Positions 1 to 64,000 of a stretch of 64,000 nt of DNA are shown here, in pieces. The translations under genes and the position numbers were made by a program. Numbering within the stretch: position 1 is the first letter of the stretch; each line of letters begins with the position of its first letter. The DNA is from an uncultured bacterium (GTDB lineage Bacteria > Cyanobacteriota > Vampirovibrionia > Gastranaerophilales > Gastranaerophilaceae), in the NCBI GenBank assembly GCA_947073645.1, contig CAMTMK010000002.1, positions 1 through 64,000 of the forward strand, given 5' to 3'. The notes under the pieces were generated by a model that saw only the letters and a list, made by a program, of their open reading frames with translations, did no database searches and had not been told where the DNA came from.

Positions 1-171
1 TGAGCAGTATTGTGTAGAAATTTCTTGAGTGTTCATTACGGGAATAAAAGTTCCTGCGGGAATTTCTACTGTATCGTAATCTCTCATCTCGAGCTGAATG
101 TCTTCCATTTCATCACATTGTGCAATGTTGACGCTTAATAATATACCTAATACTATTAATAATTTCTTCAT
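1..171 (-). CDS. Partial exported protein of unknown function (C-terminus beyond left edge)
   Basis: The first 57 residues are visible and the frame stays open to the left edge. They begin with a Lys-Lys start and a hydrophobic run typical of a Sec signal peptide, ending near NIAQC. This is not a clean lipobox because Gln precedes Cys. A short segment VEIPAGTFIPV follows, of a kind seen in several envelope proteins, but this is too little to assign a family. The start is supported by a TATAAT box six bases upstream with no Shine-Dalgarno sequence, so the mRNA is probably leaderless. Confidence 0.7.
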   Translation of the reverse strand, partial: MKKLLIVLGILLSVNIAQCDEMEDIQLEMRDYDTVEIPAGTFIPVMNTQEISTQYCS

Positions 172-177
172 AAAAAT

Positions 178-183
178 ATTATA
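178..183 (-). promoter_or_regulatory. -10 box of a probable leaderless promoter
   Basis: TATAAT on the minus strand, separated from the ATG at 171 by six bases. Transcription starting 6-7 bases after the box would begin at the start codon. No ribosome binding site is present. Confidence 0.55.
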
Positions 184-228
184 ACAGTTTTTTTACAATT
201 GTAAATAAAAACGCAATTTTTGATAAAA

Positions 229-242
229 AAAATACTTTATAT
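229..242 (+). promoter_or_regulatory. AAAATACTTTATAT promoter-like motif, copy 1
   Basis: An exact 14-mer found upstream of four orphan genes in this window. It ends 30 bases before the GTG at 273. GCAATTTTT begins 17 bases upstream of the AAATAC core, with the same spacing as in copy 4 (51652). Confidence 0.55.
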
Positions 243-272
243 AAATGTAGTGTAGTTTATAGGTGAATTATA

Positions 273-887
273 GTGTTCAGTGCAGTAGCATCAGGAATAT
301 TTGCAGCGCGTAACGTTGACAAAACCGCAAACGGAGATGTCGGCAGAAGTGCTGTGGCATTGGGGCAGACCGCGGGTCTTGTTCAGGAAATTGCTAAGTA
401 TGACGGTATTGCCGCAAAAGGGGCTCGAAGTGCTTTAAGTGTATTTTCCGATTTGGCAAAAGAAAATAAGGCTTTTGAATATGCCGGAAAGGTAACGAAA
501 TTTGCCGTAAATAATGTTAATCCGCTGATTTGTGCGTCAGGTGTAATAAAAACAGCTATGTCAGATGATAAAGTTAAAACGGGTATAACAGAAACCGCTG
601 CTTTATCGACTATGTTTATGGCAGAAGCTGCAGTGAAACATAATTATAATAGGATTGCAAATTCAAATACCGTATCGAAAGCTATTAAATCTGATACATT
701 AAAACCTGTGCTTAAATTCCTTGAAAAACACAAATGGACAGGCAAAGCTGGAACAATTATAAAAGGTCTTGTTTTTGTCGCAGCATCAATGACTGCATAT
801 TCTGCAGGCAAGGCTGTAGGCAACGATGTTGCGGATAATATTAAATCAGGATTTAAAACTCCTAAAAAAATCAATCAAAAAGCTTAA
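273..887 (+). CDS. Orphan Ala-rich hydrophobic protein, 204 aa
   Basis: Function not recognised. The protein is rich in Ala, Lys and Val. It has no signal peptide but has moderately hydrophobic helices, notably around residues 85-120 and 160-185 (IIKGLVFVAASMTAYSAGKAVG), which could associate with or insert into a membrane. The GTG start is chosen because AGGTGA lies six bases upstream. The gene stands alone between a divergent exported protein and a SpoIID-like gene. It is preceded by the AAAATACTTTATAT motif shared with the LysM, annexin-like and 108-residue coiled-coil genes, so co-regulation with them is inferred. Confidence 0.75.
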   Translation: MFSAVASGIFAARNVDKTANGDVGRSAVALGQTAGLVQEIAKYDGIAAKGARSALSVFSDLAKENKAFEYAGKVTKFAVNNVNPLICASGVIKTAMSDDKVKTGITETAALSTMFMAEAAVKHNYNRIANSNTVSKAIKSDTLKPVLKFLEKHKWTGKAGTIIKGLVFVAASMTAYSAGKAVGNDVADNIKSGFKTPKKINQKA

Positions 888-910
888 TGAAATTTCCTAT
901 AACCCTGTGT

Positions 911-916
911 TATAAT
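911..916 (+). promoter_or_regulatory. -10 box of a probable leaderless promoter
   Basis: TATAAT seven bases before the GTG at 924, with no Shine-Dalgarno sequence between them. Confidence 0.5.
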
Positions 917-923
917 TGTATTT

Positions 924-1784
924 GTGAAGAAGATTTTATTAATACTTACAATTCTTATTTTTGCAAATCCCTGTCAGGCAATTAAGATCGGACTTCAAAC
1001 AGAAGTTGGTTCGGCATCTGTCGGGACTTCTGTTAAAGGCACGATTATTGACGCAAATACGAATAAAACGGTTTGCGATTTGGATGCAATGAAGGGTTAT
1101 GAGATTAAACCTTACCATAATTTAATGGCTATAAATTATAAAGGTACGTATTATAAAATTGAATCTGATAATATCGTTATAAAACCTGCAAGTGCAGGGT
1201 TTGTAAGCGCAAAAGGCAAATGGTACAGAGGAAATATAATTATACAAAACAAAAACGGAAAATTAACCGTTATAAATAATGTGCCTTTGGAAGAATATAT
1301 AAGAGGTGTTGTTCCTGCTGAAATGCCTACAAGCTGGGCTTATGAAGCTCATAAGGCTCAGGCAATTGCTGCAAGAAGTTATGCGCTTGCAAATCTTGGT
1401 AAACGTGCACGTTACGGTTACGATTTGAAAGATACTCCTGAAGATCAAGCCTATAACGGAGCTTCAGCGGAAACTCAAAGTACAAATTCTGCAGTAGAAG
1501 AAACAAAGGGTATAGTTCTTACATATAACACAAAAGTCATAAGTGCATATTATTCAGCATCTGCAGGCGGACAGACAAACGTTAACAGCTGGGGAAGTTC
1601 TGTGCCGTATTTGCGTTCTGTTCCGTCATTTGACGATAATGTTAAAAAGAACGGGCATGGGGTCGGTATGTCTCAGCATGGTGCTAATAACCTTGCTAAG
1701 CAGGGGTATAACGCATATCAAATTTTACAATATTTTTACAAAGATGTAAAATTTGCGAAAGTAAATCCGCAATCTTATAACTAG
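924..1784 (+). CDS. SpoIID/LytB-domain protein (short form)
   Basis: An exported 286-residue protein with an N-terminal signal peptide (about residues 1-19). The SpoIID/LytB core starts near residue 120 with LEEYIRGVVPAEM and includes AQAIAARSYAL and SAYYSASAGGQT. The closing GHGVGMSQHGA motif lies near residue 245. SpoIID of Bacillus is a peptidoglycan lytic transglycosylase; related domains occur in non-sporulating bacteria, including cyanobacteria, so this is a probable periplasmic cell-wall enzyme rather than a sporulation protein. A second, larger SpoIID-domain gene lies at 42397-44121. The GTG start has a TATAAT box just upstream and is probably leaderless. Confidence 0.85.
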   Translation: MKKILLILTILIFANPCQAIKIGLQTEVGSASVGTSVKGTIIDANTNKTVCDLDAMKGYEIKPYHNLMAINYKGTYYKIESDNIVIKPASAGFVSAKGKWYRGNIIIQNKNGKLTVINNVPLEEYIRGVVPAEMPTSWAYEAHKAQAIAARSYALANLGKRARYGYDLKDTPEDQAYNGASAETQSTNSAVEETKGIVLTYNTKVISAYYSASAGGQTNVNSWGSSVPYLRSVPSFDDNVKKNGHGVGMSQHGANNLAKQGYNAYQILQYFYKDVKFAKVNPQSYN

Positions 1785-1877
1785 CTGAAACTCAATAAAT
1801 ATAGGTGATTTTACGTTCGTGTTATGCTGAAACCCTGTCGTTATTATGTATTTGTGAACTTTTTTTCTCAAAAATAC

Positions 1878-1905
1878 TTGCCAAATTCAAATAAAATGTT
1901 ATAAT
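1878..1905 (+). promoter_or_regulatory. Sigma-70-type promoter of hup
   Basis: TTGCCA (1878-1883), 16-base spacer, TATAAT (1900-1905). A leader of about 70 bases follows, containing an imperfect GCATGCGTAA/TTACTGTATGC stem, and ends in the strong AAGGAGG ribosome binding site before ATG 1980. Confidence 0.7.
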
Positions 1906-1979
1906 AAGTCTGTCGATAGAGAAGAGAGCATGCGTAATGGTTTCATTTACTGTATGCACAAGGTAAAAGGAGGTTCATA

Positions 1980-2252
1980 ATGAACAAAGAAGAATTAGTA
2001 AAAGAAGTATCAAAAAAAGCAAAAGTTTCTCAAAAAGCTACTGCTGACATCATTGCTGCAACATTAGAAACAATTGAAAAAACAGTTTCTAAAGGTAAAA
2101 AAGTTACTTTAGTTGGTTTTGGTACATTCGAACCACGTAAAAGAGCTGCTAGAACAGGTAGAAACCCTCAAACAGGTGCTCCTTTGAAAATCGCTGCTAA
2201 AACAGTTCCTGCTTTCTCAGCTGGTAAAAAATTCAAAGAATTAGTAAAATAG
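1980..2252 (+). CDS. hup: HU-family DNA-binding protein
   Basis: A 90-residue histone-like protein that bends and compacts DNA. It has the full HU/IHF fold, including the signature GFGTFEPRKRAARTGRNPQTG spanning the beta-arm at residues 46-66, and the C-terminal PAFSAGKKFKELV. It is a single-gene unit with its own sigma-70 promoter, a consensus ribosome binding site and a downstream intrinsic terminator. Codon use is that of a highly expressed gene. The stop codon TAG forms the first three bases of a 3' module that is repeated after the annexin-like gene at 53207. Confidence 0.97.
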   Translation: MNKEELVKEVSKKAKVSQKATADIIAATLETIEKTVSKGKKVTLVGFGTFEPRKRAARTGRNPQTGAPLKIAAKTVPAFSAGKKFKELVK

Positions 2253-2341
2253 CGGATTGCGAGCTGAGGGCAAAGGCTGGTGTCGGCTTGCGTTGAGCAA
2301 GACGAGCAGAGCCTAGACCCGTTAAATGCGAGTAACCAAGA
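2250..2341 (+). repeat. 3'-UTR structured module, copy 1 (after hup)
   Basis: It starts at the hup stop codon with TAGCGGATTGCGAGCT, identical to the first 16 bases after the annexin-like gene (53207-53222), continues RAGGGC, and ends with the related segment AGACCCGTTAAATGCGAG. Between GGGC and GACCC this copy has an extra arm built from AGGCT/AGCCT, GTC/GAC and CTTGC/GCAAG pairs. In the other copy the arm is a short loop. A conserved core with a length-variable arm suggests a structured RNA element. Confidence 0.55.
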
Positions 2342-2386
2342 CGGAGCGTAGCCGCCTAGTCGCATTAGGTTTTGTATAAACTTAAA
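2342..2386 (+). repeat. Palindromic dispersed element, copy A
   Basis: GGAGCGTAGCC followed by CATTAGGTTTTGTATAAAC. It matches the CGTAGCC...CACATTGRRTTTTG family seen at 11138, 17241, 35067 and 53368. It lies between the hup 3' module and the hup terminator. Confidence 0.5.
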
Positions 2387-2388
2387 AA

Positions 2389-2415
2389 ACGGAGTTGAAA
2401 TTCAGCTCCGTTTTT
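2389..2415 (+). terminator. Intrinsic terminator of hup
   Basis: Inverted repeat ACGGAGTTGAA / TTCAGCTCCGT (one G-U pair) followed by a T run. Confidence 0.8.
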
Positions 2416-2444
2416 GTTAATTTAATATACAGAAAGGAGAGAGT

Positions 2445-3124
2445 ATGAAATATTTTAATCAAAATGTCGGGGGGGGGGCAATTCTGTAGCTTTTACACTC
2501 TCTGAAGTTTTAATTACGTTGGGGATTATTGGAGTTGTTGTCTCTTTGACTATGCCCAATTTGATTGAAAAATATCAAAAAAAAGTCGCCGTATCAGCTT
2601 TGAAAACAGCTTATTCGATTTTTTCGCAAGCTGTTGCGCGTTCTGTACAAGATAATGGTGATATTTCAGATTGGGAGTTATCGTATTCGGATATGGCGCC
2701 GAAATATATTTTTCCGTATGTCGAGACAGTAGGAATTGTAAAAAAATATGGATTGCGTAATTTAGGTACAGGGGAAACAGCTTATATACACTGGGGTGGT
2801 TGGACTAGCGGCAAAATTTATGCAATGAAAAACGGGATGACTTATAGTATGATTTATGACCATGAAGGTATTTACTTAACAGTAGACATAAATGGTACAA
2901 AAGGTCCTAATCGTATGGGGCGTGACGGATTTGTTTTTGAAATTTTACCGAGCAAGAATACTTTAATACTTTCCGGTGCAAATAGAACAAGGAATGATGT
3001 TGAAAATTATATTTTTGGCGGATGTAAAAGATTCCCTAACAATAGTGCGTATTACTCGGGTCAATTTTGTGGAGCATTAATTATGCTTGATGGTTGGGAG
3101 ATTAAGGACAATTATCCTTGGTAA
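2445..3124 (+). CDS. Type IV prepilin-like protein, frameshifted at a G10 tract (phase OFF)
   Basis: ATG 2445 follows a good ribosome binding site (AAAGGAGA). The frame enters a run of ten Gs (2469-2478) and stops at TAG 2487. The downstream frame, open from about 2486 to 3124, starts with the class III prepilin signature AFTLSEVLITLGIIGVV and continues with DINGTKGPNRMGRD and a C-terminal LDGWEI. These features are shared with the prepilin at 17193-17945. One extra G (11) or two fewer (8) would join the start to the prepilin frame as a single protein of about 226 residues. As sequenced it is not translated from this ATG, although TTG at 2519 could give an inactive fragment. A homopolymer sequencing error is an alternative. 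Confidence 0.8.
2469..2478 (+). repeat. G10 homopolymer tract (putative contingency tract)
   Basis: Ten consecutive Gs in context C-G10-CA, inside an AT-rich gene start. The same C-G10-CA context occurs at 17226-17238. Confidence 0.75.
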
Positions 3125-3629
3125 TTTGTAAAAATGTTATAAACTTATCACCGTATTTTTTCTGTTTGACAATTTCAAAACCTTTAAAATCAACGTCTGT
3201 AACATGTTCCAGTATTACTATTCCGTTTGTAATATCTTTTACTGCATTCAGGCTCTCCTCATAAATTCCTGAAAAATAAGGCGGGTCAATATAAATTACG
3301 TTAAATTTTTCGGTTAATTTAGCTTTTAAGCTGTCGCAGATAATGAGTTTTGGCGGATTATCGAATTTTTTGAAGTTAGATTTTATTATGTTTGCAACTT
3401 TTGGATTTTTTTCAATTGATGTTACGTTTACAAATCCGCGTGATAGGGCTTCCAGTCCCATAATTCCTGAACCAGCATACATATCTAGAAATGAACTTTC
3501 GTAAAAATTAACCATTGCTTGCAAAGTATTAAAGACGCTCATCCTAACTTTCGAAAGTGTCGGACGGGTAATCTTTTCGTCCGGTGCTGTTATTTTTCTG
3601 CCTTTAAACTTACCTGCTGTAATAATCAT
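3102..3629 (-). CDS. rsmD: 16S rRNA (guanine966-N2)-methyltransferase RsmD
   Basis: A 175-residue SAM-dependent methyltransferase that modifies G966 of 16S rRNA. The family's N-terminal GKFKGRKI and RPTLSKVRMSVFNTL are present. So are the SAM site FLDMYAGSGIMGLEALSRG (about residues 48-66) and the N6/N2-methylase catalytic motif DPPY near residue 115. The gene overlaps the end of the convergent prepilin gene by 23 bases. It is divergent from the FixC-like gene with only 43 bases between starts. TAAAAT lies six bases before the ATG, without a Shine-Dalgarno sequence. Confidence 0.93.
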   Translation of the reverse strand: MIITAGKFKGRKITAPDEKITRPTLSKVRMSVFNTLQAMVNFYESSFLDMYAGSGIMGLEALSRGFVNVTSIEKNPKVANIIKSNFKKFDNPPKLIICDSLKAKLTEKFNVIYIDPPYFSGIYEESLNAVKDITNGIVILEHVTDVDFKGFEIVKQKKYGDKFITFLQITKDNCP

Positions 3630-3635
3630 ATAGCT

Positions 3636-3641
3636 ATTTTA
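3636..3641 (-). promoter_or_regulatory. -10 box of a probable leaderless promoter (rsmD)
   Basis: TAAAAT on the minus strand, six bases before ATG 3629, with no ribosome binding site. Confidence 0.45.
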
Positions 3642-3660
3642 CAATGAACATGGTTTTGTG

Positions 3661-3666
3661 TATAAT
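3661..3666 (+). promoter_or_regulatory. -10 box of a probable leaderless promoter (fixC-like)
   Basis: TATAAT six bases before ATG 3673. It lies back to back with the rsmD box 20 bases away. Confidence 0.5.
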
Positions 3667-3672
3667 TTTTAT

Positions 3673-4971
3673 ATGAATGAAGAGAGAAAAACACAGGTTA
3701 TAGTTGTCGGCGCAGGTCCTGCAGGGATAGCATGCGCTATTACGATTGCGCGCGCAGGCAAAGAAGTTGTCCTTATTGAGCGCGGAAAATTTTCCGGTAG
3801 TAAAAATGTATTTGGCGGAGCAATTTATGCTCAGCCGACACGTGAAATTTTCCCTGATTTTGAAGAATCTGCACCGCTTGAGAGAAGAACGGTTGAACAT
3901 AAATTTGCACTATTGGGTGAAGATGACGGGACGGTTATTTCATACCGCAAAAATGATACGGTAAGTTATTCCGTAATCCGTGGAAAATTTGACCGCTGGA
4001 TGGCTGAACAGGCACAGAAGGAAGGTGTAATTCTTGTTGAAGAAACTGTTGTAAGAGATTTAATTCTTGAAAACGGTTTTGTAAAAGGTGTAAGAACTGA
4101 GATTGAAGATTATTATGCAGATATTGTGGTGCTTGCAGACGGTGTTAATTCACTCCTTGCAAAGCAAGTCGGGCTTCGCGCAGATTTGAAGACGAAAGAC
4201 GTTGCGCTCAGCGTTAAAGAGGTTATAAAATTACCTGAAGAAATTATCAATGAGCGCTTCCATGTTAACTCGGACGAAGGTTGTATTTACGAAATCTTTG
4301 GCGGTTCAATGTCAGGAATGCTCGGACTCGGATTTATGTATACAAATAAAAATTCCATTAGCATCGGACTTGGCGTTGCGTTGAATGAACTTGTGGAAAA
4401 AAGTTTAAAACCTTACGATTTGTTGGATAAATTAAAACAGCATCCTGAGATTTCACCGCTTATTAAAGGTGGTGAATTACTTGAATATTCGGCTCATCTT
4501 ATTCCCGAAGGCGGTTACAAAAAGATACCTGCGCTTGTGGGTAATGGTGTTATGGTCTGCGGTGATGCAGCAATGTTTGTTAATAATATGCATTGGGAAG
4601 GTACTAATCTGGCAATGATTTCAGGTAAATTCGCGGGAGAAACTGCGGTTATTGCTCTTGGCAAAGGTGATTTCTCTGAACAATCTCTGGTACGTTATCA
4701 GGATATGCTTGAAAATTCATTTATTATCAAAGATTTGAGAACTTATAAAGATTTGATGGGCAGTATTGCCGAACGTAAAGAACATTTTCTTGGATATTAT
4801 CCGAAAAAAATAAATTCGTTTTTTGAAATGTTTACATCAGTTGACAGTATCCCAAAACGTCAAAAGTATCATAAATTTATAAAAAGTATTTTTACCGACC
4901 GAAAAATTTCGGATTTATTTAAAGATGCGTTTACTATAATAAAGCTTTTATGGAGTATTTTGGTAAAATGA
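3673..4971 (+). CDS. FixC-like electron-transfer flavoprotein:quinone oxidoreductase
   Basis: A 432-residue FAD-dependent oxidoreductase of the FixC / ETF-QO family, which passes electrons from an electron-transfer flavoprotein to quinone. The N-terminal FAD site reads VIVVGAGPAGIACAI. Family features include a second FAD motif VGNGVMVCGDAAMFVNN and the downstream MHWEGTNLAMISG. An upstream ATG (3658) overlaps the TATAAT box, so ATG 3673 is preferred. It is followed immediately by a FixX-type ferredoxin, but no FixA/FixB electron-transfer flavoprotein genes are visible. The partner must be encoded elsewhere or be different. Nitrogen fixation is not implied. Confidence 0.85.
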   Translation: MNEERKTQVIVVGAGPAGIACAITIARAGKEVVLIERGKFSGSKNVFGGAIYAQPTREIFPDFEESAPLERRTVEHKFALLGEDDGTVISYRKNDTVSYSVIRGKFDRWMAEQAQKEGVILVEETVVRDLILENGFVKGVRTEIEDYYADIVVLADGVNSLLAKQVGLRADLKTKDVALSVKEVIKLPEEIINERFHVNSDEGCIYEIFGGSMSGMLGLGFMYTNKNSISIGLGVALNELVEKSLKPYDLLDKLKQHPEISPLIKGGELLEYSAHLIPEGGYKKIPALVGNGVMVCGDAAMFVNNMHWEGTNLAMISGKFAGETAVIALGKGDFSEQSLVRYQDMLENSFIIKDLRTYKDLMGSIAERKEHFLGYYPKKINSFFEMFTSVDSIPKRQKYHKFIKSIFTDRKISDLFKDAFTIIKLLWSILVK

Positions 4972-5246
4972 GTGATTTAGAAAATAAATTATATACTGTT
5001 AAATACACCCCTGATACAAAGTCACATTTACAGCCTGTGCAAGAATGCTGTCGCATATGCAATTCAAAGATTTGTACGATAATTTGTCCTGCCTGTGTAT
5101 ATGAATGGGATGAAAATGCGCGGAAATTAATTGTAAATTATGAAAACTGTCTTGAGTGCGGTGCTTGCAGAATCGCTTGTGAAAGTTGTTCTCTCGGCTG
5201 GGAATATCCGAAAGGTACAAAAGGGGTTACGTTTAAACAGGGATAA
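4968..5246 (+). CDS. FixX-like ferredoxin
   Basis: A 92-residue ferredoxin-like protein. Cysteines cluster in CCRICNSKICTIICPACVYEW (about residues 21-41) and CLECGACRIACES (about residues 57-69), the FixX-type arrangement for an iron-sulfur cluster serving FixC. Start 4968 overlaps the last codon and stop of the fixC-like gene, so the two are translationally coupled. FixX supplies the cluster domain that ETF-QO enzymes of other organisms carry fused at the C-terminus. Confidence 0.85.
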   Translation: MSDLENKLYTVKYTPDTKSHLQPVQECCRICNSKICTIICPACVYEWDENARKLIVNYENCLECGACRIACESCSLGWEYPKGTKGVTFKQG

Positions 5247-5305
5247 TAAGCAACCGGTTATGTATAATGCTTTAATTTTCTTAAATTTTTTATATATTTA
5301 AAAAC

Positions 5306-5334
5306 TTGACAGAATGCCTAAAAACCGTCATAAT
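5306..5334 (+). promoter_or_regulatory. Sigma-70-type promoter
   Basis: TTGACA (5306-5311), 17-base spacer, CATAAT (5329-5334). It drives the gene at 5416 through a leader of about 75 bases, which contains the hairpin GAGGC-TTTA-GCCTC and a strong AAAGGAGAGG ribosome binding site. Confidence 0.7.
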
Positions 5335-5415
5335 AGAAACGGAGGCTTTAGCCTCTAGCGATAGTATACAAGTGTTATTGTAGTCTACGCAGGTTATGAA
5401 AAAAGGAGAGGTGTT

Positions 5416-5781
5416 ATGAAAGAGGAATACACTAACCAACATCGCAGATGGTATGATAAGGACCCAGTTTTATCACAAGCTGTTAACACTCTTGAAAAAT
5501 CTGACGATGAAACTCAAATCAGAATTGCTTTAAATTTAATTAAAATTATTATTGAACACAACATTGAAGACGAAAAGTTTGAAGCTGTTGAAGATATTAT
5601 TAATGCAGTAGGCTCAGGTCTTGATGATAACCGCAAAGGCCGCTGGTACGATATTGATACAACATTGAGAACTGCTATGAATATGCTTCAAAACTGTCCT
5701 GCAGCAACTCAGCATGTTATTGCCAAAGAAATGGCAAAAATGGTTGTGGATAGCATTAAAAAAGAAGAAGATTCAGACTAG
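5416..5781 (+). CDS. Orphan protein with two RWYD repeats, 121 aa
   Basis: Family not recognised. The protein is an internal duplication: RRWYDKDPVLSQAVNTLEKS near residues 10-29 and GRWYDIDTTLRTAMNMLQNC near residues 74-93. Each repeat is followed by a helical segment (IALNLIKIIIEHN / VIAKEMAKMVVDSI). It is soluble, acidic, and has no signal peptide. Two short helical repeats could form a small bundle or a protein-binding adaptor, but no activity can be inferred. It has a near-consensus sigma-70 promoter and strong ribosome binding site, so it is probably well expressed. It is convergent with the XRE regulator and overlaps it by nine bases. Confidence 0.8.
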   Translation: MKEEYTNQHRRWYDKDPVLSQAVNTLEKSDDETQIRIALNLIKIIIEHNIEDEKFEAVEDIINAVGSGLDDNRKGRWYDIDTTLRTAMNMLQNCPAATQHVIAKEMAKMVVDSIKKEEDSD

Positions 5782-6087
5782 CAGAACTGTTACAATTTTG
5801 TAAATAATTTCGATTTTTTCATCAGATGCATTTTCAAAGATTTTATTCATTTCTTTGACAAGTGCATCTTTTGGTTTCTTATGCTTATATATAAAAAATT
5901 CATGGATATCGACATTTAATGTCTGTGCTATTTTTTCAAGTTTTTCAAAAGTTGTGAAGCAAGTTCCGTTTTCTATTCTGCAAATTTGTTTAGGTTCTAT
6001 TCCTACTGTTTCAGCCAGCTGTTCTTGTGTAAAATTTTTACTTCTTCTAATTTCTTTCAGGCGTCTGCCGAATAATTTTTTATCCAT
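5773..6087 (-). CDS. XRE-family helix-turn-helix regulator
   Basis: A 104-residue protein with an N-terminal HTH_3 domain (about residues 8-62: FGRRLKEIRRSKNFTQEQLA, IEPKQICRIENG, FEKLEKIAQTLNVDIHEFF). A short C-terminal helix (about residues 75-102) probably mediates dimerisation. No enzyme domain or toxin partner is adjacent. The neighbours are the RWYD-repeat gene (convergent) and a glycosyltransferase operon (divergent), which are candidate targets by position only. A TATAAT box lies six bases before the ATG, suggesting a leaderless transcript. Confidence 0.9.
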   Translation of the reverse strand: MDKKLFGRRLKEIRRSKNFTQEQLAETVGIEPKQICRIENGTCFTTFEKLEKIAQTLNVDIHEFFIYKHKKPKDALVKEMNKIFENASDEKIEIIYKIVTVLLV

Positions 6088-6093
6088 AATAAA

Positions 6094-6099
6094 ATTATA
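6094..6099 (-). promoter_or_regulatory. -10 box of a probable leaderless promoter (XRE gene)
   Basis: TATAAT on the minus strand, exactly six bases from ATG 6087. Confidence 0.5.
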
Positions 6100-6146
6100 T
6101 TAAGCTATTTGTATTTACATTTATATACCTTTATAAGGGAATTAAT

Positions 6147-6175
6147 TTGACAAATATACTTTTAGGTGGTAATAT
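6147..6175 (+). promoter_or_regulatory. Sigma-70-type promoter of the glycosyltransferase operon
   Basis: TTGACA (6147-6152), 17-base spacer, TAATAT (6170-6175), upstream of the gene at 6266. Confidence 0.55.
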
Positions 6176-6206
6176 TTTCTCAAAAGCGAATGCTGAATGT
6201 AAAGCA

Positions 6207-6249
6207 CTTGACAGCATATATGTCTAATGGTAAATTTGTTTCTGTCAAG
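6207..6249 (+). promoter_or_regulatory. Perfect 8-bp inverted repeat next to the ribosome binding site
   Basis: CTTGACAG (6207-6214) and CTGTCAAG (6242-6249) are exact reverse complements separated by 27 bases. The right arm abuts AGAGGTAA, the ribosome binding site of the gene at 6266. It could be an mRNA stem affecting translation or an operator for the neighbouring XRE protein. Confidence 0.4.
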
Positions 6250-6265
6250 AAGAGGTAATATAAAT

Positions 6266-7537
6266 ATGAAAAAAGTTAATTTGTTGTATGATGCAACGAT
6301 TGTTTGCAACATTATGACGAAAAATTCGTCAAGAAGCGGTATTTTTTTTGTGGCGTATAACGTCTTATTGGAGTTTTTAAAAAGACCTGAGTATGATGTT
6401 TATCTTTATGCTGATGATTTGATTAAACTTAGAGAGGTTATCAAAAATTGTCCCGAGTTTAAGGATTGTAAGATTTATAAGTTCTCTTTTTTGCAGGAGT
6501 GGGTTGCTTATTTTAGAAATTTAAAAAATGAAAACAAGCTTAATAATGGGCATAGTCTGTTGAGAGGGATTTATGGGTTGACAGCTTCAATTTTGAAAAA
6601 ATGTTATTTATTGTCTGAAAAAACGGTTAGAATGGATGATATTGATGCTTTCTTTTCGCCTATGAATGCAGTTCCTAATGTTGTCAGACGCAATAAACAT
6701 ATAAAATGTTATACAATATTGCATGATGCAATTCCTTTGATTAATGATGATGTAATTAGCCCGTATGCTTATAAATGGTTTAAAAAACTATTGAAAACAA
6801 TTGATGAGCGTAGTTTTTATTTTGCTAATTCCGAGTATACAAAACAAGATTTTCTAAAATATGTACCAAATATAAGACCTGAAAGTATTTCAGTTATTCC
6901 GCTTTCGACAGGCAAGCCGTATAAAAAAATAGCTGATGAAATTGAATTAAACGATATAAGACAAAAATATAATATTCCTATGGATAAAAAATACATATTC
7001 AGTTTGTGCAGTTTAAACCCAAGGAAAAATCTTATATTTTCTATAAGAAATTTCTTAAAATTTGTTGAAAAAAATAATCTTAATGATTTTGTTTTTGTGC
7101 TTGGCGGGGCTTATTTTGACGGGTTTAAAGATTTTATGAATGATAAGTTAAAAGATTTTGGCAATGTTGAGGATAAAATTATACGTATAGGTTATGTTGA
7201 TGATGATGATTTATCGGCTTTATACAGTGGCGCTGAAATGTTTTTATTTCCTTCATTATATGAGGGTTTTGGAATGCCTGTATTAGAGGCTATGCAGTGC
7301 GGGTTACCTGTAATATGTTCAAATTGTACTTCTATTCCTGAAGTTATTGGTGACTGCGGTATTCAGGTAGACCCTTATAGTGATGAAGAAATGGTTTCAG
7401 CATTGGAGAAAATGTATTTTGACAGGGAATTTAGGAATTCTTGTGTTGAAAAAGGACTTGAGCGTGCGAAGATGTTCACTTGGGAAAAATGCGGGGATAT
7501 TATTGACAATAAAATTACTGAGGTAATAAATGCATAA
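6266..7537 (+). CDS. Family 4 glycosyltransferase
   Basis: A 423-residue GT-B fold glycosyltransferase that transfers a sugar from a nucleotide-sugar donor, probably for surface polysaccharide. The C-terminal GT4 domain is clear: FSLCSLNPRKNL, then IRIGYVDDDDLSALYSGAEMFLFPSLYEGFGMPVLEAMQCGLPVICS with the EGFGMP...EA donor-binding motif, and EVIGDCGIQVDPYS. Start 6266 (Met-Lys-Lys) has AGAGGTAA upstream; an earlier ATG at 6227 lacks a site. The stop overlaps the start of the next glycosyltransferase by eight bases, so the two form an operon. Base composition is noticeably AT-rich. Confidence 0.9.
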   Translation: MKKVNLLYDATIVCNIMTKNSSRSGIFFVAYNVLLEFLKRPEYDVYLYADDLIKLREVIKNCPEFKDCKIYKFSFLQEWVAYFRNLKNENKLNNGHSLLRGIYGLTASILKKCYLLSEKTVRMDDIDAFFSPMNAVPNVVRRNKHIKCYTILHDAIPLINDDVISPYAYKWFKKLLKTIDERSFYFANSEYTKQDFLKYVPNIRPESISVIPLSTGKPYKKIADEIELNDIRQKYNIPMDKKYIFSLCSLNPRKNLIFSIRNFLKFVEKNNLNDFVFVLGGAYFDGFKDFMNDKLKDFGNVEDKIIRIGYVDDDDLSALYSGAEMFLFPSLYEGFGMPVLEAMQCGLPVICSNCTSIPEVIGDCGIQVDPYSDEEMVSALEKMYFDREFRNSCVEKGLERAKMFTWEKCGDIIDNKITEVINA

Positions 7538-9680
7538 TGATACAATCTCTGTAGTTTATATTTGTGATGAATATTATGTAATGCCAACTTGTGTTTCTAT
7601 TCAGTCAATATATGAAAATAAAAAAAATTCAATTTATAATATTTATATTTTTGGAGTTGAACTTTCTGAAAAAAGTAAACAACTTATTAAAAGTATAAAA
7701 TTAAAGAATATTAATATAAAACTCCTGGATTTGGATAATAAGTATGAACAGCTTAATACTACTCATTTATGTGTTTCGAAATCAGCGTTATTCAAATTTG
7801 ATATTCCTATAATTCTTAAAGATTTGGATAAGATTTTATATATAGATGGTGATACTGTTGTTAATGATGATTTATCGCAGCTTTTTAATACGGATATAAC
7901 AGATTGTTATGCGGGTGTAGTGAAGGATTTGACCTCTATATTTGTGTTTAAAGATAATGAAAGGGTTGGAACGCCGTCTTATTTTAATTCCGGCATGATG
8001 CTGTTGAATTTGGAAAAATTAAGAAATGACAATATTCCGGAAAAGCTTCTGCAGTATAAATTAGATTCTGCATCTCAAAAATATATGGATCAAGATTGTT
8101 TTAATGTTGTACTAGCTTCGAATCTTAAATTTTTGCCTGCAGAATATAATTTTATGACATCTAATGAAATATTATATAAAAATAATATTTGTGAGCGTAG
8201 TGATGTTAATGCGTTAATCATTCATTACACTCCGCAAAAACCTTGGAAAGAAGACGAAATGCCGTATGTTAAATTATGGAATAAGTATTTTAGAAAATCT
8301 GTGTGTAAAAATTACAAACTGGAAAAAAACAAAGCTTTTATATATAAGGAGAAAATAAATAATAAGCGGATTATACATATAGGTAAAATTAAAATCTCTT
8401 ATCATAAACAATTAAAATCTGATGATATGCCTTTAAATATTGGTATTGTAACTACTTGGTTTGAGCGTGGTGCAGCATATGTTTCACGTCAATATGCAGA
8501 TGTGTTAAAACAGAATGCTAATGTATTTATATATGCAAGAGGAGGAGAGGAAAAAGCTGTAGGTAATCCGGACTGGGATTATGGCAATGTTGAATGGGAT
8601 TTTACAGAACCTTTTGATGGTTATTGGAATACATTAGATTTAAATAAATTTAAAAAATGGCTTGATAAAAATAAAATTGATGTTGTCTTATTTAATGAAC
8701 AAGTTTGGTGGGAACCTGTATTATATTGTGCTAAAAAAGGTATAAAAACGGTAGGATATGTAGATTATTATAAAAAAGAAACTGTAGAGTTTTTTGATTT
8801 ATATGATTGTTTGATATGTAATACAAAAAGACATTACGAAGTTTTTAAAAATCACAAAAATGCGGTCTATATTCCTTGGGGAACTGATATTGAACTTTTT
8901 AAACCAAAATCTTGTGAACCTGTTTCTGATTGTATAACTTTTTTCCATTCTTATGGTTATAGTCCGAATAGAAAAGGGACTGATTTTTTATTGAGAGCAT
9001 TCGACAGATTAAATGGTAATGCCAGATTAATTATTCAAGGACAGGTAAAAGTTGAGGATAGATTTCCTGAATTGGAGCCGTTGATAAATAAGCTTACTTT
9101 AAAAAATAAACTTATGTATATTGCAGAAACTACAAAAGCACCGGGTTTGTTTTATATGGGTGATGTTTATGTTTATCCTACTGTTTTAGACGGAATAGGG
9201 CTTACACAGGCTGAAGCATTGGCAAGTGGATTGCCGATTATTGTCCCTGATTGTCCTCCGATGAGTGAGTTTGTTGATAAAGAGTTTTCTTCAGTTGTAA
9301 AAATAAATAGGTATGAATATCGGCAGGATAATTATTATTGGCCTATGTGTTATGTTGATGAAGATGATTTGCTTGAAAAAATGCAATTTTATGTTGATAA
9401 TTTTTATAAAATAAAAGATTTGAAATACAAGGCAAGAAAATATGCTTTGAATAAATTGGATTGGTTGAAAAACGCTTCAAATTTAGGAGAAATATTTAAC
9501 ACTCTGGCTTTGATATCGTGGGAAGAAAAAAGGGATTTAGAATTAAAAATTCAAGAATATGACAGATTAAATAGTACTAAACTGAAATTAACTTTACCTG
9601 AAAAAATATTTTCAATAAAACATCATAAAGAGCATAAAGTAATAACAATGTCAGGTATACATATTAAAATAAGATTATAG
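7530..9680 (+). CDS. Bifunctional glycosyltransferase: GT8 domain fused to GT4 domain
   Basis: A 716-residue protein with two catalytic domains. Residues about 5-250 are GT8 (retaining GT-A): DLDKILYIDGDTVVNDDLSQL holds the DxD metal site, followed by YFNSGMMLLNLEKLR and the GT8 end motif HYTPQKPWK. Residues about 295-660 are a GT-B, GT4-like domain with FHSYGYSPNRKGTDFLLRAF, YPTVLDGIGLTQAEALASGLPIIVP and CPPMSEFV. One polypeptide could add two sugars in sequence. The two-gene operon, the AT-rich composition and the lack of flanking polysaccharide genes are compatible with an acquired cassette. Acceptor and donors cannot be deduced. Confidence 0.88.
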   Translation: MHNDTISVVYICDEYYVMPTCVSIQSIYENKKNSIYNIYIFGVELSEKSKQLIKSIKLKNINIKLLDLDNKYEQLNTTHLCVSKSALFKFDIPIILKDLDKILYIDGDTVVNDDLSQLFNTDITDCYAGVVKDLTSIFVFKDNERVGTPSYFNSGMMLLNLEKLRNDNIPEKLLQYKLDSASQKYMDQDCFNVVLASNLKFLPAEYNFMTSNEILYKNNICERSDVNALIIHYTPQKPWKEDEMPYVKLWNKYFRKSVCKNYKLEKNKAFIYKEKINNKRIIHIGKIKISYHKQLKSDDMPLNIGIVTTWFERGAAYVSRQYADVLKQNANVFIYARGGEEKAVGNPDWDYGNVEWDFTEPFDGYWNTLDLNKFKKWLDKNKIDVVLFNEQVWWEPVLYCAKKGIKTVGYVDYYKKETVEFFDLYDCLICNTKRHYEVFKNHKNAVYIPWGTDIELFKPKSCEPVSDCITFFHSYGYSPNRKGTDFLLRAFDRLNGNARLIIQGQVKVEDRFPELEPLINKLTLKNKLMYIAETTKAPGLFYMGDVYVYPTVLDGIGLTQAEALASGLPIIVPDCPPMSEFVDKEFSSVVKINRYEYRQDNYYWPMCYVDEDDLLEKMQFYVDNFYKIKDLKYKARKYALNKLDWLKNASNLGEIFNTLALISWEEKRDLELKIQEYDRLNSTKLKLTLPEKIFSIKHHKEHKVITMSGIHIKIRL

Positions 9681-10232
9681 TTGTATTGTTCTCAAAATCA
9701 TATAATATCTGTGGCTTCCCCAATATATGATAATTGAAATAAAATTATCTTCTAAATCTGTTGCTTCCAGATATGTTTCAGGTGCAGGTTTGCGTTGGGA
9801 AGATTTCACATGCTTACCAACAAAATCATGAAATTTTAAATGAAATTTTTGTGCGGGAGTTAATTTGATTTTTGGCAAATTCTCATCATAAAATCCCATT
9901 GGTACAATTTCTCTGTTATAAACAGGGATTATATACTTAACTTTCCCCTGTTCTTTGAATAGAATATACCAGCTTCCCTTATGTTCGCGCGGGGTTAAAA
10001 GATAATATCCGGGTTCTATCATTGTGTTTTTGAAAAATAATGGTGCAGTAAGTCTGAAAAGAGGATATGGCGACCAGGATGTATCTTTTACATCATACAT
10101 CTCGCCGGGATCGATATTATGAACATAAGAAAAATCTGCGGGTTCAAGTTCCCTGTAAATTTGTTCGTAATCAGTTTCGGCATATGCCATTCCCATTAAT
10201 AATAATACCAAAATTAACAAAAACTTTTTCAT
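9675..10232 (-). CDS. Exported orphan protein, 185 aa
   Basis: Family not recognised. It has a clear signal peptide (MKKFLLILVLLLMGMAYA, cleavage after AYA) and a mature domain of about 165 residues rich in aromatic and charged residues, including FFKNTMIEPGYYLLTPREHK and GSWYILFKEQGKVKYIIPVY. The style resembles small beta-rich periplasmic domains, but no motif is diagnostic. It is convergent with the GT8-GT4 gene, overlapping it by six bases, and divergent from speB. The likely promoter is TAAAAT six bases before the ATG, with no Shine-Dalgarno sequence. Confidence 0.8.
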   Translation of the reverse strand: MKKFLLILVLLLMGMAYAETDYEQIYRELEPADFSYVHNIDPGEMYDVKDTSWSPYPLFRLTAPLFFKNTMIEPGYYLLTPREHKGSWYILFKEQGKVKYIIPVYNREIVPMGFYDENLPKIKLTPAQKFHLKFHDFVGKHVKSSQRKPAPETYLEATDLEDNFISIIIYWGSHRYYMILRTIQL

Positions 10233-10238
10233 AACTTT

Positions 10239-10244
10239 ATTTTA
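10239..10244 (-). promoter_or_regulatory. -10 box of a probable leaderless promoter
   Basis: TAAAAT on the minus strand, six bases from ATG 10232, with no ribosome binding site between. Confidence 0.45.
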
Positions 10245-10307
10245 ACTATAAGATTGAAAAAAGCAAGAGTTTTTGATAAAATTTTTCTATATGAAAGGAG
10301 AATAACA

Positions 10308-13519
<3,212 letters not shown>

Positions 13520-13523
<4 letters not shown>

Positions 13524-14260
13524 AGAAATTTTTATTGTTGGCATCAATTCTTGCCCTGGGCTGTTATTCAACCCAAGCAATTACAACTACTACCGGCATT
13601 GAAAGAGGGTATATTGCAGTAAGTACGACTGCAAATGCAGAACTTGCACCTGATGTTGCAGAGGTTTCTATTGCAGTTCAAACTTATGACAGCAAATCTA
13701 TGCAAAAGGCTACTTTGCAAAATAAAGAGATTTCAGAAAAAGTTATTACCGAATTGAAAGCAATGATTAACACTGCAAATGGAGATTTTATCAAAACTAC
13801 TGATTATAATGCATCTCCGCTTTACTCATATTCAGGCAATAAAAGAACATTAGATAAATATCAGGTTTCAAACTCTGTTGTTATTCATACAAAATCAATT
13901 GATAAAGTAGGAGCTATGATTGATAAGGCAATTGCACTTGGTGCAACAAATGTAAACAGCTTGTCTTTCTCGGTTTCAAACTATGAAAATCAATGTAATA
14001 ATTTGTTAGAACTTGCTTCAAAAAGAGCTAAAAACAGAGCGGAAGCTGTTGCAAAATCTGTTCCTGCTCAACTTGCTGGTATCAGAACAATGGATGTATC
14101 TTGCAGTGCGAATAATGCAGTCCGTACGCAGTATCGTATGATGAAATCAAATATGATGATGGATACAGCGGCAGGTGCTCCGGAAGGTTCATCAACATCT
14201 ATAGAAAGCGGTGTTGTTAAAATTTATGCAAACGTAAACGCAAGTTTCTTTGTTAAATAA
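13520..14260 (+). CDS. SIMPL (DUF541) domain periplasmic protein
   Basis: A 246-residue exported protein with a signal peptide (about residues 1-20, CYSTQA). The SIMPL domain begins with GYIAVSTTANAELAPDVAEVSIAVQT, the characteristic start of this family, and continues with YSYSGNKRTLDKYQVSNSVVI, IDKAIALGATNVNSLSFSV and AKNRAEAVAKS. Members are periplasmic or outer-membrane associated and their role is poorly defined. It is coupled to the membrane protein gene upstream and ends in a symmetrical terminator. Confidence 0.9.
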
Positions 14261-14287
14261 AAAAGCGGGAAATTTCCCGCTTTTTTA
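14257..14287. terminator. Bidirectional intrinsic terminator
   Basis: AAAAAGCGGGAAA/TTTCCCGCTTTTT, a perfect palindrome with A and T runs. It serves the SIMPL gene on the plus strand and the phosphodiester glycosidase gene on the minus strand. Confidence 0.88.
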
Positions 14288-15076
14288 TTTAATTACCATA
14301 AATGATTTTAAACTTCTTCCTGCTCCGTCACCTACTGAGGTTATATTATATTGTTTAAGATAATTCATAGATGTTGAGCTTCCGCCGTCAAATGCCATTG
14401 CTCTATCCCAGCCGAGTTTTTTTACGTAATCTCTTACTTCATACAAATCCATTGGATGCTCGTCTGTTATAATTAAGATTTGTGCCTCTTCATTTTTTAA
14501 ACCGATAATAGTTCTTGATGTTTTGTGTAAAACTGAACAGCTTTCACGTATAATATTTCCCTCAGCATCTTTTACAATAAAAAATTCTTCTTCCAATCTC
14601 AATTGCGGATAAATTAATGGACCGCCCTGAGCAGATGTGATTATGTTACAGCCAAAATCAACCGAACTTTTGTGCGGAACTATTTCATAATGGCGCTTTC
14701 CGTCAGAACATTCAACAATTCTAAATTCGGTTCTGTTTAAAATTTTATCAACATTGCGTCTTAATATCGAGCTTGAAAGTAAACTTTGATTTACAAGCGG
14801 GTCTTCAACCGTATTTCTATCTGTAACTATATATGAAATTGATTTTTCATTGTTAGGGTCAAAGTAGCCTGCGTTAACCGTAAGTTTTGCTTTTGCTCTT
14901 TGGTGAGCCTCTTTATTTGTGATAAGGCTTTCAGAACTGATAAAGTGAATACGTTTTTTTATTTTTTCACCTGTTAAAGATATATGATAAATTCCGTCAT
15001 TATAATCTATATTAATTCCTGCATTTGCAGTTGCCTGTGTAAAAATTAATGCTAATAATAATAATAATTTTTTCAT
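14285..15076 (-). CDS. Phosphodiester glycosidase (NAGPA-domain) family protein
   Basis: A 263-residue exported protein with a signal peptide (about residues 1-19). The NAGPA/DUF2233 fold is indicated by LTVNAGYFDPNN, SAQGGPLIYPQLRL, RTIIGLKNEEAQILIITD and the conserved FDGGSSTSM near residue 230, with an arginine in GRSLKSFMVIK. Family members hydrolyse GlcNAc phosphodiesters or act on cell-wall glycans, so a periplasmic glycan role is likely. It is the third gene after lptB and the LptF/G gene. The start codon lies two bases after the permease stop, with AAAGGA inside the preceding gene. Confidence 0.88.
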   Translation of the reverse strand: MKKLLLLLALIFTQATANAGINIDYNDGIYHISLTGEKIKKRIHFISSESLITNKEAHQRAKAKLTVNAGYFDPNNEKSISYIVTDRNTVEDPLVNQSLLSSSILRRNVDKILNRTEFRIVECSDGKRHYEIVPHKSSVDFGCNIITSAQGGPLIYPQLRLEEEFFIVKDAEGNIIRESCSVLHKTSRTIIGLKNEEAQILIITDEHPMDLYEVRDYVKKLGWDRAMAFDGGSSTSMNYLKQYNITSVGDGAGRSLKSFMVIK

Positions 15077-15077
15077 A

Positions 15078-16193
15078 TTATAAATCCTTTGATTTGTAAA
15101 ATGCTATTATTGCACACAAAAATGCAACTGGCGGGAATATTGCTGTTATAAACGGATGCAGTACACCTTTTTCTGCCAATAAATCAAAGAATGGCAGAGT
15201 TATGTAATAAACAAATATACATCCTATAGCAATTGTAAACCCAATGAGTTTTTGTTCTCTAGGTTTACTGAAACCTAACAAAGCTCCCATAATCGCAAGA
15301 AGAATACATACACAAGGGTGGAAAAATCTTTGTAAGTATTTGTTCAGCATATATCTGTATTCTTCATCCAAATTTTCTTTTTTGAGAAGTTTGATATAAT
15401 TTTTCAGGTCACGATTATTAATTTCACGTTCTTTTTTTACAGAATATGTCATAAGTGTAAATGCATTTTTTGCATCTTCACCTTCTAAAATATTCATTGT
15501 ATCGAATTTATCTATGTCAATAAAAATTCCGTCGCTGGTAATTTGGTATTGTGTAATATCATTCAAAACCCATTTGTCAGGATAATTTTTACCGGTTTTT
15601 GCATGATAAATGTTGTTTAACTGGTGAACGTCGTTATATTGTTTTTTGCTGAAGTCCAAGACTATTACATTATACATTGTTGTTTGTAAGAATTTTGATA
15701 CAATAACAGCTTTTGTCGGTATGTCATTTTTATCTTTTTGTGTGTAAATATATTGTGTAGAAATATATCCGCCTTTGATTGCATTTTTTTTGTTAACAGA
15801 GTAAGGTATAAGTTTATCGCCTGTTATAAAACATAGTCCGGTAACGATAATACTTAAGACAATTACTGGTGCAATAATTCTTCTGAAAGACAAGCCTACT
15901 GCACGAAATATAGTAAGTTCACTGTCTTTGCTTAATTTATCAAACGTGAACAATGTTCCCAGAAGCAAACCTACAGGGAATGCTTTGCCAAGGATTAGCG
16001 GTAATTCATAAAACAGAATAAGTATTGCAGTTTTAATAGTATATGTACCAGCAAGAGCTTTTTTGATTGTGCTCAAAAGCATTTCAGGTGCAATCCAAAC
16101 AACAGTAAACAATAAAATTGAAACAAATGTTGCTAATGCAACTTGAGTAAAAATATATCTGTCGTAAATAGTTATTTTAGGAAATAATTTCAT
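15078..16193 (-). CDS. LptF/LptG family LPS-transport permease
   Basis: A 371-residue inner-membrane permease of the YjgP/YjgQ family, which extracts lipopolysaccharide with LptB. It starts IYDRYIFTQVALATFVSILLF. Three N-terminal transmembrane segments are followed by a periplasmic beta-jellyroll-like domain (about residues 140-270) and three C-terminal segments. The family hallmark FDKLSKDSELTIFRAVGLS is present. Only one permease is encoded here, so the F/G partner must lie elsewhere or the protein may homodimerise. The start overlaps the lptB stop by one base. Confidence 0.92.
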   Translation of the reverse strand: MKLFPKITIYDRYIFTQVALATFVSILLFTVVWIAPEMLLSTIKKALAGTYTIKTAILILFYELPLILGKAFPVGLLLGTLFTFDKLSKDSELTIFRAVGLSFRRIIAPVIVLSIIVTGLCFITGDKLIPYSVNKKNAIKGGYISTQYIYTQKDKNDIPTKAVIVSKFLQTTMYNVIVLDFSKKQYNDVHQLNNIYHAKTGKNYPDKWVLNDITQYQITSDGIFIDIDKFDTMNILEGEDAKNAFTLMTYSVKKEREINNRDLKNYIKLLKKENLDEEYRYMLNKYLQRFFHPCVCILLAIMGALLGFSKPREQKLIGFTIAIGCIFVYYITLPFFDLLAEKGVLHPFITAIFPPVAFLCAIIAFYKSKDL

Positions 16194-16918
16194 TACAGAG
16201 CAAAATCCTTTCCTAAATAGAATTCTTTCGCAACAGGGTCGACCGCGACATCTTTACTTCTGCCTTGAATTTTTATCTTACCGTCAAAGATTACATAAGC
16301 TCTGTCGGTAATTGACAATGTAGCTTTCGGGTTGTGGTCTGTGATAAGTACTCCCAACCCCTTGTCCTCGGAAATTTTTCTGATATTGTCTTTAATTTCG
16401 CCGATTGCGATAGGGTCAATACCGGCAAAAGGTTCATCAAGAAGCATAAAGTCAGGGCTTGCGGCAAGTGCTCTTGCAATTTCAACCCTTCTTCTTTCAC
16501 CCCCCGATAGTGCAACAGCGGGGGAAGTACGAAGTTTTGCAACCCCAAATTCAGACAAAAGTTCTTCCAGTTTCATTCTTTTTTCGTTGACAGTAAGTTT
16601 GTCGTTCATTTCAAGAACGAGTTTGATGTTATCTTCAACAGAAAGTTTTCTAAAAATTGAAGCTTCTTGCGGAAGATATCCGATGCCTGCTCTTGCGCGT
16701 TCATTCATAGGCCATGCGGAAATATCTTGACCGTCAAGGAAAATATGTCCTTTGTTAGGTTTAACAAGTCCGACAACCATATAGAATGTTGTAGTTTTAC
16801 CTGCACCGTTTGGACCTAAGAGGCAAACAACTTCGCCCTTGTTTATATCAAAAGTAACGTCATTAACAACGCTTCTGTCGCCGTATATTTTAATTAAGTT
16901 TCTAGCTTCAATCCTCAT
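16193..16918 (-). CDS. lptB: LPS export ABC transporter ATP-binding protein LptB
   Basis: A 241-residue ATPase. Walker A is GPNGAGKTTTFYM, the signature is LSGGERRRVEIARALA, Walker B is FMLLDEPFAGIDP and the H-loop is LITDHNPKATL. The LptB hallmarks (IGYLPQEASIFRKLSVEDN, DEPFAGIDPIAIGEI) separate it from amino-acid importers. It powers lipopolysaccharide transport to the outer membrane and heads the operon with the permease and a phosphodiester glycosidase. A GAGGGG ribosome binding site precedes the ATG. Confidence 0.95.
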   Translation of the reverse strand: MRIEARNLIKIYGDRSVVNDVTFDINKGEVVCLLGPNGAGKTTTFYMVVGLVKPNKGHIFLDGQDISAWPMNERARAGIGYLPQEASIFRKLSVEDNIKLVLEMNDKLTVNEKRMKLEELLSEFGVAKLRTSPAVALSGGERRRVEIARALAASPDFMLLDEPFAGIDPIAIGEIKDNIRKISEDKGLGVLITDHNPKATLSITDRAYVIFDGKIKIQGRSKDVAVDPVAKEFYLGKDFAL

Positions 16919-17033
16919 AAATACCCCTCGCTAATATATTATATTGTACATTAAAAAAAATATTTATACAATGTAAATAAATGTTAATATATCTAGTGTA
17001 TGTGTTATGTATATATTAAAGAGTGGCATATAT

Positions 17034-17132
17034 ATAATATAAACCATTTTCTTTTTCTTTATTTTCTCCTACACACACTTAAACCTTTTACCAAATATGA
17101 GATTGGCCGTTCACAAGACGGCTTTTATTTTT
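17034..17132 (+). ncRNA. Candidate small RNA with an unpaired CUCC stretch
   Basis: In the 274-base gap between lptB (divergent) and the prepilin gene, a TATAAT-like box (around 17033-17038) is followed by a pyrimidine-rich stretch containing TTTTCTCC. An intrinsic terminator follows at 17105-17132. No start codon with a ribosome binding site lies between. A transcript of about 90 bases would expose a Shine-Dalgarno-complementary CUCC. This is inference from sequence layout only. Confidence 0.35.
17105..17132 (+). terminator. Intrinsic terminator without an upstream gene on the same strand
   Basis: GCCGT-TCACAAG-ACGGC followed by TTTTATTTTT. The nearest plus-strand gene upstream ends far away at 14260. 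Confidence 0.75.
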
Positions 17133-17192
17133 GCAAATGTGATGTAGATATGCTATAATGAAAAAGTAGTTATTTTAATAGGAGCAGGATTT

Positions 17193-17945
17193 ATGAAAAA
17201 CCATGAAACATTATTAAAAACCTTCCGGGGGGGGGGCACTCGTAGCAAGCGTAGCCGCTTGACCCGCCACATTGGATTTTGTAAAAATTTTAAATGTGCA
17301 TTTACGTTAGCAGAGGTTTTGGTTACACTTGGAATTATTGGTGTTGTGTCTGCAATGACCTTGCCGACACTTGTTAAAAACCATCAGCGTCAGGTTTATG
17401 TAACCCAGTTGCAGAAGGTCGTAAATGAGTTGACTCAGGCAGCAGAGAGGGCAATTACTGATAATAATGCAGTTTCACTTTCTGAAACTGAATATAGAGA
17501 TCCTCAAGATGCTAAATTGTTAACTAGATATTTAAAAGTTACAAAAAATTGTTCTACAAATAGAGATAAATGCTTTGCTAGTGAATATAAAACTCTTACA
17601 GGTGAAGTTTTTTCTGGTTGGTATTGTGGCGGAAATTATTCTGCATCAGTAATTTTAGCAAGCGGGGCTTCTGTTTGTATATCGAGAAGTATGACTGATG
17701 GTCGTTATTTAGACGGAAGTATAAGACATGGTAATTCTATTTTATATATGGATGTTAATGGGCTGCAGGGTCCTAATATATTAGGCAGAGACTTGTTTTA
17801 TGCAGAGTTATATAGTGATGGTGTAGTTGGAGAAAGTCATAGTGGAGATTTATCTCAAGCTGACTGGTGTTTGAATAATGGAATGGGATATGGAGTAGGG
17901 TGTTTTTCTAAAATTGTTAGTGACGGTTGGAAAATGGATTATTAA
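17193..17945 (+). CDS. Type IV prepilin-like protein with an in-frame G10 tract (phase ON)
   Basis: A 250-residue prepilin-like protein. The class III signal AFTLAEVLVTLGIIGVVSAMT starts only near residue 36, after an unusually long basic leader. The leader contains a G10 tract (17227-17236, in frame here) and an in-frame copy of the dispersed palindromic element (17241-17290, encoding SKRSRLTRHIGFCKN). The globular part shows Cys pairs, MDVNGLQGPNILGRD and a C-terminal SDGWKM, matching the frameshifted paralogue at 2445. Prepilins of this type are processed by PilD-like peptidase and assembled by type IV pilus or type II secretion machinery. GGAGCAGG precedes the ATG. Confidence 0.85.
   Translation: MKNHETLLKTFRGGGTRSKRSRLTRHIGFCKNFKCAFTLAEVLVTLGIIGVVSAMTLPTLVKNHQRQVYVTQLQKVVNELTQAAERAITDNNAVSLSETEYRDPQDAKLLTRYLKVTKNCSTNRDKCFASEYKTLTGEVFSGWYCGGNYSASVILASGASVCISRSMTDGRYLDGSIRHGNSILYMDVNGLQGPNILGRDLFYAELYSDGVVGESHSGDLSQADWCLNNGMGYGVGCFSKIVSDGWKMDY
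17227..17236 (+). repeat. G10 homopolymer tract (putative contingency tract)
   Basis: Ten Gs in the same C-G10-CA context as 2469-2478. Here the reading frame continues into the prepilin. Loss or gain of one G would truncate it. Confidence 0.75.
17241..17290 (+). repeat. Palindromic dispersed element, copy B, read in frame
   Basis: AAGCG-TAGC-CGCTT hairpin followed by CCACATTGGATTTTGTAAAA, closely matching copy E (35067-35108). It lies within the prepilin coding leader. Confidence 0.6.
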
Positions 17946-17969
17946 AAAACTCCCGAAAGGGAGTTTTTT
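17944..17969. terminator. Bidirectional intrinsic terminator
   Basis: AAAAAACTCCC-GAAA-GGGAGTTTTTT, perfect and symmetrical. It lies between the convergent prepilin gene and trpS and touches the trpS stop codon. Confidence 0.9.
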
Positions 17970-18969
17970 AATACATTCCTATAATATTTCTTACCTCGTT
18001 GAGTATTTTTTGAGCTTCCTTACGGGCTTTTTCAGAACCCTCGCGAATAATTCTTTCAACTTCTTCAGGGTGTTTTTCGTAATATCTGCGTTTTTCTCTT
18101 ATCGGTGCGAATTTTTCGTTTACAAGTGCGCCTAATTGTCGTTTGCAATCTGCACATCCGCGCAAGCCTTTTTCACATTCGCATTTTACAGTTTCTACCT
18201 GTTCTTTTGTTCCAAAAATATTCCAGTATTTGAATGCAACTTCGCAATCTTCAGGGTGTCCGGGGTCATCTTTGCGCATTCTGCTTCTGTCTGTTATTGC
18301 GCTCATTATTTTCTTAGCAGTAACTTCTTCGGTGTCAGAAATTTTTATATCGTTTTGGAATGATTTGCCCATTTTATTCCCGTCAAGTCCGCAAATTAAT
18401 GAACACTCATTTAAAATAGGTTTAGGTTCATTGAAGAAATCTGTTTTATAAATATTATTAAAGCGTCTTGCGATATCTCTTGTGATTTCGATGTGCGCAA
18501 CCTGGTCGATGCCGACGGGAACTGATGTTGCATTAAACATCATAATATCTGCACTCATCAATACGGGATAGCCCATAAGACCATAACTGATTTGAGAGTT
18601 TGCACCTTCTTTTGTTCTTAAAATTTTTGCCATATCTTTAAGGGTCGGGTCGCGTTCTACCCAGTTTTGAGGAGTAACCATACTCAGATATATATTTAAT
18701 TCTGCAATTTCAGGCACTAAAGATTGTACGTAAATTGTAGAAATTTCCGGATCAATTCCGCAAGCAAGCCAGTCTATTACAACATCTTTAACATCTTGTT
18801 TCAAGTTTTCTGTTTTGTCGTATTTTGTAGTAAGGGCGTGCCAATCAGCAACGAAAAAGAAGCTTTCATATTCATGCTGAAGCTTCACCCAGTTTTGTAT
18901 TACACCCAAATAATGTCCCAAGTGTAATTTTCCTGTTGATCTCATTCCTGATACTATTCTATTTGCCAT
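17968..18969 (-). CDS. trpS: Tryptophan-tRNA ligase
   Basis: A 333-residue class I aminoacyl-tRNA synthetase charging tRNA-Trp. The HIGH-type motif is GKLHLGHYLGVIQNW near residue 15 and the KMSKS-type motif is GNKMGKSFQND near residue 200. Typical VGIDQVAHIEITRDIARRFN is present. An insert near residues 258-275 carries several cysteines (KCECEKGLRGCADCKRQLG), as in some TrpRS that bind a metal or cluster. It is monocistronic, with AGAGAGGG before the ATG. Confidence 0.96.
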   Translation of the reverse strand: MANRIVSGMRSTGKLHLGHYLGVIQNWVKLQHEYESFFFVADWHALTTKYDKTENLKQDVKDVVIDWLACGIDPEISTIYVQSLVPEIAELNIYLSMVTPQNWVERDPTLKDMAKILRTKEGANSQISYGLMGYPVLMSADIMMFNATSVPVGIDQVAHIEITRDIARRFNNIYKTDFFNEPKPILNECSLICGLDGNKMGKSFQNDIKISDTEEVTAKKIMSAITDRSRMRKDDPGHPEDCEVAFKYWNIFGTKEQVETVKCECEKGLRGCADCKRQLGALVNEKFAPIREKRRYYEKHPEEVERIIREGSEKARKEAQKILNEVRNIIGMY

Positions 18970-19234
18970 TTTTTACCCTCTCTGACGATTTTGGTCGAAT
19001 TTTGTATTTATTGGTCAGTTGCTCGCTTTTGCTCGCTCCCATATTTTCTCCTTACATACTAATTATACCAGAAACAAATTATTATAACTTAATATTAAAT
19101 TGACTAAAAATCATGATTATCATACCGTAATAGATATAAGGAAACGGAGTGAATATCTCCGACTGCTGCCGCAGCCGTAAAAGTCGGAATACTTGTTGCA
19201 TTATCTACGTGCAGAATGGATATGTGAGGATTTA
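18970..19234. other. Intergenic region with divergent promoters and riboswitch
   Basis: The left part is the trpS leader, which carries the short direct repeat GCGAGC-AAAA-GCGAGC on the minus strand. The right part holds the cobalamin riboswitch-like leader of the cluster at 19235. Confidence 0.5.
19115..19225 (+). promoter_or_regulatory. Cobalamin riboswitch-like leader ahead of an unknown three-gene cluster
   Basis: It contains GGAGTGAATATCTCC, then CTG, and GCAGCCGTAAAAGTCGGAAT. This last 20-base core is identical in the leader of nrdD (37655-37752). These correspond to the conserved cobalamin-riboswitch segments GGTGAAA..TCC, CTG..CCGCARCCGTAA and GTCGGAAT. The element ends about 10 bases before the ATG at 19235, next to TGAGGA, so translational control is likely. 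Confidence 0.75.
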
Positions 19235-19897
19235 ATGTCGCTAAATGCTGTAAAAACGAATAGCTCGAGAGTAGGAACTTGTCCGCATGGACTTCCGCTC
19301 GGGGCATGCCCTATTTGTAACGGAATGGGCGGAGGCGGAGTAAAAAAAGCTGATTTCTCCGCAAAACCGGGTGAAATGAGCTGGAGCCAGTGCGCTGCAA
19401 TCGGTGCATTTTTAAAAGCTCAAAAAATGGCTCAACAGGCGCGAGAACAGGATGCAGTAACTTTTGCACAAAAAGCGCAGGCTTTTCAAAATGCAATGAT
19501 GAATAATTCGCAAAAACTTGCGAATATTGCACAGATGATTACTCAGACTATGCCTGCAATCATTGCAAAACCTGTGAATTTTGTATTAAATACGGTTCTT
19601 GGTGGAGCAGTCAGAATGATTGCAAATGTCGCAAATATTGTAATGACTGTCCAGCAAAAATTAGCGGATATATCAGATAAATTAACCGCAATAATGGGTG
19701 AATTAAAGGCTTCTATTGAAAAGAAAATATCTGAAAGCTTAAAGGTGCTTAAAAAGAAAATTAAACGTTTGTTTATGATTTTTCAACCAGTAGAAGAAAC
19801 TGAACAGAAGAAAACATTTGAACTGAAAACATTTATACATGATTTGTATAAAAAATTAACTCAAAACGAAAAGGATTTAGAAGAAAATGGCGATTAG
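19235..19897 (+). CDS. Orphan protein with N-terminal CPHG...CPIC zinc-knuckle-like motif
   Basis: Family not assigned. Near residue 15 it has GTCPHGLPLGACPICNGMGGGG, a C-P-H-G-x5-C-P-I-C arrangement that could bind zinc (or another metal) through three Cys and one His. A long helical, Gln/Ala-rich region follows (about residues 45-105), then a hydrophobic segment (VNFVLNTVLGGAVRMIANVANIVM) and a basic coiled coil (ISESLKVLKKKIKRLF). ATG 19235 is chosen because TGAGGA lies six bases upstream and the riboswitch ends just before. It is the first gene of a coupled set: the next gene overlaps it by 11 bases. Confidence 0.8.
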   Translation: MSLNAVKTNSSRVGTCPHGLPLGACPICNGMGGGGVKKADFSAKPGEMSWSQCAAIGAFLKAQKMAQQAREQDAVTFAQKAQAFQNAMMNNSQKLANIAQMITQTMPAIIAKPVNFVLNTVLGGAVRMIANVANIVMTVQQKLADISDKLTAIMGELKASIEKKISESLKVLKKKIKRLFMIFQPVEETEQKKTFELKTFIHDLYKKLTQNEKDLEENGD

Positions 19898-21359
19898 TCC
19901 CCTGCATGATGCAGAAACATTAAGACAGCAAAGAAATTTGACCAATTCTCAAAAACGGGCAAATATGGAAACCCGTGAGGGTGTGTTGGTTAATAATTTT
20001 ATTAAAGATAAGGATTGTCCCGAATGTGCGATAAACCTTAATGATACAATGGATACTCTTGTAATTTCTAAAAATACAGCGATGCCTGAAAAGCTTTACG
20101 AGCAAGACAAAGCGAAAAAAAGTCTTATGCCCATAAGTGCTCTTGCACTTGGTGTAATGGGTGTAATTGCGGGTGTTGCAGGTTTGGTTCATCATACTTC
20201 AAAGATTAACCTCACAATGGATTCTCTGAAACGCGTTCCACCCACTGTGAGAAACGTTGCGATAAACAGCGAAACAATTCAGGCATTATACAGAATTGTA
20301 GAATGTCCTAATTATAAAACTATTCAAGCTGGTGTAGGTGTATTTTCGCTTACTGCAATGGCATTTATGGGTAAAACATTTTTCGACGGCTTCAAAGATG
20401 TTTGGGTCAGAAAAAAAGAAGCAGATATTCAAAAAAATCTTCAAGAAAAATTAATAAGCATTGAAACTCAATCCTTTGCGGGCAAAATTCAGATTACAAG
20501 AAGTATGCTCTCTCAAAAAGCGATTGAACTTGGAAAATATTTGAATTATGAGCCGAAACAACGTCATCATGAAACATTTAAGGCATTAATGTTCAAAGGT
20601 GCAGAGAATAAAGATAATAAAAAAGATAACGGTTATTTGCTTCTTGGGTTGGCGACCGTTGCAGGAATTGTAGGACTCGGGTTCTTATCATTAAAACTGC
20701 TCACCCGAAGCAAAGGACATCTTGAAAACTTTATAAAAGCTACAAATAATGAGATTTCCAAAATCGTTAAAAATTCTACATCTGAAACAAAAGCGCAAGA
20801 TATGGCAAATCTTGAAAATTTATTTAAAACCGCAGAAACAAAAGAAGATGCTATCAGAGAATTTTTAAAACCGCTTAATTGGAGCGATAAAGAAGAATAT
20901 ATTAAACGTTTATCACGTGAAATTAATAAATCAACAGTAGATGCAAATATCTATTGTGGGGGCGGAAAAACTCCAAAACCTACATTCTACTCACACGTTG
21001 ACGATTACAGAGCATTTTTGTATAACTATCTGCTCGATACCGACAATAAGCAATTTAGAGCGCTGTTCCTCGGCACAACAGGCTTAACCGCAATCGGATA
21101 TGGCGGTAAGCTTGCAGGTGATGCGATTAAAGAGGTTCAGGTTAAAAAGCTTAACGCAGAAACCGAAGCAGAGTTACAGCAACGTCTTGTTTCAACGGAA
21201 TTGAAAAACTTTAAATCCAAAAAAGATTCGGCAATTCAACCGCTGATGGATGAGTTTTATAAACAAGCCCGTGAAGGCAAGCCTAAGGAAGAATTAAAAG
21301 TAATGGCAGAGAACATATTGTTCGAAATTAAAAACGGACCTCCGTTTGTATATTCATAG
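19887..21359 (+). CDS. Orphan multi-pass membrane protein, 490 aa
   Basis: Family not recognised. Hydrophobic segments lie near residues 80-105 (LMPISALALGVMGVIAGVAGLVHH), 150-170, 248-272 (GYLLLGLATVAGIVGLGFLSLKLL) and 388-410 (FLGTTGLTAIGYGGKLAGDAI). Charged helical stretches of 70-120 residues separate them. The segments around residues 165-195 and 415-445 resemble each other (KDVWVRKKEADIQKNLQEKL and KEVQVKKLNAETEAELQQRL, then SIETQSF / STELKNF), suggesting internal duplication. An N-terminal CPEC pair is present. It starts inside the preceding gene and is followed by 21369 after nine bases, so it shares the riboswitch-controlled transcript. Confidence 0.8.
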   Translation: MAISPLHDAETLRQQRNLTNSQKRANMETREGVLVNNFIKDKDCPECAINLNDTMDTLVISKNTAMPEKLYEQDKAKKSLMPISALALGVMGVIAGVAGLVHHTSKINLTMDSLKRVPPTVRNVAINSETIQALYRIVECPNYKTIQAGVGVFSLTAMAFMGKTFFDGFKDVWVRKKEADIQKNLQEKLISIETQSFAGKIQITRSMLSQKAIELGKYLNYEPKQRHHETFKALMFKGAENKDNKKDNGYLLLGLATVAGIVGLGFLSLKLLTRSKGHLENFIKATNNEISKIVKNSTSETKAQDMANLENLFKTAETKEDAIREFLKPLNWSDKEEYIKRLSREINKSTVDANIYCGGGKTPKPTFYSHVDDYRAFLYNYLLDTDNKQFRALFLGTTGLTAIGYGGKLAGDAIKEVQVKKLNAETEAELQQRLVSTELKNFKSKKDSAIQPLMDEFYKQAREGKPKEELKVMAENILFEIKNGPPFVYS

Positions 21360-21368
21360 AGGTATAAG

Positions 21369-21824
21369 ATGTATATTCAACCTGTTCAATATCCTCAATA
21401 CAAACCGTGTCTGCTTCCTGCCGGAAACAGAAATTATACCGTTGTTGACCAAAATAAAGTTGATTGTTTTGTGAAGCAAAAAGAAGCCTCATTGCCTTAT
21501 CTTGCAGATATCTTAGCGCATTCAAATAACGAAGCGCAGGTTGTAGAAACGCTTTATATTGTTGATCAAATGATTGATAACGGTACAAAAGGTGTTGATA
21601 AAATGTACCCTGTGCTTTCACGTTTTAACAATACGACTTCCCCGAATATTCAAGTATTTTTGGCGGGGATTTACAGAAAAACACAAGTTCCTGATGCGTT
21701 TGGTCCTTTGGTTAAGATGTTAATCCAAAATTCACTGCGTCCTCAAACATCAAACTTCGACCCTAACGAAGAAGTAGGCGGGGCAATACTTTCGTACCTT
21801 TCTGACAGGTTCAGAAAAAACTAG
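21369..21824 (+). CDS. Orphan helical-repeat-like protein, 151 aa
   Basis: Family not recognised. It is soluble, with no signal peptide. The central part (about residues 38-120) has alternating amphipathic helices (ASLPYLADILAHSNNEAQVVE, TKGVDKMYPVLSRFNN, VQVFLAGIYRKT, FGPLVKMLIQNSL) reminiscent of HEAT-type repeats. It is third in the cluster led by the cobalamin riboswitch-like element and starts nine bases after the membrane protein, with GAGGTATAAG as ribosome binding site. A scaffold or partner role for the membrane protein is a guess from context. Confidence 0.75.
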   Translation: MYIQPVQYPQYKPCLLPAGNRNYTVVDQNKVDCFVKQKEASLPYLADILAHSNNEAQVVETLYIVDQMIDNGTKGVDKMYPVLSRFNNTTSPNIQVFLAGIYRKTQVPDAFGPLVKMLIQNSLRPQTSNFDPNEEVGGAILSYLSDRFRKN

Positions 21825-21851
21825 TTTGTAACGATTTTGTAACATGATTAA

Positions 21852-21883
21852 GCACATGTTTAAAGTTTTACAACTTATGTGCC
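21852..21883 (+). promoter_or_regulatory. Inverted repeat upstream of the coiled-coil gene at 21932
   Basis: GCACAT...ATGTGC arms with a loop of about 20 bases, 50 bases before the start codon. It could be an operator or a weak terminator of the preceding operon. No T run follows. Confidence 0.3.
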
Positions 21884-21931
21884 GACATGCATGATACGAG
21901 TTACTAACAAACGAAAGGAAGTTCGACAGCA

Positions 21932-23014
21932 ATGGGAATGGCAGCGTCACAAGCTAGATTTTTAGGTCTGACAGCCAGAAAAAACAATGTTGAATTTGAA
22001 GGTCAACAGATTAACCAACAAAGAACAACATTGTCTAACCAGTCCGCAAATTACTACAATAATTTGCTCGGAATGGCTGTACCTGTACCGCCGTCTGTCG
22101 ACGATTACACAAAAACTGTGTATACTTTCGAAGACGGAGCATTAACAAACCAGATTACAGCAATGATGTCTCAGCCTGACGGTAATTATACTATCAGCTA
22201 TTTGAGACAATGGACAGACGATTTTTCTGTAGTTTCAGCTAATACAAGTATTGTTAATTCAAATGCTGATAAAACTGTATTTAAAGTCGGGGCAGTTGAA
22301 TTAAGAGAAATGTCTACACGTACTGATGCACAAATTGAAGCTATGGACAAAACTCAATTGGATGCATTCAGAGGAACTGATGAGTATTTAAAAACTTTAT
22401 CTGACGACCAATTGAAAAGTCTGCTTAAAGAGGAAAATGCATATATTGAACTTCTCAAAAATAAATACGGCAAAGACAGTGAATATATGGTTCGCTATAT
22501 TAAAAATACAACAACAGGCGAATACGAACCTAATTTCTACAAAAAAACAGATTTGACAGGTGCAAATTATGATGACAACGGCAATTCATTGTCAAACATT
22601 AACTGCTACAAAATTGGCAGTGAAACAAAATCTGAGGAAGTTAAAGCTTTAAAAGGTTGCAGAGTTGAAAAAGACAGCTCAGGCAGATACATAAATATCA
22701 AAATTCCTGCATACGATGCTAATGGAAATCCTGATATTACAAAAGGTATTACTTATGCCTTAACAACTTCTACAGCAACTGATCAGGCAGCATATGAAGA
22801 TGCCATGAACCAGTATGAGTATGAAAAATACGAATACGATCAAGCAATTCAAGAAATTAATGCCAAGATTGAAATCGTTCAATCACAAGATAAAAACCTT
22901 GAATTGAGATTGAAACAGCTTGATACTGAGCAAAAAGCAATTTCAACCGAAATCGATGCGGTTTCACAAGTTATCCAAAAGAATACCGAGTCATCCTTTA
23001 AAACCTTTGGATAA
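21932..23014 (+). CDS. Orphan coiled-coil protein, 360 aa
   Basis: Function not known. The N-terminus (MGMAASQARFLGLTARKNNV) continues with EFEGQQINQQRTTLSNQSAN and looks like a conserved helical domain. A similarly built N-terminus (SQLQFEQTLVMSRANYITKQ) occurs in the 108-residue protein at 30961. The middle is polar and Asp/Thr-rich. The C-terminal 75 residues form a predicted coiled coil (YEYDQAIQEINAKIEIVQSQ, NLELRLKQLDTEQKAISTEI). There is no signal peptide. Such architecture is reminiscent of flagellar or secreted structural proteins, but no specific family is supported. GAAAGGAAG precedes the ATG, and an intrinsic terminator follows. Confidence 0.8.
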   Translation: MGMAASQARFLGLTARKNNVEFEGQQINQQRTTLSNQSANYYNNLLGMAVPVPPSVDDYTKTVYTFEDGALTNQITAMMSQPDGNYTISYLRQWTDDFSVVSANTSIVNSNADKTVFKVGAVELREMSTRTDAQIEAMDKTQLDAFRGTDEYLKTLSDDQLKSLLKEENAYIELLKNKYGKDSEYMVRYIKNTTTGEYEPNFYKKTDLTGANYDDNGNSLSNINCYKIGSETKSEEVKALKGCRVEKDSSGRYINIKIPAYDANGNPDITKGITYALTTSTATDQAAYEDAMNQYEYEKYEYDQAIQEINAKIEIVQSQDKNLELRLKQLDTEQKAISTEIDAVSQVIQKNTESSFKTFG

Positions 23015-23057
23015 TAAATAAAATTTTTTTCCTTTCCCTTTTTCCTATTGATTTTCT

Positions 23058-23089
23058 AACGACGAGCACAAGCAAGTCGTTTTTTTTTT
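23058..23089 (+). terminator. Intrinsic terminator of the gene at 21932
   Basis: AACGAC/GTCGTT stem with a run of nine or more Ts. A second perfect hairpin, GCCGAC-GAA-GTCGGC, follows at 23090-23104. Confidence 0.8.
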
Positions 23090-23143
23090 GCCGACGAAGT
23101 CGGCTTTCACATTCTGGATAAATATTGTAAGTTAATAGTTTTC

Positions 23144-23172
23144 TGGACAAAAAAACGGATTTATTATAAAAT
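23144..23172 (+). promoter_or_regulatory. Promoter of the small hydrophobic peptide transcript
   Basis: TGGACA (23144-23149), 17-base spacer, TAAAAT (23167-23172). The predicted mRNA would start near 23179. Confidence 0.6.
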
Positions 23173-23247
23173 AGGCTCTGTAGGGCTTGCACAATGCAAC
23201 TTCGTTACACACAATTTTCAGAGAAATTGAACGAAAGGAGGCAAGCT

Positions 23248-23322
23248 ATGGTTGACAAAATAATAATGCTACTAATTGCATTTGACTTACTCTTAGTAGC
23301 ATTAAAATTGTTAAAACCGTAG
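23248..23322 (+). CDS. 24-residue single-helix hydrophobic peptide (type I toxin-like)
   Basis: It starts at ATG 23248 after a near-perfect GAAAGGAGG ribosome binding site and stops at TAG 23320. The peptide starts MVDK, is then almost all Leu, Ile, Val and Ala with one Asp in mid-helix, and ends KLLKP, so it is long enough to cross a membrane once. The leader contains TGTAGGGC, the exact complement of GCCCTACA after the gene (23367-23374), and the 3' region forms a long stem (AGCTCTTAAG/CTTAGGAGCT). This 5'-3' closure and peptide style resemble type I toxin mRNAs such as hok and tisB. A Leu-rich attenuator peptide is an alternative. Confidence 0.55.
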   Translation: MVDKIIMLLIAFDLLLVALKLLKP

Positions 23323-23374
23323 GGTACAGAGAGCTCTTAAGGCTAGCTTAACTCTTAGGAGCTTCGCCCTACAC
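23318..23374 (+). ncRNA. Structured 3' region of the small peptide mRNA
   Basis: GTAGGG...CCCTAC outer stem with an inner 10-bp stem (AGCTCTTAAG/CTTAGGAGCT, one G-U pair). The 3' strand GCCCTACA can instead pair with TGTAGGGC at the 5' end of the transcript (around 23179-23186). Confidence 0.5.
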
Positions 23375-23419
23375 CTTTATTATTTACGATTTTGTTAGTT
23401 TTGTCAAGTGTAGTAGGTT

Positions 23420-24274
23420 ATGCAGAAAAAATATCTTAAAATTTTAAATATTGTCCAAAAAGAAATAGAGCAGGTTTTGGAGCAAATGTCGGAGGGGATA
23501 GAGGTTCAAGAACCTTTAAAATCAAAACTTTTCGCGCTTCTTAATGCTCCTTCAAAACATATCAGACCTCTAATTTCTATTTTATATTTGAAGGCAATCG
23601 ATGCCGAAATCACTGCCGAGCAGATTTTGTATCAGTCTGCAATAGAACTCGTTCACAATGCTTCGCTTATCCACGATGATGTAATCGATGAAAGTAATGC
23701 TCGTCGCAGTGTTCCGACGCTTAACAGTGAATTTGGTAATAAACTTGCTGTGATTTCAGGAGATTTTTTACTTTCGATTGCGTTAGATAAAGTTATTCAA
23801 ATTGGCGAAATCAGCCTTATTAAAATGTTTTCAGATACTTTAGCTGTAATGAGCGAGGGAGAAATTACCCAGTATTTTAAGAAGTTTCAAATTCCTACAA
23901 TTGATGAATACATAAAAAAATCAGCACAAAAAACCGCAAAACTATTCGAAACAGCGCTTTGCGGAAGTCTGCTGATTGCAAAATCCGATAAAAACGGATT
24001 AGAGTTTGCACGAAACTTTGGGATAGCTTTTCAAATTCGAGATGATTTGATTAATTGTAAAACAACAAATTCCGATATAAAAGACGGAGTTTATACCGCG
24101 CCTGTGATATTTTCGGGCGGAGTGCAAATATCTTCCGATGCTATTGAAAAAACGCAAGGTTTGTTAAATAATTACATTAATAATGCGCTAAATTCTTTAA
24201 AAGATATTGGCGAAAATGAATATAAACTTGCACTGTTAGAGCTTTTGGAGCTTATGAGATATGAACAAAATTAA
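23420..24274 (+). CDS. Polyprenyl diphosphate synthase-like protein
   Basis: A 284-residue trans-isoprenyl diphosphate synthase homologue that condenses IPP with allylic diphosphates. The first Asp-rich motif is intact (HDDVIDESNARR, about residues 84-95), as are KHIRPLI and the GDFLLSIAL helix. The second motif, normally DDxxD, reads RDDLINCK near residue 212, with Asn for the last Asp. Because this Asp helps bind magnesium-IPP, activity or specificity may differ. Product length is not predictable by eye. The stop overlaps lepB by 14 bases. Confidence 0.85.
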   Translation: MQKKYLKILNIVQKEIEQVLEQMSEGIEVQEPLKSKLFALLNAPSKHIRPLISILYLKAIDAEITAEQILYQSAIELVHNASLIHDDVIDESNARRSVPTLNSEFGNKLAVISGDFLLSIALDKVIQIGEISLIKMFSDTLAVMSEGEITQYFKKFQIPTIDEYIKKSAQKTAKLFETALCGSLLIAKSDKNGLEFARNFGIAFQIRDDLINCKTTNSDIKDGVYTAPVIFSGGVQISSDAIEKTQGLLNNYINNALNSLKDIGENEYKLALLELLELMRYEQN

Positions 24275-24905
24275 AGAACTTATACAAAAATGCAAAAATG
24301 AATATATGAAATTAAACCCGACTGTAAGAGAAATTATTGAAACAGTGATTTTTGTGGTTGTAATGGTTATTATAATAAGATTTTTTGTGTTTGAAATCCG
24401 CTGGATTCCGTCAGCATCAATGCGTCCTACGCTTATTGAAGGTGATAGAATTGTTGTAGAAAGATTTTCGAGATTTTATAAAACTCCCGAACGCGGTGAT
24501 GTAATGGTATTCTATCCTCCGTTTGAAAAGCTTCCAAATACGCCTTGGCGTGTATTTTCCCGCTTGACAGGATTTTTCTGTAAAGATGTTGCTTATATCA
24601 AACGTGTAATCGGAATGCCCGGTGATAAGTTTGAAATTAAGACCGATAAAGAAGGCAAAAGTATTGTCTATATTAATGATGAGCCTTTGAATGAAAGATA
24701 TATCCGCAGTGAATATTACGGCAAACCTTGTACTGAAGATATGATATGCGGACCTGTTACAATTCCCGAACATCAATACTTGATGATGGGCGACAACAGA
24801 GGTAACTCTTTTGACGGCAGATGGTGGGGTTTCTTGCCGGAAGAAAGATTTATTGGCAGAGCTGTTGTTCTTTTTTGGCCATTAAACAGAATTAAAAAAT
24901 TATAG
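24261..24905 (+). CDS. lepB: Signal peptidase I
   Basis: A 214-residue membrane-anchored serine protease that removes signal peptides. One N-terminal transmembrane helix (about residues 22-44) is followed by Box B with the catalytic Ser (IPSASMRPTLIEGDRI). Box D carries the catalytic Lys (YIKRVIGMPGDKFEI) and Box E is MGDNRGNSFDGRWWG. Length is normal. It is coupled to the polyprenyl synthase gene by a 14-base overlap and convergent with the gene at 24900. Confidence 0.95.
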   Translation: MNKIKELIQKCKNEYMKLNPTVREIIETVIFVVVMVIIIRFFVFEIRWIPSASMRPTLIEGDRIVVERFSRFYKTPERGDVMVFYPPFEKLPNTPWRVFSRLTGFFCKDVAYIKRVIGMPGDKFEIKTDKEGKSIVYINDEPLNERYIRSEYYGKPCTEDMICGPVTIPEHQYLMMGDNRGNSFDGRWWGFLPEERFIGRAVVLFWPLNRIKKL

Positions 24906-25283
24906 TAAATGATAAAACTTCATGTAATCAGCCATAATCTGTGAACTTGTTCCATTGACTACAGTTGCTTTTAATTGCTGGTCTTTATCTGTTTCCGAGG
25001 CTTTTTGAACTTTATTTGTTTCTTTGTTCTGTGGCTCTGTCTGCTTAATTTGTTCTTGAATTTGCATCTCTGCTACATATTGTTCGGTCAAAGCTTGAAT
25101 TTCTTCCATTCTTGCTTTGTCGCCCGAATATGAACCTGTGCTTTCAATACCGTTTTCGGAAAATTCTTTTAAAATTTCAGCCCATTCGCTGTAATTTGTT
25201 ATTGATTGTCCTTGCGCTTGTGCTGATGCCTGTGCTTTTTGTAATTCATCTTCTGATGTAATACCTTCAACTTTAATACTCAT
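24900..25283 (-). CDS. Orphan Gln-rich protein, 127 aa
   Basis: Family not recognised. It is polar, Gln/Glu/Ser-rich and probably helical, with EDELQKAQASAQAQGQSITN near the N-terminus, EWAEILKEF and EIQALTEQYVAEMQIQEQIK in the middle, and a C-terminal SSQIMADYMKFYHLL. There is no signal peptide. Start 25283 is chosen because GGAGAGATACT precedes it; an upstream in-frame start at 25322 lacks a site. It is convergent with lepB, overlapping it by six bases, so lepB transcripts read into its antisense strand. Confidence 0.7.
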   Translation of the reverse strand: MSIKVEGITSEDELQKAQASAQAQGQSITNYSEWAEILKEFSENGIESTGSYSGDKARMEEIQALTEQYVAEMQIQEQIKQTEPQNKETNKVQKASETDKDQQLKATVVNGTSSQIMADYMKFYHLL

Positions 25284-25417
25284 AGTATCTCTCCTTAAAT
25301 ATATTAATGATATTATTCCCATTAAATTTCAGAAAACTGGGAAAATGTAATCAATCTTTACAATATGTATTGTTTAATTAAAAATAAAATAATTAAAAAT
25401 ATTAAGAAAAATTTACA

Positions 25418-25451
25418 AAAGCCTAAAATGTTCTTTTGTCAGGCTTTTTTT
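25418..25451. terminator. Terminator-like hairpin without a clear client gene
   Basis: AAAAGCCT and AGGCTTTT arms around a 16-base loop, followed by T runs on the plus strand. It may end a short unannotated transcript or act as a transcriptional insulator before infA. Confidence 0.5.
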
Positions 25452-25543
25452 GTCATGCTGACTAATATTGAAACTGTGTCGTTTTTAAAAAAACAATCAA
25501 TATTTTAACTGCTTTATTTGTATGAAAAACATGCTCAAACTGC

Positions 25544-25571
25544 TTGCAATCAATAATTTAGCAAGTATGAT
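25544..25571 (+). promoter_or_regulatory. Sigma-70-type promoter of the infA/ribosomal cluster
   Basis: TTGCAA (25544-25549), 16-base spacer, TATGAT (25566-25571), with a CTTGC/GCAAG inverted repeat across the spacer. Confidence 0.55.
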
Positions 25572-25666
25572 AGTTTTATAGTGCGAAATTGTGCACTGGT
25601 CGAAATGGGGCAAAACCTATTGATGCTCCTTTTATGACAAGTTTAACTACTAAAAAAGGAAATTTA

Positions 25667-25882
25667 ATGGCTAAAGACGTAATAGAATTAGAAGGTACAA
25701 TTTTAGAAGCTATGCCGAACGCAATGTTCCGAGTAAAGCTTGAAAATGACCACGAAATCCTTGCTCACATTTCAGGTAAAATCAGAAAAAATTTCATCAG
25801 AATTTTGCCCGGTGACAAAGTAAAAGTTGAAATGACACCGTACGATTTGAGCAGAGGCAGAATAACATTTAGATTGAAATAG
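25667..25882 (+). CDS. infA: Translation initiation factor IF-1
   Basis: A 71-residue OB-fold factor that binds the ribosomal A site during initiation. It matches IF-1 along its whole length ([56 protein letters not shown]). Start 25667 follows AAAAGGAAATTT. It opens the cluster here without secY, adk or map upstream, so the usual spc operon has been split. Confidence 0.97.
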
Positions 25883-25931
25883 CGCGAGCGAGTAAGACAG
25901 TACATCTCACAAAATATAAAGGAAAAACAAA

Positions 25932-26045
25932 ATGAAAGTAAGATCATCAGTAAAACCAATTTGCGATAAATGCAAATGTATCAAAAGAAAAGGCAGAATT
26001 GCCGTGATTTGCGAAAACCCTAAACACAAACAAAGACAAGGCTAA
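25932..26045 (+). CDS. rpmJ: 50S ribosomal protein L36
   Basis: A 37-residue protein, [16 protein letters not shown] at the start and ending [11 protein letters not shown]. It has the zinc-binding Cys-Cys-Cys-His set, so it is the C+ form of L36. AAAGGAAAAA precedes the ATG. Confidence 0.96.
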
Positions 26046-26200
26046 TTTTGTACAGGCTGAAGTGAGCAAAGCGAACGGAATGCCAAAGAAATAGTACTCG
26101 TCCGAGTAAATCAGAAAATCGCATAGCCGAAACTGCGGGCAGACGGCAGTTGGTGAGGAAGTATTTAAGCCTCATATATAAAAAAATCTAACAACAAGAA
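26046..26200 (+). promoter_or_regulatory. Structured leader before rpsM (possible r-protein autoregulatory RNA)
   Basis: The 169-base gap before rpsM contains an AACTGC/GCAGTT stem (about 26137-26158) and TGAGG/CCTCA (about 26156-26177). It also has a GTAC...GTAC long-range pair. No coding sequence was seen. Long structured spacers inside ribosomal operons often bind their protein product; that role is inferred. Confidence 0.35.
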
Positions 26201-26214
26201 AGGAAAAAGAAAAA

Positions 26215-26580
26215 ATGGCAAGACTAGCAGGGGTAGATTTACCTCGTAACAAAAGAATGGAAATCGCGTTGACATATATTTATGGCATCGGACCTACAAG
26301 AGCTAAAAAAATTCTTGAAGCTACTAAGATTTCCGCAGACTTAAGAACAGACGACTTAACAGATGAAGATATTAAATTGTTAAGAAACGAATTAGCTAAC
26401 TACCACATCGAAGGTGACCTTCGCCGTGAAGTTACAATGCACATCAAACGTTTACAAGAAATCGGTTCATACAGAGGTATGAGACATAAACGTAACCTTC
26501 CATGCCGCGGTCAAAGAACAAAAACTAACGCAAGAACAAGACGCGGTAAAAAAGGTATGGCAATCACTAAAAAGAAATAA
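26215..26580 (+). CDS. rpsM: 30S ribosomal protein S13
   Basis: A 121-residue S13, starting [20 protein letters not shown], with the C-terminal [20 protein letters not shown] and a basic tail. It sits in the 30S head, contacting tRNA and S19. GAAAGGAAAAAG precedes the ATG. The order rpsM-rpsK is standard. Confidence 0.98.
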
Positions 26581-26604
26581 GTAATAAAATAGAGGAAATA
26601 AAAA

Positions 26605-26991
26605 ATGGCAAGACCAGTTAAAACTAAGAAAAAAGAAAAAAAGAACGTATTGCAAGGTGTTGTACACATTCAATCAACATTTAACAATACAATCGTAACT
26701 TCTACTGATACTCAAGGTAATGCTATTGCTTGGGCAACAGCAGGTGCATCAGGCTTCAAAGGAGCTAGAAAAGGTACTCCGTTTGCAGCTCAATCAGCAG
26801 CTGAATCAGTAGCTAAAAAATCTATCGACCAAGGTATGAAAAAAGTTGAAGTTCATATCAAAGGACCTGGTTCAGGTAGAGAAACTGCAATCCGCGCTAT
26901 TCAAGCAGCAGGTTTGGAAATTACATTAATTAAAGACGTAACTCCTATCCCGCACAACGGATGCAGACCACCTAAGAAAAGACGTGTATAG
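26605..26991 (+). CDS. rpsK: 30S ribosomal protein S11
   Basis: A 128-residue S11 of the 30S platform. It shows [38 protein letters not shown] and the C-terminal [18 protein letters not shown], typical of the family. AGAGGAAATAA precedes the ATG. Confidence 0.98.
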
Positions 26992-27006
26992 TACACATAT
27001 GTAATA

Positions 27007-27054
27007 CTCGGGGGCTTGCTTTAAGCCAAGAAGCAAACCGTAGATGCCCCGAAA
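27007..27054 (+). promoter_or_regulatory. Stem-loop in the rpsK-rpsD spacer (putative S4-type leader)
   Basis: TCGGGG...CCCCGA closes an inner TTGCTT...AAGCAA hairpin, ending 17 bases before ATG 27072. S4 regulates its own synthesis through leader RNA in several bacteria; whether this structure is such a site is inferred. Confidence 0.45.
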
Positions 27055-27071
27055 AGATAAAGGAGAAAATA

Positions 27072-27674
27072 ATGGCAAGATATACAGGACCAACAAATAA
27101 ATTATTTAGAAATAAAAAAGTAAAAGATTTGTCAAATAGAAAATTAACTTCTTCTATGAGACAAACAGCTTCAGGTCAACACGGTGCAGTAAGAAAGAAA
27201 CTTTCTGAATATGCGCTTCACCTTGTTGAAAAACAAAAAATCAGATTTACTTATTTAGTATCTGAAAAACAATTTGCTAAATATTATAATGAAGCTGCAA
27301 GAAGAAAAGGCGTTACAGGTACAATTCTTCTTCAATTATTAGAATCAAGATTGGATAACGTTCTTTTCAGAGCAGGTTTAGGTATTACACGTAAACAAAC
27401 AAGACAAATCGTTAACCACGGTCACGTTCTTGTTAACGATAAAAAAGTTGATATTCCATCTTACCTTGTTAAAGCAGGTGATGTAATCACTATCAAATCA
27501 AAAAGTTCAGCTTTCTTGAAATCTGTAACTGACTTGATTGATATGGCATGCGCTCCGGCTTGGATGACAATCGATAAAGATGCTTTAAAAATCACTTTCG
27601 ACAGAATTCCTGAAAGAGAAGAATTAGACCCTGAATTCAAAGAACAACTCGTTATTGAATATTATTCTAAATAA
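27072..27674 (+). CDS. rpsD: 30S ribosomal protein S4
   Basis: A 200-residue S4, a primary 16S rRNA-binding protein. It has the S4 RNA-binding domain (LESRLDNVLFRAGLGITRKQ, RQIVNHGHVLVNDKKVDIPS) at about residues 88-150 and the C-terminal IPEREELDPEFKEQLVIEYY. There is no N-terminal zinc Cys cluster, so this is the C-minus form. It is placed between rpsK and rpoA, as in firmicutes and many other bacteria. Confidence 0.97.
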   Translation: MARYTGPTNKLFRNKKVKDLSNRKLTSSMRQTASGQHGAVRKKLSEYALHLVEKQKIRFTYLVSEKQFAKYYNEAARRKGVTGTILLQLLESRLDNVLFRAGLGITRKQTRQIVNHGHVLVNDKKVDIPSYLVKAGDVITIKSKSSAFLKSVTDLIDMACAPAWMTIDKDALKITFDRIPEREELDPEFKEQLVIEYYSK

Positions 27675-27713
27675 TGAAGGAAGACTGTAAAAATAATAAC
27701 TAGGAGATTAAAC

Positions 27714-28679
27714 ATGGAATTAAAAATCAAAAATGTTAATACAACAACAAGTTCTGACGGCTCACAATACGGTAAATTCGTTATTGAACCGTTGGAAAAA
27801 GGTTTCGGAACAACAATCGGAAACTCTTTAAGACGTGTATTACTTTCAAGCTTAGAAGGAACAGCTGTTACTTCTGTAAGAATTGAAGGCATCACTCACG
27901 AATACACTGCAATTCCTGGTGTATTGGAAGATGTTATCGATGTTATGCTTAACCTTAAAGGATTGGTTGTAAAAACTGATTCCAAAGAACCTCAAACATT
28001 GAGAATTGATGTTGATCGTCCGGGCGCAGTACTTGCAAGTGATATTCAACTTCCTGCAGGTGTTAAAGTAGTTAACCCTGACTGGTTGATTTGTACAGTG
28101 GCAGATGGCGGCAGTTTCCACGCTGACGTTACTATAGAAACAGGAAAAGGTTACGTTGCTCACGATGTACCTAGAGATTCTAAAGGCGTTTCAATTGATG
28201 TTCTTCCTATCGATGCAACATTTATGCCTATCAAACGTGTAAGCTACACTGTAGAAAATACTCGTGTTGGTGATTCAATTGACTTTGATAAATTGACTTT
28301 AGAAATTTGGTCAAACGGTTCAATCGATGTAACAAACGCATTGAGCCAAGCTTCAAACTTGTTGATTGACCACTTTATGCAAATTTCTTCAATTACAGGT
28401 CAGCCTGTAATCGCTCCTTCAATGACTGTTGAAGAAGCAGTTGAAGATGAAGCAGATACACCAACAATGACAATTGAAGAATTGGAACTTTCTGTAAGAG
28501 CTTACAATTGCTTGAAACGTGCAAGTATCAACTCAATGAGCGAATTGTTGAAAAAATCAGAACATGATTTATTAAATATTAAAAACTTCGGTAAGAAATC
28601 TTCTGACGAAGTAATCGAAAGACTTCACCACTTTGGTTTAGACCTTGCTCCAAACCCTGAAGTAGAAGAAGAAGTATAA
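27714..28679 (+). CDS. rpoA: DNA-directed RNA polymerase subunit alpha
   Basis: A 321-residue alpha subunit. The N-terminal assembly domain shows GFGTTIGNSLRRVLLSSLEG and the mid region VLPIDATFMPIKRVSY. An acidic linker (EEAVEDEADTPTMTIEELEL) leads to the C-terminal domain (SVRAYNCLKRASINSMSELL, NIKNFGKKSSDEVIERLHHFG) that binds UP elements and regulators. GGAGATTAAAC precedes the ATG. Confidence 0.98.
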   Translation: MELKIKNVNTTTSSDGSQYGKFVIEPLEKGFGTTIGNSLRRVLLSSLEGTAVTSVRIEGITHEYTAIPGVLEDVIDVMLNLKGLVVKTDSKEPQTLRIDVDRPGAVLASDIQLPAGVKVVNPDWLICTVADGGSFHADVTIETGKGYVAHDVPRDSKGVSIDVLPIDATFMPIKRVSYTVENTRVGDSIDFDKLTLEIWSNGSIDVTNALSQASNLLIDHFMQISSITGQPVIAPSMTVEEAVEDEADTPTMTIEELELSVRAYNCLKRASINSMSELLKKSEHDLLNIKNFGKKSSDEVIERLHHFGLDLAPNPEVEEEV

Positions 28680-28708
28680 GTAAAGTAAAAAAATAAAAGG
28701 ATAAAACA

Positions 28709-29137
28709 ATGAGACACCAAACTAAAAAACATACGCTAGGACGCGCTAAGGATCAAAGAGATGCTTTGTTACGTTCTTTAGCGACTGAACTTTTTGTACA
28801 CGGTGAAATCAAAACAACTATGGCTAGAGCAAAAGCTTTAAGACCATACGCTGAAGAAATTATCACTCTTGCAAAAAGAGGCGACCTTCACGCTCGCCGT
28901 CAAGCTGTTAAATTCATTTTCGACAAAGAAACCGGCAGATATATGGATTTAGCAACTGGAGAAGTTTTCGAAGCTCCTGTAGCTGATAAAAAATTAGCTG
29001 AAGAAACAGTTTTAAGAAAACTTTTCGTTGTAATCGGTAAAAAATATTCAGACCGTCAAGGCGGATACACAAGAATATTCAGATTACCTCCAAGACGCGG
29101 TGACGCTTCTGAAATGGCTTTAATCCAATTGGTATAA
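28709..29137 (+). CDS. rplQ: 50S ribosomal protein L17
   Basis: A 142-residue L17: HTLGRAKDQRDALLRSLATE, TTMARAKALRPYAEEIITLA, then the GGYTRIFRLPPRRGDASEMA end motif. It carries an insertion of about 20 residues around 70-90 (KFIFDKETGRYMDLATGEVF) relative to the shortest L17 proteins. The next gene, truA, starts three bases after the stop. Confidence 0.97.
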   Translation: MRHQTKKHTLGRAKDQRDALLRSLATELFVHGEIKTTMARAKALRPYAEEIITLAKRGDLHARRQAVKFIFDKETGRYMDLATGEVFEAPVADKKLAEETVLRKLFVVIGKKYSDRQGGYTRIFRLPPRRGDASEMALIQLV

Positions 29138-29140
29138 GCC

Positions 29141-29911
29141 ATGCGTTATACGCTTCAGGTTCAGTATATCGGAAAAAATTATGCCGGAAGTCAAATTCAA
29201 TTTGAAAATGGCAGAGAAATCGAAACCCCGACTATACAAGGAGAACTTGAAAAAGCAATCAGTACATTGATATTCGGTGATACCGAAAATATAAACCGAC
29301 AAGTTAAAACAGTCTTTTCCGGACGAACCGACAGAGGTGTAAATTCTGAAGGACAAGTAGTTCATTTTGATACTGACAAATCTATTGTTGCTTCAAAGTT
29401 TGTCTACAAGTTAAATGAAATACTTCCAGATGATATATCTGTCACTGACTTGGTAGAAGTTGATGAAAAATTTCACGCTCAAAAATCTGCTAAACGCAGA
29501 TATTACAGATATGTTTTTGTTAATCGTAAATGTAAAAATGCTTTTGACGGAGATTTAATGAGAGTGAAATTTGATATCGACCTCGATAGAATGAATAAAG
29601 CCTTAAGTTATCTTTTGGGTGAGCATGACTTCTCAAGTTTTAAAAGTTCCGGAACGCTAAACCCGAGCAAAGTCTGTTTTATTGAAAAAGCTGTCGCATC
29701 ACGTGACGGCGACAAGGTGATTATTGATATTGTTGGAAACAGGTTTCTATATAATATGGTAAGAACCATTGTCGGAACTCTTCTTGATATAGAAGGGCAT
29801 AATCGTTCGGCTGAATTTATGCTGCAGGTTTTAGAGGCTTGTGACAGACGTAAGGCTGGACATACAGTTAGTCCGTATGGATTGACATTAGTAGAAGTAA
29901 CATATAATTAA
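29141..29911 (+). CDS. truA: tRNA pseudouridine(38-40) synthase TruA
   Basis: A 256-residue enzyme making pseudouridine 38-40 in the tRNA anticodon arm. The catalytic Asp is in the motif FSGRTDRGVNSEGQV near residue 60. RYYRYVFVNR, GEHDFSSFKSSG and the C-terminal FLYNMVRTIVGTLLDI are family signatures. The rplQ-truA-rplM-rpsI order is typical of cyanobacteria and many other bacteria. Confidence 0.96.
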   Translation: MRYTLQVQYIGKNYAGSQIQFENGREIETPTIQGELEKAISTLIFGDTENINRQVKTVFSGRTDRGVNSEGQVVHFDTDKSIVASKFVYKLNEILPDDISVTDLVEVDEKFHAQKSAKRRYYRYVFVNRKCKNAFDGDLMRVKFDIDLDRMNKALSYLLGEHDFSSFKSSGTLNPSKVCFIEKAVASRDGDKVIIDIVGNRFLYNMVRTIVGTLLDIEGHNRSAEFMLQVLEACDRRKAGHTVSPYGLTLVEVTYN

Positions 29912-29929
29912 AAATAAATGGAGAAAAGC

Positions 29930-30367
29930 ATGAAAACTTATTCAGCAAAACCTCTAGAAGTAGAAAGAAAATGGTACGTAATCGATGCAGAAGGTGAAAT
30001 CCTTGGCAGATTGGCTACCAGAGTCGCTAATATTTTAAGAGGAAAAAATAAACCTGAATACACTCCTAACGTTGATACAGGCGATTTCGTAATCGTAATC
30101 AACGCTGAGAAAGTTGTAGTATCAGGTAAAAAAGAAACTGATAAAATTTATTATCACCACACTGGTTTCCCAGGCGGATTGAAATCAGCAAGCGTAAAAG
30201 AATTACGTGAAAAAGATGCAAGACTTTTAATTGAAAAAGCAGTTAAAGGTATGTTGCAGCACAATACTTTGGGTGATACTCAATTCACTAAATTAAAAGT
30301 GTATAATGGTGCTGAACATCCGCACGCAGCACAAAAACCAATCGTGCTTGAAAAGGAGGCTAAATAA
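29930..30367 (+). CDS. rplM: 50S ribosomal protein L13
   Basis: A 145-residue L13: [40 protein letters not shown] and [20 protein letters not shown] are diagnostic. Start 29930 has GGAGAAAAGC upstream; the in-frame ATG at 29918 lies within that region and is less likely. The stop overlaps the rpsI start by one base. Confidence 0.97.
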
Positions 30368-30762
30368 TGGCAGATAAAGAAATTATGGCTACAGGACGTA
30401 GAAAAACCTCTATCGCAGTTGTTAAGCTTGTTAAAGGTAAAGGCAGAATTTTTGTTAACGGTAAAACTTTGAAAAATTATATCGGTAACAGACCTGCTAT
30501 CGAAATGTTAGTATACAGACCTTTAGTACTAACTGATAACCAAGAAAAATACGATGTAAGAGTAAAAGCTGTGGGCGGCGGTGTAGTTGCTCAATGCGGA
30601 GCTATCAGACATGGTATTTCAAGAGCTTTGGTTAAAGCAAACGAAGAATACAAAAATGTATTACGTTTAGAAGGATTGTTAACCCGTGACCCACGTGTTA
30701 AAGAACGTAAAAAATACGGTCGTAAACGTGCAAGAAAACGTTTCCAATTCTCAAAACGTTAA
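30367..30762 (+). CDS. rpsI: 30S ribosomal protein S9
   Basis: A 131-residue S9: ATGRRKTSIAVVKLVKGKGR, VGGGVVAQCGAIRHGISRAL and the C-terminal RKKYGRKRARKRFQFSKR that reaches the P-site tRNA. It is coupled to rplM, ends the ribosomal cluster and is followed by an intrinsic terminator. Confidence 0.98.
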   Translation: MADKEIMATGRRKTSIAVVKLVKGKGRIFVNGKTLKNYIGNRPAIEMLVYRPLVLTDNQEKYDVRVKAVGGGVVAQCGAIRHGISRALVKANEEYKNVLRLEGLLTRDPRVKERKKYGRKRARKRFQFSKR

Positions 30763-30787
30763 TATTTGGGAATTCCCAAAATCATCT

Positions 30788-30819
30788 CAAAAAGAACGAC
30801 AGCTATGTCGTTCTTTTTT
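30788..30819 (+). terminator. Intrinsic terminator of the ribosomal cluster
   Basis: AAGAACGACA-GCTA-TGTCGTTCTT followed by T6. A second perfect palindrome, TTTGGGAATTCCCAAA, lies just upstream (30765-30780). Confidence 0.9.
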
Positions 30820-30910
30820 GTTAAGTAGTGATTGTAATGTGTATGGTGAAGTGGCGCACTTATGTTAACAATTGTAACGAAAAATGCAACTTGTGAAATT
30901 GGATATTTTC

Positions 30911-30924
30911 AAAATACTTTATAT
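30911..30924 (+). promoter_or_regulatory. AAAATACTTTATAT promoter-like motif, copy 2
   Basis: An exact 14-mer, ending 36 bases before ATG 30961 and preceded by TTTTC as in copy 3 (45571). Confidence 0.55.
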
Positions 30925-30960
30925 GTGTAAGAGAGCATAACAAACATAAGGAGAGATGAG

Positions 30961-31287
30961 ATGACTTTTTTAGCGATAGATGCACAAAAGAATTTATTTA
31001 CATTGCAAAAAAGCCAATTGCAATTTGAACAAACGCTTGTAATGAGCAGAGCAAACTATATCACAAAGCAAATGGGATATAGAGCACAAGAACTTGAAGG
31101 TAATGATATTGATATAGACGATGATCCGACATATCAAATGCTTCAACAGCAAGAATCATATCTTGAAACACGACAGGATTCGCTGGATTCACAGATAAGT
31201 TTGATGGAAAACGAGATTTCAAGTTTGAAAAACCTTGTTAACAATAACATCAAATCAGCTTGCAGCTTGAACCTTATCGGCGGGTAG
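30961..31287 (+). CDS. Orphan coiled-coil protein, 108 aa
   Basis: Function not known. It is helical throughout. An N-terminal segment (FTLQKSQLQFEQTLVMSRAN) resembles in style the start of the protein at 21932. A short Asp-rich turn (DIDIDDDP) near residue 50 is followed by a coiled coil (YLETRQDSLDSQISLMENEI). There is no signal peptide. AAGGAGAGATG precedes the ATG. The stop codon is followed directly by the palindromic element at 31288. Shared promoter motif copy 2 links it to three other orphan genes. Confidence 0.8.
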   Translation: MTFLAIDAQKNLFTLQKSQLQFEQTLVMSRANYITKQMGYRAQELEGNDIDIDDDPTYQMLQQQESYLETRQDSLDSQISLMENEISSLKNLVNNNIKSACSLNLIGG

Positions 31288-31335
31288 GGAGCGTGCCGCT
31301 CCACCCGACACACTGGGTATTGCATAGATTTTTAC
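31288..31335 (+). repeat. Palindromic dispersed element, copy D
   Basis: It begins directly after the TAG stop at 31285-31287. GGAGCG-TGC-CGCTCC hairpin, then ACCC-GACACACT-GGGT, then TATTGCATAGATTTTTA. It has the same layout as copies B and E, with a different stem sequence that still pairs. Confidence 0.5.
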
Positions 31336-32165
31336 AGAGTCTTGTTAAACAAAAACAACTCAACCGTATTAAGCATCAAAGATGCTATGGTCATCGGGCC
31401 TACACCGCCCGGTACAGGCGAAAGATACGCGGGTGAGATATTTTCAACATCACCTCGAACTTTTCCCGCTTCATCTCTAAAAATTCCCACATCAACGATA
31501 ACACAATTATTTTTTATTATATTTTTTTCCCCTACAACATTTTTTCCCACTGCTGACACAACAATATCAGCAGTTTTTATTATGTCTGCAAGATTTTTTG
31601 TATGACTGTGACACATTGTAACTGTTGCATTGCGTTGTAAAAGCATTTGTGCAATAGGTTTGCCCACCAGATTTGAACGTCCTATTACAACAGCATGTTT
31701 TCCTTCTATTTCAATATTGTATTCATCAAGAAGAAGTAAAATACCTTTTGGAGTGCATGGATAGACATAAGGTTTTTCACCAGAAAAGAGTTTACCTGCA
31801 TTGTATGTTGTAAGCCCGTCAACATCTTTTTTAGGTGAAATTGTATCAATTACTTTAAGCTTGTCGATGTGTTTGGGAAGTGGTAATTGTACAAGAATTG
31901 CAGTTATTTTATCATCTTCATTTAATTCTTGAATTTTTGTGATGATTTCCTGCTCTGTGACGTTTACAGGATATTCGATTACAATCGAATTAATCCCAAG
32001 TTTTTCTGCACATTTTTTCTTATTATTAACATAAATTCTGCTTGAAGAGTCGTCACCTGCCAGAATTACTGCAAGTGTCGGTTTTATCGGCATTTTATCA
32101 AGTTTTGTTTTTAAATTTTCAAAAATTTTATCTCTTAAATTTTTTCCATCCAAAATTTTTGTCAT
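31332..32165 (-). CDS. folD: Methylenetetrahydrofolate dehydrogenase/cyclohydrolase FolD
   Basis: A 277-residue bifunctional enzyme interconverting methylene-, methenyl- and formyl-tetrahydrofolate. It has the catalytic region SSRIYVNNKKKCAEKLGI (Tyr and Lys), QLPLPKHID, DVDGLTTYNAGKL, the NADP site GRSNLVGKPIAQMLL and the closing PGGVGPMTIASLM. It is last in a minus-strand run: rplI, methionine synthase-like, CooC-like, folD. The start overlaps the CooC-like stop by one base, supporting a joint role in one-carbon transfer. Confidence 0.96.
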   Translation of the reverse strand: MTKILDGKNLRDKIFENLKTKLDKMPIKPTLAVILAGDDSSSRIYVNNKKKCAEKLGINSIVIEYPVNVTEQEIITKIQELNEDDKITAILVQLPLPKHIDKLKVIDTISPKKDVDGLTTYNAGKLFSGEKPYVYPCTPKGILLLLDEYNIEIEGKHAVVIGRSNLVGKPIAQMLLQRNATVTMCHSHTKNLADIIKTADIVVSAVGKNVVGEKNIIKNNCVIVDVGIFRDEAGKVRGDVENISPAYLSPVPGGVGPMTIASLMLNTVELFLFNKTL

Positions 32166-32905
32166 TATTCCCTCACCTGTGGTAAATTTAATCTGAAATA
32201 GAATTGCTTAATTGCATCCTGTACCATTTGGGACGATTTGTCCGAAATAGAGTGGTCTGTAGGAATAACTCCAAATACATCCAAATCATAGCGTTTAAGC
32301 ATTTCATAAACAGATTCCAAATCATTATTCTCAACCTTGTTTATAATTACTCCCAGCTGGTTGCCTGCTGCATATTTTGCACTGAATTCTTCAATACGTT
32401 TTGCAAGATGTGCACTTTCATCTGTAGGATTGGCTATAATTAAAGTTGTGTCAATATCAGTATCAACAAGTTGATTTAGGTATTTTAAGTCGAATTCGCA
32501 GTCAAAAATTACTATATCATAGCGGTCAATAAGTTTTAGGACTGCATCATTAATTTGTTCTGTTATCGGGCATCGGCAATCTTTTGATCCTACAAACCAA
32601 GATACAATAATATCGACATTATCATCTAACGATACTAAAATATCTTCCATTGCCCACTCCACAAATTCTTGTTTGGACATTCCTTCCGGTATTCCTGTTT
32701 TGTATTCGTGTTTTCCGCTTCGGATACCATAGATTGTATTTCGAATATCAAGTCCGAAGCTGTGTCCGAGTTCACTTGTCAAATCGTTATCGAATAACAG
32801 TATAGATTTTTCGGGGAAATATTCTCGAAAAATGTTTAAAAATGCTTTTACAACTGTTGTTTTACCGCTTCCGCTCTTTCCTGTTACTGCAAGTTTAAAT
32901 GCCAT
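32165..32905 (-). CDS. CooC-like P-loop ATPase
   Basis: A 246-residue MinD/ParA-class ATPase. The N-terminus has the deviant Walker A GKSGSGKTT (Lys at position 2, as in the MinD/CooC group). DCRCP near residue 110 is a Cys-x-Cys pair like the metal-binding pair of CooC, and VIFDCEFDL is a Walker B-like strand. CooC proteins insert nickel into CO dehydrogenase or reactivate corrinoid and acetyl-CoA pathway proteins. No CO dehydrogenase is visible here. Start 32905 is chosen for the GAAAGGCAAT site. It lies between a methionine synthase-like gene (22-base overlap) and folD (one-base overlap). Confidence 0.8.
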   Translation of the reverse strand: MAFKLAVTGKSGSGKTTVVKAFLNIFREYFPEKSILLFDNDLTSELGHSFGLDIRNTIYGIRSGKHEYKTGIPEGMSKQEFVEWAMEDILVSLDDNVDIIVSWFVGSKDCRCPITEQINDAVLKLIDRYDIVIFDCEFDLKYLNQLVDTDIDTTLIIANPTDESAHLAKRIEEFSAKYAAGNQLGVIINKVENNDLESVYEMLKRYDLDVFGVIPTDHSISDKSSQMVQDAIKQFYFRLNLPQVRE

Positions 32906-33753
32906 ATTGCCTTTCTGTTTTCTGATAACTGTTTTGTCAAATCCATAGCTTTTTGAGCTAATTCTTCGCTTAACGACCCTGCTCCGCAAGAAGGGGTTAT
33001 TAGCGAATTTTCTATAATAATTTTCTCATCAATTCCCATTTTGGTCAAATTTTTTACACCATTTTCAAAAATTTTAATCATTTTATCTAAATCAGCATCT
33101 TCAATAGCTTTGGAATCCTTGGTTGGAACTATTCCCCAGGCGATTTTTCCACCGCGTGATAAAAATCTTTTAAATTCAATACCCAAAGTTTCTCCATATG
33201 TATAGGCATCAAAGCTTATAATATCAATACCGGCATCAATTGCAATATTCCAATCACAGTTTGAACAGCAGTGAAGTCCGCTTAAAGCTCCGTTAGTTTT
33301 GATTGTGTCGGAAACTGTTTTTATCATCTCCAGTGGAGAATTACCTTGTATAGTTGCAAGTGAAGGTTCGTCAATAAAAATTATTGGTATGGTTGATTGA
33401 CAAGCTGATTTTATTTGATTAATCTGCCATAAAGCTTTTTGAGCCAGATTCTGAGCAAGGTTATCCGAGCTGACTCTGAATGATAGTGTATGCGGACCTG
33501 TAATTTGACCTTTCGCGAATTTAGGTTTTGTTTCTTTAATGAGTTCTATAAATTTTGGGAAACTTACAGAACAAAAAGAAGACATATCTTCCGTAAATTG
33601 GGAAATCATGTCTTCTTTTTTATTTATTTTTGTTAATTGAGGCCAGAATGGAATATTGCCAAAATCTTTTTTTACAATTTCCATAGCTTTATCTAAACTG
33701 TCACAAGGTAATGAGCCAATAGCTAAGCATTCCAGCGTCAATTCAGATGCCAT
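32884..33753 (-). CDS. Folate-independent (core MetE-type) methionine synthase-like protein
   Basis: A 289-residue protein of the UROD/MetE barrel superfamily. Zinc-ligand candidates are the His and Cys of LHCCSNCDW (near residue 161) and the Cys of TPSCGAGSL (near residue 254), arranged as in the catalytic half of MetE. GQITGPHTLSF and FIDEPSLA are also family-like. It is too short for full MetE (about 750 residues). Short 'core' forms in anaerobes are reported to take methyl groups from a methylcorrinoid protein. Adjacent CooC-like and folD genes fit a one-carbon role. Another methyltransferase of the same fold is possible. Confidence 0.72.
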   Translation of the reverse strand: MASELTLECLAIGSLPCDSLDKAMEIVKKDFGNIPFWPQLTKINKKEDMISQFTEDMSSFCSVSFPKFIELIKETKPKFAKGQITGPHTLSFRVSSDNLAQNLAQKALWQINQIKSACQSTIPIIFIDEPSLATIQGNSPLEMIKTVSDTIKTNGALSGLHCCSNCDWNIAIDAGIDIISFDAYTYGETLGIEFKRFLSRGGKIAWGIVPTKDSKAIEDADLDKMIKIFENGVKNLTKMGIDEKIIIENSLITPSCGAGSLSEELAQKAMDLTKQLSENRKAIWHLNLQ

Positions 33754-33760
33754 CAATCAC

Positions 33761-34258
33761 CTATTCTTCAACTGTTTCAACTTCTTCTTCAACAGCTTCT
33801 TTTAAAACTTCTGAAGCAGTGATTACAACAGCTAATTCGCATTTAACTTTAGAAGTCAATTTGATTAACATTGAGTATTCACCAACTTTGTTGATAGGAG
33901 CATTTAGAGAAACATTTTTTCTATCAACTTCAATGCCAGCTTTAGCTTGTAATTCTTCAGTTAATTTTTTAGTAGTGATTGTACCGAATAATTTACCTGA
34001 TTCACCGGCTTTAGCAGAAAGTTCCAGTTTACCGAATTCTTCGATTTTACGAGCGATTTCTAAAGCTTCAGCATGTAATTTTTCTTGTTTAGCTTTAATT
34101 CTAGCTAAATTTTTCTCTCTGTTTTCTAAAGCGCCTTTTGTAGCAACTTCAGCAACTGATTGAGGAAGCAAGAAGTTTCTTGCATAACCGTCTTTTACTG
34201 AAACGATATCACCTGCTTCACCAAGGTTTTGAACATCTTTTTTTAATATAACTTGCAT
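33761..34258 (-). CDS. rplI: 50S ribosomal protein L9
   Basis: A 165-residue L9. The N-terminal domain is MQVILKKDVQNLGEAGDIVS and VKDGYARNFLLPQSVAEVAT. The connecting helix and C-terminal domain are GKLFGTITTKKLTEELQAKA. An acidic tail ends in EEEVETVEE. The downstream methionine synthase-like gene starts eight bases after the stop, an unusual operon partner for L9. Confidence 0.96.
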   Translation of the reverse strand: MQVILKKDVQNLGEAGDIVSVKDGYARNFLLPQSVAEVATKGALENREKNLARIKAKQEKLHAEALEIARKIEEFGKLELSAKAGESGKLFGTITTKKLTEELQAKAGIEVDRKNVSLNAPINKVGEYSMLIKLTSKVKCELAVVITASEVLKEAVEEEVETVEE

Positions 34259-34371
34259 TTTAAAATTCTCCTTTGCTATTTATAATGCTATAGTTCCACC
34301 CTACTACAAACATAAAGTTTTGTCGAGAGTTTTTTTCGGAATGTAAAGTACTACTGAGTTAAACTACTAAT

Positions 34372-34409
34372 TTTTACCAATATTGTTCGGCATGGCTACG
34401 TGCGTAGCA
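34372..34409 (-). repeat. Palindromic dispersed element, copy G
   Basis: It begins directly after the TAG stop of the SH3-like gene (34410-34412). It starts TGCTACGCACGTAGCCA, identical over 17 bases to copy C at 11138-11154, while the flanks differ. Confidence 0.6.
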
Positions 34410-35057
34410 CTATTTCATTGCGGGAAAATAATATTTTACACCGTTAGTTGAACGCCATTTTACATAGCCTGTTTTTGGCGTTCTATCTATGTCAAAGACA
34501 CTTACAAGTGCCCAATTCCCTTTGATTGCCGTTAAATTTATTTTTTGTGGCATGTTTATTGTGCCGACAATTTGTGATTTTTCATCGGTTGATGTATGAA
34601 TATCTTTTGCTTCTGCAGGAGCTTCTTTGAGAAGGGTTAGACCGTATTTTTTACCATACATATTATAAAACATTATCCAGGTCATAAACCTGTATGGGTC
34701 ATCTTTTTTTAACCAGCCTTTGGCATTTGTTTGATTATTGTATATAACTTCAACCCAATCATCTGTTTCATCTGTAACTGCAAGCAGACCAAAACTTTTA
34801 TTAGGCAGGTATACTACAAATAATTGCTCCGGTTTTACAGTTTCAGGAAATATTTGATTTCCTATCCAGCTTATACTGTGCAATATTGTTGAAGATTCTT
34901 CCGGTTCTTTATACAGCACGATTTCATGCGGTGCTTGATAAAGTCCGAGTGTTGTTGTCTGTTCAATACTTACATATTGAGGAACAACATTGGCGCATAA
35001 TGCTTTTACCGGTATCAATAACATTATTGCAAGTATAAGTAGTAGTTTTTTTACCAT
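34410..35057 (-). CDS. Exported protein with SH3-like domains, 215 aa
   Basis: It has a signal peptide (about residues 1-21). Two stretches look like bacterial SH3 domains: about residues 45-120 (LYKEPEESSTILHSI, WVEVIYNNQTNAKGWLKKDD) and 140-205 (LLKEAPAEAKDIHTSTDEKS, NWALVSVFDIDRTPKTGYVKW). Such domains usually bind peptidoglycan or anchor envelope enzymes. It lies downstream of pheT in the same direction, with AGAGGTTAC before the ATG, and is flanked on both sides by copies of the palindromic element. Confidence 0.78.
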   Translation of the reverse strand: MVKKLLLILAIMLLIPVKALCANVVPQYVSIEQTTTLGLYQAPHEIVLYKEPEESSTILHSISWIGNQIFPETVKPEQLFVVYLPNKSFGLLAVTDETDDWVEVIYNNQTNAKGWLKKDDPYRFMTWIMFYNMYGKKYGLTLLKEAPAEAKDIHTSTDEKSQIVGTINMPQKINLTAIKGNWALVSVFDIDRTPKTGYVKWRSTNGVKYYFPAMK

Positions 35058-35066
35058 AAGTAACCT

Positions 35067-35108
35067 CTAAAATTTATGCAAAACTCAATGTGGCAAGGGC
35101 TACGCTCC
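35067..35108 (-). repeat. Palindromic dispersed element, copy E
   Basis: It starts at the base after the pheT stop TAA: GGAGCGTAGCC, CTTG, CCACATTGAGTTTTGCATAA, ATTTTAG. It is nearly identical to copy B in the 3' half. Confidence 0.6.
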
Positions 35109-37574
35109 TTATTCCCTAAATGTTATTTCTGCGTATGTTTTTTGAAGTTTTGCACGAACATTTGACATTTGACGTTCAATAACTTCATCTGTTAATGTTG
35201 CATTTTCATCCTGCATTTTTATACGGAATGCAAGGCTCTTGAAGCCTTTTTCGATATTTTCGCCTTGATATACGTCAAAAACTTCGCTTCCTTTAAAGAT
35301 ATTTTGTTGTACGGAACTTTTGATAACTTTTTGAATATCATCAAAAGTTACATCATCATTAATTACAAATGCAAGGTCACGGCGAACTTCCGGGAATTGA
35401 GAAAGTTTTTTGTATCTTGGAGTATGTTCTTTGATGATTTCGATTAAAGCATCCAAATCAAGTTCAAACATAAATACGTCTTGACCTTTGATTTTCATTT
35501 TATCTTTAAGGATTGGATGAATTTGTCCGAAATATCCTATGCAAGTAAGGTTTTTGCCTAAAATATTAACCTTTGCACTTCTGTATGGGTGCATATAATC
35601 CAAATCGTCGCAGGCAGTTATTTTAATTCTCTTAGTCACATCAAGTTCTGTGAACAATTTTTCAATAATGCCTTTTAGCGTAAAGAAATCAGTAGTTGCT
35701 TTAACCTGCCATTTTGAATTTTCTATGTCGCCGGTCAAGACGCCTGCAAGAACACGTTTTTCAGTAACGCCAGCTGATTTCTCATCGGCTTCAGCAACCT
35801 TGTTGTATGTTGTGCCGATTTCATATGCCCAGAAGTTTTTCTGACCGTTATCATAGTTGTATTTCAAGCAGTTTAAAATTGAGCCCGACATGCTTTCTCT
35901 AAGCATTGTGCATTCTTCACTTGCGGAGTTTAATACTTTTACGGCTTTTGATTCGTCAAATGGAACCATAAATTTATCCAACATAGGTTTGCCGATTAGT
36001 GAATTTGTAATAATTTCATCCAAGCCAGAAGAAAGCATTAGGTTATGAACTTTTTTGATAACTTTTTCTTCTAATGAAATTGTTGCTGTTTCGTTTTTAC
36101 TTGGAAGTGTCGGGGTGATTTTGTCATAGCCGTTAATTCTTGAAACTTCTTCAATCAAATCAATTTCACGGGTAACGTCACCGCTTCTGAATGACGGAAC
36201 TAAGAATTTTACTGCAGAATCGTTTCCGCCAAGTTTTGTGAAACCGAGGTTTTCCAAGATAGAAATACATTTATCGGGAGCGATTTCACATCCTAAAATT
36301 CTTTTAATTTGAGCATATCTTAATGTGATTTCAATCTTGTCAAGCTTATTGTTTCCTGTCTCAACAACGCCTTCGATTTTTGCATCAGCAAGTTCAACAA
36401 GTAATTGCATTGCACGCATTAAAGCAGGTTTAATTGCTTCAATGTCTATACCGCGTTCAAATCTAGAGCAGGCTTCGCTTTTGTAACCTACGCTTCTTGA
36501 ACTTTTTCTGTTGCTTTGAGGAGTAAAATATGCGCATTCAAGTGCGATATTTTTTGTGTTGTTATCGATTTCAGAATTTGCACCGCCGAAAACACCGGCA
36601 AGACAAACACCTTCGTCTTTTGATGCGATAAGAATGCTGTCTGTGGTTAAAGTTCTTTCAACTTCATCAAGGGTAACGATTTTTTCGCCTTCTTTAGCAC
36701 GTCTTACGCATAAATAACCGTTGAGTTTATCCAAATCAAATGCATGAAATGGAGTGCCGTATTCAAGCATAACGTAATTTGTGATATCAACTACGTTGTT
36801 GATTGCACGAACACCTGATGCAGCAAGTCTTTTTTGCATCCAATCCGGCGACGGTTTAATTTTTAAGTCTTTTAAAATACCTAATGAATAGTATTTGCAA
36901 ACATCTTCATCAATGATTTCAACTTTGAAACTGTCTGTTGATAAATCTCTTGTGCATTCAAGCGGAGAAAATTTCAGCGGTCTGTCAAAAATTGCACTTA
37001 ATTCTCTTGCAATTCCGATAACAGACATTTGGTCACCTCTGTTTGCGGTTGGTGCAACATTTAGAACGTAATCTTTTTCAAATCCTAAAACATCTTCAAC
37101 ATTTTCACCAATTTTAACGTCAGGGAAAATTCTGTTAAGGATTAAAATACCGTCTTCTTCCTGATATCCGCGTTCTGTAACTCCAAGTTCGTCAGCAGAG
37201 CAAAGCATACCTTGAGATTCAACTCCTCGAATTACTGCAGGTGTAAGTGTAAACATTTCGCCTGATTTTCTGTCCAAAACTTGTGAACCAACTTGTGCGT
37301 ATGGAATAATTTGTCCTTCTGCAATATTTTGAGCACCGCAGACAACAGTTTTCAACCCGTCTTTTGTGTTAACGGTAACAAGGTGGAGTCTGTCTGAGTT
37401 TGGGTGATTATCGATTTTTTCGATTTTAACTGTTTGAATATTAGTAAATTTCGCTTTTACTTCTTCAATTTCTTCTACTTCCAATCCGCTCATTGTAAGT
37501 TCGTGAGCGATTTGTTTTACGTCTATGTCTGATATGTCAACAAATTCGTTTAACCAGTTTATTGATACTTGCAT
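35109..37574 (-). CDS. pheT: Phenylalanine-tRNA ligase subunit beta
   Basis: An 821-residue beta subunit. It starts MQVSINWLNEFVDISDIDVK, with the EMAP/OB tRNA-binding domain at about residues 40-150 (VKIEKIDNHPNSDRLHLVTV). The B3/B4 editing domain, the B5 domain and the catalytic-like core (EIDLIEEVSRINGYDKITPT) follow. The C-terminal anticodon-binding FDX-ACB domain is SQFPEVRRDLAFVINDDVTF. Length is normal. pheS is not adjacent, so alpha and beta genes are separated. GAAAGAGGG precedes the ATG. Confidence 0.96.
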   Translation of the reverse strand: MQVSINWLNEFVDISDIDVKQIAHELTMSGLEVEEIEEVKAKFTNIQTVKIEKIDNHPNSDRLHLVTVNTKDGLKTVVCGAQNIAEGQIIPYAQVGSQVLDRKSGEMFTLTPAVIRGVESQGMLCSADELGVTERGYQEEDGILILNRIFPDVKIGENVEDVLGFEKDYVLNVAPTANRGDQMSVIGIARELSAIFDRPLKFSPLECTRDLSTDSFKVEIIDEDVCKYYSLGILKDLKIKPSPDWMQKRLAASGVRAINNVVDITNYVMLEYGTPFHAFDLDKLNGYLCVRRAKEGEKIVTLDEVERTLTTDSILIASKDEGVCLAGVFGGANSEIDNNTKNIALECAYFTPQSNRKSSRSVGYKSEACSRFERGIDIEAIKPALMRAMQLLVELADAKIEGVVETGNNKLDKIEITLRYAQIKRILGCEIAPDKCISILENLGFTKLGGNDSAVKFLVPSFRSGDVTREIDLIEEVSRINGYDKITPTLPSKNETATISLEEKVIKKVHNLMLSSGLDEIITNSLIGKPMLDKFMVPFDESKAVKVLNSASEECTMLRESMSGSILNCLKYNYDNGQKNFWAYEIGTTYNKVAEADEKSAGVTEKRVLAGVLTGDIENSKWQVKATTDFFTLKGIIEKLFTELDVTKRIKITACDDLDYMHPYRSAKVNILGKNLTCIGYFGQIHPILKDKMKIKGQDVFMFELDLDALIEIIKEHTPRYKKLSQFPEVRRDLAFVINDDVTFDDIQKVIKSSVQQNIFKGSEVFDVYQGENIEKGFKSLAFRIKMQDENATLTDEVIERQMSNVRAKLQKTYAEITFRE

Positions 37575-37621
37575 TATAATTCCCTCTTTCTATAATTTGA
37601 TTTTATAACAAAAGAAATTTA

Positions 37622-37650
37622 TTGACAAATATAAATAAAAATTATAAAAT
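37622..37650 (+). promoter_or_regulatory. Sigma-70-type promoter of nrdDG
   Basis: TTGACA (37622-37627), 17-base spacer, TAAAAT (37645-37650), directly upstream of the riboswitch. Confidence 0.75.
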
Positions 37651-37654
37651 AGTA

Positions 37655-37752
37655 GATACTTTCGTAAGGAAAGCATGGGTGAAATTCCCACACTGGACCG
37701 CAGCCGTAAAAGTCGGAATGCTTATGAGAGTTAATGTTACCACGGAAATCTG
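37655..37752 (+). promoter_or_regulatory. Cobalamin riboswitch controlling nrdDG
   Basis: It has GGAAAGCATGGGTGAAATTC, CCACACTGG, and GCAGCCGTAAAAGTCGGAAT with GCTT closing against AAGC. These are the conserved cobalamin-aptamer segments. It ends next to the ribosome binding site TGGGAG before ATG 37765, suggesting translational repression by cobalamin. This fits a strategy in which B12-independent NrdD is made only when B12 (and thus a B12-dependent reductase) is limiting. Confidence 0.85.
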
Positions 37753-37764
37753 GGAGATTTTTTT

Positions 37765-39615
37765 ATGAAAAACACAATTTTACATGACAACAAAGTTGTT
37801 AATTTGGACACTGCTAAGTTAAATTTTATGTCCAATCCTTTGGTATCTGATAAAGATGCAAACATTAGTCTTGTTGATAATTATTTAAAACAGCTTGACT
37901 GGAAAGTAAACGAAAATTCAAATATGTCTTATTCAATTCAGGGGCTGAATAATTACATTGCATCCGAAATCAGTAAACAGTACTGGCTGAATAAGATTTA
38001 TCCCGCTGATATTAAAAATGCGCATGTTAACGGGGATATTCATATTCATGATTTGAACATTATTTCTGTCTATTGTGTAGGCTGGGATTTAAAAGATTTA
38101 TTGACAGAAGGTTTTACGGGTGTAAAAGGTAAAGTTGAAAGTGCTCCTGCAAAACATTTCAGAACTGCTCTCGGACAGGTTGTAAACTTTATGTATACAA
38201 TGCAAGGAGAAGCAGCAGGGGCTCAGGCTTTCTCAAACTTTGATACGCTTCTTGCTCCGTTTATCAAATATGATAACTTGGATTATGCTCAAGTAAAACA
38301 GGCAATTCAGGAATTTGTGTTTAATATGAATGTTCCGACACGTGTCGGTTTTCAAACTCCATTCACTAATATTACTATGGATTTGACTGTACCTTCATAT
38401 TATGCAGACCAATCTGTTATTATTGGCGGTGAGTATATGGAAGCAACTTATAAAGAATTCCAAAATGAAATGGATATGCTGAATAAGGCTTTCTTTGAAG
38501 TTATGATGGAAGGAGATAATTCCGGCAGAGTATTTACATTTCCCATACCGACTTATAATATTACTCGTGACTTTGACTGGGATAATAAAAATATTGAAGG
38601 ACTTTGGGAAATGTCTGCAAAATATGGCATTCCATACTTTTCAAATTTTATTAACTCTGATATGTCTCCGGAAGATGCGCGTTCTATGTGTTGCCGATTG
38701 AGAATTGACAACAGGGAATTGGAATATAGAGGAGGCGGATTATTCGGTTCAAATCCATTGACAGGTTCTGTCGGTGTTGTAACAATTAACCTTCCGAAGA
38801 TTGCAGAAATTTCAGAAACTAAAGGAGAGTTCCTGCAAAAACTTGCAGAAAAAATGGAACTTGCAAAAGAAAGTTTGGAGATTAAGCGTGCACTTCTTGA
38901 GGATTTGACAGATAAAAACTTATATCCTTATACAAAATTTTATTTAAGAGATATTAAATCGAGGTTTGGTGTTTATTGGAAAAACCATTTCTCAACAATA
39001 GGTTTGATTGGTATGAATGAAGCTTGTTTAAATCTTTTGAAAGATGATATTGGAAGCTTTAGGGGTAAACAATTTGCTATTGAAGTTATGGACTTTATGA
39101 GAGCAAAAATAAGTGAATTCCAAAACAAAACAGGAAATAACTATAACCTTGAGGCAACTCCAGGTGAAGGGACTTCTTACAGATTAGCAAGACTTGATAA
39201 GCAAAAATACCATTATTATACAAATTCAACCCAATTACCTGTAAATTATACCGATGATATTTTTGAAGTTCTTGATCATCAGGACGATTTGCAGACTAAA
39301 TATACGGGCGGAACGGTTGTTCATATTTATGCAGGTGAGAGAATTCAAAGTATTGAAACAATGAAAAATCTTGTTAAAAAGATTTGCAACGGCTATCATC
39401 TGCCTTATTTTACATTCTCACCGACATTCAGTACCTGTCCGAACCACGGTTATGTTGCTGGCGAACATTTTACCTGTCCCGAATGCGGAGCTGAATGTGA
39501 GGTTTATTCCAGAGTTGTAGGGTACATCAGACCTGTTCAGCAGTGGAATAAAGGTAAGAAAAAAGAGTTTAAAGACAGAACTGAATTTAAAATCGGAGAA
39601 TGTCAATGCAGATAG
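37765..39615 (+). CDS. nrdD: Anaerobic ribonucleoside-triphosphate reductase (class III)
   Basis: A 616-residue glycyl-radical enzyme making dNTPs without oxygen. The start lacks a long ATP-cone; a short N-terminal segment precedes the catalytic barrel (VNGDIHIHDL, GVVTINLPKIA, NEACLNLL). The zinc site is CPNHGYVAGEHFTCPECG (about residues 558-575). The glycyl-radical loop RVVGYIRPVQQWNKGK lies near residue 585. The stop overlaps the start of its activase gene. It is controlled by the upstream cobalamin riboswitch. Confidence 0.96.
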   Translation: MKNTILHDNKVVNLDTAKLNFMSNPLVSDKDANISLVDNYLKQLDWKVNENSNMSYSIQGLNNYIASEISKQYWLNKIYPADIKNAHVNGDIHIHDLNIISVYCVGWDLKDLLTEGFTGVKGKVESAPAKHFRTALGQVVNFMYTMQGEAAGAQAFSNFDTLLAPFIKYDNLDYAQVKQAIQEFVFNMNVPTRVGFQTPFTNITMDLTVPSYYADQSVIIGGEYMEATYKEFQNEMDMLNKAFFEVMMEGDNSGRVFTFPIPTYNITRDFDWDNKNIEGLWEMSAKYGIPYFSNFINSDMSPEDARSMCCRLRIDNRELEYRGGGLFGSNPLTGSVGVVTINLPKIAEISETKGEFLQKLAEKMELAKESLEIKRALLEDLTDKNLYPYTKFYLRDIKSRFGVYWKNHFSTIGLIGMNEACLNLLKDDIGSFRGKQFAIEVMDFMRAKISEFQNKTGNNYNLEATPGEGTSYRLARLDKQKYHYYTNSTQLPVNYTDDIFEVLDHQDDLQTKYTGGTVVHIYAGERIQSIETMKNLVKKICNGYHLPYFTFSPTFSTCPNHGYVAGEHFTCPECGAECEVYSRVVGYIRPVQQWNKGKKKEFKDRTEFKIGECQCR

Positions 39616-40274
39616 GCGGAGTTCAAAAAACTTCTCTGCTTGATTTTCCCGATAAAATCAGCGCAATTGTTTTTACTCAAGGCTGTAATTTCAGATGCGG
39701 GTATTGTCATAATCCCGAACTGATAGTATTAAGAAATGAGCCGTCTGATGACGGCTTTTTTGAATTTCTTGAAACTCGTAAAGGAAAACTTGACGGAGTT
39801 GTGATTACAGGCGGTGAACCCTGTCTGCAAAAGGATTTGATTGAGTTTATCAAGCGGATTAAAGATATGGGTTTTTTGGTAAAACTTGATACAAACGGTT
39901 CTTTTCCTGATGTTTTAGAACAAACTTTGCCCTATATTGATTATGTTGCAATGGATATAAAAGCGCCTGTTGAGAAATATTTTGAAATAGCAAAATATAA
40001 GCCTGATAAAATCTTAAAAAGTATTTTGTTAATTATGAACAGCAGAGTTGATTATGAATTTAGAACAACTGTTGTTAAATCACAATTAAGTTACGATGAT
40101 TTTGAAAAAATCGGAGAGATGATTAAAGGCGCAAAAAGATATTATCTGCAAAAATTTGTGCCGTCAAAAACGTTTGATGAGAATATGATGAACGAAATAA
40201 CATATTCAAATAAAGAATTTGAAGAAATAAAAGATATTTTGAGTAAGTATATTGAGAATGTGACTATAAGATAG
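39606..40274 (+). CDS. nrdG: Anaerobic ribonucleotide reductase-activating protein (radical SAM)
   Basis: A 222-residue radical SAM activase that installs the glycyl radical in NrdD. The 4Fe-4S motif is CNFRCGYCHNPEL near residue 26, followed by VVITGGEPCLQKDL and LDTNGSFPD. ATG 39606 is preferred (GGAG seven bases upstream) over ATG 39600, which is also in frame. It overlaps nrdD by ten bases and is convergent with tsaC. Confidence 0.93.
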   Translation: MQIGGVQKTSLLDFPDKISAIVFTQGCNFRCGYCHNPELIVLRNEPSDDGFFEFLETRKGKLDGVVITGGEPCLQKDLIEFIKRIKDMGFLVKLDTNGSFPDVLEQTLPYIDYVAMDIKAPVEKYFEIAKYKPDKILKSILLIMNSRVDYEFRTTVVKSQLSYDDFEKIGEMIKGAKRYYLQKFVPSKTFDENMMNEITYSNKEFEEIKDILSKYIENVTIR

Positions 40275-40836
40275 TTGCACCTTGTCTAAAGATGCGAACT
40301 TCATTCCCCATAACTCCTGCGACGGTTGATTCCAAACCTTTGCAGGTGTGACCGTAATCAGGAATTATTAAATCTGCAAGTTCTTCCATGTTTTCTAAAG
40401 CTTGCTCGTAAGTTTTTGCAGACGGCTGATGTGAAAGATTTGCGCTTGTAGTTGCAAGAACGTGACCATCTGCTATTTCGCAAATTTGTCTAAAAATTTC
40501 GTTGTTAGGAACGCGTATTCCGACGGTTTCCATATTTGAAGTTATGTAATATGGTGTTTTTTCGCTTTTTTCCGTAACGATTGTAAGCGCACCTGGAAAA
40601 TGTTGTTTTATTAAACGGCATCCTATTTCTGGAATTGGCTTAACATATTCTAAAAGATGATAAACTTCATTTGACATTAAAATCAAAGGTTTTTGTGCTT
40701 CACGTTTTTTTATCTCATAAATTTTATTGACAGCTTTTTCTGATGTCGGTAAGCATCCCAAACCCCATACTGTGTCTGTAACAAACGCGATTACGCCGTC
40801 GTTATTTAATACTTTTGATATTTCATCTTTGTTCAT
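40264..40836 (-). CDS. tsaC: L-threonylcarbamoyladenylate synthase (TsaC/YrdC)
   Basis: A 190-residue YrdC-domain enzyme forming threonylcarbamoyl-AMP for tRNA t6A. Conserved stretches are VIAFVTDTVWGLGCLPTSEK, KREAQKPLILM, FPGALTIVTEKSE, VGIRVPNNE and TTSANLSHQPSA. It is short (no Sua5 C-terminal domain). Its start overlaps the murJ stop by four bases, the last gene of cysS-spoIID-murJ-tsaC. Confidence 0.93.
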   Translation of the reverse strand: MNKDEISKVLNNDGVIAFVTDTVWGLGCLPTSEKAVNKIYEIKKREAQKPLILMSNEVYHLLEYVKPIPEIGCRLIKQHFPGALTIVTEKSEKTPYYITSNMETVGIRVPNNEIFRQICEIADGHVLATTSANLSHQPSAKTYEQALENMEELADLIIPDYGHTCKGLESTVAGVMGNEVRIFRQGATIL

Positions 40837-42410
40837 TTGATAATCCTATTTTTTAATTCCTGTGCATATTCCATTTTAAACAATAGGTTGAGCAATGTGT
40901 AAACCGCAAAGCAAACAACTGCTACTGTTGAAATTTTGCATAATTCAAATATGTATTTTGGAAGTTCAACTAACTTGTCAAATCCATATGCTGTTATAAA
41001 ACAAATACCGAGTGTAATTGTACCTGCAATACACATTTTTAGCAGGTTTGTAAATAAACTTCTGTAATCCATTCTGACTTTTTTGTAAATCAAAGCCCCG
41101 AGAACAACTGCATTGAAAAGGGTTACGAGCGATGTGGATAAAGTGATTGCGCCGATACCCATTCCAAGTTTTGTTATGAAAATTACGTTCAATAAATATT
41201 TTAATACGATTGATGAAAACGCAACGATAAAAGGTGTTTTGGAGTCATTGAACGAGTAATAAACTCTTGTTATGCTGTCTCTGAATACATAAGGCAAAAT
41301 TGAAACAGACAAGAACCACAAAGCTTCAGTTACCATAAATGTTGCGGTCTGGTCAAATGCTCCACGCTCAAATACAAGTTTTACGGCATCATATCCGACT
41401 GTTAAAATGCCGATAATTATAGGTATTCCTACAAAAAATAATACTCCTACACCTTTGTTAAAATAATTCTTGATACCGTCTAAATCCTTATCAGCAACAA
41501 GTCTTGAGAAAATTGGGAATAACGGAACTAGAAATGCAGTAACTAAAATTCCTACAGGAAACTGAAAAACTCTGTTGGCATAACCGATTGCAGTCCAAGC
41601 ACCTTCTGAAATTGATGAGGTGAAGAACATATCAACGTAAATATGAATTTGCCCGACAGTCGAGCTTAAAACAGCAGGAAATAGAAGCTCTGTAATCTCT
41701 TTAAAATTGGGATTATTAACGAAGTTAAAATTCGGTTTCCATTTAAAGCCGAGCTTTCTGACATTTGGATACTGGATTATTAGTTGTAAAATCGCACCGA
41801 TTGTGGTTGCCCAAGCAAGTGCATAACCTTTTTGGTCATTTGGAACAGCTATTACTATTCCTATTATTGCAGCACTCATAATAATCGGTGACAAATTCGG
41901 AAGCATAAATTGTTTATAAATAATCAAAATCCCGTAATAAATTCCGACAATTCCACCTATGATAAGTAAAGGTGTCATAATTTTTAAATGTTCTGATGCA
42001 AGTGAAATCATTTCAGCCGAACCGCTTGAGATAATCAGTCCCATTATTGGTTTTGCAAACACAAACATGACCGCCGACAACACTAAAAAGAAAATTGTTG
42101 TCGCGGTCATAAATGTTGAATAAAGTTTGTTAACGCATTCCTGCGGTTTTTCATTGAGGTTTGGAATAAGTTTTGAAAACACAGCAACTGTTGCACTGTG
42201 GAAAGGCCCTCCGACACCGCCTAAAAGAATTAAAGAAAGTGACGGGATTTGGTATGCATAGTAGTAAGCATCTGATACCATTGATGCACCGTAATAGTTT
42301 GCGATAATAATATCGCGAATAAATCCTATTAGTTTGCTCACAATAGTTACTACCGCAATAATCCAAGCTGCTTTTAATACTGATGTTGTTTTATCATTAC
42401 CATTCGTCAT
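40833..42410 (-). CDS. murJ: Lipid II flippase MurJ
   Basis: A 525-residue polytopic membrane protein of the MATE-like MVF family that flips lipid II for peptidoglycan synthesis. It shows about 14 transmembrane segments, the N-terminal TIVSKLIGFIRDIIIANYYG, and the characteristic FQFPVGILVTAFLVPLFPIF and YSFNDSKTPF. It overlaps the SpoIID-domain gene by 14 bases and tsaC by four, so it is translated from a coupled operon with other cell-wall functions. Confidence 0.95.
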   Translation of the reverse strand: MTNGNDKTTSVLKAAWIIAVVTIVSKLIGFIRDIIIANYYGASMVSDAYYYAYQIPSLSLILLGGVGGPFHSATVAVFSKLIPNLNEKPQECVNKLYSTFMTATTIFFLVLSAVMFVFAKPIMGLIISSGSAEMISLASEHLKIMTPLLIIGGIVGIYYGILIIYKQFMLPNLSPIIMSAAIIGIVIAVPNDQKGYALAWATTIGAILQLIIQYPNVRKLGFKWKPNFNFVNNPNFKEITELLFPAVLSSTVGQIHIYVDMFFTSSISEGAWTAIGYANRVFQFPVGILVTAFLVPLFPIFSRLVADKDLDGIKNYFNKGVGVLFFVGIPIIIGILTVGYDAVKLVFERGAFDQTATFMVTEALWFLSVSILPYVFRDSITRVYYSFNDSKTPFIVAFSSIVLKYLLNVIFITKLGMGIGAITLSTSLVTLFNAVVLGALIYKKVRMDYRSLFTNLLKMCIAGTITLGICFITAYGFDKLVELPKYIFELCKISTVAVVCFAVYTLLNLLFKMEYAQELKNRIIK

Positions 42411-44121
42411 TATTTTCTTTTACCAATTCCACATATAATCTTAAACCTTTGTTAAATGCGCTCGTTTCCAAATCAGGTGAGCTGAATTTAACGGTGTTTC
42501 TTCCAACTTTAATATATTTTGAAATATCAATTTCTACATTACGTTTGTATCCAAAGAGGTCTTTTGGCATTTCAAACAATTGTTCTCGTCCGTTAATATC
42601 GACAATTAATCTGCTTATTCCAAATTTGTTATCTATGATAATTTTTGCATATTTGTGCGGGCAGTAAAAAGATTGTTCTGCGCTTATTTGCGTAGAATTT
42701 GTCGACAGAATTATCGGTTTTGTTGCAAGAATAATACCTGTGTAGTAGTGTTGAAGGATTTTGTCATAAGGTTTGTGGAGTTCAGAACCCATAAAACCTG
42801 CGCCGTATTGGCTTAAACCTACACCGTGACCGAAACCTCCGCCGTAAGCTTTGATTGATATGAGGTTTCCGTTTTCGTCCTGTTCGTTTTCAAATACAAC
42901 GTTTGCAGAAGGCAGGGCTTTGCCGTTGTTGGTCATTAAACGGCGGATAACAAGTTCTTTAGAAACTTTGTAAGTCTGAGAGCGGGTCAGAATTTCCATT
43001 TCAACAATTTTGCCCGAATCTCCGCGTTTTAATATTTTTACCTCTAACAAATCGTCAAGCTTGTCACCTTTTTTGAACGCAGGTTTAACAAAACCTGTGG
43101 CAGATTGTGCGGGTAAAGTTGCTTCAAGTGCTGTTTTTAGTTCTTCAGCAGTCCATTCTCGTTCCCATCTGAAATAAGGTGAACGAATATCATATGCAGT
43201 CGGTTTTGCTTTGTAGTATGCATTTGCTTTTTCTTCAGTGTTTAAAGGTTCTTGTCCGATAATATCGGGTTTAGCTTTTAGGTAAGGCTTTTCTGCTGAT
43301 GGGAAAGCTTTTGTAACAGGGTCTGAAAAAGCATGAGAGTAACTTTCGGTATACCCGCCGGCAGTTGATGAGTATTGTGCAAGGATTAAATCCCAATTAT
43401 AGATTGCAACAACACCTTCGGTTTCTGCTACTGCCTGATTTGAAAGCGGTTTTTCGGTGTTTGCTCCAAAATATACCTGACTTGCAACGCTGTCTACAAC
43501 ATCATAATTTGGTGAAGCTTTGGTGCGTGGTGAAAGAACATAGTTTCTTGCAGCAACGCTTTGTGCTTTCAGAGCTTCCAATCCGAAATGCACAGGCATT
43601 TCGTTTGGTACAACGCCTTTGAGATATTCCTCGACTTCAATCATGTTAACAAGGTTGAAAGTATTATTATTGTTTTTTATAAGTTCAAATGCACCATGAT
43701 AAAGTGCTTGTTTGCCTGCACGTTTAAGTCCTGTTACGCCTAAAAGTCCGTAATTGCTTGTGATTTGTATAGGACCTGCAACACGTTCGGTATATTGCGG
43801 AGTTGTGATTGTAAACATTCCGTCTTTAAAAGTAATTCGGACATTTTGATTGGCGCTGATATTTGCGATAAGCATTTTGTTATCGTAAATTTGTGTGTCG
43901 CCTGTACCGAAAATTGTTATATCATTATATTGATAAGTTCCGAAATTTGTTGTTCCTATACCTACTCGCACAACTTCGGATGCTGGTTTTTGCTTAGTCA
44001 CCGCAACAGATTGTGCAATTTCCAGTGTGGTTTGCGGAATATGCGGAAGTATCTGACTGCAAACGGGAAGTGCAGTACAAATTGCCAATGCAAGTAAATA
44101 TATTTTTATTTTACTTCCCAA
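42397..44121 (-). CDS. SpoIID/LytB-domain protein (long form)
   Basis: A 574-residue exported protein with a signal peptide (about residues 1-25). The SpoIID core runs from about residue 165 (VEEYLKGVVPNEMPVHFGLE, ALKAQSVAARNYVLS) through AQYSSTAGGYTESYSHAFSD to AYGGGFGHGVGLSQYGAGF near residue 430. It is interrupted by an insert of about 120 residues. A C-terminal extension of about 110 residues resembles a beta-rich binding domain. It is a probable peptidoglycan-acting enzyme. It starts with TTG after GAAGGTAC, overlapping cysS by 16 bases and murJ by 14. Confidence 0.88.
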   Translation of the reverse strand: MGSKIKIYLLALAICTALPVCSQILPHIPQTTLEIAQSVAVTKQKPASEVVRVGIGTTNFGTYQYNDITIFGTGDTQIYDNKMLIANISANQNVRITFKDGMFTITTPQYTERVAGPIQITSNYGLLGVTGLKRAGKQALYHGAFELIKNNNNTFNLVNMIEVEEYLKGVVPNEMPVHFGLEALKAQSVAARNYVLSPRTKASPNYDVVDSVASQVYFGANTEKPLSNQAVAETEGVVAIYNWDLILAQYSSTAGGYTESYSHAFSDPVTKAFPSAEKPYLKAKPDIIGQEPLNTEEKANAYYKAKPTAYDIRSPYFRWEREWTAEELKTALEATLPAQSATGFVKPAFKKGDKLDDLLEVKILKRGDSGKIVEMEILTRSQTYKVSKELVIRRLMTNNGKALPSANVVFENEQDENGNLISIKAYGGGFGHGVGLSQYGAGFMGSELHKPYDKILQHYYTGIILATKPIILSTNSTQISAEQSFYCPHKYAKIIIDNKFGISRLIVDINGREQLFEMPKDLFGYKRNVEIDISKYIKVGRNTVKFSSPDLETSAFNKGLRLYVELVKENNDEW

Positions 44122-45479
44122 GTTGTACCTTCTTTTGAATCTTTAAGCACAATATCAACTTCGTCAAATGCAACTCTGATTTTGTCTGCGATGTCCCAGT
44201 TTTTGGCATCACGAGCTTCTTTTCTGAATGCAATAATTTCTTCCATTGAAACAAAATCTTTTTCGAGTTTTGCCGAAACGTGTTTTACTGCATTTTGCAA
44301 TTCTTCCTCGCTTAATGTCGGTTTTTCGAAAGTAAAGCCGAGTGTTGTTGCTAATGTATAGAGAATTGTAAATGCATTTTTGTCGTCTTTGTTTGCCTTA
44401 TTTGTAAGCTCAAAAAGAATAGCAAGAGCTTTTGAAGTATTCAAATCATCATCCATTGCTTCTACAAATTGTTTATATTCATCGGTTTGAGTAATGTCAA
44501 AATCCTCGTTGATTTTTGTTTGTTTAGCATTCAGCATACGTTTTACACCTGCCTGTGCAGAAGATAAGGCTTCATCGGAGAACTCTACAGGCATTCTATA
44601 GTGGTTTGTCAGAATGAAAAATCTGATTGTATTGCTGTCATATTTTTTCAATAATTCATCAATTGTTAAGAAATTGCCTAGAGATTTCGACATTTTCTCT
44701 TTGTTAATAGTTACAAAACCGTTGTGAAGCCAGTAATTTACGAATTTGCAATCGTTTGCGCATTCTGATTGCGCGATTTCATTTTCGTGGTGCGGGAAAA
44801 TTAAATCCGCTCCGCCTGCGTGGATGTCAATTGTCTTGCCCAAATATTTTCTGCTCATTGCTGAACATTCAATATGCCAGCCCGGTCTGCCTACACCCCA
44901 TGGTGATTTGTAGCCGAATTTTTCGTCTTTTTTCCATAGTGCAAAGTCAAGCGGGTCTTCTTTAAAATCGCCGACTTCAATTCTTGCACCGCTTTCAAGC
45001 TGGTCTATAGGCTGTTTTGAAAGGTAACCGTATTTTGAGAATTTTTTAACTCTGAAATACACATCTCCGTTAGCTTCATATGCATAGCCTTTATTAATTA
45101 AATCTTTTACGATAGCAATCATTTCGCCCAGTGTTTTTGTGGCAAAAGGTTCAATATCAGGTTTCAAAGTATTCAAAGCCTGCATAGAATTTGCAAACTG
45201 TTTGTACCAATATTGCGAAACTTCTTCAGGAGTTTTCCCTTCATTTTCGGCTTTTTTAAGGATTTTGTCGTCAACATCTGTTACGTTACGGCAATAAGTT
45301 ACGTCATAACCTTTGAATTTTAAATATCTGTACAAAACGTCCCAAGTAATATAGCATCTTGCGTGTCCAAGGTGTGCAAAATCATAAACCGTAGGACCGC
45401 AAACGTACATTTTAACTTTGTTATCTGTAATTGGAGTAAACTCCTCAATAGTGTTTGAATAAGAATTGTGTAATTTCAT
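44106..45479 (-). CDS. cysS: Cysteine-tRNA ligase
   Basis: A 457-residue class I synthetase. HIGH motif in [19 protein letters not shown], zinc ligands in [10 protein letters not shown] and [14 protein letters not shown] with [15 protein letters not shown] motif in [14 protein letters not shown] near residue 268. The C-terminal anticodon region is slightly short but complete. It is the first gene of the cysS-spoIID-murJ-tsaC operon, with AAGAGGGAT before the ATG. Confidence 0.96.
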
Positions 45480-45570
45480 ATAAAAAATCCCTCTTTTTTT
45501 GTTTTAATTTTAACACAAAAAATGTTAATAAATGTAACTAAATATCAGATTTTTAAAATATTAAGTTTTC

Positions 45571-45584
45571 AAAATACTTTATAT
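45571..45584 (+). promoter_or_regulatory. AAAATACTTTATAT promoter-like motif, copy 3
   Basis: An exact 14-mer, ending 39 bases before ATG 45624, preceded by TTTTC as in copy 2. Confidence 0.55.
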
Positions 45585-45623
45585 CTAAGTGACACGAGTG
45601 CAATAATGATAAGGAGAGATTTT

Positions 45624-46265
45624 ATGAGCGCTAATAACAGTATAACAACAATTGTTCAAAACGGTGAAACTATTGGGCTTTATTCGGCTATGTATGGTTG
45701 TACCGATGAAGAAATAAAGCGTGCGAATGGTCTGAAAGGTGATAAAATTAAAGAAGGACAGACTTTAAATATTCCTATTGGCCAGAGAACTGATTTGCCG
45801 ACATCTGATGAAAGTGTTTTGGATAAAAAATTATCTTGGTTTAATAATCAGCTTAATGAAATCCATATGAAGCTGTATAATCCGGATTTGAAGCCAGAAG
45901 AACGTGAAAAACTTGAAGAACAATACATTAAACTTAAAAATATGAAGAAAGAGCGTGATAAAGTTGCTCAGTTTACAAAATCAGATAATGGTATCAATTT
46001 GGTTTTAGAAATGAAACAAGATATAACTTTGACTAAGTTTAGACAATTATTTCCTGAATGTAAAACGAATTTTATGAATTATGCTTATGAAACAAATCAA
46101 AGATATTGCGATGAGGTTCATGGCTGGGTTGCAGATCCTGATATTGTAGAATTGCGCGCCGGTTCAAAACATATGATTAAATCTCAGGATTATGCCAGAG
46201 ATGATGGAGACGGATTTTGGCGTTCATTGAAAAAGACATTTGGTGGTCGTTTAGATGGCAAATAA
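45624..46265 (+). CDS. LysM-domain protein, 213 aa
   Basis: The N-terminus (about residues 5-50: TIVQNGETIGLYSAMYGCTD, EIKRANGLKGDKIKEGQTLN, IPIG) is a LysM-like fold that binds peptidoglycan or chitin-like glycans. The rest is charged, with a coiled-coil-like stretch (NQLNEIHMKLYNPDLKPEER) and no known catalytic domain. No signal peptide is visible at start 45624, which is fixed by AAGGAGAGAT. Surface exposure would need a non-Sec route. It shares the promoter motif with three other orphan genes. It is convergent with the M14 peptidase gene, overlapping by 15 bases. Confidence 0.82.
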   Translation: MSANNSITTIVQNGETIGLYSAMYGCTDEEIKRANGLKGDKIKEGQTLNIPIGQRTDLPTSDESVLDKKLSWFNNQLNEIHMKLYNPDLKPEEREKLEEQYIKLKNMKKERDKVAQFTKSDNGINLVLEMKQDITLTKFRQLFPECKTNFMNYAYETNQRYCDEVHGWVADPDIVELRAGSKHMIKSQDYARDDGDGFWRSLKKTFGGRLDGK

Positions 46266-46856
46266 ATCAAAAATCTGATGAACAGGTTTAATTAAATCTT
46301 CAACCGGACAGGTTTCGTCTAACTCAAGGGTTATTGTCGGAATCTGTCTTTCTATGCCTGTATAAGTTCCAAAACTTCCCGGGGTCGGGTAGCCGATGCT
46401 TGCTTCAACCGGATATTTTATAATCTCTGAAATCTTTTCGGCAATTTCACGTGCAGGACCGTCGTAGTTGACGACTTTATAAGGCGCATGAAGTGTAATT
46501 ATAAGTTCGGGTTTGTATTTTTCGATTACATCAATTACAAATTGAGTTTCAATCTCACTGCCTGCAGATGTTCCGCCAAAGTAATCAGAAGGGTTGTTAC
46601 CTGCAAGAGATGTATCTTCTCCCCAATTTTTTGTCGGAAAATTTCTGTTTAAATCAACTCCATTTGCGTTTGTTCGCCTGCCAAGCTGCATTCCGTCAGG
46701 ATTCAGGCATGGAATGAACATCAAACCGTTTGTTTTCATATATTTTTCAATCAGGAATTTCCCCTGAGGTTCATCGCCATGAAAAACTCCGATAATTAGA
46801 GTTTTGCCTTCTCCGATAAGTTCTATTTTGTTTCCGAGTTTTGTTGTTCTATTCAA
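46251..46856 (-). CDS. M14-family zinc carboxypeptidase (MpaA-like)
   Basis: A 201-residue M14 peptidase. Zinc ligands His and Glu are in GVFHGDEPQGK (near residue 26). The substrate-binding Arg region is RRTNANGVDLNRNFPTKNW. The third ligand His is in TLHAPYK, and the catalytic Glu is in TLELDETCP near the end. Small proteins of this type include MpaA, which cleaves the gamma-D-Glu-diaminopimelate bond of murein peptides. There is no signal peptide, so murein-peptide recycling in the cytoplasm is most likely. It starts with TTG eight bases into the end of ftsY, with GAGG upstream. Confidence 0.85.
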   Translation of the reverse strand: MNRTTKLGNKIELIGEGKTLIIGVFHGDEPQGKFLIEKYMKTNGLMFIPCLNPDGMQLGRRTNANGVDLNRNFPTKNWGEDTSLAGNNPSDYFGGTSAGSEIETQFVIDVIEKYKPELIITLHAPYKVVNYDGPAREIAEKISEIIKYPVEASIGYPTPGSFGTYTGIERQIPTITLELDETCPVEDLIKPVHQIFDLFAI

Positions 46857-47748
46857 AAAGTGCCTCGATAAATTCTTCCGAATTAAATTCTCTTAAATCT
46901 TCCATTTTTTCGCCGACACCGACTAGTTTTACGGGTAACTTCATATCACGCGCTACGGCTAAAACGATTGCACCTTTTGCAGAACCGTCAAGTTTTGTGA
47001 GGGCAACTGATGTAAGATTTACCGCTTCTGTGAAAACTTTTGCCTGCTGCAAACCGTTTTGACCTGTGTTTGCGTCTAATACTAAGATGCATTCTCGTAA
47101 AGCTTCAGGTGCTTTTTTGTCGATTACGGATTTAATTTTCTTTAATTCTTCCATAAGGTTGAATTTGTTTTGCAAACGTCCGGCGGTATCAACCAATAGT
47201 ACGTCATAACCATCTTTTTGAGCTTTTTCAATTGCTTCAAAAACAACAGATGCAGGGTCTGCTTTATCGCGGCGGACAATATCTGCACCGGCGCGTTTTG
47301 ACCAAATGTCGAGTTGTTCCTCAGCAGCCGCGCGGAAAGTATCTCCGCAGGCAATTAAAACTTTTTTACCTTCACATTTGAATTTATAGGCAAGTTTTCC
47401 GATTAAAGTTGTTTTCCCCGCGCCGTTAACACCTGTTATAAAATAAATATTCAGTCCGTCATTATAATTTAATTTGTTTTCGCCTGCATTTTTCAGAGTT
47501 TTTAAAAATTCGGAGCGCAAATATTCTTTAACCTGAGCGGGCTTAATTTTTGACTGCCCCCTAAGATTATCTACAAGCTCTGATGCGTAATTTACGCCCA
47601 AATCAGCACTGATTAGTGTGTCTTCCATATCATCAAGAACAAAATCGGAAAATTCTTCTTCCGAGCCGACTGCCTCAACAACATTACCAACAAGTGCCTG
47701 AGCTGTGTTTTTCAGGTTATTAAATTTGTCTTTAAAAAATCCGAACAT
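46849..47748 (-). CDS. ftsY: Signal recognition particle receptor FtsY
   Basis: A 299-residue SRP GTPase receptor that docks ribosome-nascent chains at the membrane. It has an N domain (about residues 1-90) and a G domain with GVNGAGKTTLIGKLAYKFK, DTFRAAAEEQLDIWS, DTAGRLQNKFNLMEEL, TKLDGSAKGAIVL and GVGEKMEDLREF. It lacks the long acidic N-terminal region of enterobacterial FtsY. It follows nusB after three bases and overlaps the M14 peptidase by eight. Confidence 0.96.
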   Translation of the reverse strand: MFGFFKDKFNNLKNTAQALVGNVVEAVGSEEEFSDFVLDDMEDTLISADLGVNYASELVDNLRGQSKIKPAQVKEYLRSEFLKTLKNAGENKLNYNDGLNIYFITGVNGAGKTTLIGKLAYKFKCEGKKVLIACGDTFRAAAEEQLDIWSKRAGADIVRRDKADPASVVFEAIEKAQKDGYDVLLVDTAGRLQNKFNLMEELKKIKSVIDKKAPEALRECILVLDANTGQNGLQQAKVFTEAVNLTSVALTKLDGSAKGAIVLAVARDMKLPVKLVGVGEKMEDLREFNSEEFIEALFE

Positions 47749-47751
47749 GGT

Positions 47752-48411
47752 TTATGATAATCCGAAGTCAACGATAACTTTTGCAAGAATTCCGTTAATA
47801 AATGATGCGCTGTCATCTGTTGAATATTTTTTAGCAAGTTCCAAAGCTTCATCAACAACAACTTTCATTGGAGCATCTTTGATATATAAAAGTTCAACGA
47901 TTGCGATACGCAAAATATCTTTATCCATTTTTACCAATCTGCCCAAATCCCAGTTTTTAGCATATTTTTGGATTGTATCATCAACTTCTTTATGATTTTT
48001 TTGGAAAAATTCAGCAATTTGGATAGCATAATTTTTTACATCATGTTGAGAGTCCAATGTTGTAAATTCTGCGATTTCCAATGCAAGAAGTGATTTTTCC
48101 GCAATATCAATCATTTCGTTAATTCTGCCTGTCATATCTGATGTCATCGGGATTGGAACAGGGATGTTTGCAACACCTATCGGACGGTTTAGATTAACTT
48201 CCGAATCAGCTTCGTAATTATCGATTTGGTCTCTCATTGCAATTAAAGAACCTAATGCGATTTTAAGTTCGTCACTTGCACTGCTTGTCAAAATTCTTAC
48301 TGATTTAAGGATAATATCTTGTAAATTTTCTCTTGTATAATTTGTTATATTTTTTTCAAACTGTGAAAACAGAATGAATGCTAATTCTCTTGCTGCTCTG
48401 CGCGCTTGCAT
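47752..48411 (-). CDS. nusB: Transcription antitermination protein NusB
   Basis: A 219-residue NusB, longer than the usual 140-150 because of an insert of about 60 residues between the N-terminal RRAARELAFILFSQFEKN and the conserved C-terminal part. The latter includes WDLGRLVKMDKDILRIAIVE, KVVVDEALELAKKYSTDDSA and FINGILAKV. It acts in rRNA antitermination with NusE/S10. Start 48411 is chosen for the AGAGGTAAGA site; an upstream in-frame ATG at 48444 lacks one. Confidence 0.92.
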   Translation of the reverse strand: MQARRAARELAFILFSQFEKNITNYTRENLQDIILKSVRILTSSASDELKIALGSLIAMRDQIDNYEADSEVNLNRPIGVANIPVPIPMTSDMTGRINEMIDIAEKSLLALEIAEFTTLDSQHDVKNYAIQIAEFFQKNHKEVDDTIQKYAKNWDLGRLVKMDKDILRIAIVELLYIKDAPMKVVVDEALELAKKYSTDDSASFINGILAKVIVDFGLS

Positions 48412-48469
48412 ATATATCTTACCTCTTTTTATTGCTACACGCACTTATGTTAGCACGAAAATTTTAAAT

Positions 48470-49186
48470 CTACAATATTTTCAAATGTTTGTTATCAAAT
48501 TTTCTGTTTACAAGTTCTTTAAATCTGCTTTTTACGAATTCTGTCTGGGTTGAGAATGGTTTTAATGTTAAGAATTTTCTGTAGTATCTTTGTGCTGTTG
48601 AAAATTTGCCCAGTTTTTCCATACATACGCCAAGACCGGCATAAGCTTTGTAGTATTCGGGATTACGTTTGACTAATTGATTTAAAACTTCCAAAGCTTC
48701 TCTGTATTTGTTAAGTTTCATCAAAAGCGTTGATTTTTGTTCGTAAGCTTTTAAAAATCCGGGAGAATTTTCAATTAATTTTTGATAAATCATTAATGCC
48801 AAGTCATATTCTTCACATAATTCGTGAGAAATTCCGAGTTGTAATATGGCGTTTGGATTTTCGGGGTTAATTTGTATAGCGCGGATGAAATTTTTGATAG
48901 CTCCGCAATTTTCGCCTTCAAGCTGATGGCAGATGCCAAGTTCAAAAAATGCATCATAGTATTCTTCTTTGATTTGTGTTGCCATATCAAGATATTTGAT
49001 TGCTTTTGAATATTGTTTTAAATTTTTGTAGCAAACTCCAAGCCCAAAATAACTTTCGGCATTATTTCTGTCTATCAAAATTGCGTTAAGATAGTTTGAA
49101 ACCGCCTCTTTATATAAATTATCAAGGCGTAGTGCATTTGCTTTTTCATAAAAACTATTCAGAGTGTTATATTTTTTAGTGTTCAT
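48470..49186 (-). CDS. Tetratricopeptide repeat protein
   Basis: About 238 residues, mostly TPR motifs. At least five units are visible, for example AVSNYLNAILIDRNNAESYF, GLGVCYKNLKQYSKAIKYLD and FLKAYEQKSTLLMKLNKYRE. It has no signal peptide or other domain, so a protein-protein interaction scaffold is likely. The start is uncertain: in-frame ATGs lie at 49186, 49198 and 49225 and none has a ribosome binding site. ATG 49186 has TATGAT seven bases upstream. It is divergent from the gene at 49289. Confidence 0.85.
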   Translation of the reverse strand: MNTKKYNTLNSFYEKANALRLDNLYKEAVSNYLNAILIDRNNAESYFGLGVCYKNLKQYSKAIKYLDMATQIKEEYYDAFFELGICHQLEGENCGAIKNFIRAIQINPENPNAILQLGISHELCEEYDLALMIYQKLIENSPGFLKAYEQKSTLLMKLNKYREALEVLNQLVKRNPEYYKAYAGLGVCMEKLGKFSTAQRYYRKFLTLKPFSTQTEFVKSRFKELVNRKFDNKHLKIL

Positions 49187-49276
49187 CAATCTAATCATAG
49201 ATTTTTTTTTATATTTGATGAACATCCGTTTGATGTAGAACTTTATCAATCATTGGATTTATTATTGTGATTGTGG

Positions 49277-49282
49277 TATAAA
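49277..49282 (+). promoter_or_regulatory. -10 box of a probable leaderless promoter
   Basis: TATAAA six bases before ATG 49289, with no Shine-Dalgarno sequence. Confidence 0.45.
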
Positions 49283-49288
49283 GTTGTT

Positions 49289-50101
49289 ATGAAAAAGTAT
49301 TTGGTTTGGTTGTTAATATTAACGGGAATACCTGCTTTTGCAGATGAGATTATGCTTCGCGGGGTAGAAACTCAAGCTGTACAGCTTCCGAAAGTTAATA
49401 TTAATCAAAAACAATCTCTGCTTATTAATGATGAACAAGTACTTTCAGAACTTATTAACCGCCAAAAAGAAAAAGATTTAGAAGATATTGAAAACTTGTG
49501 GAAGGGGACTGTTGAGAACAATCAGGTTATCGGATTTGCACTGAAAAAGCTTGCAACTCCTGAAAGCCAGCGCAGAATTCATTCATCTCTTATGGCAAAA
49601 ACTTTGTCGGCAGTTGTCGCGGGTGCGTCTTTTGCCCCGTCTTTAGTCGGAGCTGATTATGCTGTTCAATCAGGTGCTTTTGCAGCGGGCAGACTCGCTC
49701 AAAACCTTATTAATCGTAAAAATATGCCGACTGAAATTCCTTTGACTGATACCGAGCTTATTGAACTTGCGGGACTTGTCGAAAATCTTCAAGACAAGAT
49801 TATTACAGCATATTATAATTACAAAAGTTCTCTTTCTCAATTGAAAGAAACGCGACAAAAACTGCTTTTGTATAATAAAAATTATGCCAAAGCGCTTGAT
49901 GATGAGGATTTAATGGAAATTTCCATTTCGTCATCACTTTACGATAATATGCGTGTTGAAGAATTTTATTATTTGGAAAACGCAAAAAAATATCACCTTG
50001 AGCTTCAAAGGCTTGCAGGTAAGAAAGTTGTTGATAAATTAAATTTGTATCAATTTAATTACAATTCAACTCTTGTCGGAGAAAAGGCGGTGGGTAAATG
50101 A
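49289..50101 (+). CDS. Exported helical protein, 270 aa (paralogue of the next gene)
   Basis: Family not recognised. It has a signal peptide (MKKYLVWLLILTGIPAFA, cleavage after AFA). The mature part is mainly helical. An Ala/Gly-rich segment (LSAVVAGASFAPSLVGADYA) sits before a coiled-coil region (LAGLVENLQDKIITAYYNYK) and an end domain (YYLENAKKYHLELQRLAGK). The same order appears in the gene at 50098 (VRKIEDLQQRTVDLYYNYMT and so on), so the two are tandem paralogues. The final part loosely resembles helical hairpins of TolC-like efflux proteins, but beta-strand segments are lacking. The start is preceded by TATAAA at six bases. Confidence 0.75.
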   Translation: MKKYLVWLLILTGIPAFADEIMLRGVETQAVQLPKVNINQKQSLLINDEQVLSELINRQKEKDLEDIENLWKGTVENNQVIGFALKKLATPESQRRIHSSLMAKTLSAVVAGASFAPSLVGADYAVQSGAFAAGRLAQNLINRKNMPTEIPLTDTELIELAGLVENLQDKIITAYYNYKSSLSQLKETRQKLLLYNKNYAKALDDEDLMEISISSSLYDNMRVEEFYYLENAKKYHLELQRLAGKKVVDKLNLYQFNYNSTLVGEKAVGK

Positions 50102-50976
50102 AAAAAATATTGACTCTGATTTTAATATTTTTTGCTTTGCCTGTATCTGCCGTAAGTTATGATGAGTTGAAGATGCCAAAAGACCATGCTTATCGTACCG
50201 GTTTATCTGAAGATCCTGAAAAAGAATATTTTGAAGCAAAGGCGCAAAATGTTTTACATCAGGAATATGTGAAAAAAGAGGCACAGCAGTTTAATGTTAA
50301 TGATTTAACTTTCGCGGATTTGAGTATTAAACAGATATCAAGAGAAGTTTCGGCAGACTTGGAACTTAATCAGGAAGATATGGTTGGGGATTTGTCAGTG
50401 TTGTGGCAGGGGGCTGCATCTCAAAGTGAAACAATAAATTTTGCACTTTATAAGCTTGCAAACCCTGATGAAGACAAGCCTGATGAAAAATCTGTTAAAA
50501 AAGTTTTGACAACAATTGCAAGTATGTCGACTCTTGCAGGTGCTACTATGGGAAACCCTGTTGTTGCTGCAGGTTCTTTAATCGGGAGTAATGTTCTTGG
50601 GATTATGTCGCAGGATACGAAAGCCCTTAACTACAAATATACTAAAGTTAATGATGCTGATATGATTATTTTAGTCAGAAAAATTGAGGACTTACAACAA
50701 AGAACAGTTGACCTTTATTATAATTATATGACATCGCGAAAAAAACTTAAAATGATTGATGAAATTGTGGCAGAGCGCAAAAAAAATTATGAGTATGCTC
50801 AGAATATGTCAAGAGAAGTTATATTGATTGCAGATGCATATTACAGAACTGCTCTCGATAATCATATGAAAGCTCGTTCCGAGTATTTTGCAAAGCGTGC
50901 TTCTTTAGAACAGTTTGTAGGTAACGAAGTTTTTGCACAGTTTGAACAAGATTTGAAGAAACGAGAGCAAAAATGA
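50098..50976 (+). CDS. Exported helical protein, 292 aa (paralogue of the previous gene)
   Basis: It has a signal peptide (about residues 1-17, ALPVSA). The mature protein shows DLSVLWQGAASQSETINFAL, matching DIENLWKGTVENNQVIGFAL of the upstream gene. It also has a Gly/Ala-rich patch (GATMGNPVVAAGSLIGSNVL) and a coiled-coil end (RKIEDLQQRTVDLYYNYMTS, ARSEYFAKRASLEQFVGNEV). The two genes overlap by four bases and this one overlaps the lipoyl-ligase-like gene by four, so all three are co-translated. Function unknown; an envelope complex of the two paralogues is plausible. Confidence 0.75.
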   Translation: MKKILTLILIFFALPVSAVSYDELKMPKDHAYRTGLSEDPEKEYFEAKAQNVLHQEYVKKEAQQFNVNDLTFADLSIKQISREVSADLELNQEDMVGDLSVLWQGAASQSETINFALYKLANPDEDKPDEKSVKKVLTTIASMSTLAGATMGNPVVAAGSLIGSNVLGIMSQDTKALNYKYTKVNDADMIILVRKIEDLQQRTVDLYYNYMTSRKKLKMIDEIVAERKKNYEYAQNMSREVILIADAYYRTALDNHMKARSEYFAKRASLEQFVGNEVFAQFEQDLKKREQK

Positions 50977-51620
50977 AGTTTATTCCATATGAAGTAAAAA
51001 CAGGTGCTGAGAATATGCAAATTGATTGTGATTTGTTGGAACAAGCGATTGTTCAACAAAGTTCAGAACCTGTTTTCAGATTATACGGCTGGTCGCCGGC
51101 TTGTGTTTCTTTAGGGCGAAATCAAAAAAATGATTTTATAGATGGAAATTTTTTAAGAGAAAATAATATTGATATTGTACGCCGTCTTACCGGCGGGCGT
51201 GCTCTTTTGCATGCAGATGAAATTACTTACAGTTTCGTATGTCACGCATCTTATCTTAAAAATGGCGAAAATATTGTTTCTTCATACAAAGAAATTTCTC
51301 AAATTTTAATTGATGCATTTAAAAAGCTTGATATTGAACTTGAGTTTGGCGGAAAACCTAAAGCTTGTGGAAATTTCTGTATGCTTGTTTCAACGGGTGC
51401 AGATTTGTGTTATCAGGGAAGAAAATTGATAGGTTCTGCACAGTTCAGAAAAGAAAATTACATTCTTCAACACGGTTCAATTCTTTATGATTATGACCGT
51501 GAACTCTTAGAAAAAGTTTTTAAAGAAAAAGTTGATACATCCTCAATTATCTCTGTTAAAGAGATTAACCCCGAGTTGAAAAAAGAAGATATTATTGATA
51601 TGTTAAGAAATGTTAATTAG
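50973..51620 (+). CDS. Lipoate/octanoate protein ligase-family protein (LipM/LplA-like)
   Basis: A 215-residue BPL/LPL-fold protein. GWSPACVSLGRNQK, DIVRRLTGGRALLHADEITY and the Lys in YQGRKLIGSAQFRKENYILQ with HGSIL are hallmarks of LipM octanoyltransferases and lipoate ligases. The RRxTGGRALLH form and Cys residues in KACGNFCMLVSTGA favour the LipM-type cysteine-dependent octanoyltransferase, but this is not certain. Lipoylation serves glycine cleavage and 2-oxoacid dehydrogenases. It is co-translated with two envelope proteins, which is an odd context. Confidence 0.85.
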   Translation: MKFIPYEVKTGAENMQIDCDLLEQAIVQQSSEPVFRLYGWSPACVSLGRNQKNDFIDGNFLRENNIDIVRRLTGGRALLHADEITYSFVCHASYLKNGENIVSSYKEISQILIDAFKKLDIELEFGGKPKACGNFCMLVSTGADLCYQGRKLIGSAQFRKENYILQHGSILYDYDRELLEKVFKEKVDTSSIISVKEINPELKKEDIIDMLRNVN

Positions 51621-51651
51621 TTTTTAACGTTTCATGCAATTTTTAAAAAGA

Positions 51652-51665
51652 AAAATACTTTATAT
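51652..51665 (+). promoter_or_regulatory. AAAATACTTTATAT promoter-like motif, copy 4
   Basis: An exact 14-mer, ending 32 bases before ATG 51698. GCAATTTTT starts 17 bases before the AAATAC core, as in copy 1. Confidence 0.55.
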
Positions 51666-51697
51666 AAATACGGGGAATAACTTAAGGGGATAACAAG

Positions 51698-53209
51698 ATG
51701 TTTGGCTCAATTTATGGACCAGGAGTTTTAAATGATACTATAGTTCCAGGATACGGAGTAACTAAATTTCCAGTTAATCTTAATACATTCTGGTCACTTC
51801 CTAATGGTACAACAAGAAACTTTGGTGAAGCTACTCAATATGTAACTTATCCGATGGGTCGTCCTCAATTTATGTATGATTTGGCACAAGGTTTTACATC
51901 TCCAAACCATATCAGCAACTGGAATCCTATGTTGATTGGTATGAATTTGTCAAATGGTACAACTAATCCGTTTTTGACACAACAAGGCCAAATGAATGCT
52001 TTTCAATGGGGCGCTAATATGGTTCAACAAATGCAGGTTCAACAAGCAGTACAAGGTATTGCTCAAGCATTGAACTCAATGGAAAGCAGTTTGTCTGGTC
52101 TTGTTAATTCCGATAAATTAACAAATGCTCAAAAAGCAACTTTAAAAGGTCTTCTTGAAGAAGTAAAAGCTTTGAAATCTAAAATTGAATCTCAATTAAA
52201 AGCTAAAAATCCAACACAAGAAGAAGTAACAGCAATGCAAAACGAAGTTTTGGATTTGCAGAAAAAAGTTGGTGAAGCTGCTGATAAAATCAGAGCTGAT
52301 GTAAATGAAGCTGGAGATAGTTCATCATCTTCATCATCAAGTTCATCTTCATCTGAATCTTCTTCTGATCCTGCAGATTTAACCGGTACAGAATATGAAA
52401 ATATAGATCCTGAAACTGGAAAACCGAATTCATTGACTACTCCGTCTGATGCTGAAAAAGAAGAATTCTGTGCTGCTATTGAAAGATGTATTCATGGTGC
52501 AGGTACTGATGAAGATACTCTAAGACAGATTTTACCAGGTCTTAACGAAAATAATATTGTTGAAGTTATTAGCCACTGGGAAGAAACTAGAGGCAAACAT
52601 GATGATAATGAAGGGTTATTTGCAAGATTATTTAAAGATTTGAATGATGGCGAACAAAAGGAAATGGTTCCCATACTTTTAAAAGCTTTAACTGCTCGTG
52701 CAGAAGCTTTGGGTATAGGAGAAGAAATTAAACAAGAAATTGCAAATATCAATAAAGAATTATTGACAGAAGGTCATAATTGGTATTGCCTATGGTTAGA
52801 TGCCGGTCAAGATGATGATGTTCTTAAAAACAATTTAATGTCTATCTACAACAAAATTGTAGAAAAAGAAACTGCTAACAAAACCGGTGCTCAAGAAGTT
52901 CTTGATGGTAAAAAGAACGAACACAATACAGAAGTTGAACAAAGAAAACAAGAAGTTATCACTGAAAAGAAAAACGAAATCGCTAATAAATTGAAAGATG
53001 CTTTGAAATTAGACGAAGTTCCTCAATTATCTTCAGCTTTAAAAATTGAAACAGATGATAATGGCGAATTTACAGGTTATTCAATCGAATTAAATACACC
53101 AAACGGTAAAGTTAAAGTTACAGGCCAAACATACCAAGAGTTAGCTCTTGCTATTGAAAACAACAACTTAGAAGTTGAAGATGTTTTAGTTAGACAACCA
53201 AAAGCTTAG
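51698..53209 (+). CDS. Protein with a single annexin-like repeat and coiled coils, 503 aa
   Basis: The N-terminal 110 residues are Asn/Gly/aromatic-rich. A helical coiled coil follows (about residues 115-205). A serine-rich linker (about residues 207-225) precedes an annexin-like segment at about residues 250-320. That segment has IHGAGTDEDTLRQIL, then NNIVEVISHWEETRGK and LFKDLNDGEQKEM, matching the annexin type II calcium loop GxGTDE, its first helices and the acidic cap residue before LxG. The acidic residue is about five positions further away than in animal annexins. C-terminal charged helices complete the protein. There is no signal peptide. Strong ribosome binding site AAGGGGAT. Function unknown; calcium or phospholipid binding is a testable guess. 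Confidence 0.75.
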   Translation: MFGSIYGPGVLNDTIVPGYGVTKFPVNLNTFWSLPNGTTRNFGEATQYVTYPMGRPQFMYDLAQGFTSPNHISNWNPMLIGMNLSNGTTNPFLTQQGQMNAFQWGANMVQQMQVQQAVQGIAQALNSMESSLSGLVNSDKLTNAQKATLKGLLEEVKALKSKIESQLKAKNPTQEEVTAMQNEVLDLQKKVGEAADKIRADVNEAGDSSSSSSSSSSSSESSSDPADLTGTEYENIDPETGKPNSLTTPSDAEKEEFCAAIERCIHGAGTDEDTLRQILPGLNENNIVEVISHWEETRGKHDDNEGLFARLFKDLNDGEQKEMVPILLKALTARAEALGIGEEIKQEIANINKELLTEGHNWYCLWLDAGQDDDVLKNNLMSIYNKIVEKETANKTGAQEVLDGKKNEHNTEVEQRKQEVITEKKNEIANKLKDALKLDEVPQLSSALKIETDDNGEFTGYSIELNTPNGKVKVTGQTYQELALAIENNNLEVEDVLVRQPKA

Positions 53210-53258
53210 CGGATTGCGAGCTAAGGGCGTAAGACCCGTAAAACGCTAGCAATCAAGA
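53207..53258 (+). repeat. 3'-UTR structured module, copy 2 (after the annexin-like gene)
   Basis: It starts at the stop codon with TAGCGGATTGCGAGCT, identical to copy 1 after hup, then AAGGGC-GTAA-GACCC. It ends GCTAGCAATC, so that GATTGC can pair with GCAATC and GGG with CCC. Confidence 0.55.
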
Positions 53259-53337
53259 AAAACTTAAATTGATTCCTCATAGTGGTAAAAGATAGAAGTG
53301 AAGAGCCTATTATGGTTAGGTAGAAAGTAGGAAAAAG

Positions 53338-53362
53338 ACCTTGGTTAATCCAAGGTTTTTTA
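53338..53362 (+). terminator. Intrinsic terminator of the annexin-like gene
   Basis: CCTTGG-TTAAT-CCAAGG followed by T6, about 130 bases after the stop codon. Confidence 0.85.
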
Positions 53363-53367
53363 TTTGT

Positions 53368-53412
53368 ACTACGTACGTAGCCACATTTTGTTTTGGTGCA
53401 ATTTTATAAATT
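53368..53412 (+). repeat. Palindromic dispersed element, copy F
   Basis: TACTACGTACGTAGCCA (15 of 17 identical to copies C and G), then CATTTTGTTTTGGTGCAATT. It lies between the terminator and the convergent ispD gene. Confidence 0.55.
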
Positions 53413-53417
53413 TATTT

Positions 53418-54068
53418 TTATAAATACACTTTTGCAATGTCTATATCGTTTTGAGTCGTGATTTTGATGTTTTTGTAGCTTCCGTTTAGGATGTAAACAT
53501 CGTATCCTAGTTCTTCAAGCATTCCTGCATCATCAGTGAAGTTTTGTCCGAGTAGTTTTTCGTGTGCTGATTTTATAAGATTGTATTCAAAAGCTTGCGG
53601 GGTTTGGGTATTGTAAAGCTTTGAACGGTCAATGGTTTTTATGATTTTTCCATCTACAACTTCCTTTATTGTATCGATTGTTTTTGTGGCAACGGTTAAG
53701 GCTTTTTTGTCTTTTACCATGTCAATTGCGCTGTTAATTAAATCTGTTGTAATCATAGGACGCGCTCCGTCATGGATTAGAACATAATCGCATTCTGAAG
53801 TTTTTAAACCATTAAAAACTGATGCTTGGCGGGTTTGACCGCCTTCTATAATTCTTACTTTTTTATAATCGGCAAAGATTTTTTGTAATTCTTCAATAAT
53901 AGAAATATTTGCGCAGATTGTAATTTCGTCGACATTAGAAGCTTCAAAGGCATCAATAGTATACTTGATAACTTCTTTGCCGTGGATTTTTTCTAACAGT
54001 TTATTTGTATTTCCAAATCTTGATGATGTTCCGCCTGCGGGAATTATTGCATTTGTTTTTGTATTCAT
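53418..54068 (-). CDS. ispD: 2-C-methyl-D-erythritol 4-phosphate cytidylyltransferase
   Basis: A 216-residue nucleotidyltransferase of the MEP isoprenoid pathway. It shows the CTP-binding start AIIPAGGTSSRFGNTNKLLE (Arg and Lys), SVFNGLKTSECDYVLIHDGA with HDGARP, and the C-terminal DDAGMLEELGYDVYILNGSY. The family's GxxSxR is intact. It is the last gene after thiL, overlapping it by four bases. Confidence 0.93.
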   Translation of the reverse strand: MNTKTNAIIPAGGTSSRFGNTNKLLEKIHGKEVIKYTIDAFEASNVDEITICANISIIEELQKIFADYKKVRIIEGGQTRQASVFNGLKTSECDYVLIHDGARPMITTDLINSAIDMVKDKKALTVATKTIDTIKEVVDGKIIKTIDRSKLYNTQTPQAFEYNLIKSAHEKLLGQNFTDDAGMLEELGYDVYILNGSYKNIKITTQNDIDIAKVYL

Positions 54069-54943
54069 TTGTTTTCCTCAAAATGTTTATATAACTTATC
54101 GTCAATGTTTGAATAGAATATTCCGTCAATTATAATACCTGTTTTTCCGCTTGTAACCTCGCCAATGCAGGTAAAATCTCCACTGTCCGGAACGACGGCA
54201 ACGAGTTGGTAATCCTCTCCGCCATATAAAACTCTTTCCATATCAACCGAAGAGTCGTGCGGGATTTTTGATGTATCAATGGAAATTGTTACTCCGCTTG
54301 CTTTTGCAATTTGCATTAAAGCATCCCCAAGTCCGTCTGATGTATCCATCATTGCATAATCATAATCAGCGTTAGAGGCAATTTTTTCAGAAAATTCTCT
54401 TTGCGCAATAGGCATTAGGTGGGCATTTATGAATTTTGCAGGTTCGGTTTTCCCGCTTAATAAAAGTTGTAAACCTTTTGCACTGTTCCCATGTTCTCCT
54501 GAAACGATTACTTTATAACCCTTTTTTGCATTTGAACGGGAAGAAATTTTTCTGCTTTTAGTTGAACCGATTGCGGTTACTGACACAAAAATTTTGTCGC
54601 TTCCTGTTAAATCTCCGCCGACGATTTTAACTTCACCGCAAGCATCTTTTGCACCTTCATAAAAATTTTTTACAAAATCTTCATCGACATGTTTGGGAAG
54701 TGATAGTGAAATTGTAATGTATTTGGGTTCTGCTCCTGATGCACAAATGTCGCTTATATTAACCATTACTGATTTATAGCCGAGTTGATACGGCGTCATA
54801 TAGTCCATTTTAAAATGCACATCTTCCACAAGGCTGTCTTGAGTGACGACAATTCCCAAATCTTTCAGGTATGCGCAATCGTCCCCGATATAGTTTGAAT
54901 TTAGGGTTGATTTAATTATTTGAATAAGTTCTTTTTCTTTCAT
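54065..54943 (-). CDS. thiL: Thiamine-monophosphate kinase
   Basis: A 292-residue ThiL converting thiamine monophosphate to the diphosphate. Conserved motifs are GDDCAYL, VVTQDSLVEDVHF, VNISDICASGAEPKY, VGGDLTGSDKIFVSVTAIG, MMDTSDGLGDALMQ and GGEDYQLV. Length is slightly short for the family (about 300-330). The start abuts the stop of the GGDEF gene with a one-base overlap. Confidence 0.93.
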   Translation of the reverse strand: MKEKELIQIIKSTLNSNYIGDDCAYLKDLGIVVTQDSLVEDVHFKMDYMTPYQLGYKSVMVNISDICASGAEPKYITISLSLPKHVDEDFVKNFYEGAKDACGEVKIVGGDLTGSDKIFVSVTAIGSTKSRKISSRSNAKKGYKVIVSGEHGNSAKGLQLLLSGKTEPAKFINAHLMPIAQREFSEKIASNADYDYAMMDTSDGLGDALMQIAKASGVTISIDTSKIPHDSSVDMERVLYGGEDYQLVAVVPDSGDFTCIGEVTSGKTGIIIDGIFYSNIDDKLYKHFEENK

Positions 54944-56838
54944 TATGCATCAATATCAATAATAGTAACAAATTCCTGAACAAGAGCTGAATTCCATTTT
55001 TTGCCAGCATCTTGTTTGATAACTTCTACGGCTTGTTTTGGAGTGAGTTCTGCTCTGTAAGTTCTCGGTTCTATTAAAGCATAATAAGCATCTACAATCA
55101 ATATGATTTGTGATGTCATTGGGATTTTTTCACGTGCAATTTGTGCGGGGTAACCGCTTCCGTCCCAGTTTTCGTGGTGGTGTTCAATGATAGGAATAAT
55201 ATCTTGTACAGCACTGATAGGCTGAAGAATTTCTCTGGCTGCAATAATCGGATGTTCTTTAATTTGTTTCTTCTCTTCCTCAGTAAGAGGAGTTGTTTTT
55301 TGAAGAAGTTCCTGCGGCAGCATCAAGTTGCCTATATCATATAAAAGCATTGCAATTTTGAGATTGTCAATTTCGTCTTTTGGCAGGTCAAAACGTTTTG
55401 CAAGGCTTACAGCAAGAAGTACTTTCGATTTTACTACACCGTTTTGATGAAGCGGATTGTAAGTTTGTGTCAGCATATCAGCTACTGTGTACAAAGCTTC
55501 TTTCGGTACTTCATTATCTTGTTTTTGAAGTTTTGTTTTAATATGTTCTGAAATTTCATTTCCGATATGGACATTATGTTTATTTAGGATATCCATAAAT
55601 GTATTAATTGCAATTTCCTGCCAGCTTGTTTCGGAAATCGGTTTAGCAAGTGTAACTCTGTTTCTGCCGTTTCGTTTTGATTGATACATAGCCTGGTCTG
55701 TTAGTTCTAAGATATCTTCAATATTATCGGAATGTTCTAAAAATGTTGCGACCCCGATACTTGCAGTGATACGTTTGATTGTATCAAGATTTTCGCTTTC
55801 AAGTGCTTTTCGAATTCTTTCTGCTGCAACCATTGCGCCTTTAGAATCAACACCCGGCAGAATTACGTTAAATTCTTCACCGCCCATGCGTGCTGCCGTA
55901 TCAATTGAGCGAGCGTTTCTTTTTAAAACTTCTGCAACTGTTTTAATTGCCAAATCACCGTATGCGTGACCAAATTTATCGTTAATTTGTTTAAGGTGGT
56001 CTAAATCCAGACCGATTACACTGAACGGTTGTTTTTGACGCAGTGCACGCGTAACTTCTTTTTTTAGGTATTCTTCAAAATATCTTCTGTTATAAAGTCC
56101 TGTAAGGCCGTCTGTTACAGCCTGCGCCTTAACTTCTTCAAACAAACCTGCAATAGTAATTGCCATTTCAATTTGCTGAGCAAACATATTCAAAAAGTCG
56201 GTTTCACCTGCTGTAAGTTCTTTTCTTGATGAGAATACGTTAAACCAGCCGAAATGAGAGTTTCTTGCAAACAGTGGAATATTTATAATTGCTTTGCTAG
56301 GACTGCCGTCTACAACTTCTTTTAATATATCATCAGGAATTTCAGGTATTACCGATTTTAAAGTTCCGCCGATATCAAGAGTTAATCCGATTTCTTTTGT
56401 TTTGGCTGTTTGGGCATAGATACTTTCAGAATTATAAACAAGTTTTCTTGTTTGTATAGGACCTTTAATAAGTTTATCTACACGTTTGATTGATGTATCG
56501 TTTGATTGAGCCAAAACTGTCAGGTAGATACCATTTTCGTCTTCGCATTTTTTTATGATATTACAATGAAGATATCCCAGTTCGCCCTGAATACTGTTTA
56601 CGATTGTTTCAAGAACGCTTTGTAATGGACGGGAAGCATTCATCATATCCCAGATGTGCTGTAAGGTAAGCATTCTTTTATTTGCGATATTTAATTCGCG
56701 GGTGCGTTGTTCAATTTCTTTTTCCAGCTGGAGGTTGCGCTCGTAGATTTCAAGATAATCTTGTTTTCCGCTGTATATGGTGTTTTCAACTTCTGAAACT
56801 TTTTTATAAATATCTTTTAAATTTTTGAAAAAATCCAT
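54943..56838 (-). CDS. GAF-GGDEF-HD-GYP signalling protein with a degenerate HD motif
   Basis: About 631 residues: an N-terminal coiled coil (residues 15-50) and a GAF-like sensor (about residues 65-225). The GGDEF domain (about residues 235-395) has an intact RMGGEEFNV site near residue 318, so it is a likely diguanylate cyclase. The C-terminal HD-GYP domain (about residues 450-630) keeps EHPII, HHHENWDGSGYP and DAYYAL. However, its first motif reads LLYDIGN instead of LLHDIGK, so the metal-binding His is missing and cyclic-di-GMP hydrolysis may be lost. It has no membrane segment. Start 56838 has TATAAT six bases upstream, within the stop of the ROK gene. Confidence 0.88.
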   Translation of the reverse strand: MDFFKNLKDIYKKVSEVENTIYSGKQDYLEIYERNLQLEKEIEQRTRELNIANKRMLTLQHIWDMMNASRPLQSVLETIVNSIQGELGYLHCNIIKKCEDENGIYLTVLAQSNDTSIKRVDKLIKGPIQTRKLVYNSESIYAQTAKTKEIGLTLDIGGTLKSVIPEIPDDILKEVVDGSPSKAIINIPLFARNSHFGWFNVFSSRKELTAGETDFLNMFAQQIEMAITIAGLFEEVKAQAVTDGLTGLYNRRYFEEYLKKEVTRALRQKQPFSVIGLDLDHLKQINDKFGHAYGDLAIKTVAEVLKRNARSIDTAARMGGEEFNVILPGVDSKGAMVAAERIRKALESENLDTIKRITASIGVATFLEHSDNIEDILELTDQAMYQSKRNGRNRVTLAKPISETSWQEIAINTFMDILNKHNVHIGNEISEHIKTKLQKQDNEVPKEALYTVADMLTQTYNPLHQNGVVKSKVLLAVSLAKRFDLPKDEIDNLKIAMLLYDIGNLMLPQELLQKTTPLTEEEKKQIKEHPIIAAREILQPISAVQDIIPIIEHHHENWDGSGYPAQIAREKIPMTSQIILIVDAYYALIEPRTYRAELTPKQAVEVIKQDAGKKWNSALVQEFVTIIDIDA

Positions 56839-56844
56839 ATTATT

Positions 56845-56850
56845 ATTATA
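56845..56850 (-). promoter_or_regulatory. -10 box of a probable leaderless promoter
   Basis: TATAAT on the minus strand, overlapping the ROK stop codon, six bases before ATG 56838. Confidence 0.5.
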
Positions 56851-57805
56851 CACTATGTTTTGAATTTTGCAATAAAGCTGCTCCAATTACACCCGAGTAA
56901 TCTCCAAGTTTTGCCTTGCTAAATTTGATTTTTTCGGCAGGAATAGGTAATGATTTTGTGCGCGCTTTTTTAATTGTTTTTTCATAAAAATAATCAACTG
57001 CTTCAATTAAACCGCCTCCCAAGATTACAAGTTCAGGGTTTATAAAGTTGATGATACTTGCAATTCCGCCTGACAAGTATTCGGAAGCTTCTGTGACATA
57101 TTGGAGTACAAGTTCATCTTCTCTTTCGATTGATTTTTGAATCATACTTGATGTTATTGATTTGCCAGTTTCAAGGTATTCTAAAATACAGGATTTTCTG
57201 CCTTTTTTTAATGCGCCTTCAATTCTTCTTTCTATAGCAGAGCGTGATGCATAAGCTTCCAGACAACCATGTCCGCCGCAGGCACACTGTCTGCCGTTCA
57301 AATCCACAATCATATGTCCGATTTCGCCGGCAGTTCCTGTTGCTCCTCGGATTATTTTTCCGTCCTTGACAATTGCAGAACCGACACCTGTTCCCACAAA
57401 TATACATACAAAATCATTATAACCTTTGCCAGCCCCGAATTTTTGTTCGCCTATTGCTGCAACTTCTACATCGTTTCCGACAAACACAGGAACATCAAAG
57501 TGTGAATTCAAAATCTTTTTAATTTGAAGACCATAACAATCCAAATTCGGCGCAGCAAGGATAATACCATTTTCTCTGTCAATTTGACCTGCCGAACCAA
57601 TACCGATAGAGTAAATCTCGTCGGAACTTATGTTCCCTAAAAGTTCTTCAATTCCCTCTATCATTTTTCGTGTAATATTTTTAGGACCTTTGTCTTTTTT
57701 TGTTTTCTTTTTAATGCACTCAATAACTCTCCCGCTTTCGCGTTCTACAAGTGCAATAAGAATTTTTGTTCCGCCTAAATCAATCCCAATAGAATATTTT
57801 TTCAT
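56846..57805 (-). CDS. ROK-family sugar kinase (probable glucokinase)
   Basis: A 319-residue ROK protein. ATP site SIGIDLGGTKILIALVERES, sugar-binding VFVGNDVEVAAIGE, GTGVGSAIVKDGKIIRGATG, the catalytic-zinc region GTAGEIGHMIVDLNG with CACGGHGCLEAYASRSAI (three Cys), and LVILGGG. The zinc motif and length match glucokinases, though N-acetylglucosamine kinase cannot be excluded. It has no HTH, so it is not a NagC-type repressor. It is divergent from the GH13 gene 79 bases away. Confidence 0.92.
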   Translation of the reverse strand: MKKYSIGIDLGGTKILIALVERESGRVIECIKKKTKKDKGPKNITRKMIEGIEELLGNISSDEIYSIGIGSAGQIDRENGIILAAPNLDCYGLQIKKILNSHFDVPVFVGNDVEVAAIGEQKFGAGKGYNDFVCIFVGTGVGSAIVKDGKIIRGATGTAGEIGHMIVDLNGRQCACGGHGCLEAYASRSAIERRIEGALKKGRKSCILEYLETGKSITSSMIQKSIEREDELVLQYVTEASEYLSGGIASIINFINPELVILGGGLIEAVDYFYEKTIKKARTKSLPIPAEKIKFSKAKLGDYSGVIGAALLQNSKHSV

Positions 57806-57814
57806 ATGCTTACG

Positions 57815-57820
57815 ATTATA
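57815..57820 (-). promoter_or_regulatory. -10 box upstream of the ROK gene
   Basis: TATAAT on the minus strand, nine bases before ATG 57805. No ribosome binding site is seen, so the leader is at most a few bases. Confidence 0.4.
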
Positions 57821-57884
57821 TATTAAAATTTTAGAATTTGCAAAAAGTAATTTTATTTGTTACCATAATGTTTGAGGGGGTATT

Positions 57885-59432
57885 ATGAGATTCAGAAATA
57901 AAATTTTTACAGCTGTAATATTAACTGCTTTAGCAGCGCAATGTGCATTTAGTGCAGATGTTTGGGTAAATGATTTAAGAAGATTGTTTACAAGCAATTC
58001 TGCAATAATTTATGAAATAAATTTGAGAACATTCGGTGCTCAAGATGTTAATAAAAATGGGATTATTGACTTTGATGAAGGTGAAGAAAGCGGAACTTTT
58101 TTAAATGCAATTCCTAAACTTGATGAATTAAAGCAAAAAGGTATTAATACACTTCATGTTTTGCCGATTACCCCTGTCGGAAAAACAAAAGCTTTAGGTA
58201 CAGCAGGTTCATTATATGCAGCTTTAAGTTTTAATTCTATCAACCCTCAGCTTGGAAGTGAACAAACTGCTTTATCGCTCAAATCTCAGGCAATAAAGTT
58301 TATTGACGAAGCTCATAAAAGAGGTATTCGTGTAATTATAGATTTGCCGTCCTGCGGTTCTTATGATTTGTATATGCAAAGACCAGAACTGTTTTTGAAA
58401 GATAAAACCGGACAATCTGTTGTCCCTGCCGATTGGACAGATGTCAGATTGTTTGATGCCGGAACTGAAACTGCTGTTAATAATGATGTTTATACTCTAT
58501 ATAAAGAGTTTGTGGATATGGTTTTAAATATCGGTGCTGACGGTATTAGGGCTGATGTGGCAACAAATAAGCCTGCAAAGTTCTGGAAAGATTTGATTGA
58601 CTATTCAAGAATGAAAGACCCGCAGTTCTTATGGCTTGCAGAAGCGTCCGAAAGCTGGACAGAACCTGTGAATGTAAATGCAGTATTTACTCCGTATAAT
58701 AAACTTTTAGAAGCCGGTTTTGACGGTTATTACGGAAGTTATTTTAATCTCAAAAATTTCAAAACAGGAAAAGAGCTTACTAATCTTATTCAGGCTACGC
58801 AGAGGAATTTAACCGGATATTCTCAACCTAAAGCCGTAATCGGAAGCTTTACAACGCATGATGAGATGAGTCCTGTTTTGATTAACGGTACAAATTTTTC
58901 TGAAATGATAATCTGGCTTAATGCAACTTTGCCTGTAAATTCATATTTTGTTGACGGTTTTGATACCGGTGACAATTATATTTATTTGTGGGCTAATAAA
59001 GAAGCATTCAGAACATTTACTGATGATGATTACTATTTTGTTCATCGCGGTAAAATTGATATATTTAATTTCTCAAAAGCTCCCGGTGCCATAGATGATA
59101 GTCTGCTGAAATCTTTCATTGTTGCAAACAGGATGAAAAGAGGATTTTCAACAATGATTAATAACGGCAGGTTTGTGCCGTTGAAATCATCTAATCCGTC
59201 TGTATTTGCTTATGCAATAAGCTATAATGGCAGAAGTATTATTGTTATGGGTAATCTTAATTTCAGACAGAACTCAGATACTATAGTGTCAGTACCTAAA
59301 TTAACAGCTGATAGTATGGTTTTGCCTGTTAAAATAGATAGTATTCCCATAACTCAACGCGGAGGTTTTAAAGTATTGTTAAAATCGGGCGAAACAATAG
59401 TGCTTGTTTTGAATGATTTGGAAGTTAAATAG
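57885..59432 (+). CDS. Exported alpha-amylase-family (GH13) glycoside hydrolase
   Basis: A 515-residue exported enzyme with a signal peptide (about residues 1-23, AQCAFSA). The GH13 TIM barrel shows the early calcium loop DVNKNGIIDFDE, equivalent to the DxNxDG loop of other GH13 enzymes. It also shows region I (RGIRVIIDLPSCGSY), region II with the nucleophile Asp (IGADGIRADVAT, near residue 221), region III with the acid Glu (LWLAEASESW, near residue 251) and region IV (SFTTHDEM). The C-terminal beta domain is FKVLLKSGETIVLVLNDLEV. It acts on alpha-glucans; exact specificity unknown. Opposite-strand ROK kinase could phosphorylate released glucose. GAGGGGGTA precedes the ATG. Confidence 0.92.
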   Translation: MRFRNKIFTAVILTALAAQCAFSADVWVNDLRRLFTSNSAIIYEINLRTFGAQDVNKNGIIDFDEGEESGTFLNAIPKLDELKQKGINTLHVLPITPVGKTKALGTAGSLYAALSFNSINPQLGSEQTALSLKSQAIKFIDEAHKRGIRVIIDLPSCGSYDLYMQRPELFLKDKTGQSVVPADWTDVRLFDAGTETAVNNDVYTLYKEFVDMVLNIGADGIRADVATNKPAKFWKDLIDYSRMKDPQFLWLAEASESWTEPVNVNAVFTPYNKLLEAGFDGYYGSYFNLKNFKTGKELTNLIQATQRNLTGYSQPKAVIGSFTTHDEMSPVLINGTNFSEMIIWLNATLPVNSYFVDGFDTGDNYIYLWANKEAFRTFTDDDYYFVHRGKIDIFNFSKAPGAIDDSLLKSFIVANRMKRGFSTMINNGRFVPLKSSNPSVFAYAISYNGRSIIVMGNLNFRQNSDTIVSVPKLTADSMVLPVKIDSIPITQRGGFKVLLKSGETIVLVLNDLEVK

Positions 59433-59433
59433 A

Positions 59434-62400
59434 CTAAGCGTAATATCTTTGAGATTTAGATAAAGCTTGAACACGTCTTTGACGGTATTTAGCATTCTTC
59501 TTTATGATATCTTTAGTACGTTTAGTTAATTTGCCTGGTGCAGCGTATTTCTTTTTAGTTTCGCCTTCTTGATTTTGAGTCATGAACATTCCAGCAACTG
59601 ACATTGCTGTATTTGCAACCTGTCCTGTAATGTCGAAGATTTGATTGATTTTTTCTCTTTTTTTATTTTTCTTAAATTCAGTACGTTTAGCTTGTTCAGC
59701 TTCGTATTTTGCGGCTTCTTCTTCACCGTATTCTCCGAGAGCTTCTTGTCTGTATTCTTCAAGCATATCATCATCAAGGTCTGCAAATTCTTCTGATGCG
59801 CCGTTTTTTTCCATGTTAGTTTTTCTAAATTCTTCTTCTCTTTTAGCTTTTTCTTCTGGAGTTTCTGCTGTTGTAACCGGAGTTTCAGTTGTGTCATCTT
59901 CCATAGCAGCTAATTCTTCTTCTGTGAAAGTTGGGATTTCATCATCTGTATCATTAGTTTCAGGTGCTTCAGATTTTGTATTAACAGGTTCAACAGGTTC
60001 ATCTGTTCCAATTTCACTTGAAGAAGATGTTTCTGCTGGAGTTTCACTTCTTAAAGCTTCAGCAGCTTCTGCTTGTGTATCTGTAACTTCTAATGCAGGA
60101 GTTTCAGCAGGTTTTTCAGTAGATGTTGGCGCAGGCGTATTTTTACCGTCTGTTTCAGGAACATTTCCTGTTACTGCAGGTGTAGTTGTTTCAGGTTGTT
60201 CTGCTTCTTCATCCGGTGTTGTAGTTTGAGGTTGTGCAGGTTGTTGAGGTTCTTCTGCTTTTACAAAACCTGTTTGTTGTAGTTGTTGTTTAAGAGCTGT
60301 AAGTTCTGTTTTTTGTTCAGGTGTTAAGTTTGAATCATTTAAAGTCGCATCTATTTTTGAACTTCTTTGCTCAGGTGTCATATTTTTAAGTGTAGAATCG
60401 TTTTTTAATTCAGCTAGTTTTGCTTTTGCTTCAGCTTTTTGTTCAGGTGTTAGTTTATTGTTTTTATCGATAGCTTTGTTTGCTTTATCATTTGATTTGT
60501 CATCATTAGTGTTGTTATCATCTTCTGCTTTTTCAGCTTTTCCGCCAGCGAATTGACCAATAGAACCAAGTGTTTGTAAACCTCCGCCGATAGTACCTAA
60601 AAGATTAGCAGTTTTTTCATCGCCTAAATTGAATTCACTCATAATTTGGCTTGTTGAAGACAATGCAGTACCAGTTACACTAGTAATTGTTGCAATTTTA
60701 CCTAATGTGTTTTGGTCACCCATTTTGCTTACACTATTTGCTGCTCCTGTAACGGCAGAACCAACACCAGCAATTGTTCCAATTTTGCTTGCAATACCAC
60801 TTGCTTCTTTACCTTGAACAGCTCTTACGTTATTTACAAGTTCAGCAGAAGAAGAAACTATGCTCAAACCTTCTGAAACATATGATAATGCACTTCCAGC
60901 AGCAGCTCCGCCACCTGCAAAACTTGTTGCGGCTGTAACTGCTGCAGAACCAATTGCCATTAAGCCTGCTGCTAAGTTTCCATTTGCGATGTTAATTACA
61001 CCTTTTGTTAAACCGCAAGCAACAGTACCAACTGTACCAATAATTGTTAAAACACCACCAACAGTTTGTAATGATAAACCTGTTGTTAATATAGGTATAC
61101 CAGATGATATTAAAGATAAACCTGCCGGAGTTGTCGGCCAAGGTAATAGTGCAATACCAGCTTGAATTAAACCGGTACCTGTTGTTTCCATTGATGTACC
61201 AACTTGTGTTAATACAGTACCTGTTGTTGATGTGATTGAGAAAATATTTTCAGCAATACCGATTGCACCGAAAATTTTGTTTAATTTCTTTTGTTTTTCT
61301 TTTTCTTTTTTTTCGGTTTCTTTAAGTTTTTTCTCTTTAAGTTTAATTTTCTTTTGAAATTTTGTAGATTTTGTTTCAATTGAATCTTGAACTTTTACGA
61401 TTTTTGTTCTGTTTCTTACAACAATAGTATCTTGACCTTTAAATTCAATGCCAAGTTCGTTAATTCTTTGATTATTTTGATCAAGTTTGCTTTGGTTATC
61501 AGTACCGTCAGGAGTGCTTGTTATTGTGAAGCTGTTAGATGCAAGCATACCACCTTGTTCATCGTCTTCTTTTTGTTGTGGAGCTTTTTTAGGTGCACTT
61601 AATTGTTTAGCTTCTTCTTGAGCAGATATTTGCTCATTTTCAGCATTAAGTGATTCGTATTCAACTAAAATTGCTTGTTGTTTTTGAACAGCTTTTTGAG
61701 ATTCTTGAGTTAATTTGATAACTTCTTCTTGTTCTTTTTGAATTTGTTTTTCTAATTTTTTTGCTTCTTTTTCAAGTTGTTTAGCATCTTTCTTTTCATC
61801 TTTTTCGATTTTTTTAGATTCTTTTCCGGCATCTTTAGCATCTTTGTTACCAGATTTTACAATATCATTTTGATTGTCGGTTTGTTTTTTTAGTTGGCTT
61901 TCTTGTTGTTTAGCATTTTTCTCAACTGATGCAGGATCTTCTTCTGTATTTTCTTTTTTTGAGCTTTCTGAATTTTCAGTTTTTGCATTTTCAGTAGCTT
62001 CTTTAGCTTCTTCATTTTCAATATTTTCTTCTGGAGAAGTTGTTTCTTCAGGAGTTTTTGGTGTTTCAGGAGCTTCTGGTGTTTCAACACCAAGTTCTTC
62101 AGCAGTCTCTTCTGTTTCTGTTACTGCTTCTTCAATAACTTCAGCTTCTTCACTTTGTTCAGTACCTTCAGCAGGTGTTGTTTCTTCATTGTTTTCTGTA
62201 GTTTCAACACCTTCTTCATTTTCTGATGTAGGAATTTGAGTTGCTTCTGCGCCTGTTACAGAAATGATTTCAGCTTCTAGTGTTGTCAAATCGTTGATTG
62301 CACCATCTTCTTCTTTTATTGCTTTGTCTGTTGCTTTTTCTGCAATTGTCGGAAGCGGTGTATCACCTGCGACTTGAGCAGCAATGCCGATACCAGTGCT

Positions 62401-63969
62401 GATTGTACCTAATGCAATATTTTTAAGACCTTTTTCAAACTGCCAAGCCATAATTTGCATCATACCTAATTCGATACGGTAAACGCCGATTTTTGAAAGT
62501 GTTTCGCCGCTTGCATCTGTGAAGTCTAATCTTTCTTTAGCAGCAGGAATAATTTCTTCTTTGTATTCGGTATCATTTTCTAATGCTTCTGCTTCAGCTG
62601 GAATTGCGTTAGAAATAATTTCGCTTTCTTTTTCTGTTGCAGTTGCGAATTTACCTTTAGCTTCTTCTGATTCAACTTTAATGTTTTCGATTTCTTCGTT
62701 ATTTGATGCGATTTTTTGTCTTAATTCTGCAACTTTTTCTTTGTCACTTTCAGGCTTATGACCTTCTTGAGTTTTTTCAGCCGGTTTTTGTTCATTAAGT
62801 TCGTCAGCAGATTTGCCAGTTAAGTTTTCAAGTTCTTGGTTTGCTTCTTTATTTTCTTGTTCCATTGCTTGAATTCTTGCTTGGCGTTCTTCTTCTTGTT
62901 TTTGGAATTCTTTAACAAGTTTAGTTACTTTAATTCCTGCAATTTTAGCGAATTTTCTGTCATCTTTAGCAACTCTGATTGATTTAACTGCGCTGATTGT
63001 TTGTTGAGCTAAGTCAACATTAATATCTGCAGCTTCTTTAATAAGTTCTTTTACGTTTTTATCGTTAATAACAAAATCTTCCTGTTCTGTAACTTCAGGG
63101 TTCTTTTCTTCACCTTGTGCAGATTCAGTACCTTGTGCAGTTTGTTGTTCAGTTTCTTGAACTGCATCTTCGCTTCCGGCTTCTTGAGTTTTTGGTTGTT
63201 CTGTACCAAGAACTTCATCTTTTCCTGCAATCATACCGCCGATGTCAAGAACTGATGCAATGTCATTTACAGATTGTTGAGTTTCATCTGTGAAATCTTT
63301 TGTATCGTTACCTGTTATATTTGCTTCTTTTGCAAGAGCTTTACCTTGAGCCATAGCTACAATCGCTCTTAGGAAACCGATTTCTCCGCGAGCTTGGTTG
63401 CGAGTTGTTTTGTAGTTAGCCTTTGATGTATAGTCAGCTAATGTGTCACCAATTACGATTGTTTCATCGGCAAGTTTTTCTCCTAAGATAGCAAGAATGT
63501 TAAGCTCATTCATTGATTTAGCGATTTCGCGTTTATCTAATGAAAAGCCTTTATCATCTCCGGATTTTTTTTCTTCAAACATTCCCATTAAATCAGCATA
63601 ACGTCTTGCTTCTGATGTTGATAAAGCTTCTCCGTTGTTGATTTTTGTCTGGATGTGATTCCATTCTTTTACGAAGGCTTCGTATTCTTTAAGAGAACGT
63701 CTTTGTTCTTTCATTTGGTCATCGAATTTTCTTTTTCTTTTTTGTTGTTCGGGTAAAAGGTCTTGGATTTCTTTTTCTATTTTTTCATTGTTTTTGTCAC
63801 ATTTTTCAATCTTTTTTTCAGCCAAAGGGATAAGTTCAAGGAAAGATAAAGTTGTATCTTCTTGGCCGTCTTCGCCTTCTATAGCTTGTTCTGAAGAAAT
63901 AGAAGACTGCATAATTGTATTTGCAATATCTACTACTTCTTGAGGTACATTTACACCGTTATCTGCCAT
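59434..63969 (-). CDS. Very large Lys/Glu-rich protein with a hydrophobic Gly/Ala core, at least 1511 aa
   Basis: Function not recognised. Residues about 30-560 are mostly charged helix, coiled coil prone. Residues 573-790 are extremely acidic/basic low complexity (Glu, Thr, Lys, Gln). Residues 910-1110 form a long hydrophobic Gly/Ala/Thr-rich region (GTGLIQAGIALLPWPTTPAG, GTVGTVACGLTKGVINIANG, AAVTAATSFAGGGAAAGSAL). Residues 1170-1225 carry LTPEQK-type repeats. A second acidic stretch leads to a basic C-terminus (KLTKRTKDIIKKNAKYRQRR). There is no visible signal peptide. The frame stays open from the ATG at 63969 to the right edge, and no ribosome binding site precedes that ATG, so the true start may lie outside the window. 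Confidence 0.75.
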   Translation of the reverse strand: MADNGVNVPQEVVDIANTIMQSSISSEQAIEGEDGQEDTTLSFLELIPLAEKKIEKCDKNNEKIEKEIQDLLPEQQKRKRKFDDQMKEQRRSLKEYEAFVKEWNHIQTKINNGEALSTSEARRYADLMGMFEEKKSGDDKGFSLDKREIAKSMNELNILAILGEKLADETIVIGDTLADYTSKANYKTTRNQARGEIGFLRAIVAMAQGKALAKEANITGNDTKDFTDETQQSVNDIASVLDIGGMIAGKDEVLGTEQPKTQEAGSEDAVQETEQQTAQGTESAQGEEKNPEVTEQEDFVINDKNVKELIKEAADINVDLAQQTISAVKSIRVAKDDRKFAKIAGIKVTKLVKEFQKQEEERQARIQAMEQENKEANQELENLTGKSADELNEQKPAEKTQEGHKPESDKEKVAELRQKIASNNEEIENIKVESEEAKGKFATATEKESEIISNAIPAEAEALENDTEYKEEIIPAAKERLDFTDASGETLSKIGVYRIELGMMQIMAWQFEKGLKNIALGTISTGIGIAAQVAGDTPLPTIAEKATDKAIKEEDGAINDLTTLEAEIISVTGAEATQIPTSENEEGVETTENNEETTPAEGTEQSEEAEVIEEAVTETEETAEELGVETPEAPETPKTPEETTSPEENIENEEAKEATENAKTENSESSKKENTEEDPASVEKNAKQQESQLKKQTDNQNDIVKSGNKDAKDAGKESKKIEKDEKKDAKQLEKEAKKLEKQIQKEQEEVIKLTQESQKAVQKQQAILVEYESLNAENEQISAQEEAKQLSAPKKAPQQKEDDEQGGMLASNSFTITSTPDGTDNQSKLDQNNQRINELGIEFKGQDTIVVRNRTKIVKVQDSIETKSTKFQKKIKLKEKKLKETEKKEKEKQKKLNKIFGAIGIAENIFSITSTTGTVLTQVGTSMETTGTGLIQAGIALLPWPTTPAGLSLISSGIPILTTGLSLQTVGGVLTIIGTVGTVACGLTKGVINIANGNLAAGLMAIGSAAVTAATSFAGGGAAAGSALSYVSEGLSIVSSSAELVNNVRAVQGKEASGIASKIGTIAGVGSAVTGAANSVSKMGDQNTLGKIATITSVTGTALSSTSQIMSEFNLGDEKTANLLGTIGGGLQTLGSIGQFAGGKAEKAEDDNNTNDDKSNDKANKAIDKNNKLTPEQKAEAKAKLAELKNDSTLKNMTPEQRSSKIDATLNDSNLTPEQKTELTALKQQLQQTGFVKAEEPQQPAQPQTTTPDEEAEQPETTTPAVTGNVPETDGKNTPAPTSTEKPAETPALEVTDTQAEAAEALRSETPAETSSSSEIGTDEPVEPVNTKSEAPETNDTDDEIPTFTEEELAAMEDDTTETPVTTAETPEEKAKREEEFRKTNMEKNGASEEFADLDDDMLEEYRQEALGEYGEEEAAKYEAEQAKRTEFKKNKKREKINQIFDITGQVANTAMSVAGMFMTQNQEGETKKKYAAPGKLTKRTKDIIKKNAKYRQRRVQALSKSQRYYA

Positions 63970-64000
63970 TGCGATAATTTCTTCAGCAGAATAAATTGCC

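Follow-up and report, generated by a model that had tools for sequence, protein, structure and literature searches.

A large and putatively phase-variable prepilin repertoire with a replication-linked G10 tract element in uncultured Gastranaerophilales

In a 64,000-nucleotide stretch of DNA from an uncultured bacterium of the Gastranaerophilaceae (the window, positions 1 to 64,000 of contig CAMTMK010000002.1), a prepilin gene opens with a ribosome binding site and an ATG, runs into ten consecutive Gs and stops shortly after them, while the rest of the prepilin lies intact in another frame. Is such a gene dead, misread, recoded or switched? A preliminary description of this DNA had proposed the last of these, phase variation by slippage in the G tract. 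The features of the window that bear on the question are the following.

1980 to 2252, plus strand: gene for an HU-like DNA-binding protein, bordering the prepilin slot on the left
2385 to 2415, no strand assigned: probable terminator (an inverted repeat, then a T run) between the HU gene and the prepilin gene
2431 to 2440, plus strand: ribosome binding site (Shine-Dalgarno) of the prepilin gene, sequence AGAAAGGAGA
2445 to 2468, plus strand: start codon and short leader MKYFNQNV, 5' of the tract
2466 to 2490, plus strand: tract element GTC-G10-CAATTCTGTAGC, one leading-strand copy of the genus-wide motif NTC-G10-CANTYYTNAGC
2469 to 2478, plus strand: G10 tract; the leader frame as sequenced stops at TAG 2487-2489 (OFF)
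2492 to 3124, plus strand: prepilin body, from FTLSEVLITLGIIGVV to the stop, out of frame with ATG 2445
3102 to 3629, minus strand: RsmD-like methyltransferase gene, right border of the prepilin slot
17193 to 17945, plus strand: second prepilin gene of the window, N_methyl, with its tract in frame (ON); PF07963 and TIGR02532 passed
17227 to 17236, plus strand: G10 tract of the second prepilin gene
17237 to 17297, plus strand: spacer from tract to prepilin with a REP-like repeat (AAGCGTAGCCGCTT palindrome), translated in frame

By inspection of the sequence, the first tract sits 24 nt past the ATG at 2445, and the prepilin frame (..SVAFTLSEVLITLGIIGVV.., open to TAA 3122-3124) is displaced by one base from the frame of that ATG. 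The layout given in the preliminary description was recovered in full, with an exact match for the good Shine-Dalgarno sequence, the ATG and ten Gs in place, the TAG ending the ATG frame and the open prepilin body at +1, and its frame arithmetic (ten Gs OFF, eleven or eight in frame) proved correct on recomputation. The prepilin N-terminal motif of this gene was recognised by eye; its match to PF07963 is weak (E 0.02), and matches to the ComGC and ComGE models fell under the cut-off. Both the N-terminal methylation/cleavage motif and the hydrophobic helix by which type IV prepilins and pseudopilins are recognised were found. An Rfam search of the leader gave no known structured RNA. Six G8 words occur in the window against 0.09 expected per window shuffle, which excludes a chance origin of its G runs; together with the run-length counts given below, this upholds the earlier view that so long a G run is unlikely unless maintained.

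The HU and RsmD genes that border the slot adjoin each other in G010 and G012, without a prepilin between them, and in four other congeners the slot holds only distantly related prepilins (31-34% identical). Prepilin genes have been gained and lost between conserved neighbours elsewhere too: at five further loci aligned between the window's own genome (G000) and G010, the prepilin gene is missing from G010 although its neighbours are the same. A REP-like repeat (AAGCGTAGCCGCTTGACCCGCCACATTGGGTTTTG) is found between genes (window 2280-2365) and also translated in frame within prepilin leader spacers, at window 17237-17297 and in the spacers of L011, L014, L028 and L055. The window also contains two matches to the AdoCbl-II (cobalamin) riboswitch over the gathering score, at 19124-19202 and 37658-37731.

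The genome that carries the window (G000; 1.71 Mb, 37 contigs, 99.8% complete) holds 67 runs of at least eight Gs, made up of 42 runs of 10, 10 of 11, nine of 9, four of 8 and two of 12. Exact G/C runs in 364 kb of its sequence number 2478, 432, 56 and 3 for lengths 3 to 6, fall to 0 at 7, 1 at 8 and 2 at 9, and rise to 23 at 10, and this bimodal distribution, near-absent at 7-8 and peaking at 10, marks the tracts as a separate, maintained class. Homopolymers beyond chance length in an ORF or promoter, one property of contingency loci, are thus present. Prepilin leaders hold 52 of the 67 tracts, with G on the coding strand in 30 and C in 22, and 52 of the genome's 75 N_methyl matches (E up to 0.5) carry a tract. 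The other 15 lie elsewhere, including in a glycosyltransferase-like ORF and a hexapeptide-transferase gene, classes typical of phase-variable loci; one of the 15, L018, was overlooked by the first assignment rule and is a prepilin-like gene whose motif is a variant. Congeners carry 0-176 tracts of at least nine Gs and other families of the order 0-6 per genome, the named relatives in this comparison being uncultured Gastranaerophilales/Melainabacteria MAGs. The original proposal, made for the G10 prepilin at 2445, understated the case, which extends to about 50 genes per genome across the genus.

At the glycosyltransferase-like ORF, two G10 tracts lie about 950 bp apart (L036; G000 C9:46506 and 47452), one at the end of the ORF and the other inside it, with C on its coding strand. 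The pair recurs at this location in G010 (L128), with lengths 10/11 and 10/10, and tract pairs of like spacing, possibly but not necessarily orthologous, are found in G026 and G019. Proteins with an in-frame tract near the N terminus are encoded at L052, L050 and L053 (G000 C15 and C14), and no Pfam family matched L050 or L052. Three tracts of G004 (L357, L358 and L359; C79 and C86) abut or lie within about 10 bases of N assembly gaps, and in several congeners a contig begins no more than some tens of bases from a tract, as though the assembly had broken at that point.

Reading frames were surveyed in 123 tract-bearing prepilin genes (53 from G000, 39 from G010, 14 from G026, 13 from G019 and 4 others), with starts assigned by rule as the ATG with the best Shine-Dalgarno sequence. 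Between tract and prepilin motif, the prepilin frame contains 0 stops in 2482 codons, compared to 254 in 2450 and 186 in 2393 for the two other frames, and stop-free spacers reach 417 and 454 nt. As assembled, 92 of these genes need +1 to join leader and prepilin, 19 are ON and 12 need −1, and the preference for +1 is alike in G-sense and C-sense genes. A change in tract length would thus toggle an otherwise intact frame, as at contingency loci. A few spacers, mainly in G019, G001 and G015, contain a possible second start, an in-frame ATG accompanied by a Shine-Dalgarno-like site. An upstream mini-ORF, 'M..GGGA(L/I)*', was rejected as the product because it is absent from C-sense genes and conservation is seen in the other frame instead.

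Twelve orthologous pairs between G000 and G010 gave dN/dS values of 0.09-0.29, except for one outlier of 0.59 at low identity. Eleven of the twelve are OFF in both assemblies, and given their low ratios the OFF genes are, by this measure, under purifying selection and not dead. Tract lengths also differ among close relatives, as expected of contingency loci, the differences here being between species. Several of 17 orthologous tracts are unequal in length between G000 and G010, and for G004 and G027 (mostly 90-94% identical; species about 92%) three of eight paired tracts, with pairs set by synteny and flanks and partly by our judgement of synteny, differ by one G (9/10, 10/11 and 10/11), while none of the eight is interrupted. 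In the hexapeptide-transferase gene (L047:1501-1511, G000 C13), an in-frame G10 is present in G000 and G010, and the same codons of the orthologues (L326-L329) read AGAGGGACAGGA in G012 and G7 in G004 and G027. Aligning without indel to the tractless or shorter orthologue, this tract arose or decayed by substitution. Tracts therefore need not come as ready-made insertions, and such insertion was rejected as their sole origin.

Each sequence-level prediction by which the phase-variation proposal could be tested has held: the tract is maintained, the frame continues past it, OFF genes are under purifying selection, close orthologues differ by one base in tract length, and ON and OFF alleles stand side by side within one family. 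The tracts are best read as switches for translational phase variation by DNA slippage, an explanation that we consider quite probable. Each gene would start at its own ribosome binding site and be translated for 6-16 codons before reaching the G run, or a C run for genes on the opposite strand. With the tract at its usual 10, translation would stop just past the tract and no prepilin would be made. Gain of one base, or less often another change, at replication would join the leader to the prepilin frame, and a minority of cells would then make that pilin. Length changes would arise by slippage at replication and be frequent and reversible within the population, and the products would presumably reach the surface as pilins or pseudopilins. 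With some 50 such genes per genome, a population could come to contain many combinations of displayed pilins.

The tracts share a context, NTC-G10-CANTYYTNAGC, which the preliminary description, although right about the tract itself, had missed along with its replication polarity. Scores from a flank profile trained on G-sense prepilins exceeded those of random positions by 19.9 standard errors for C-sense prepilins and by 11.9 for non-prepilin tracts, with the signal confined to the G strand. All tracts of a contig share one direction, save where the origin lies, and on contig 1 of G010 the polarity flips between 259.6 and 297.9 kb, at the minimum of cumulative GC skew. Two genomes together supplied 727 kb of oriented sequence, in which the leading strand carries 45 G and 0 C tracts of 8 or more, compared to a bias of only about 60:40 for runs of 3-5. 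Since the leading strand of G000 was defined in this count by contig polarity, the independent test there is the sign of the skew, which agrees with tract polarity in 13 of 15 stretches of that genome (not counting C4, on which the polarity switches). Both the flank and the G strand are oriented with the replication fork, whatever the direction of the gene. A search of the open-access literature found no paper on phase variation in Gastranaerophilales or on such tract flanks, nor any account of fork polarity of tracts.

The complete leading-strand polarity with its flip at the origin, and flanks conserved in unrelated genes, would also suit an element that is primarily a replication or recombination site, like the pilE guanine-quadruplex or an FtsK-orienting sequence, driving exchange of leader/prepilin modules with the frame effect secondary. 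Module exchange is consistent with such a role. The spacer module is often swapped beside a conserved tract (lengths 194/56, 111/6 and 114/54), and one pair has had much of its prepilin body replaced as well. However, the frame is conserved almost without exception through the tract, and a three-layer intramolecular quadruplex needs more than G10, for which the tract is too short. Furthermore, G022 and G029 (L275-L304) do with almost no tracts despite their 128 and 96 prepilins, so the site cannot be essential; the loci examined there have ordinary MKK-GFTLAEVL leaders, and the switch is therefore an add-on, not part of the pilin. We regard a primary role in replication or recombination as possible but doubtful; it is compatible with phase variation, and the element could do both. 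G022 and G029 offer a natural comparison for a tract-specific factor; G013, G024 and G028 are likewise poor in tracts.

Other sources of the tracts and their genes were considered and rejected. Despite gene gain and loss, no clear target duplication was seen at the junctions, as a mobile cassette would leave. The presence of reverse transcriptases, as in diversity-generating retroelements (DGR), does not track tract number, with none in G000 and one or two in the tract-poor G022, G028 and G029. Loss of mismatch repair raises slippage in some lineages, and there is no sign of it here, as MutS1 is present in G000 and in all congeners but one, itself tract-poor. The exact motif was absent from viral_contigs, which speaks weakly against carriage by phages (one 19-base pattern, zero matches).

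The main rival to phase variation is programmed recoding, by which G10 or C10 would be a fixed slippery site where some RNA polymerases or ribosomes shift by one. A −1 ribosomal shift or +1 transcript slippage would then give low, constitutive prepilin in every cell with the DNA unchanged. Such recoding would suit the narrow mode at 10 and the consistent rule by which 92 of 123 genes need exactly +1, and also OFF/OFF orthologues under selection. Paramyxovirus P-gene mRNA editing, in which a short conserved context and a homopolymer yield +1 products, offers an analogy of mechanism only; it acts on RNA and follows transcription, whereas the tract motif follows replication and tracks the replication strand, not the transcribed one. 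Moreover, the +1 rule holds for C10 and G10 mRNA alike, although ribosome and polymerase behave differently on each, and natural alleles of 8, 9, 11, 12 and 13 exist. Recoding is on this evidence improbable. That the genes are pseudogenes, or the tracts sequencing or assembly errors in homopolymers, is highly implausible, for although the assembled frame is broken in most genes, dN/dS is far below 1, the spacers have zero stops, and the same tract position and flanks recur in assemblies whose names point to several separate projects.

For translational phase variation, we hypothesize that the fixed flanks may set the rate, direction or length control of slippage at the fork, or alternatively that the tract element may also serve recombination. 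A tentative extension, which we hold to be less likely than the switch itself, is that the motif on the leading strand is a dedicated, replication-oriented element at which a putative factor holds about ten Gs and lets them slip mostly by +1 at the fork. The tracts would then form a genome-wide switch with length control, placed mainly before prepilins, and would not be ordinary unstable repeats.

In Neisseria, pilus and surface genes such as pilC are known to vary in phase through poly-G/C tracts, and there, too, G/C tracts near gene starts alter pilus-related expression. It concerns one or a few pilus genes in Neisseria, and about 50 prepilin structural genes per genome here. The Campylobacter phasome consists of mononucleotide G tracts, mostly in ORFs, with frame-based ON/OFF switching, and C. 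jejuni has 18-39 phase-variable genes (PMC6321876). The tracts described here are alike in lying mostly in ORFs, in numbering tens per genome and in their frame-based states. In Campylobacter, however, C occupies the coding strand in only 5% of ORF tracts (PMC6321876), compared to 22 of 52 prepilins in G000, and the fork-following polarity, the conserved flanking motif and the single dominant target family set the present tracts apart. Gonococcal pilE/pilS is reported to combine pilin antigenic variation with a G-quadruplex (PMC3547852, PMC10094033). With that system the present one shares a pilin repertoire, a guanine-rich cis element and module exchange beside it. It differs in that no single locus is expressed at the side of silent copies, each gene having its own ribosome binding site and start codon, and in a G10 situated within the reading frame and distinct from the pilE quadruplex sequence. 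Among the prepilin tract genes we found neither one expressed locus with promoterless silent copies, since they carry their own ribosome binding site and ATG, nor an intramolecular quadruplex sequence upstream of a promoter, the tract being an uninterrupted G10 within the reading frame.

We read these observations, from genome sequence, as a large prepilin repertoire that is probably phase-variable and carries a replication-linked tract element. Most of what is known of phase variation comes from cultured pathogens. In these uncultured commensals of the animal gut, non-photosynthetic relatives of cyanobacteria, about 50 genes per genome look like switchable pilins, with up to about 176 tracts in some species. 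If true, this would explain surface variation against phages, hosts or neighbours, and the fork polarity and fixed flanks provide a natural, many-copy test of how replication direction and context set homopolymer slippage.

What the first reader, a model, noticed from the sequence alone, without database searches (positions are those of the whole stretch)
52440..52665. Annexin-like repeat in a bacterial protein
Residues about 250-320 contain GAGTDEDTLRQIL and the following helices in the order of an annexin repeat, including the GxGTDE calcium loop and an acidic cap residue (Asp) before LND about five residues later than the animal spacing. Annexins are mostly eukaryotic, and bacterial examples are rare. 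A single repeat on a serine-rich tether in a gut bacterium could bind calcium and membranes, bacterial or host.
Basis: partly seen in the sequence, partly recalled or inferred. Interest (0 to 1): 0.75.

Follow-up and report, generated by a model that had tools for sequence, protein, structure and literature searches.

The report
Divergent annexin repeat in gut bacteria
A gut bacterium carries a genuine but strongly diverged single unit of annexin, the calcium- and membrane-binding protein best known from animals and plants, and in its relatives this unit changes abruptly between otherwise similar proteins, as if it were an interchangeable head.

Summary
Confirmed and extended. The 503-aa protein at 51698-53209 (+) of a Gastranaerophilales genome holds one divergent annexin repeat (residues ~251-338). 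Pfam alone would miss it (14 bits against a cut-off of 25). A profile of its own family matches a profile of 15 bacterial annexin repeats well above 200 shuffles, even with the GxGTDE loop masked. AlphaFold2 gives the five annexin helices A-E (pLDDT 86), with solved annexins as nearest folds. The loop glycine-threonine and the acidic cap are kept in 28-29 of 30 relatives. A two-helix tail (to ~390) is not annexin-like and travels with the repeat.

Beyond the finding: the domain occurs in 171 of 288 genomes of the bacterial family. Relatives include clear four-repeat annexins and large LysM proteins carrying the same domain. The gene sits in a conserved locus, but the repeat plus tail changes abruptly between close relatives while the flanks stay alike, and the reverse also occurs; this suggests cassette exchange, with incomplete statistical support. 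Bacterial annexins are already published (2014), so this is a new variant of a known kind. Calcium and membrane binding are inferred, not shown; I found no signal peptide, injection sheath or toxin domain.

The parts
51698..53209 (+). gene of the annexin-repeat protein, 503 aa, single copy in the genome
   Evidence: only one match in its own genome with the family profile at E<=1
51698..51997 (+). N-terminal module (residues 1-100), Gly/Asn/Thr/Pro-rich, low predicted order; a separate small gene of 88-102 aa just upstream in three relatives
   Evidence: composition; AlphaFold2 residues 1-93 under pLDDT 50; separate ORFs in L010, L012, L028
51998..52312 (+). helical, coiled-coil-like part (residues 101-205)
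   Evidence: helices 91-136, 143-169, 174-205 in the full-length model
52313..52447 (+). serine-rich acidic linker (residues 206-250; 17 Ser, net charge -7)
52448..52711 (+). divergent annexin repeat, five helices A-E (residues 251-338)
52496..52513 (+). A-B loop GAGTDE (residues 267-272), type II calcium-site motif
   Evidence: G269 in 28 of 30 and T270 in 29 of 30 relatives
52637..52639 (+). acidic cap residue D314, at the end of predicted helix D
   Evidence: D or E in 29 of 30 relatives; helix D ends at residue 314
52712..52867 (+). two-helix tail (residues 339-390), not annexin-like, changes together with the repeat
   Evidence: profile comparison of 335-402 with annexin repeats gives probability 0.8; region identities
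52868..53017 (+). Lys/Glu-rich helix (residues 391-440)
53018..53206 (+). conserved C-terminal module with three strands and two helices (residues 441-503)
   Evidence: present in 27 of the 30 rows (absent in L023 and L024, cut off in L008)

Best explanation
The protein is a non-enzymatic tethered docking protein. Its functional head is a single divergent annexin repeat plus a two-helix tail, held on a coiled-coil and serine-rich stalk and followed by a conserved C-terminal module. Shown here: homology to annexin repeats; predicted five-helix fold; conserved loop and acidic cap; fixed locus; head and stalk with different histories or rates. Inferred: the G-x-G-T backbone of the A-B loop and D314 hold a calcium ion that bridges to acidic phospholipid head groups, so the head binds membrane when calcium is high; the inserted residues lie between helices C and D, away from the site. 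Also inferred: the head is replaced as a cassette, so that related strains dock to different membranes or partners.
For: Profile-profile match over all five helices, surviving the masked loop. Reciprocal: a profile built only from this family finds all four repeats of two four-repeat annexins (E 6.3e-20 and 1.1e-13 for the small set searched), and the annexin-repeat profile finds five intermediate family members. AlphaFold2 pLDDT 86.2, pTM 0.83, helices in annexin order. Nearest solved folds are annexins. Loop and cap conserved in 28-29 of 30. Cassette: identity with sister L002 is 96/84 percent in the N-terminal parts, 49/51 in repeat and tail, 90 at the C-terminus, while L002 and L003 share 90/90 in repeat and tail; DNA identity with L002 falls from 92-97 percent near the N-terminus and 79-88 in the coil to 52-68 in the head and returns to 84-91; 19 of 351 pairs have flanks >=60 and head <40 percent, 9 have head >=65 and flanks <60.
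Against: Most relatives have Y, not E, after GT[DN], and only 16 of 30 keep the first loop glycine, so the site may be weak or lost in many. A single repeat may bind weakly. Of ten clade tests six did not reject a shared history, including the one for this protein with its sister (p 0.058); with 15 loci the branching orders of head, flanks and neighbour genes largely agree and mainly branch lengths differ; no donor closer than 52 percent was found in 33 genomes of the genus. No signal peptide or export route was found, so exposure to calcium-rich surroundings is unproven.
Confidence: 0.55

Rival explanations
1. A true annexin repeat by descent that has lost calcium and membrane binding and serves as a fast-changing helical protein-recognition domain.
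For: In the family the loop varies: E272 kept in 2 of 30, G267 in 16 of 30; in five of the large relatives (L067, L068, L069, L074, L076) the GT motif reads GV or GL; the head differs strongly between near relatives, as expected of a partner-recognition part.
Against: The window protein itself keeps the complete GAGTDE loop; T270 is kept in 29 of 30 and the acidic cap in 29 of 30, which is hard to explain without the site unless both are structural (helix capping).
Confidence: 0.3
2. The protein belongs to a secreted effector or polymorphic-toxin-like system in which the annexin repeat helps delivery across a membrane.
For: Annexin domains are reported in toxins delivered by PVC-type injection systems, always ahead of an enzymatic toxin domain (passages of PMC3482391). 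In this bacterial family the same domain sits in 1100-1800-aa proteins with LysM, sometimes EF-hand-like or FHA segments, a hydrophobic stretch and differing C-termini.
Against: The window protein has no recognised toxin domain, no hydrophobic stretch (highest 19-residue mean 1.18), and its genome has no phage-type sheath gene, where 3 of 14 control genomes ring.
Confidence: 0.2
3. Chance resemblance: a GxGTDE string in an unrelated helical protein.
For: Pfam score below cut-off; Foldseek E-values 0.039 or worse and a designed helical protein at Z 7.2 against 8.2 for the best annexin.
Against: Masked and shuffled profile controls, reciprocal profile hits and intermediate sequences, conservation of loop and cap.
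Confidence: 0.02

Closest known systems
Annexin repeat family (Pfam PF00191; animal annexins such as A4, A5, A6, A8)
   Same: five-helix order A-E, G-x-G-T loop, acidic cap at the D/E turn; nearest sequences and folds in the PDB
   Different: one repeat instead of four; C-D insertion (44 instead of about 39 residues from T to cap); below the Pfam cut-off; two extra helices; different flanking modules
Bacterial annexins of Kodavali et al. 2014 (PMC3894181)
   Same: single or several annexin domains in bacteria, GxGTD kept, other domains attached
   Different: that survey's 17 species include no Melainabacteria/Gastranaerophilales (abstract, section 4 parts 1-2 and section 10 read); the chassis, the tail and the cassette-like change are not described in the parts read
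Annexin domains in PVC-delivered toxins (Zhang et al. 2012, PMC3482391; passages read)
   Same: single annexin domain as an accessory part of a larger protein
   Different: no toxin domain here and no PF04984 contractile sheath in the genome
Four-repeat annexins of the same bacterial family (L077:3940-5760, L078:3970-6027)
   Same: homologous repeats, found by this family's profile
   Different: four repeats each, Pfam E 5.1e-64 and 5.7e-56

Membership tests
Annexin repeat (PF00191 homology) | statistically significant sequence homology over the repeat | tested here: met
   hhalign 97.3 probability, score 64.9 against at most 20.2 in 200 shuffles, 47.8 with loop masked; reciprocal profile hits
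Annexin repeat (PF00191 homology) | Pfam curated cut-off (25 bits) | tested here: not met
   14 bits whole protein, 16.5 bits fragment; no PF00191 match in the own genome at E<=0.001; best relative among 30 reaches 20.4 bits. A recognition threshold rather than a biological trait, but it means Pfam itself would not list this protein
Annexin repeat (PF00191 homology) | five helices A-E in annexin arrangement | tested here: met
   predicted helices 251-265, 272-281, 287-297, 306-314, 317-337; best solved match annexin V, Z 8.2, 91 residues, rmsd 2.4. Margin over unrelated helical chains is small (7.2)
Annexin repeat (PF00191 homology) | G-x-G-T-[DE] loop and acidic cap at the D/E turn | tested here: met
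   GAGTDE and D314; 28, 29 and 29 of 30 relatives for G269, T270 and D/E314
Annexin (four-repeat protein) | core of four repeats | tested here: not met
   one repeat; the tail 335-402 is not annexin-like (probability 0.8). Not filed as an annexin in this sense
Annexin (four-repeat protein) | calcium-dependent binding to acidic phospholipids | not testable with these tools
   needs purified protein
Bacterial single-domain annexins (Kodavali 2014) | single annexin domain in a bacterial protein, with GxGTD | tested here: met
   description read in PMC3894181 section 4
PVC/contractile-system toxin with annexin domain | C-terminal enzymatic toxin domain after the annexin domain | tested here: not met
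   no family in Pfam or NCBIfam reaches its cut-off in this protein
PVC/contractile-system toxin with annexin domain | contractile injection system in the genome | tested here: not met
   PF04984 sheath absent from own genome (99.81 percent complete), rings in 3 of 14 controls; other sheath families not tried

The most novel reading that the evidence does not exclude
Gut Gastranaerophilales use the annexin fold as an exchangeable recognition head: a fixed chromosomal locus holds a conserved stalk and C-terminus, and the annexin repeat with its two-helix tail is replaced as a unit by divergent types, giving strains different calcium-dependent docking to bacterial or host membranes. This would be an annexin system diversified like an antigen or specificity module.
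Probability: 0.3. Interest if true: 0.8.

Novelty: new variant of a known kind. Interest (0 to 1): 0.6.

Why it matters
Annexins are usually treated as eukaryotic, and the origin of bacterial ones was left open in 2014 (abstract of PMC3894181). A bacterial family of the gut in which single divergent repeats, intermediate forms, large multi-domain proteins and clear four-repeat annexins coexist gives a dense series for testing how annexins arose and multiplied. If the head is an exchanged cassette, it also offers a natural set of variants for asking what a lone annexin repeat binds.

Tried and rejected
Chance motif: rejected by masked, reversed and shuffled profile controls. Second degenerate annexin repeat in the tail: no support. 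Contractile injection cargo: no PF04984 in the genome. Phage protein: only two PHROG tail-family matches at E 0.06-0.07, over the coiled-coil and linker. DUF7547 (19.1 bits, cut-off 27) and other Pfam matches over the coil are sub-threshold. Scanning 30 family members one by one with Pfam gave annexin for only 2 of 30 at E<=0.1: a result against easy recognition, explained by divergence. Search for a donor of this head in 33 genomes of the genus found none above 52 percent. The full-length model has a disordered N-terminus, so the N- and C-terminal modules were not compared with known folds. The papers found with Gastranaerophilales or Melainabacteria plus annexin (8 and 4) were seen only as listings; by title and abstract start they look like host or microbiota studies, not bacterial annexins; Vampirovibri plus annexin gave 0; 'annexin repeat', bacteria and LysM gave one plant paper.

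Full report
WHAT IS THERE. The finding lies in a 503-aa ORF at 51698-53209 (+). The nearest named relatives, 15 loci from the genome collection, are mostly titled Gastranaerophilales or Melainabacteria; one carries a Fusobacterium label and two only 'uncultured bacterium'. Residue numbers follow the ORF. The loop GAGTDE is 267-272 and the acidic cap D314. Pfam recognises the repeat only weakly (E 0.056; 0.0088 for a fragment; cut-off not reached), and 13 of 14 PDB sequence hits are annexins, best E 0.0056.

IS IT HOMOLOGY. A family of 30 sequences, the window protein included, was aligned (A1; loci were returned for the best 30 of the 50 matches listed, which searched 97 genomes, 40 with a match). 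The domain of 14 relatives plus the window (A3; one of the 15 loci, L045, has a different C-terminus and was left out) was compared with 15 repeats of bacterial annexin proteins (A5). I chose the A5 rows by their GT motif, and two of them, in L055, were not individually listed by Pfam. Probability is 97.3, score 64.9; with the seven loop columns masked 47.8; reversed 13.5; best of 200 column shuffles 20.2. Restricting to residues 250-338 gives probability 97.7, and 335-402 only 0.8. A profile of A3 alone finds all four repeats of two four-repeat annexins; the A5 profile finds five intermediate proteins, in L069, L072 (two), L073 and L079. L079 (the same gene as L024) is a homologue of the window protein at the same locus type and reaches 20.4 bits with Pfam annexin. 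The A3 profile against PDB sequences ranks annexins first (best E 0.00035; 31 of 40 rows are annexins).

FOLD. AlphaFold2 on the domain (15 sequences) gives pLDDT 86.2 and pTM 0.83, with helices at 251-265, 272-281, 287-297, 306-314 and 317-337, then 342-356 and 373-402. Foldseek's top matches are annexins, including annexin fusion constructs titled as PDZ domains, but E-values are 0.039 or worse. The second aligner gives annexin V Z 8.2, rmsd 2.4 over 91 residues; the best unrelated chain scores 7.2. The fold evidence therefore supports the sequence evidence and would not carry the case alone.

CALCIUM SITE. In the 30 sequences G269 is kept in 28, T270 in 29, D/N at 271 in 22, and D/E at 314 in 29; G267 in 16 and E272 in 2. 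The distance T to cap is 42-68 in the family, 44 here, and 36-45 in the A5 repeats. D314 ends predicted helix D, where annexins carry the cap; that the loop carbonyls and cap bind calcium in annexins is established knowledge (recalled; the GxGTD loop and D/E-turn Glu are also described in PMC3894181, section 4). Geometry could not be measured.

SPREAD. The domain profile matches 171 of 288 genomes of the family (26 of 41 genera, E<=0.001) and 111 of 386 genomes of the phylum (E<=1e-5), of which 110 are in this family and one in the same order; the profile also picks up true annexins, so these are counts of annexin-like repeats. Pfam annexin itself rings in 52 of 289 genomes of the class, 36 above the cut-off. 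Two proteins have four repeats each (L077, L078; Pfam E 5.1e-64 and 5.7e-56) beside ordinary bacterial genes.

LOCUS AND CASSETTE. The gene is single-copy. In the named loci it follows two related proteins with signal-peptide-like starts (judged by eye) and a lipoate ligase (present in 13-14 of 15) and precedes ispD and an AIR-synthase-family gene, thiL-like by recall (12 of 15). Some of the misses are loci cut off by contig ends. Against the closest relative those neighbours are about 89-95 percent identical, while the head is 49 percent. Region by region, window versus L002: 96, 84, 71, 49, 51, 76, 90; L002 versus L003: 89, 73, 47, 90, 90, 58, 73. DNA identity shows the same fall and return. 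Among 351 pairs of 27 rows (three rows without a full C-terminus dropped), 35 have flanks >=60 percent and 19 of these have head <40; 9 have head >=65 with flanks <60. Within a type the head is well conserved, so steady fast evolution does not fit well. Trees: ten clade tests, chosen after seeing the trees, gave four rejections (p 0.0025, 5e-59, 0.0014, 1.5e-5) and six non-rejections, among them the window protein with its sister (0.058). Of the four held groups, the 5e-59 one is part of a six-row flank set with 87/88 support, and the 1.5e-5 one was not a supported head clade. With 15 loci the branching orders of head, flanks and four neighbour genes largely agree; the head differs by very long branches between types. 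Exchange is therefore likely for some relatives, and for the window protein exchange from an unsampled donor or a burst of change both remain possible (best relative 52 percent).

ARCHITECTURE. In three relatives the N-terminal module is a separate small gene directly upstream, which suggests that it works with the rest. In large relatives the same domain follows LysM (Pfam cut-off met in L067, L069, L070, L071), with EF-hand-like matches below the cut-off in L069 and an FHA domain in L068 and L070. The window protein has no long hydrophobic stretch and no recognised enzyme or toxin domain.

VERDICT. A real, divergent, single annexin repeat; new variant of a known kind. The mechanism (calcium-dependent docking head on a stalk) is my best inference at 0.55.

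Noticed in passing
L077:3940-5760 (-), L077:5792-7009 (-): A 607-aa protein with four annexin repeats next to a 406-aa protein with two, beside bacterial MFS and purH-type genes: tetrad annexins in a gut bacterial family.
   Followed up: partly
L078:3970-6027 (+): A 686-aa four-repeat annexin-like protein, Pfam E 5.7e-56, on a 487-kb contig beside a U32 peptidase and pyruvate:ferredoxin oxidoreductase.
   Followed up: partly
L067, L068, L069, L070, L074, L076: Proteins of about 1100-1800 aa (L074 cut at a contig end) with LysM-like segment, the annexin-like domain, a conserved hydrophobic Gly/Ala-rich region and strongly differing C-termini (FHA in two): layout like polymorphic secreted proteins.
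   Followed up: partly
window 49271-50101 and 50098-50976 (+): Two adjacent related proteins with signal-peptide-like starts and no Pfam match, conserved beside the annexin-repeat gene in 13 of 15 loci.
   Followed up: no
window 59434-63969 (-): A 1511-aa ORF without any Pfam match, also much less conserved between relatives (about 37-67 percent) than its neighbours.
   Followed up: no
L056:1252 onward (-): A 477-aa-frame protein with one annexin repeat followed by a hydrophobic Gly/Ala-rich stretch and an unidentified C-terminal part.
   Followed up: no
L045:9950-11062 (+): A homologue at the same locus type shares the N-terminal and coil modules but has a different C-terminus without the annexin repeat.
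   Followed up: no
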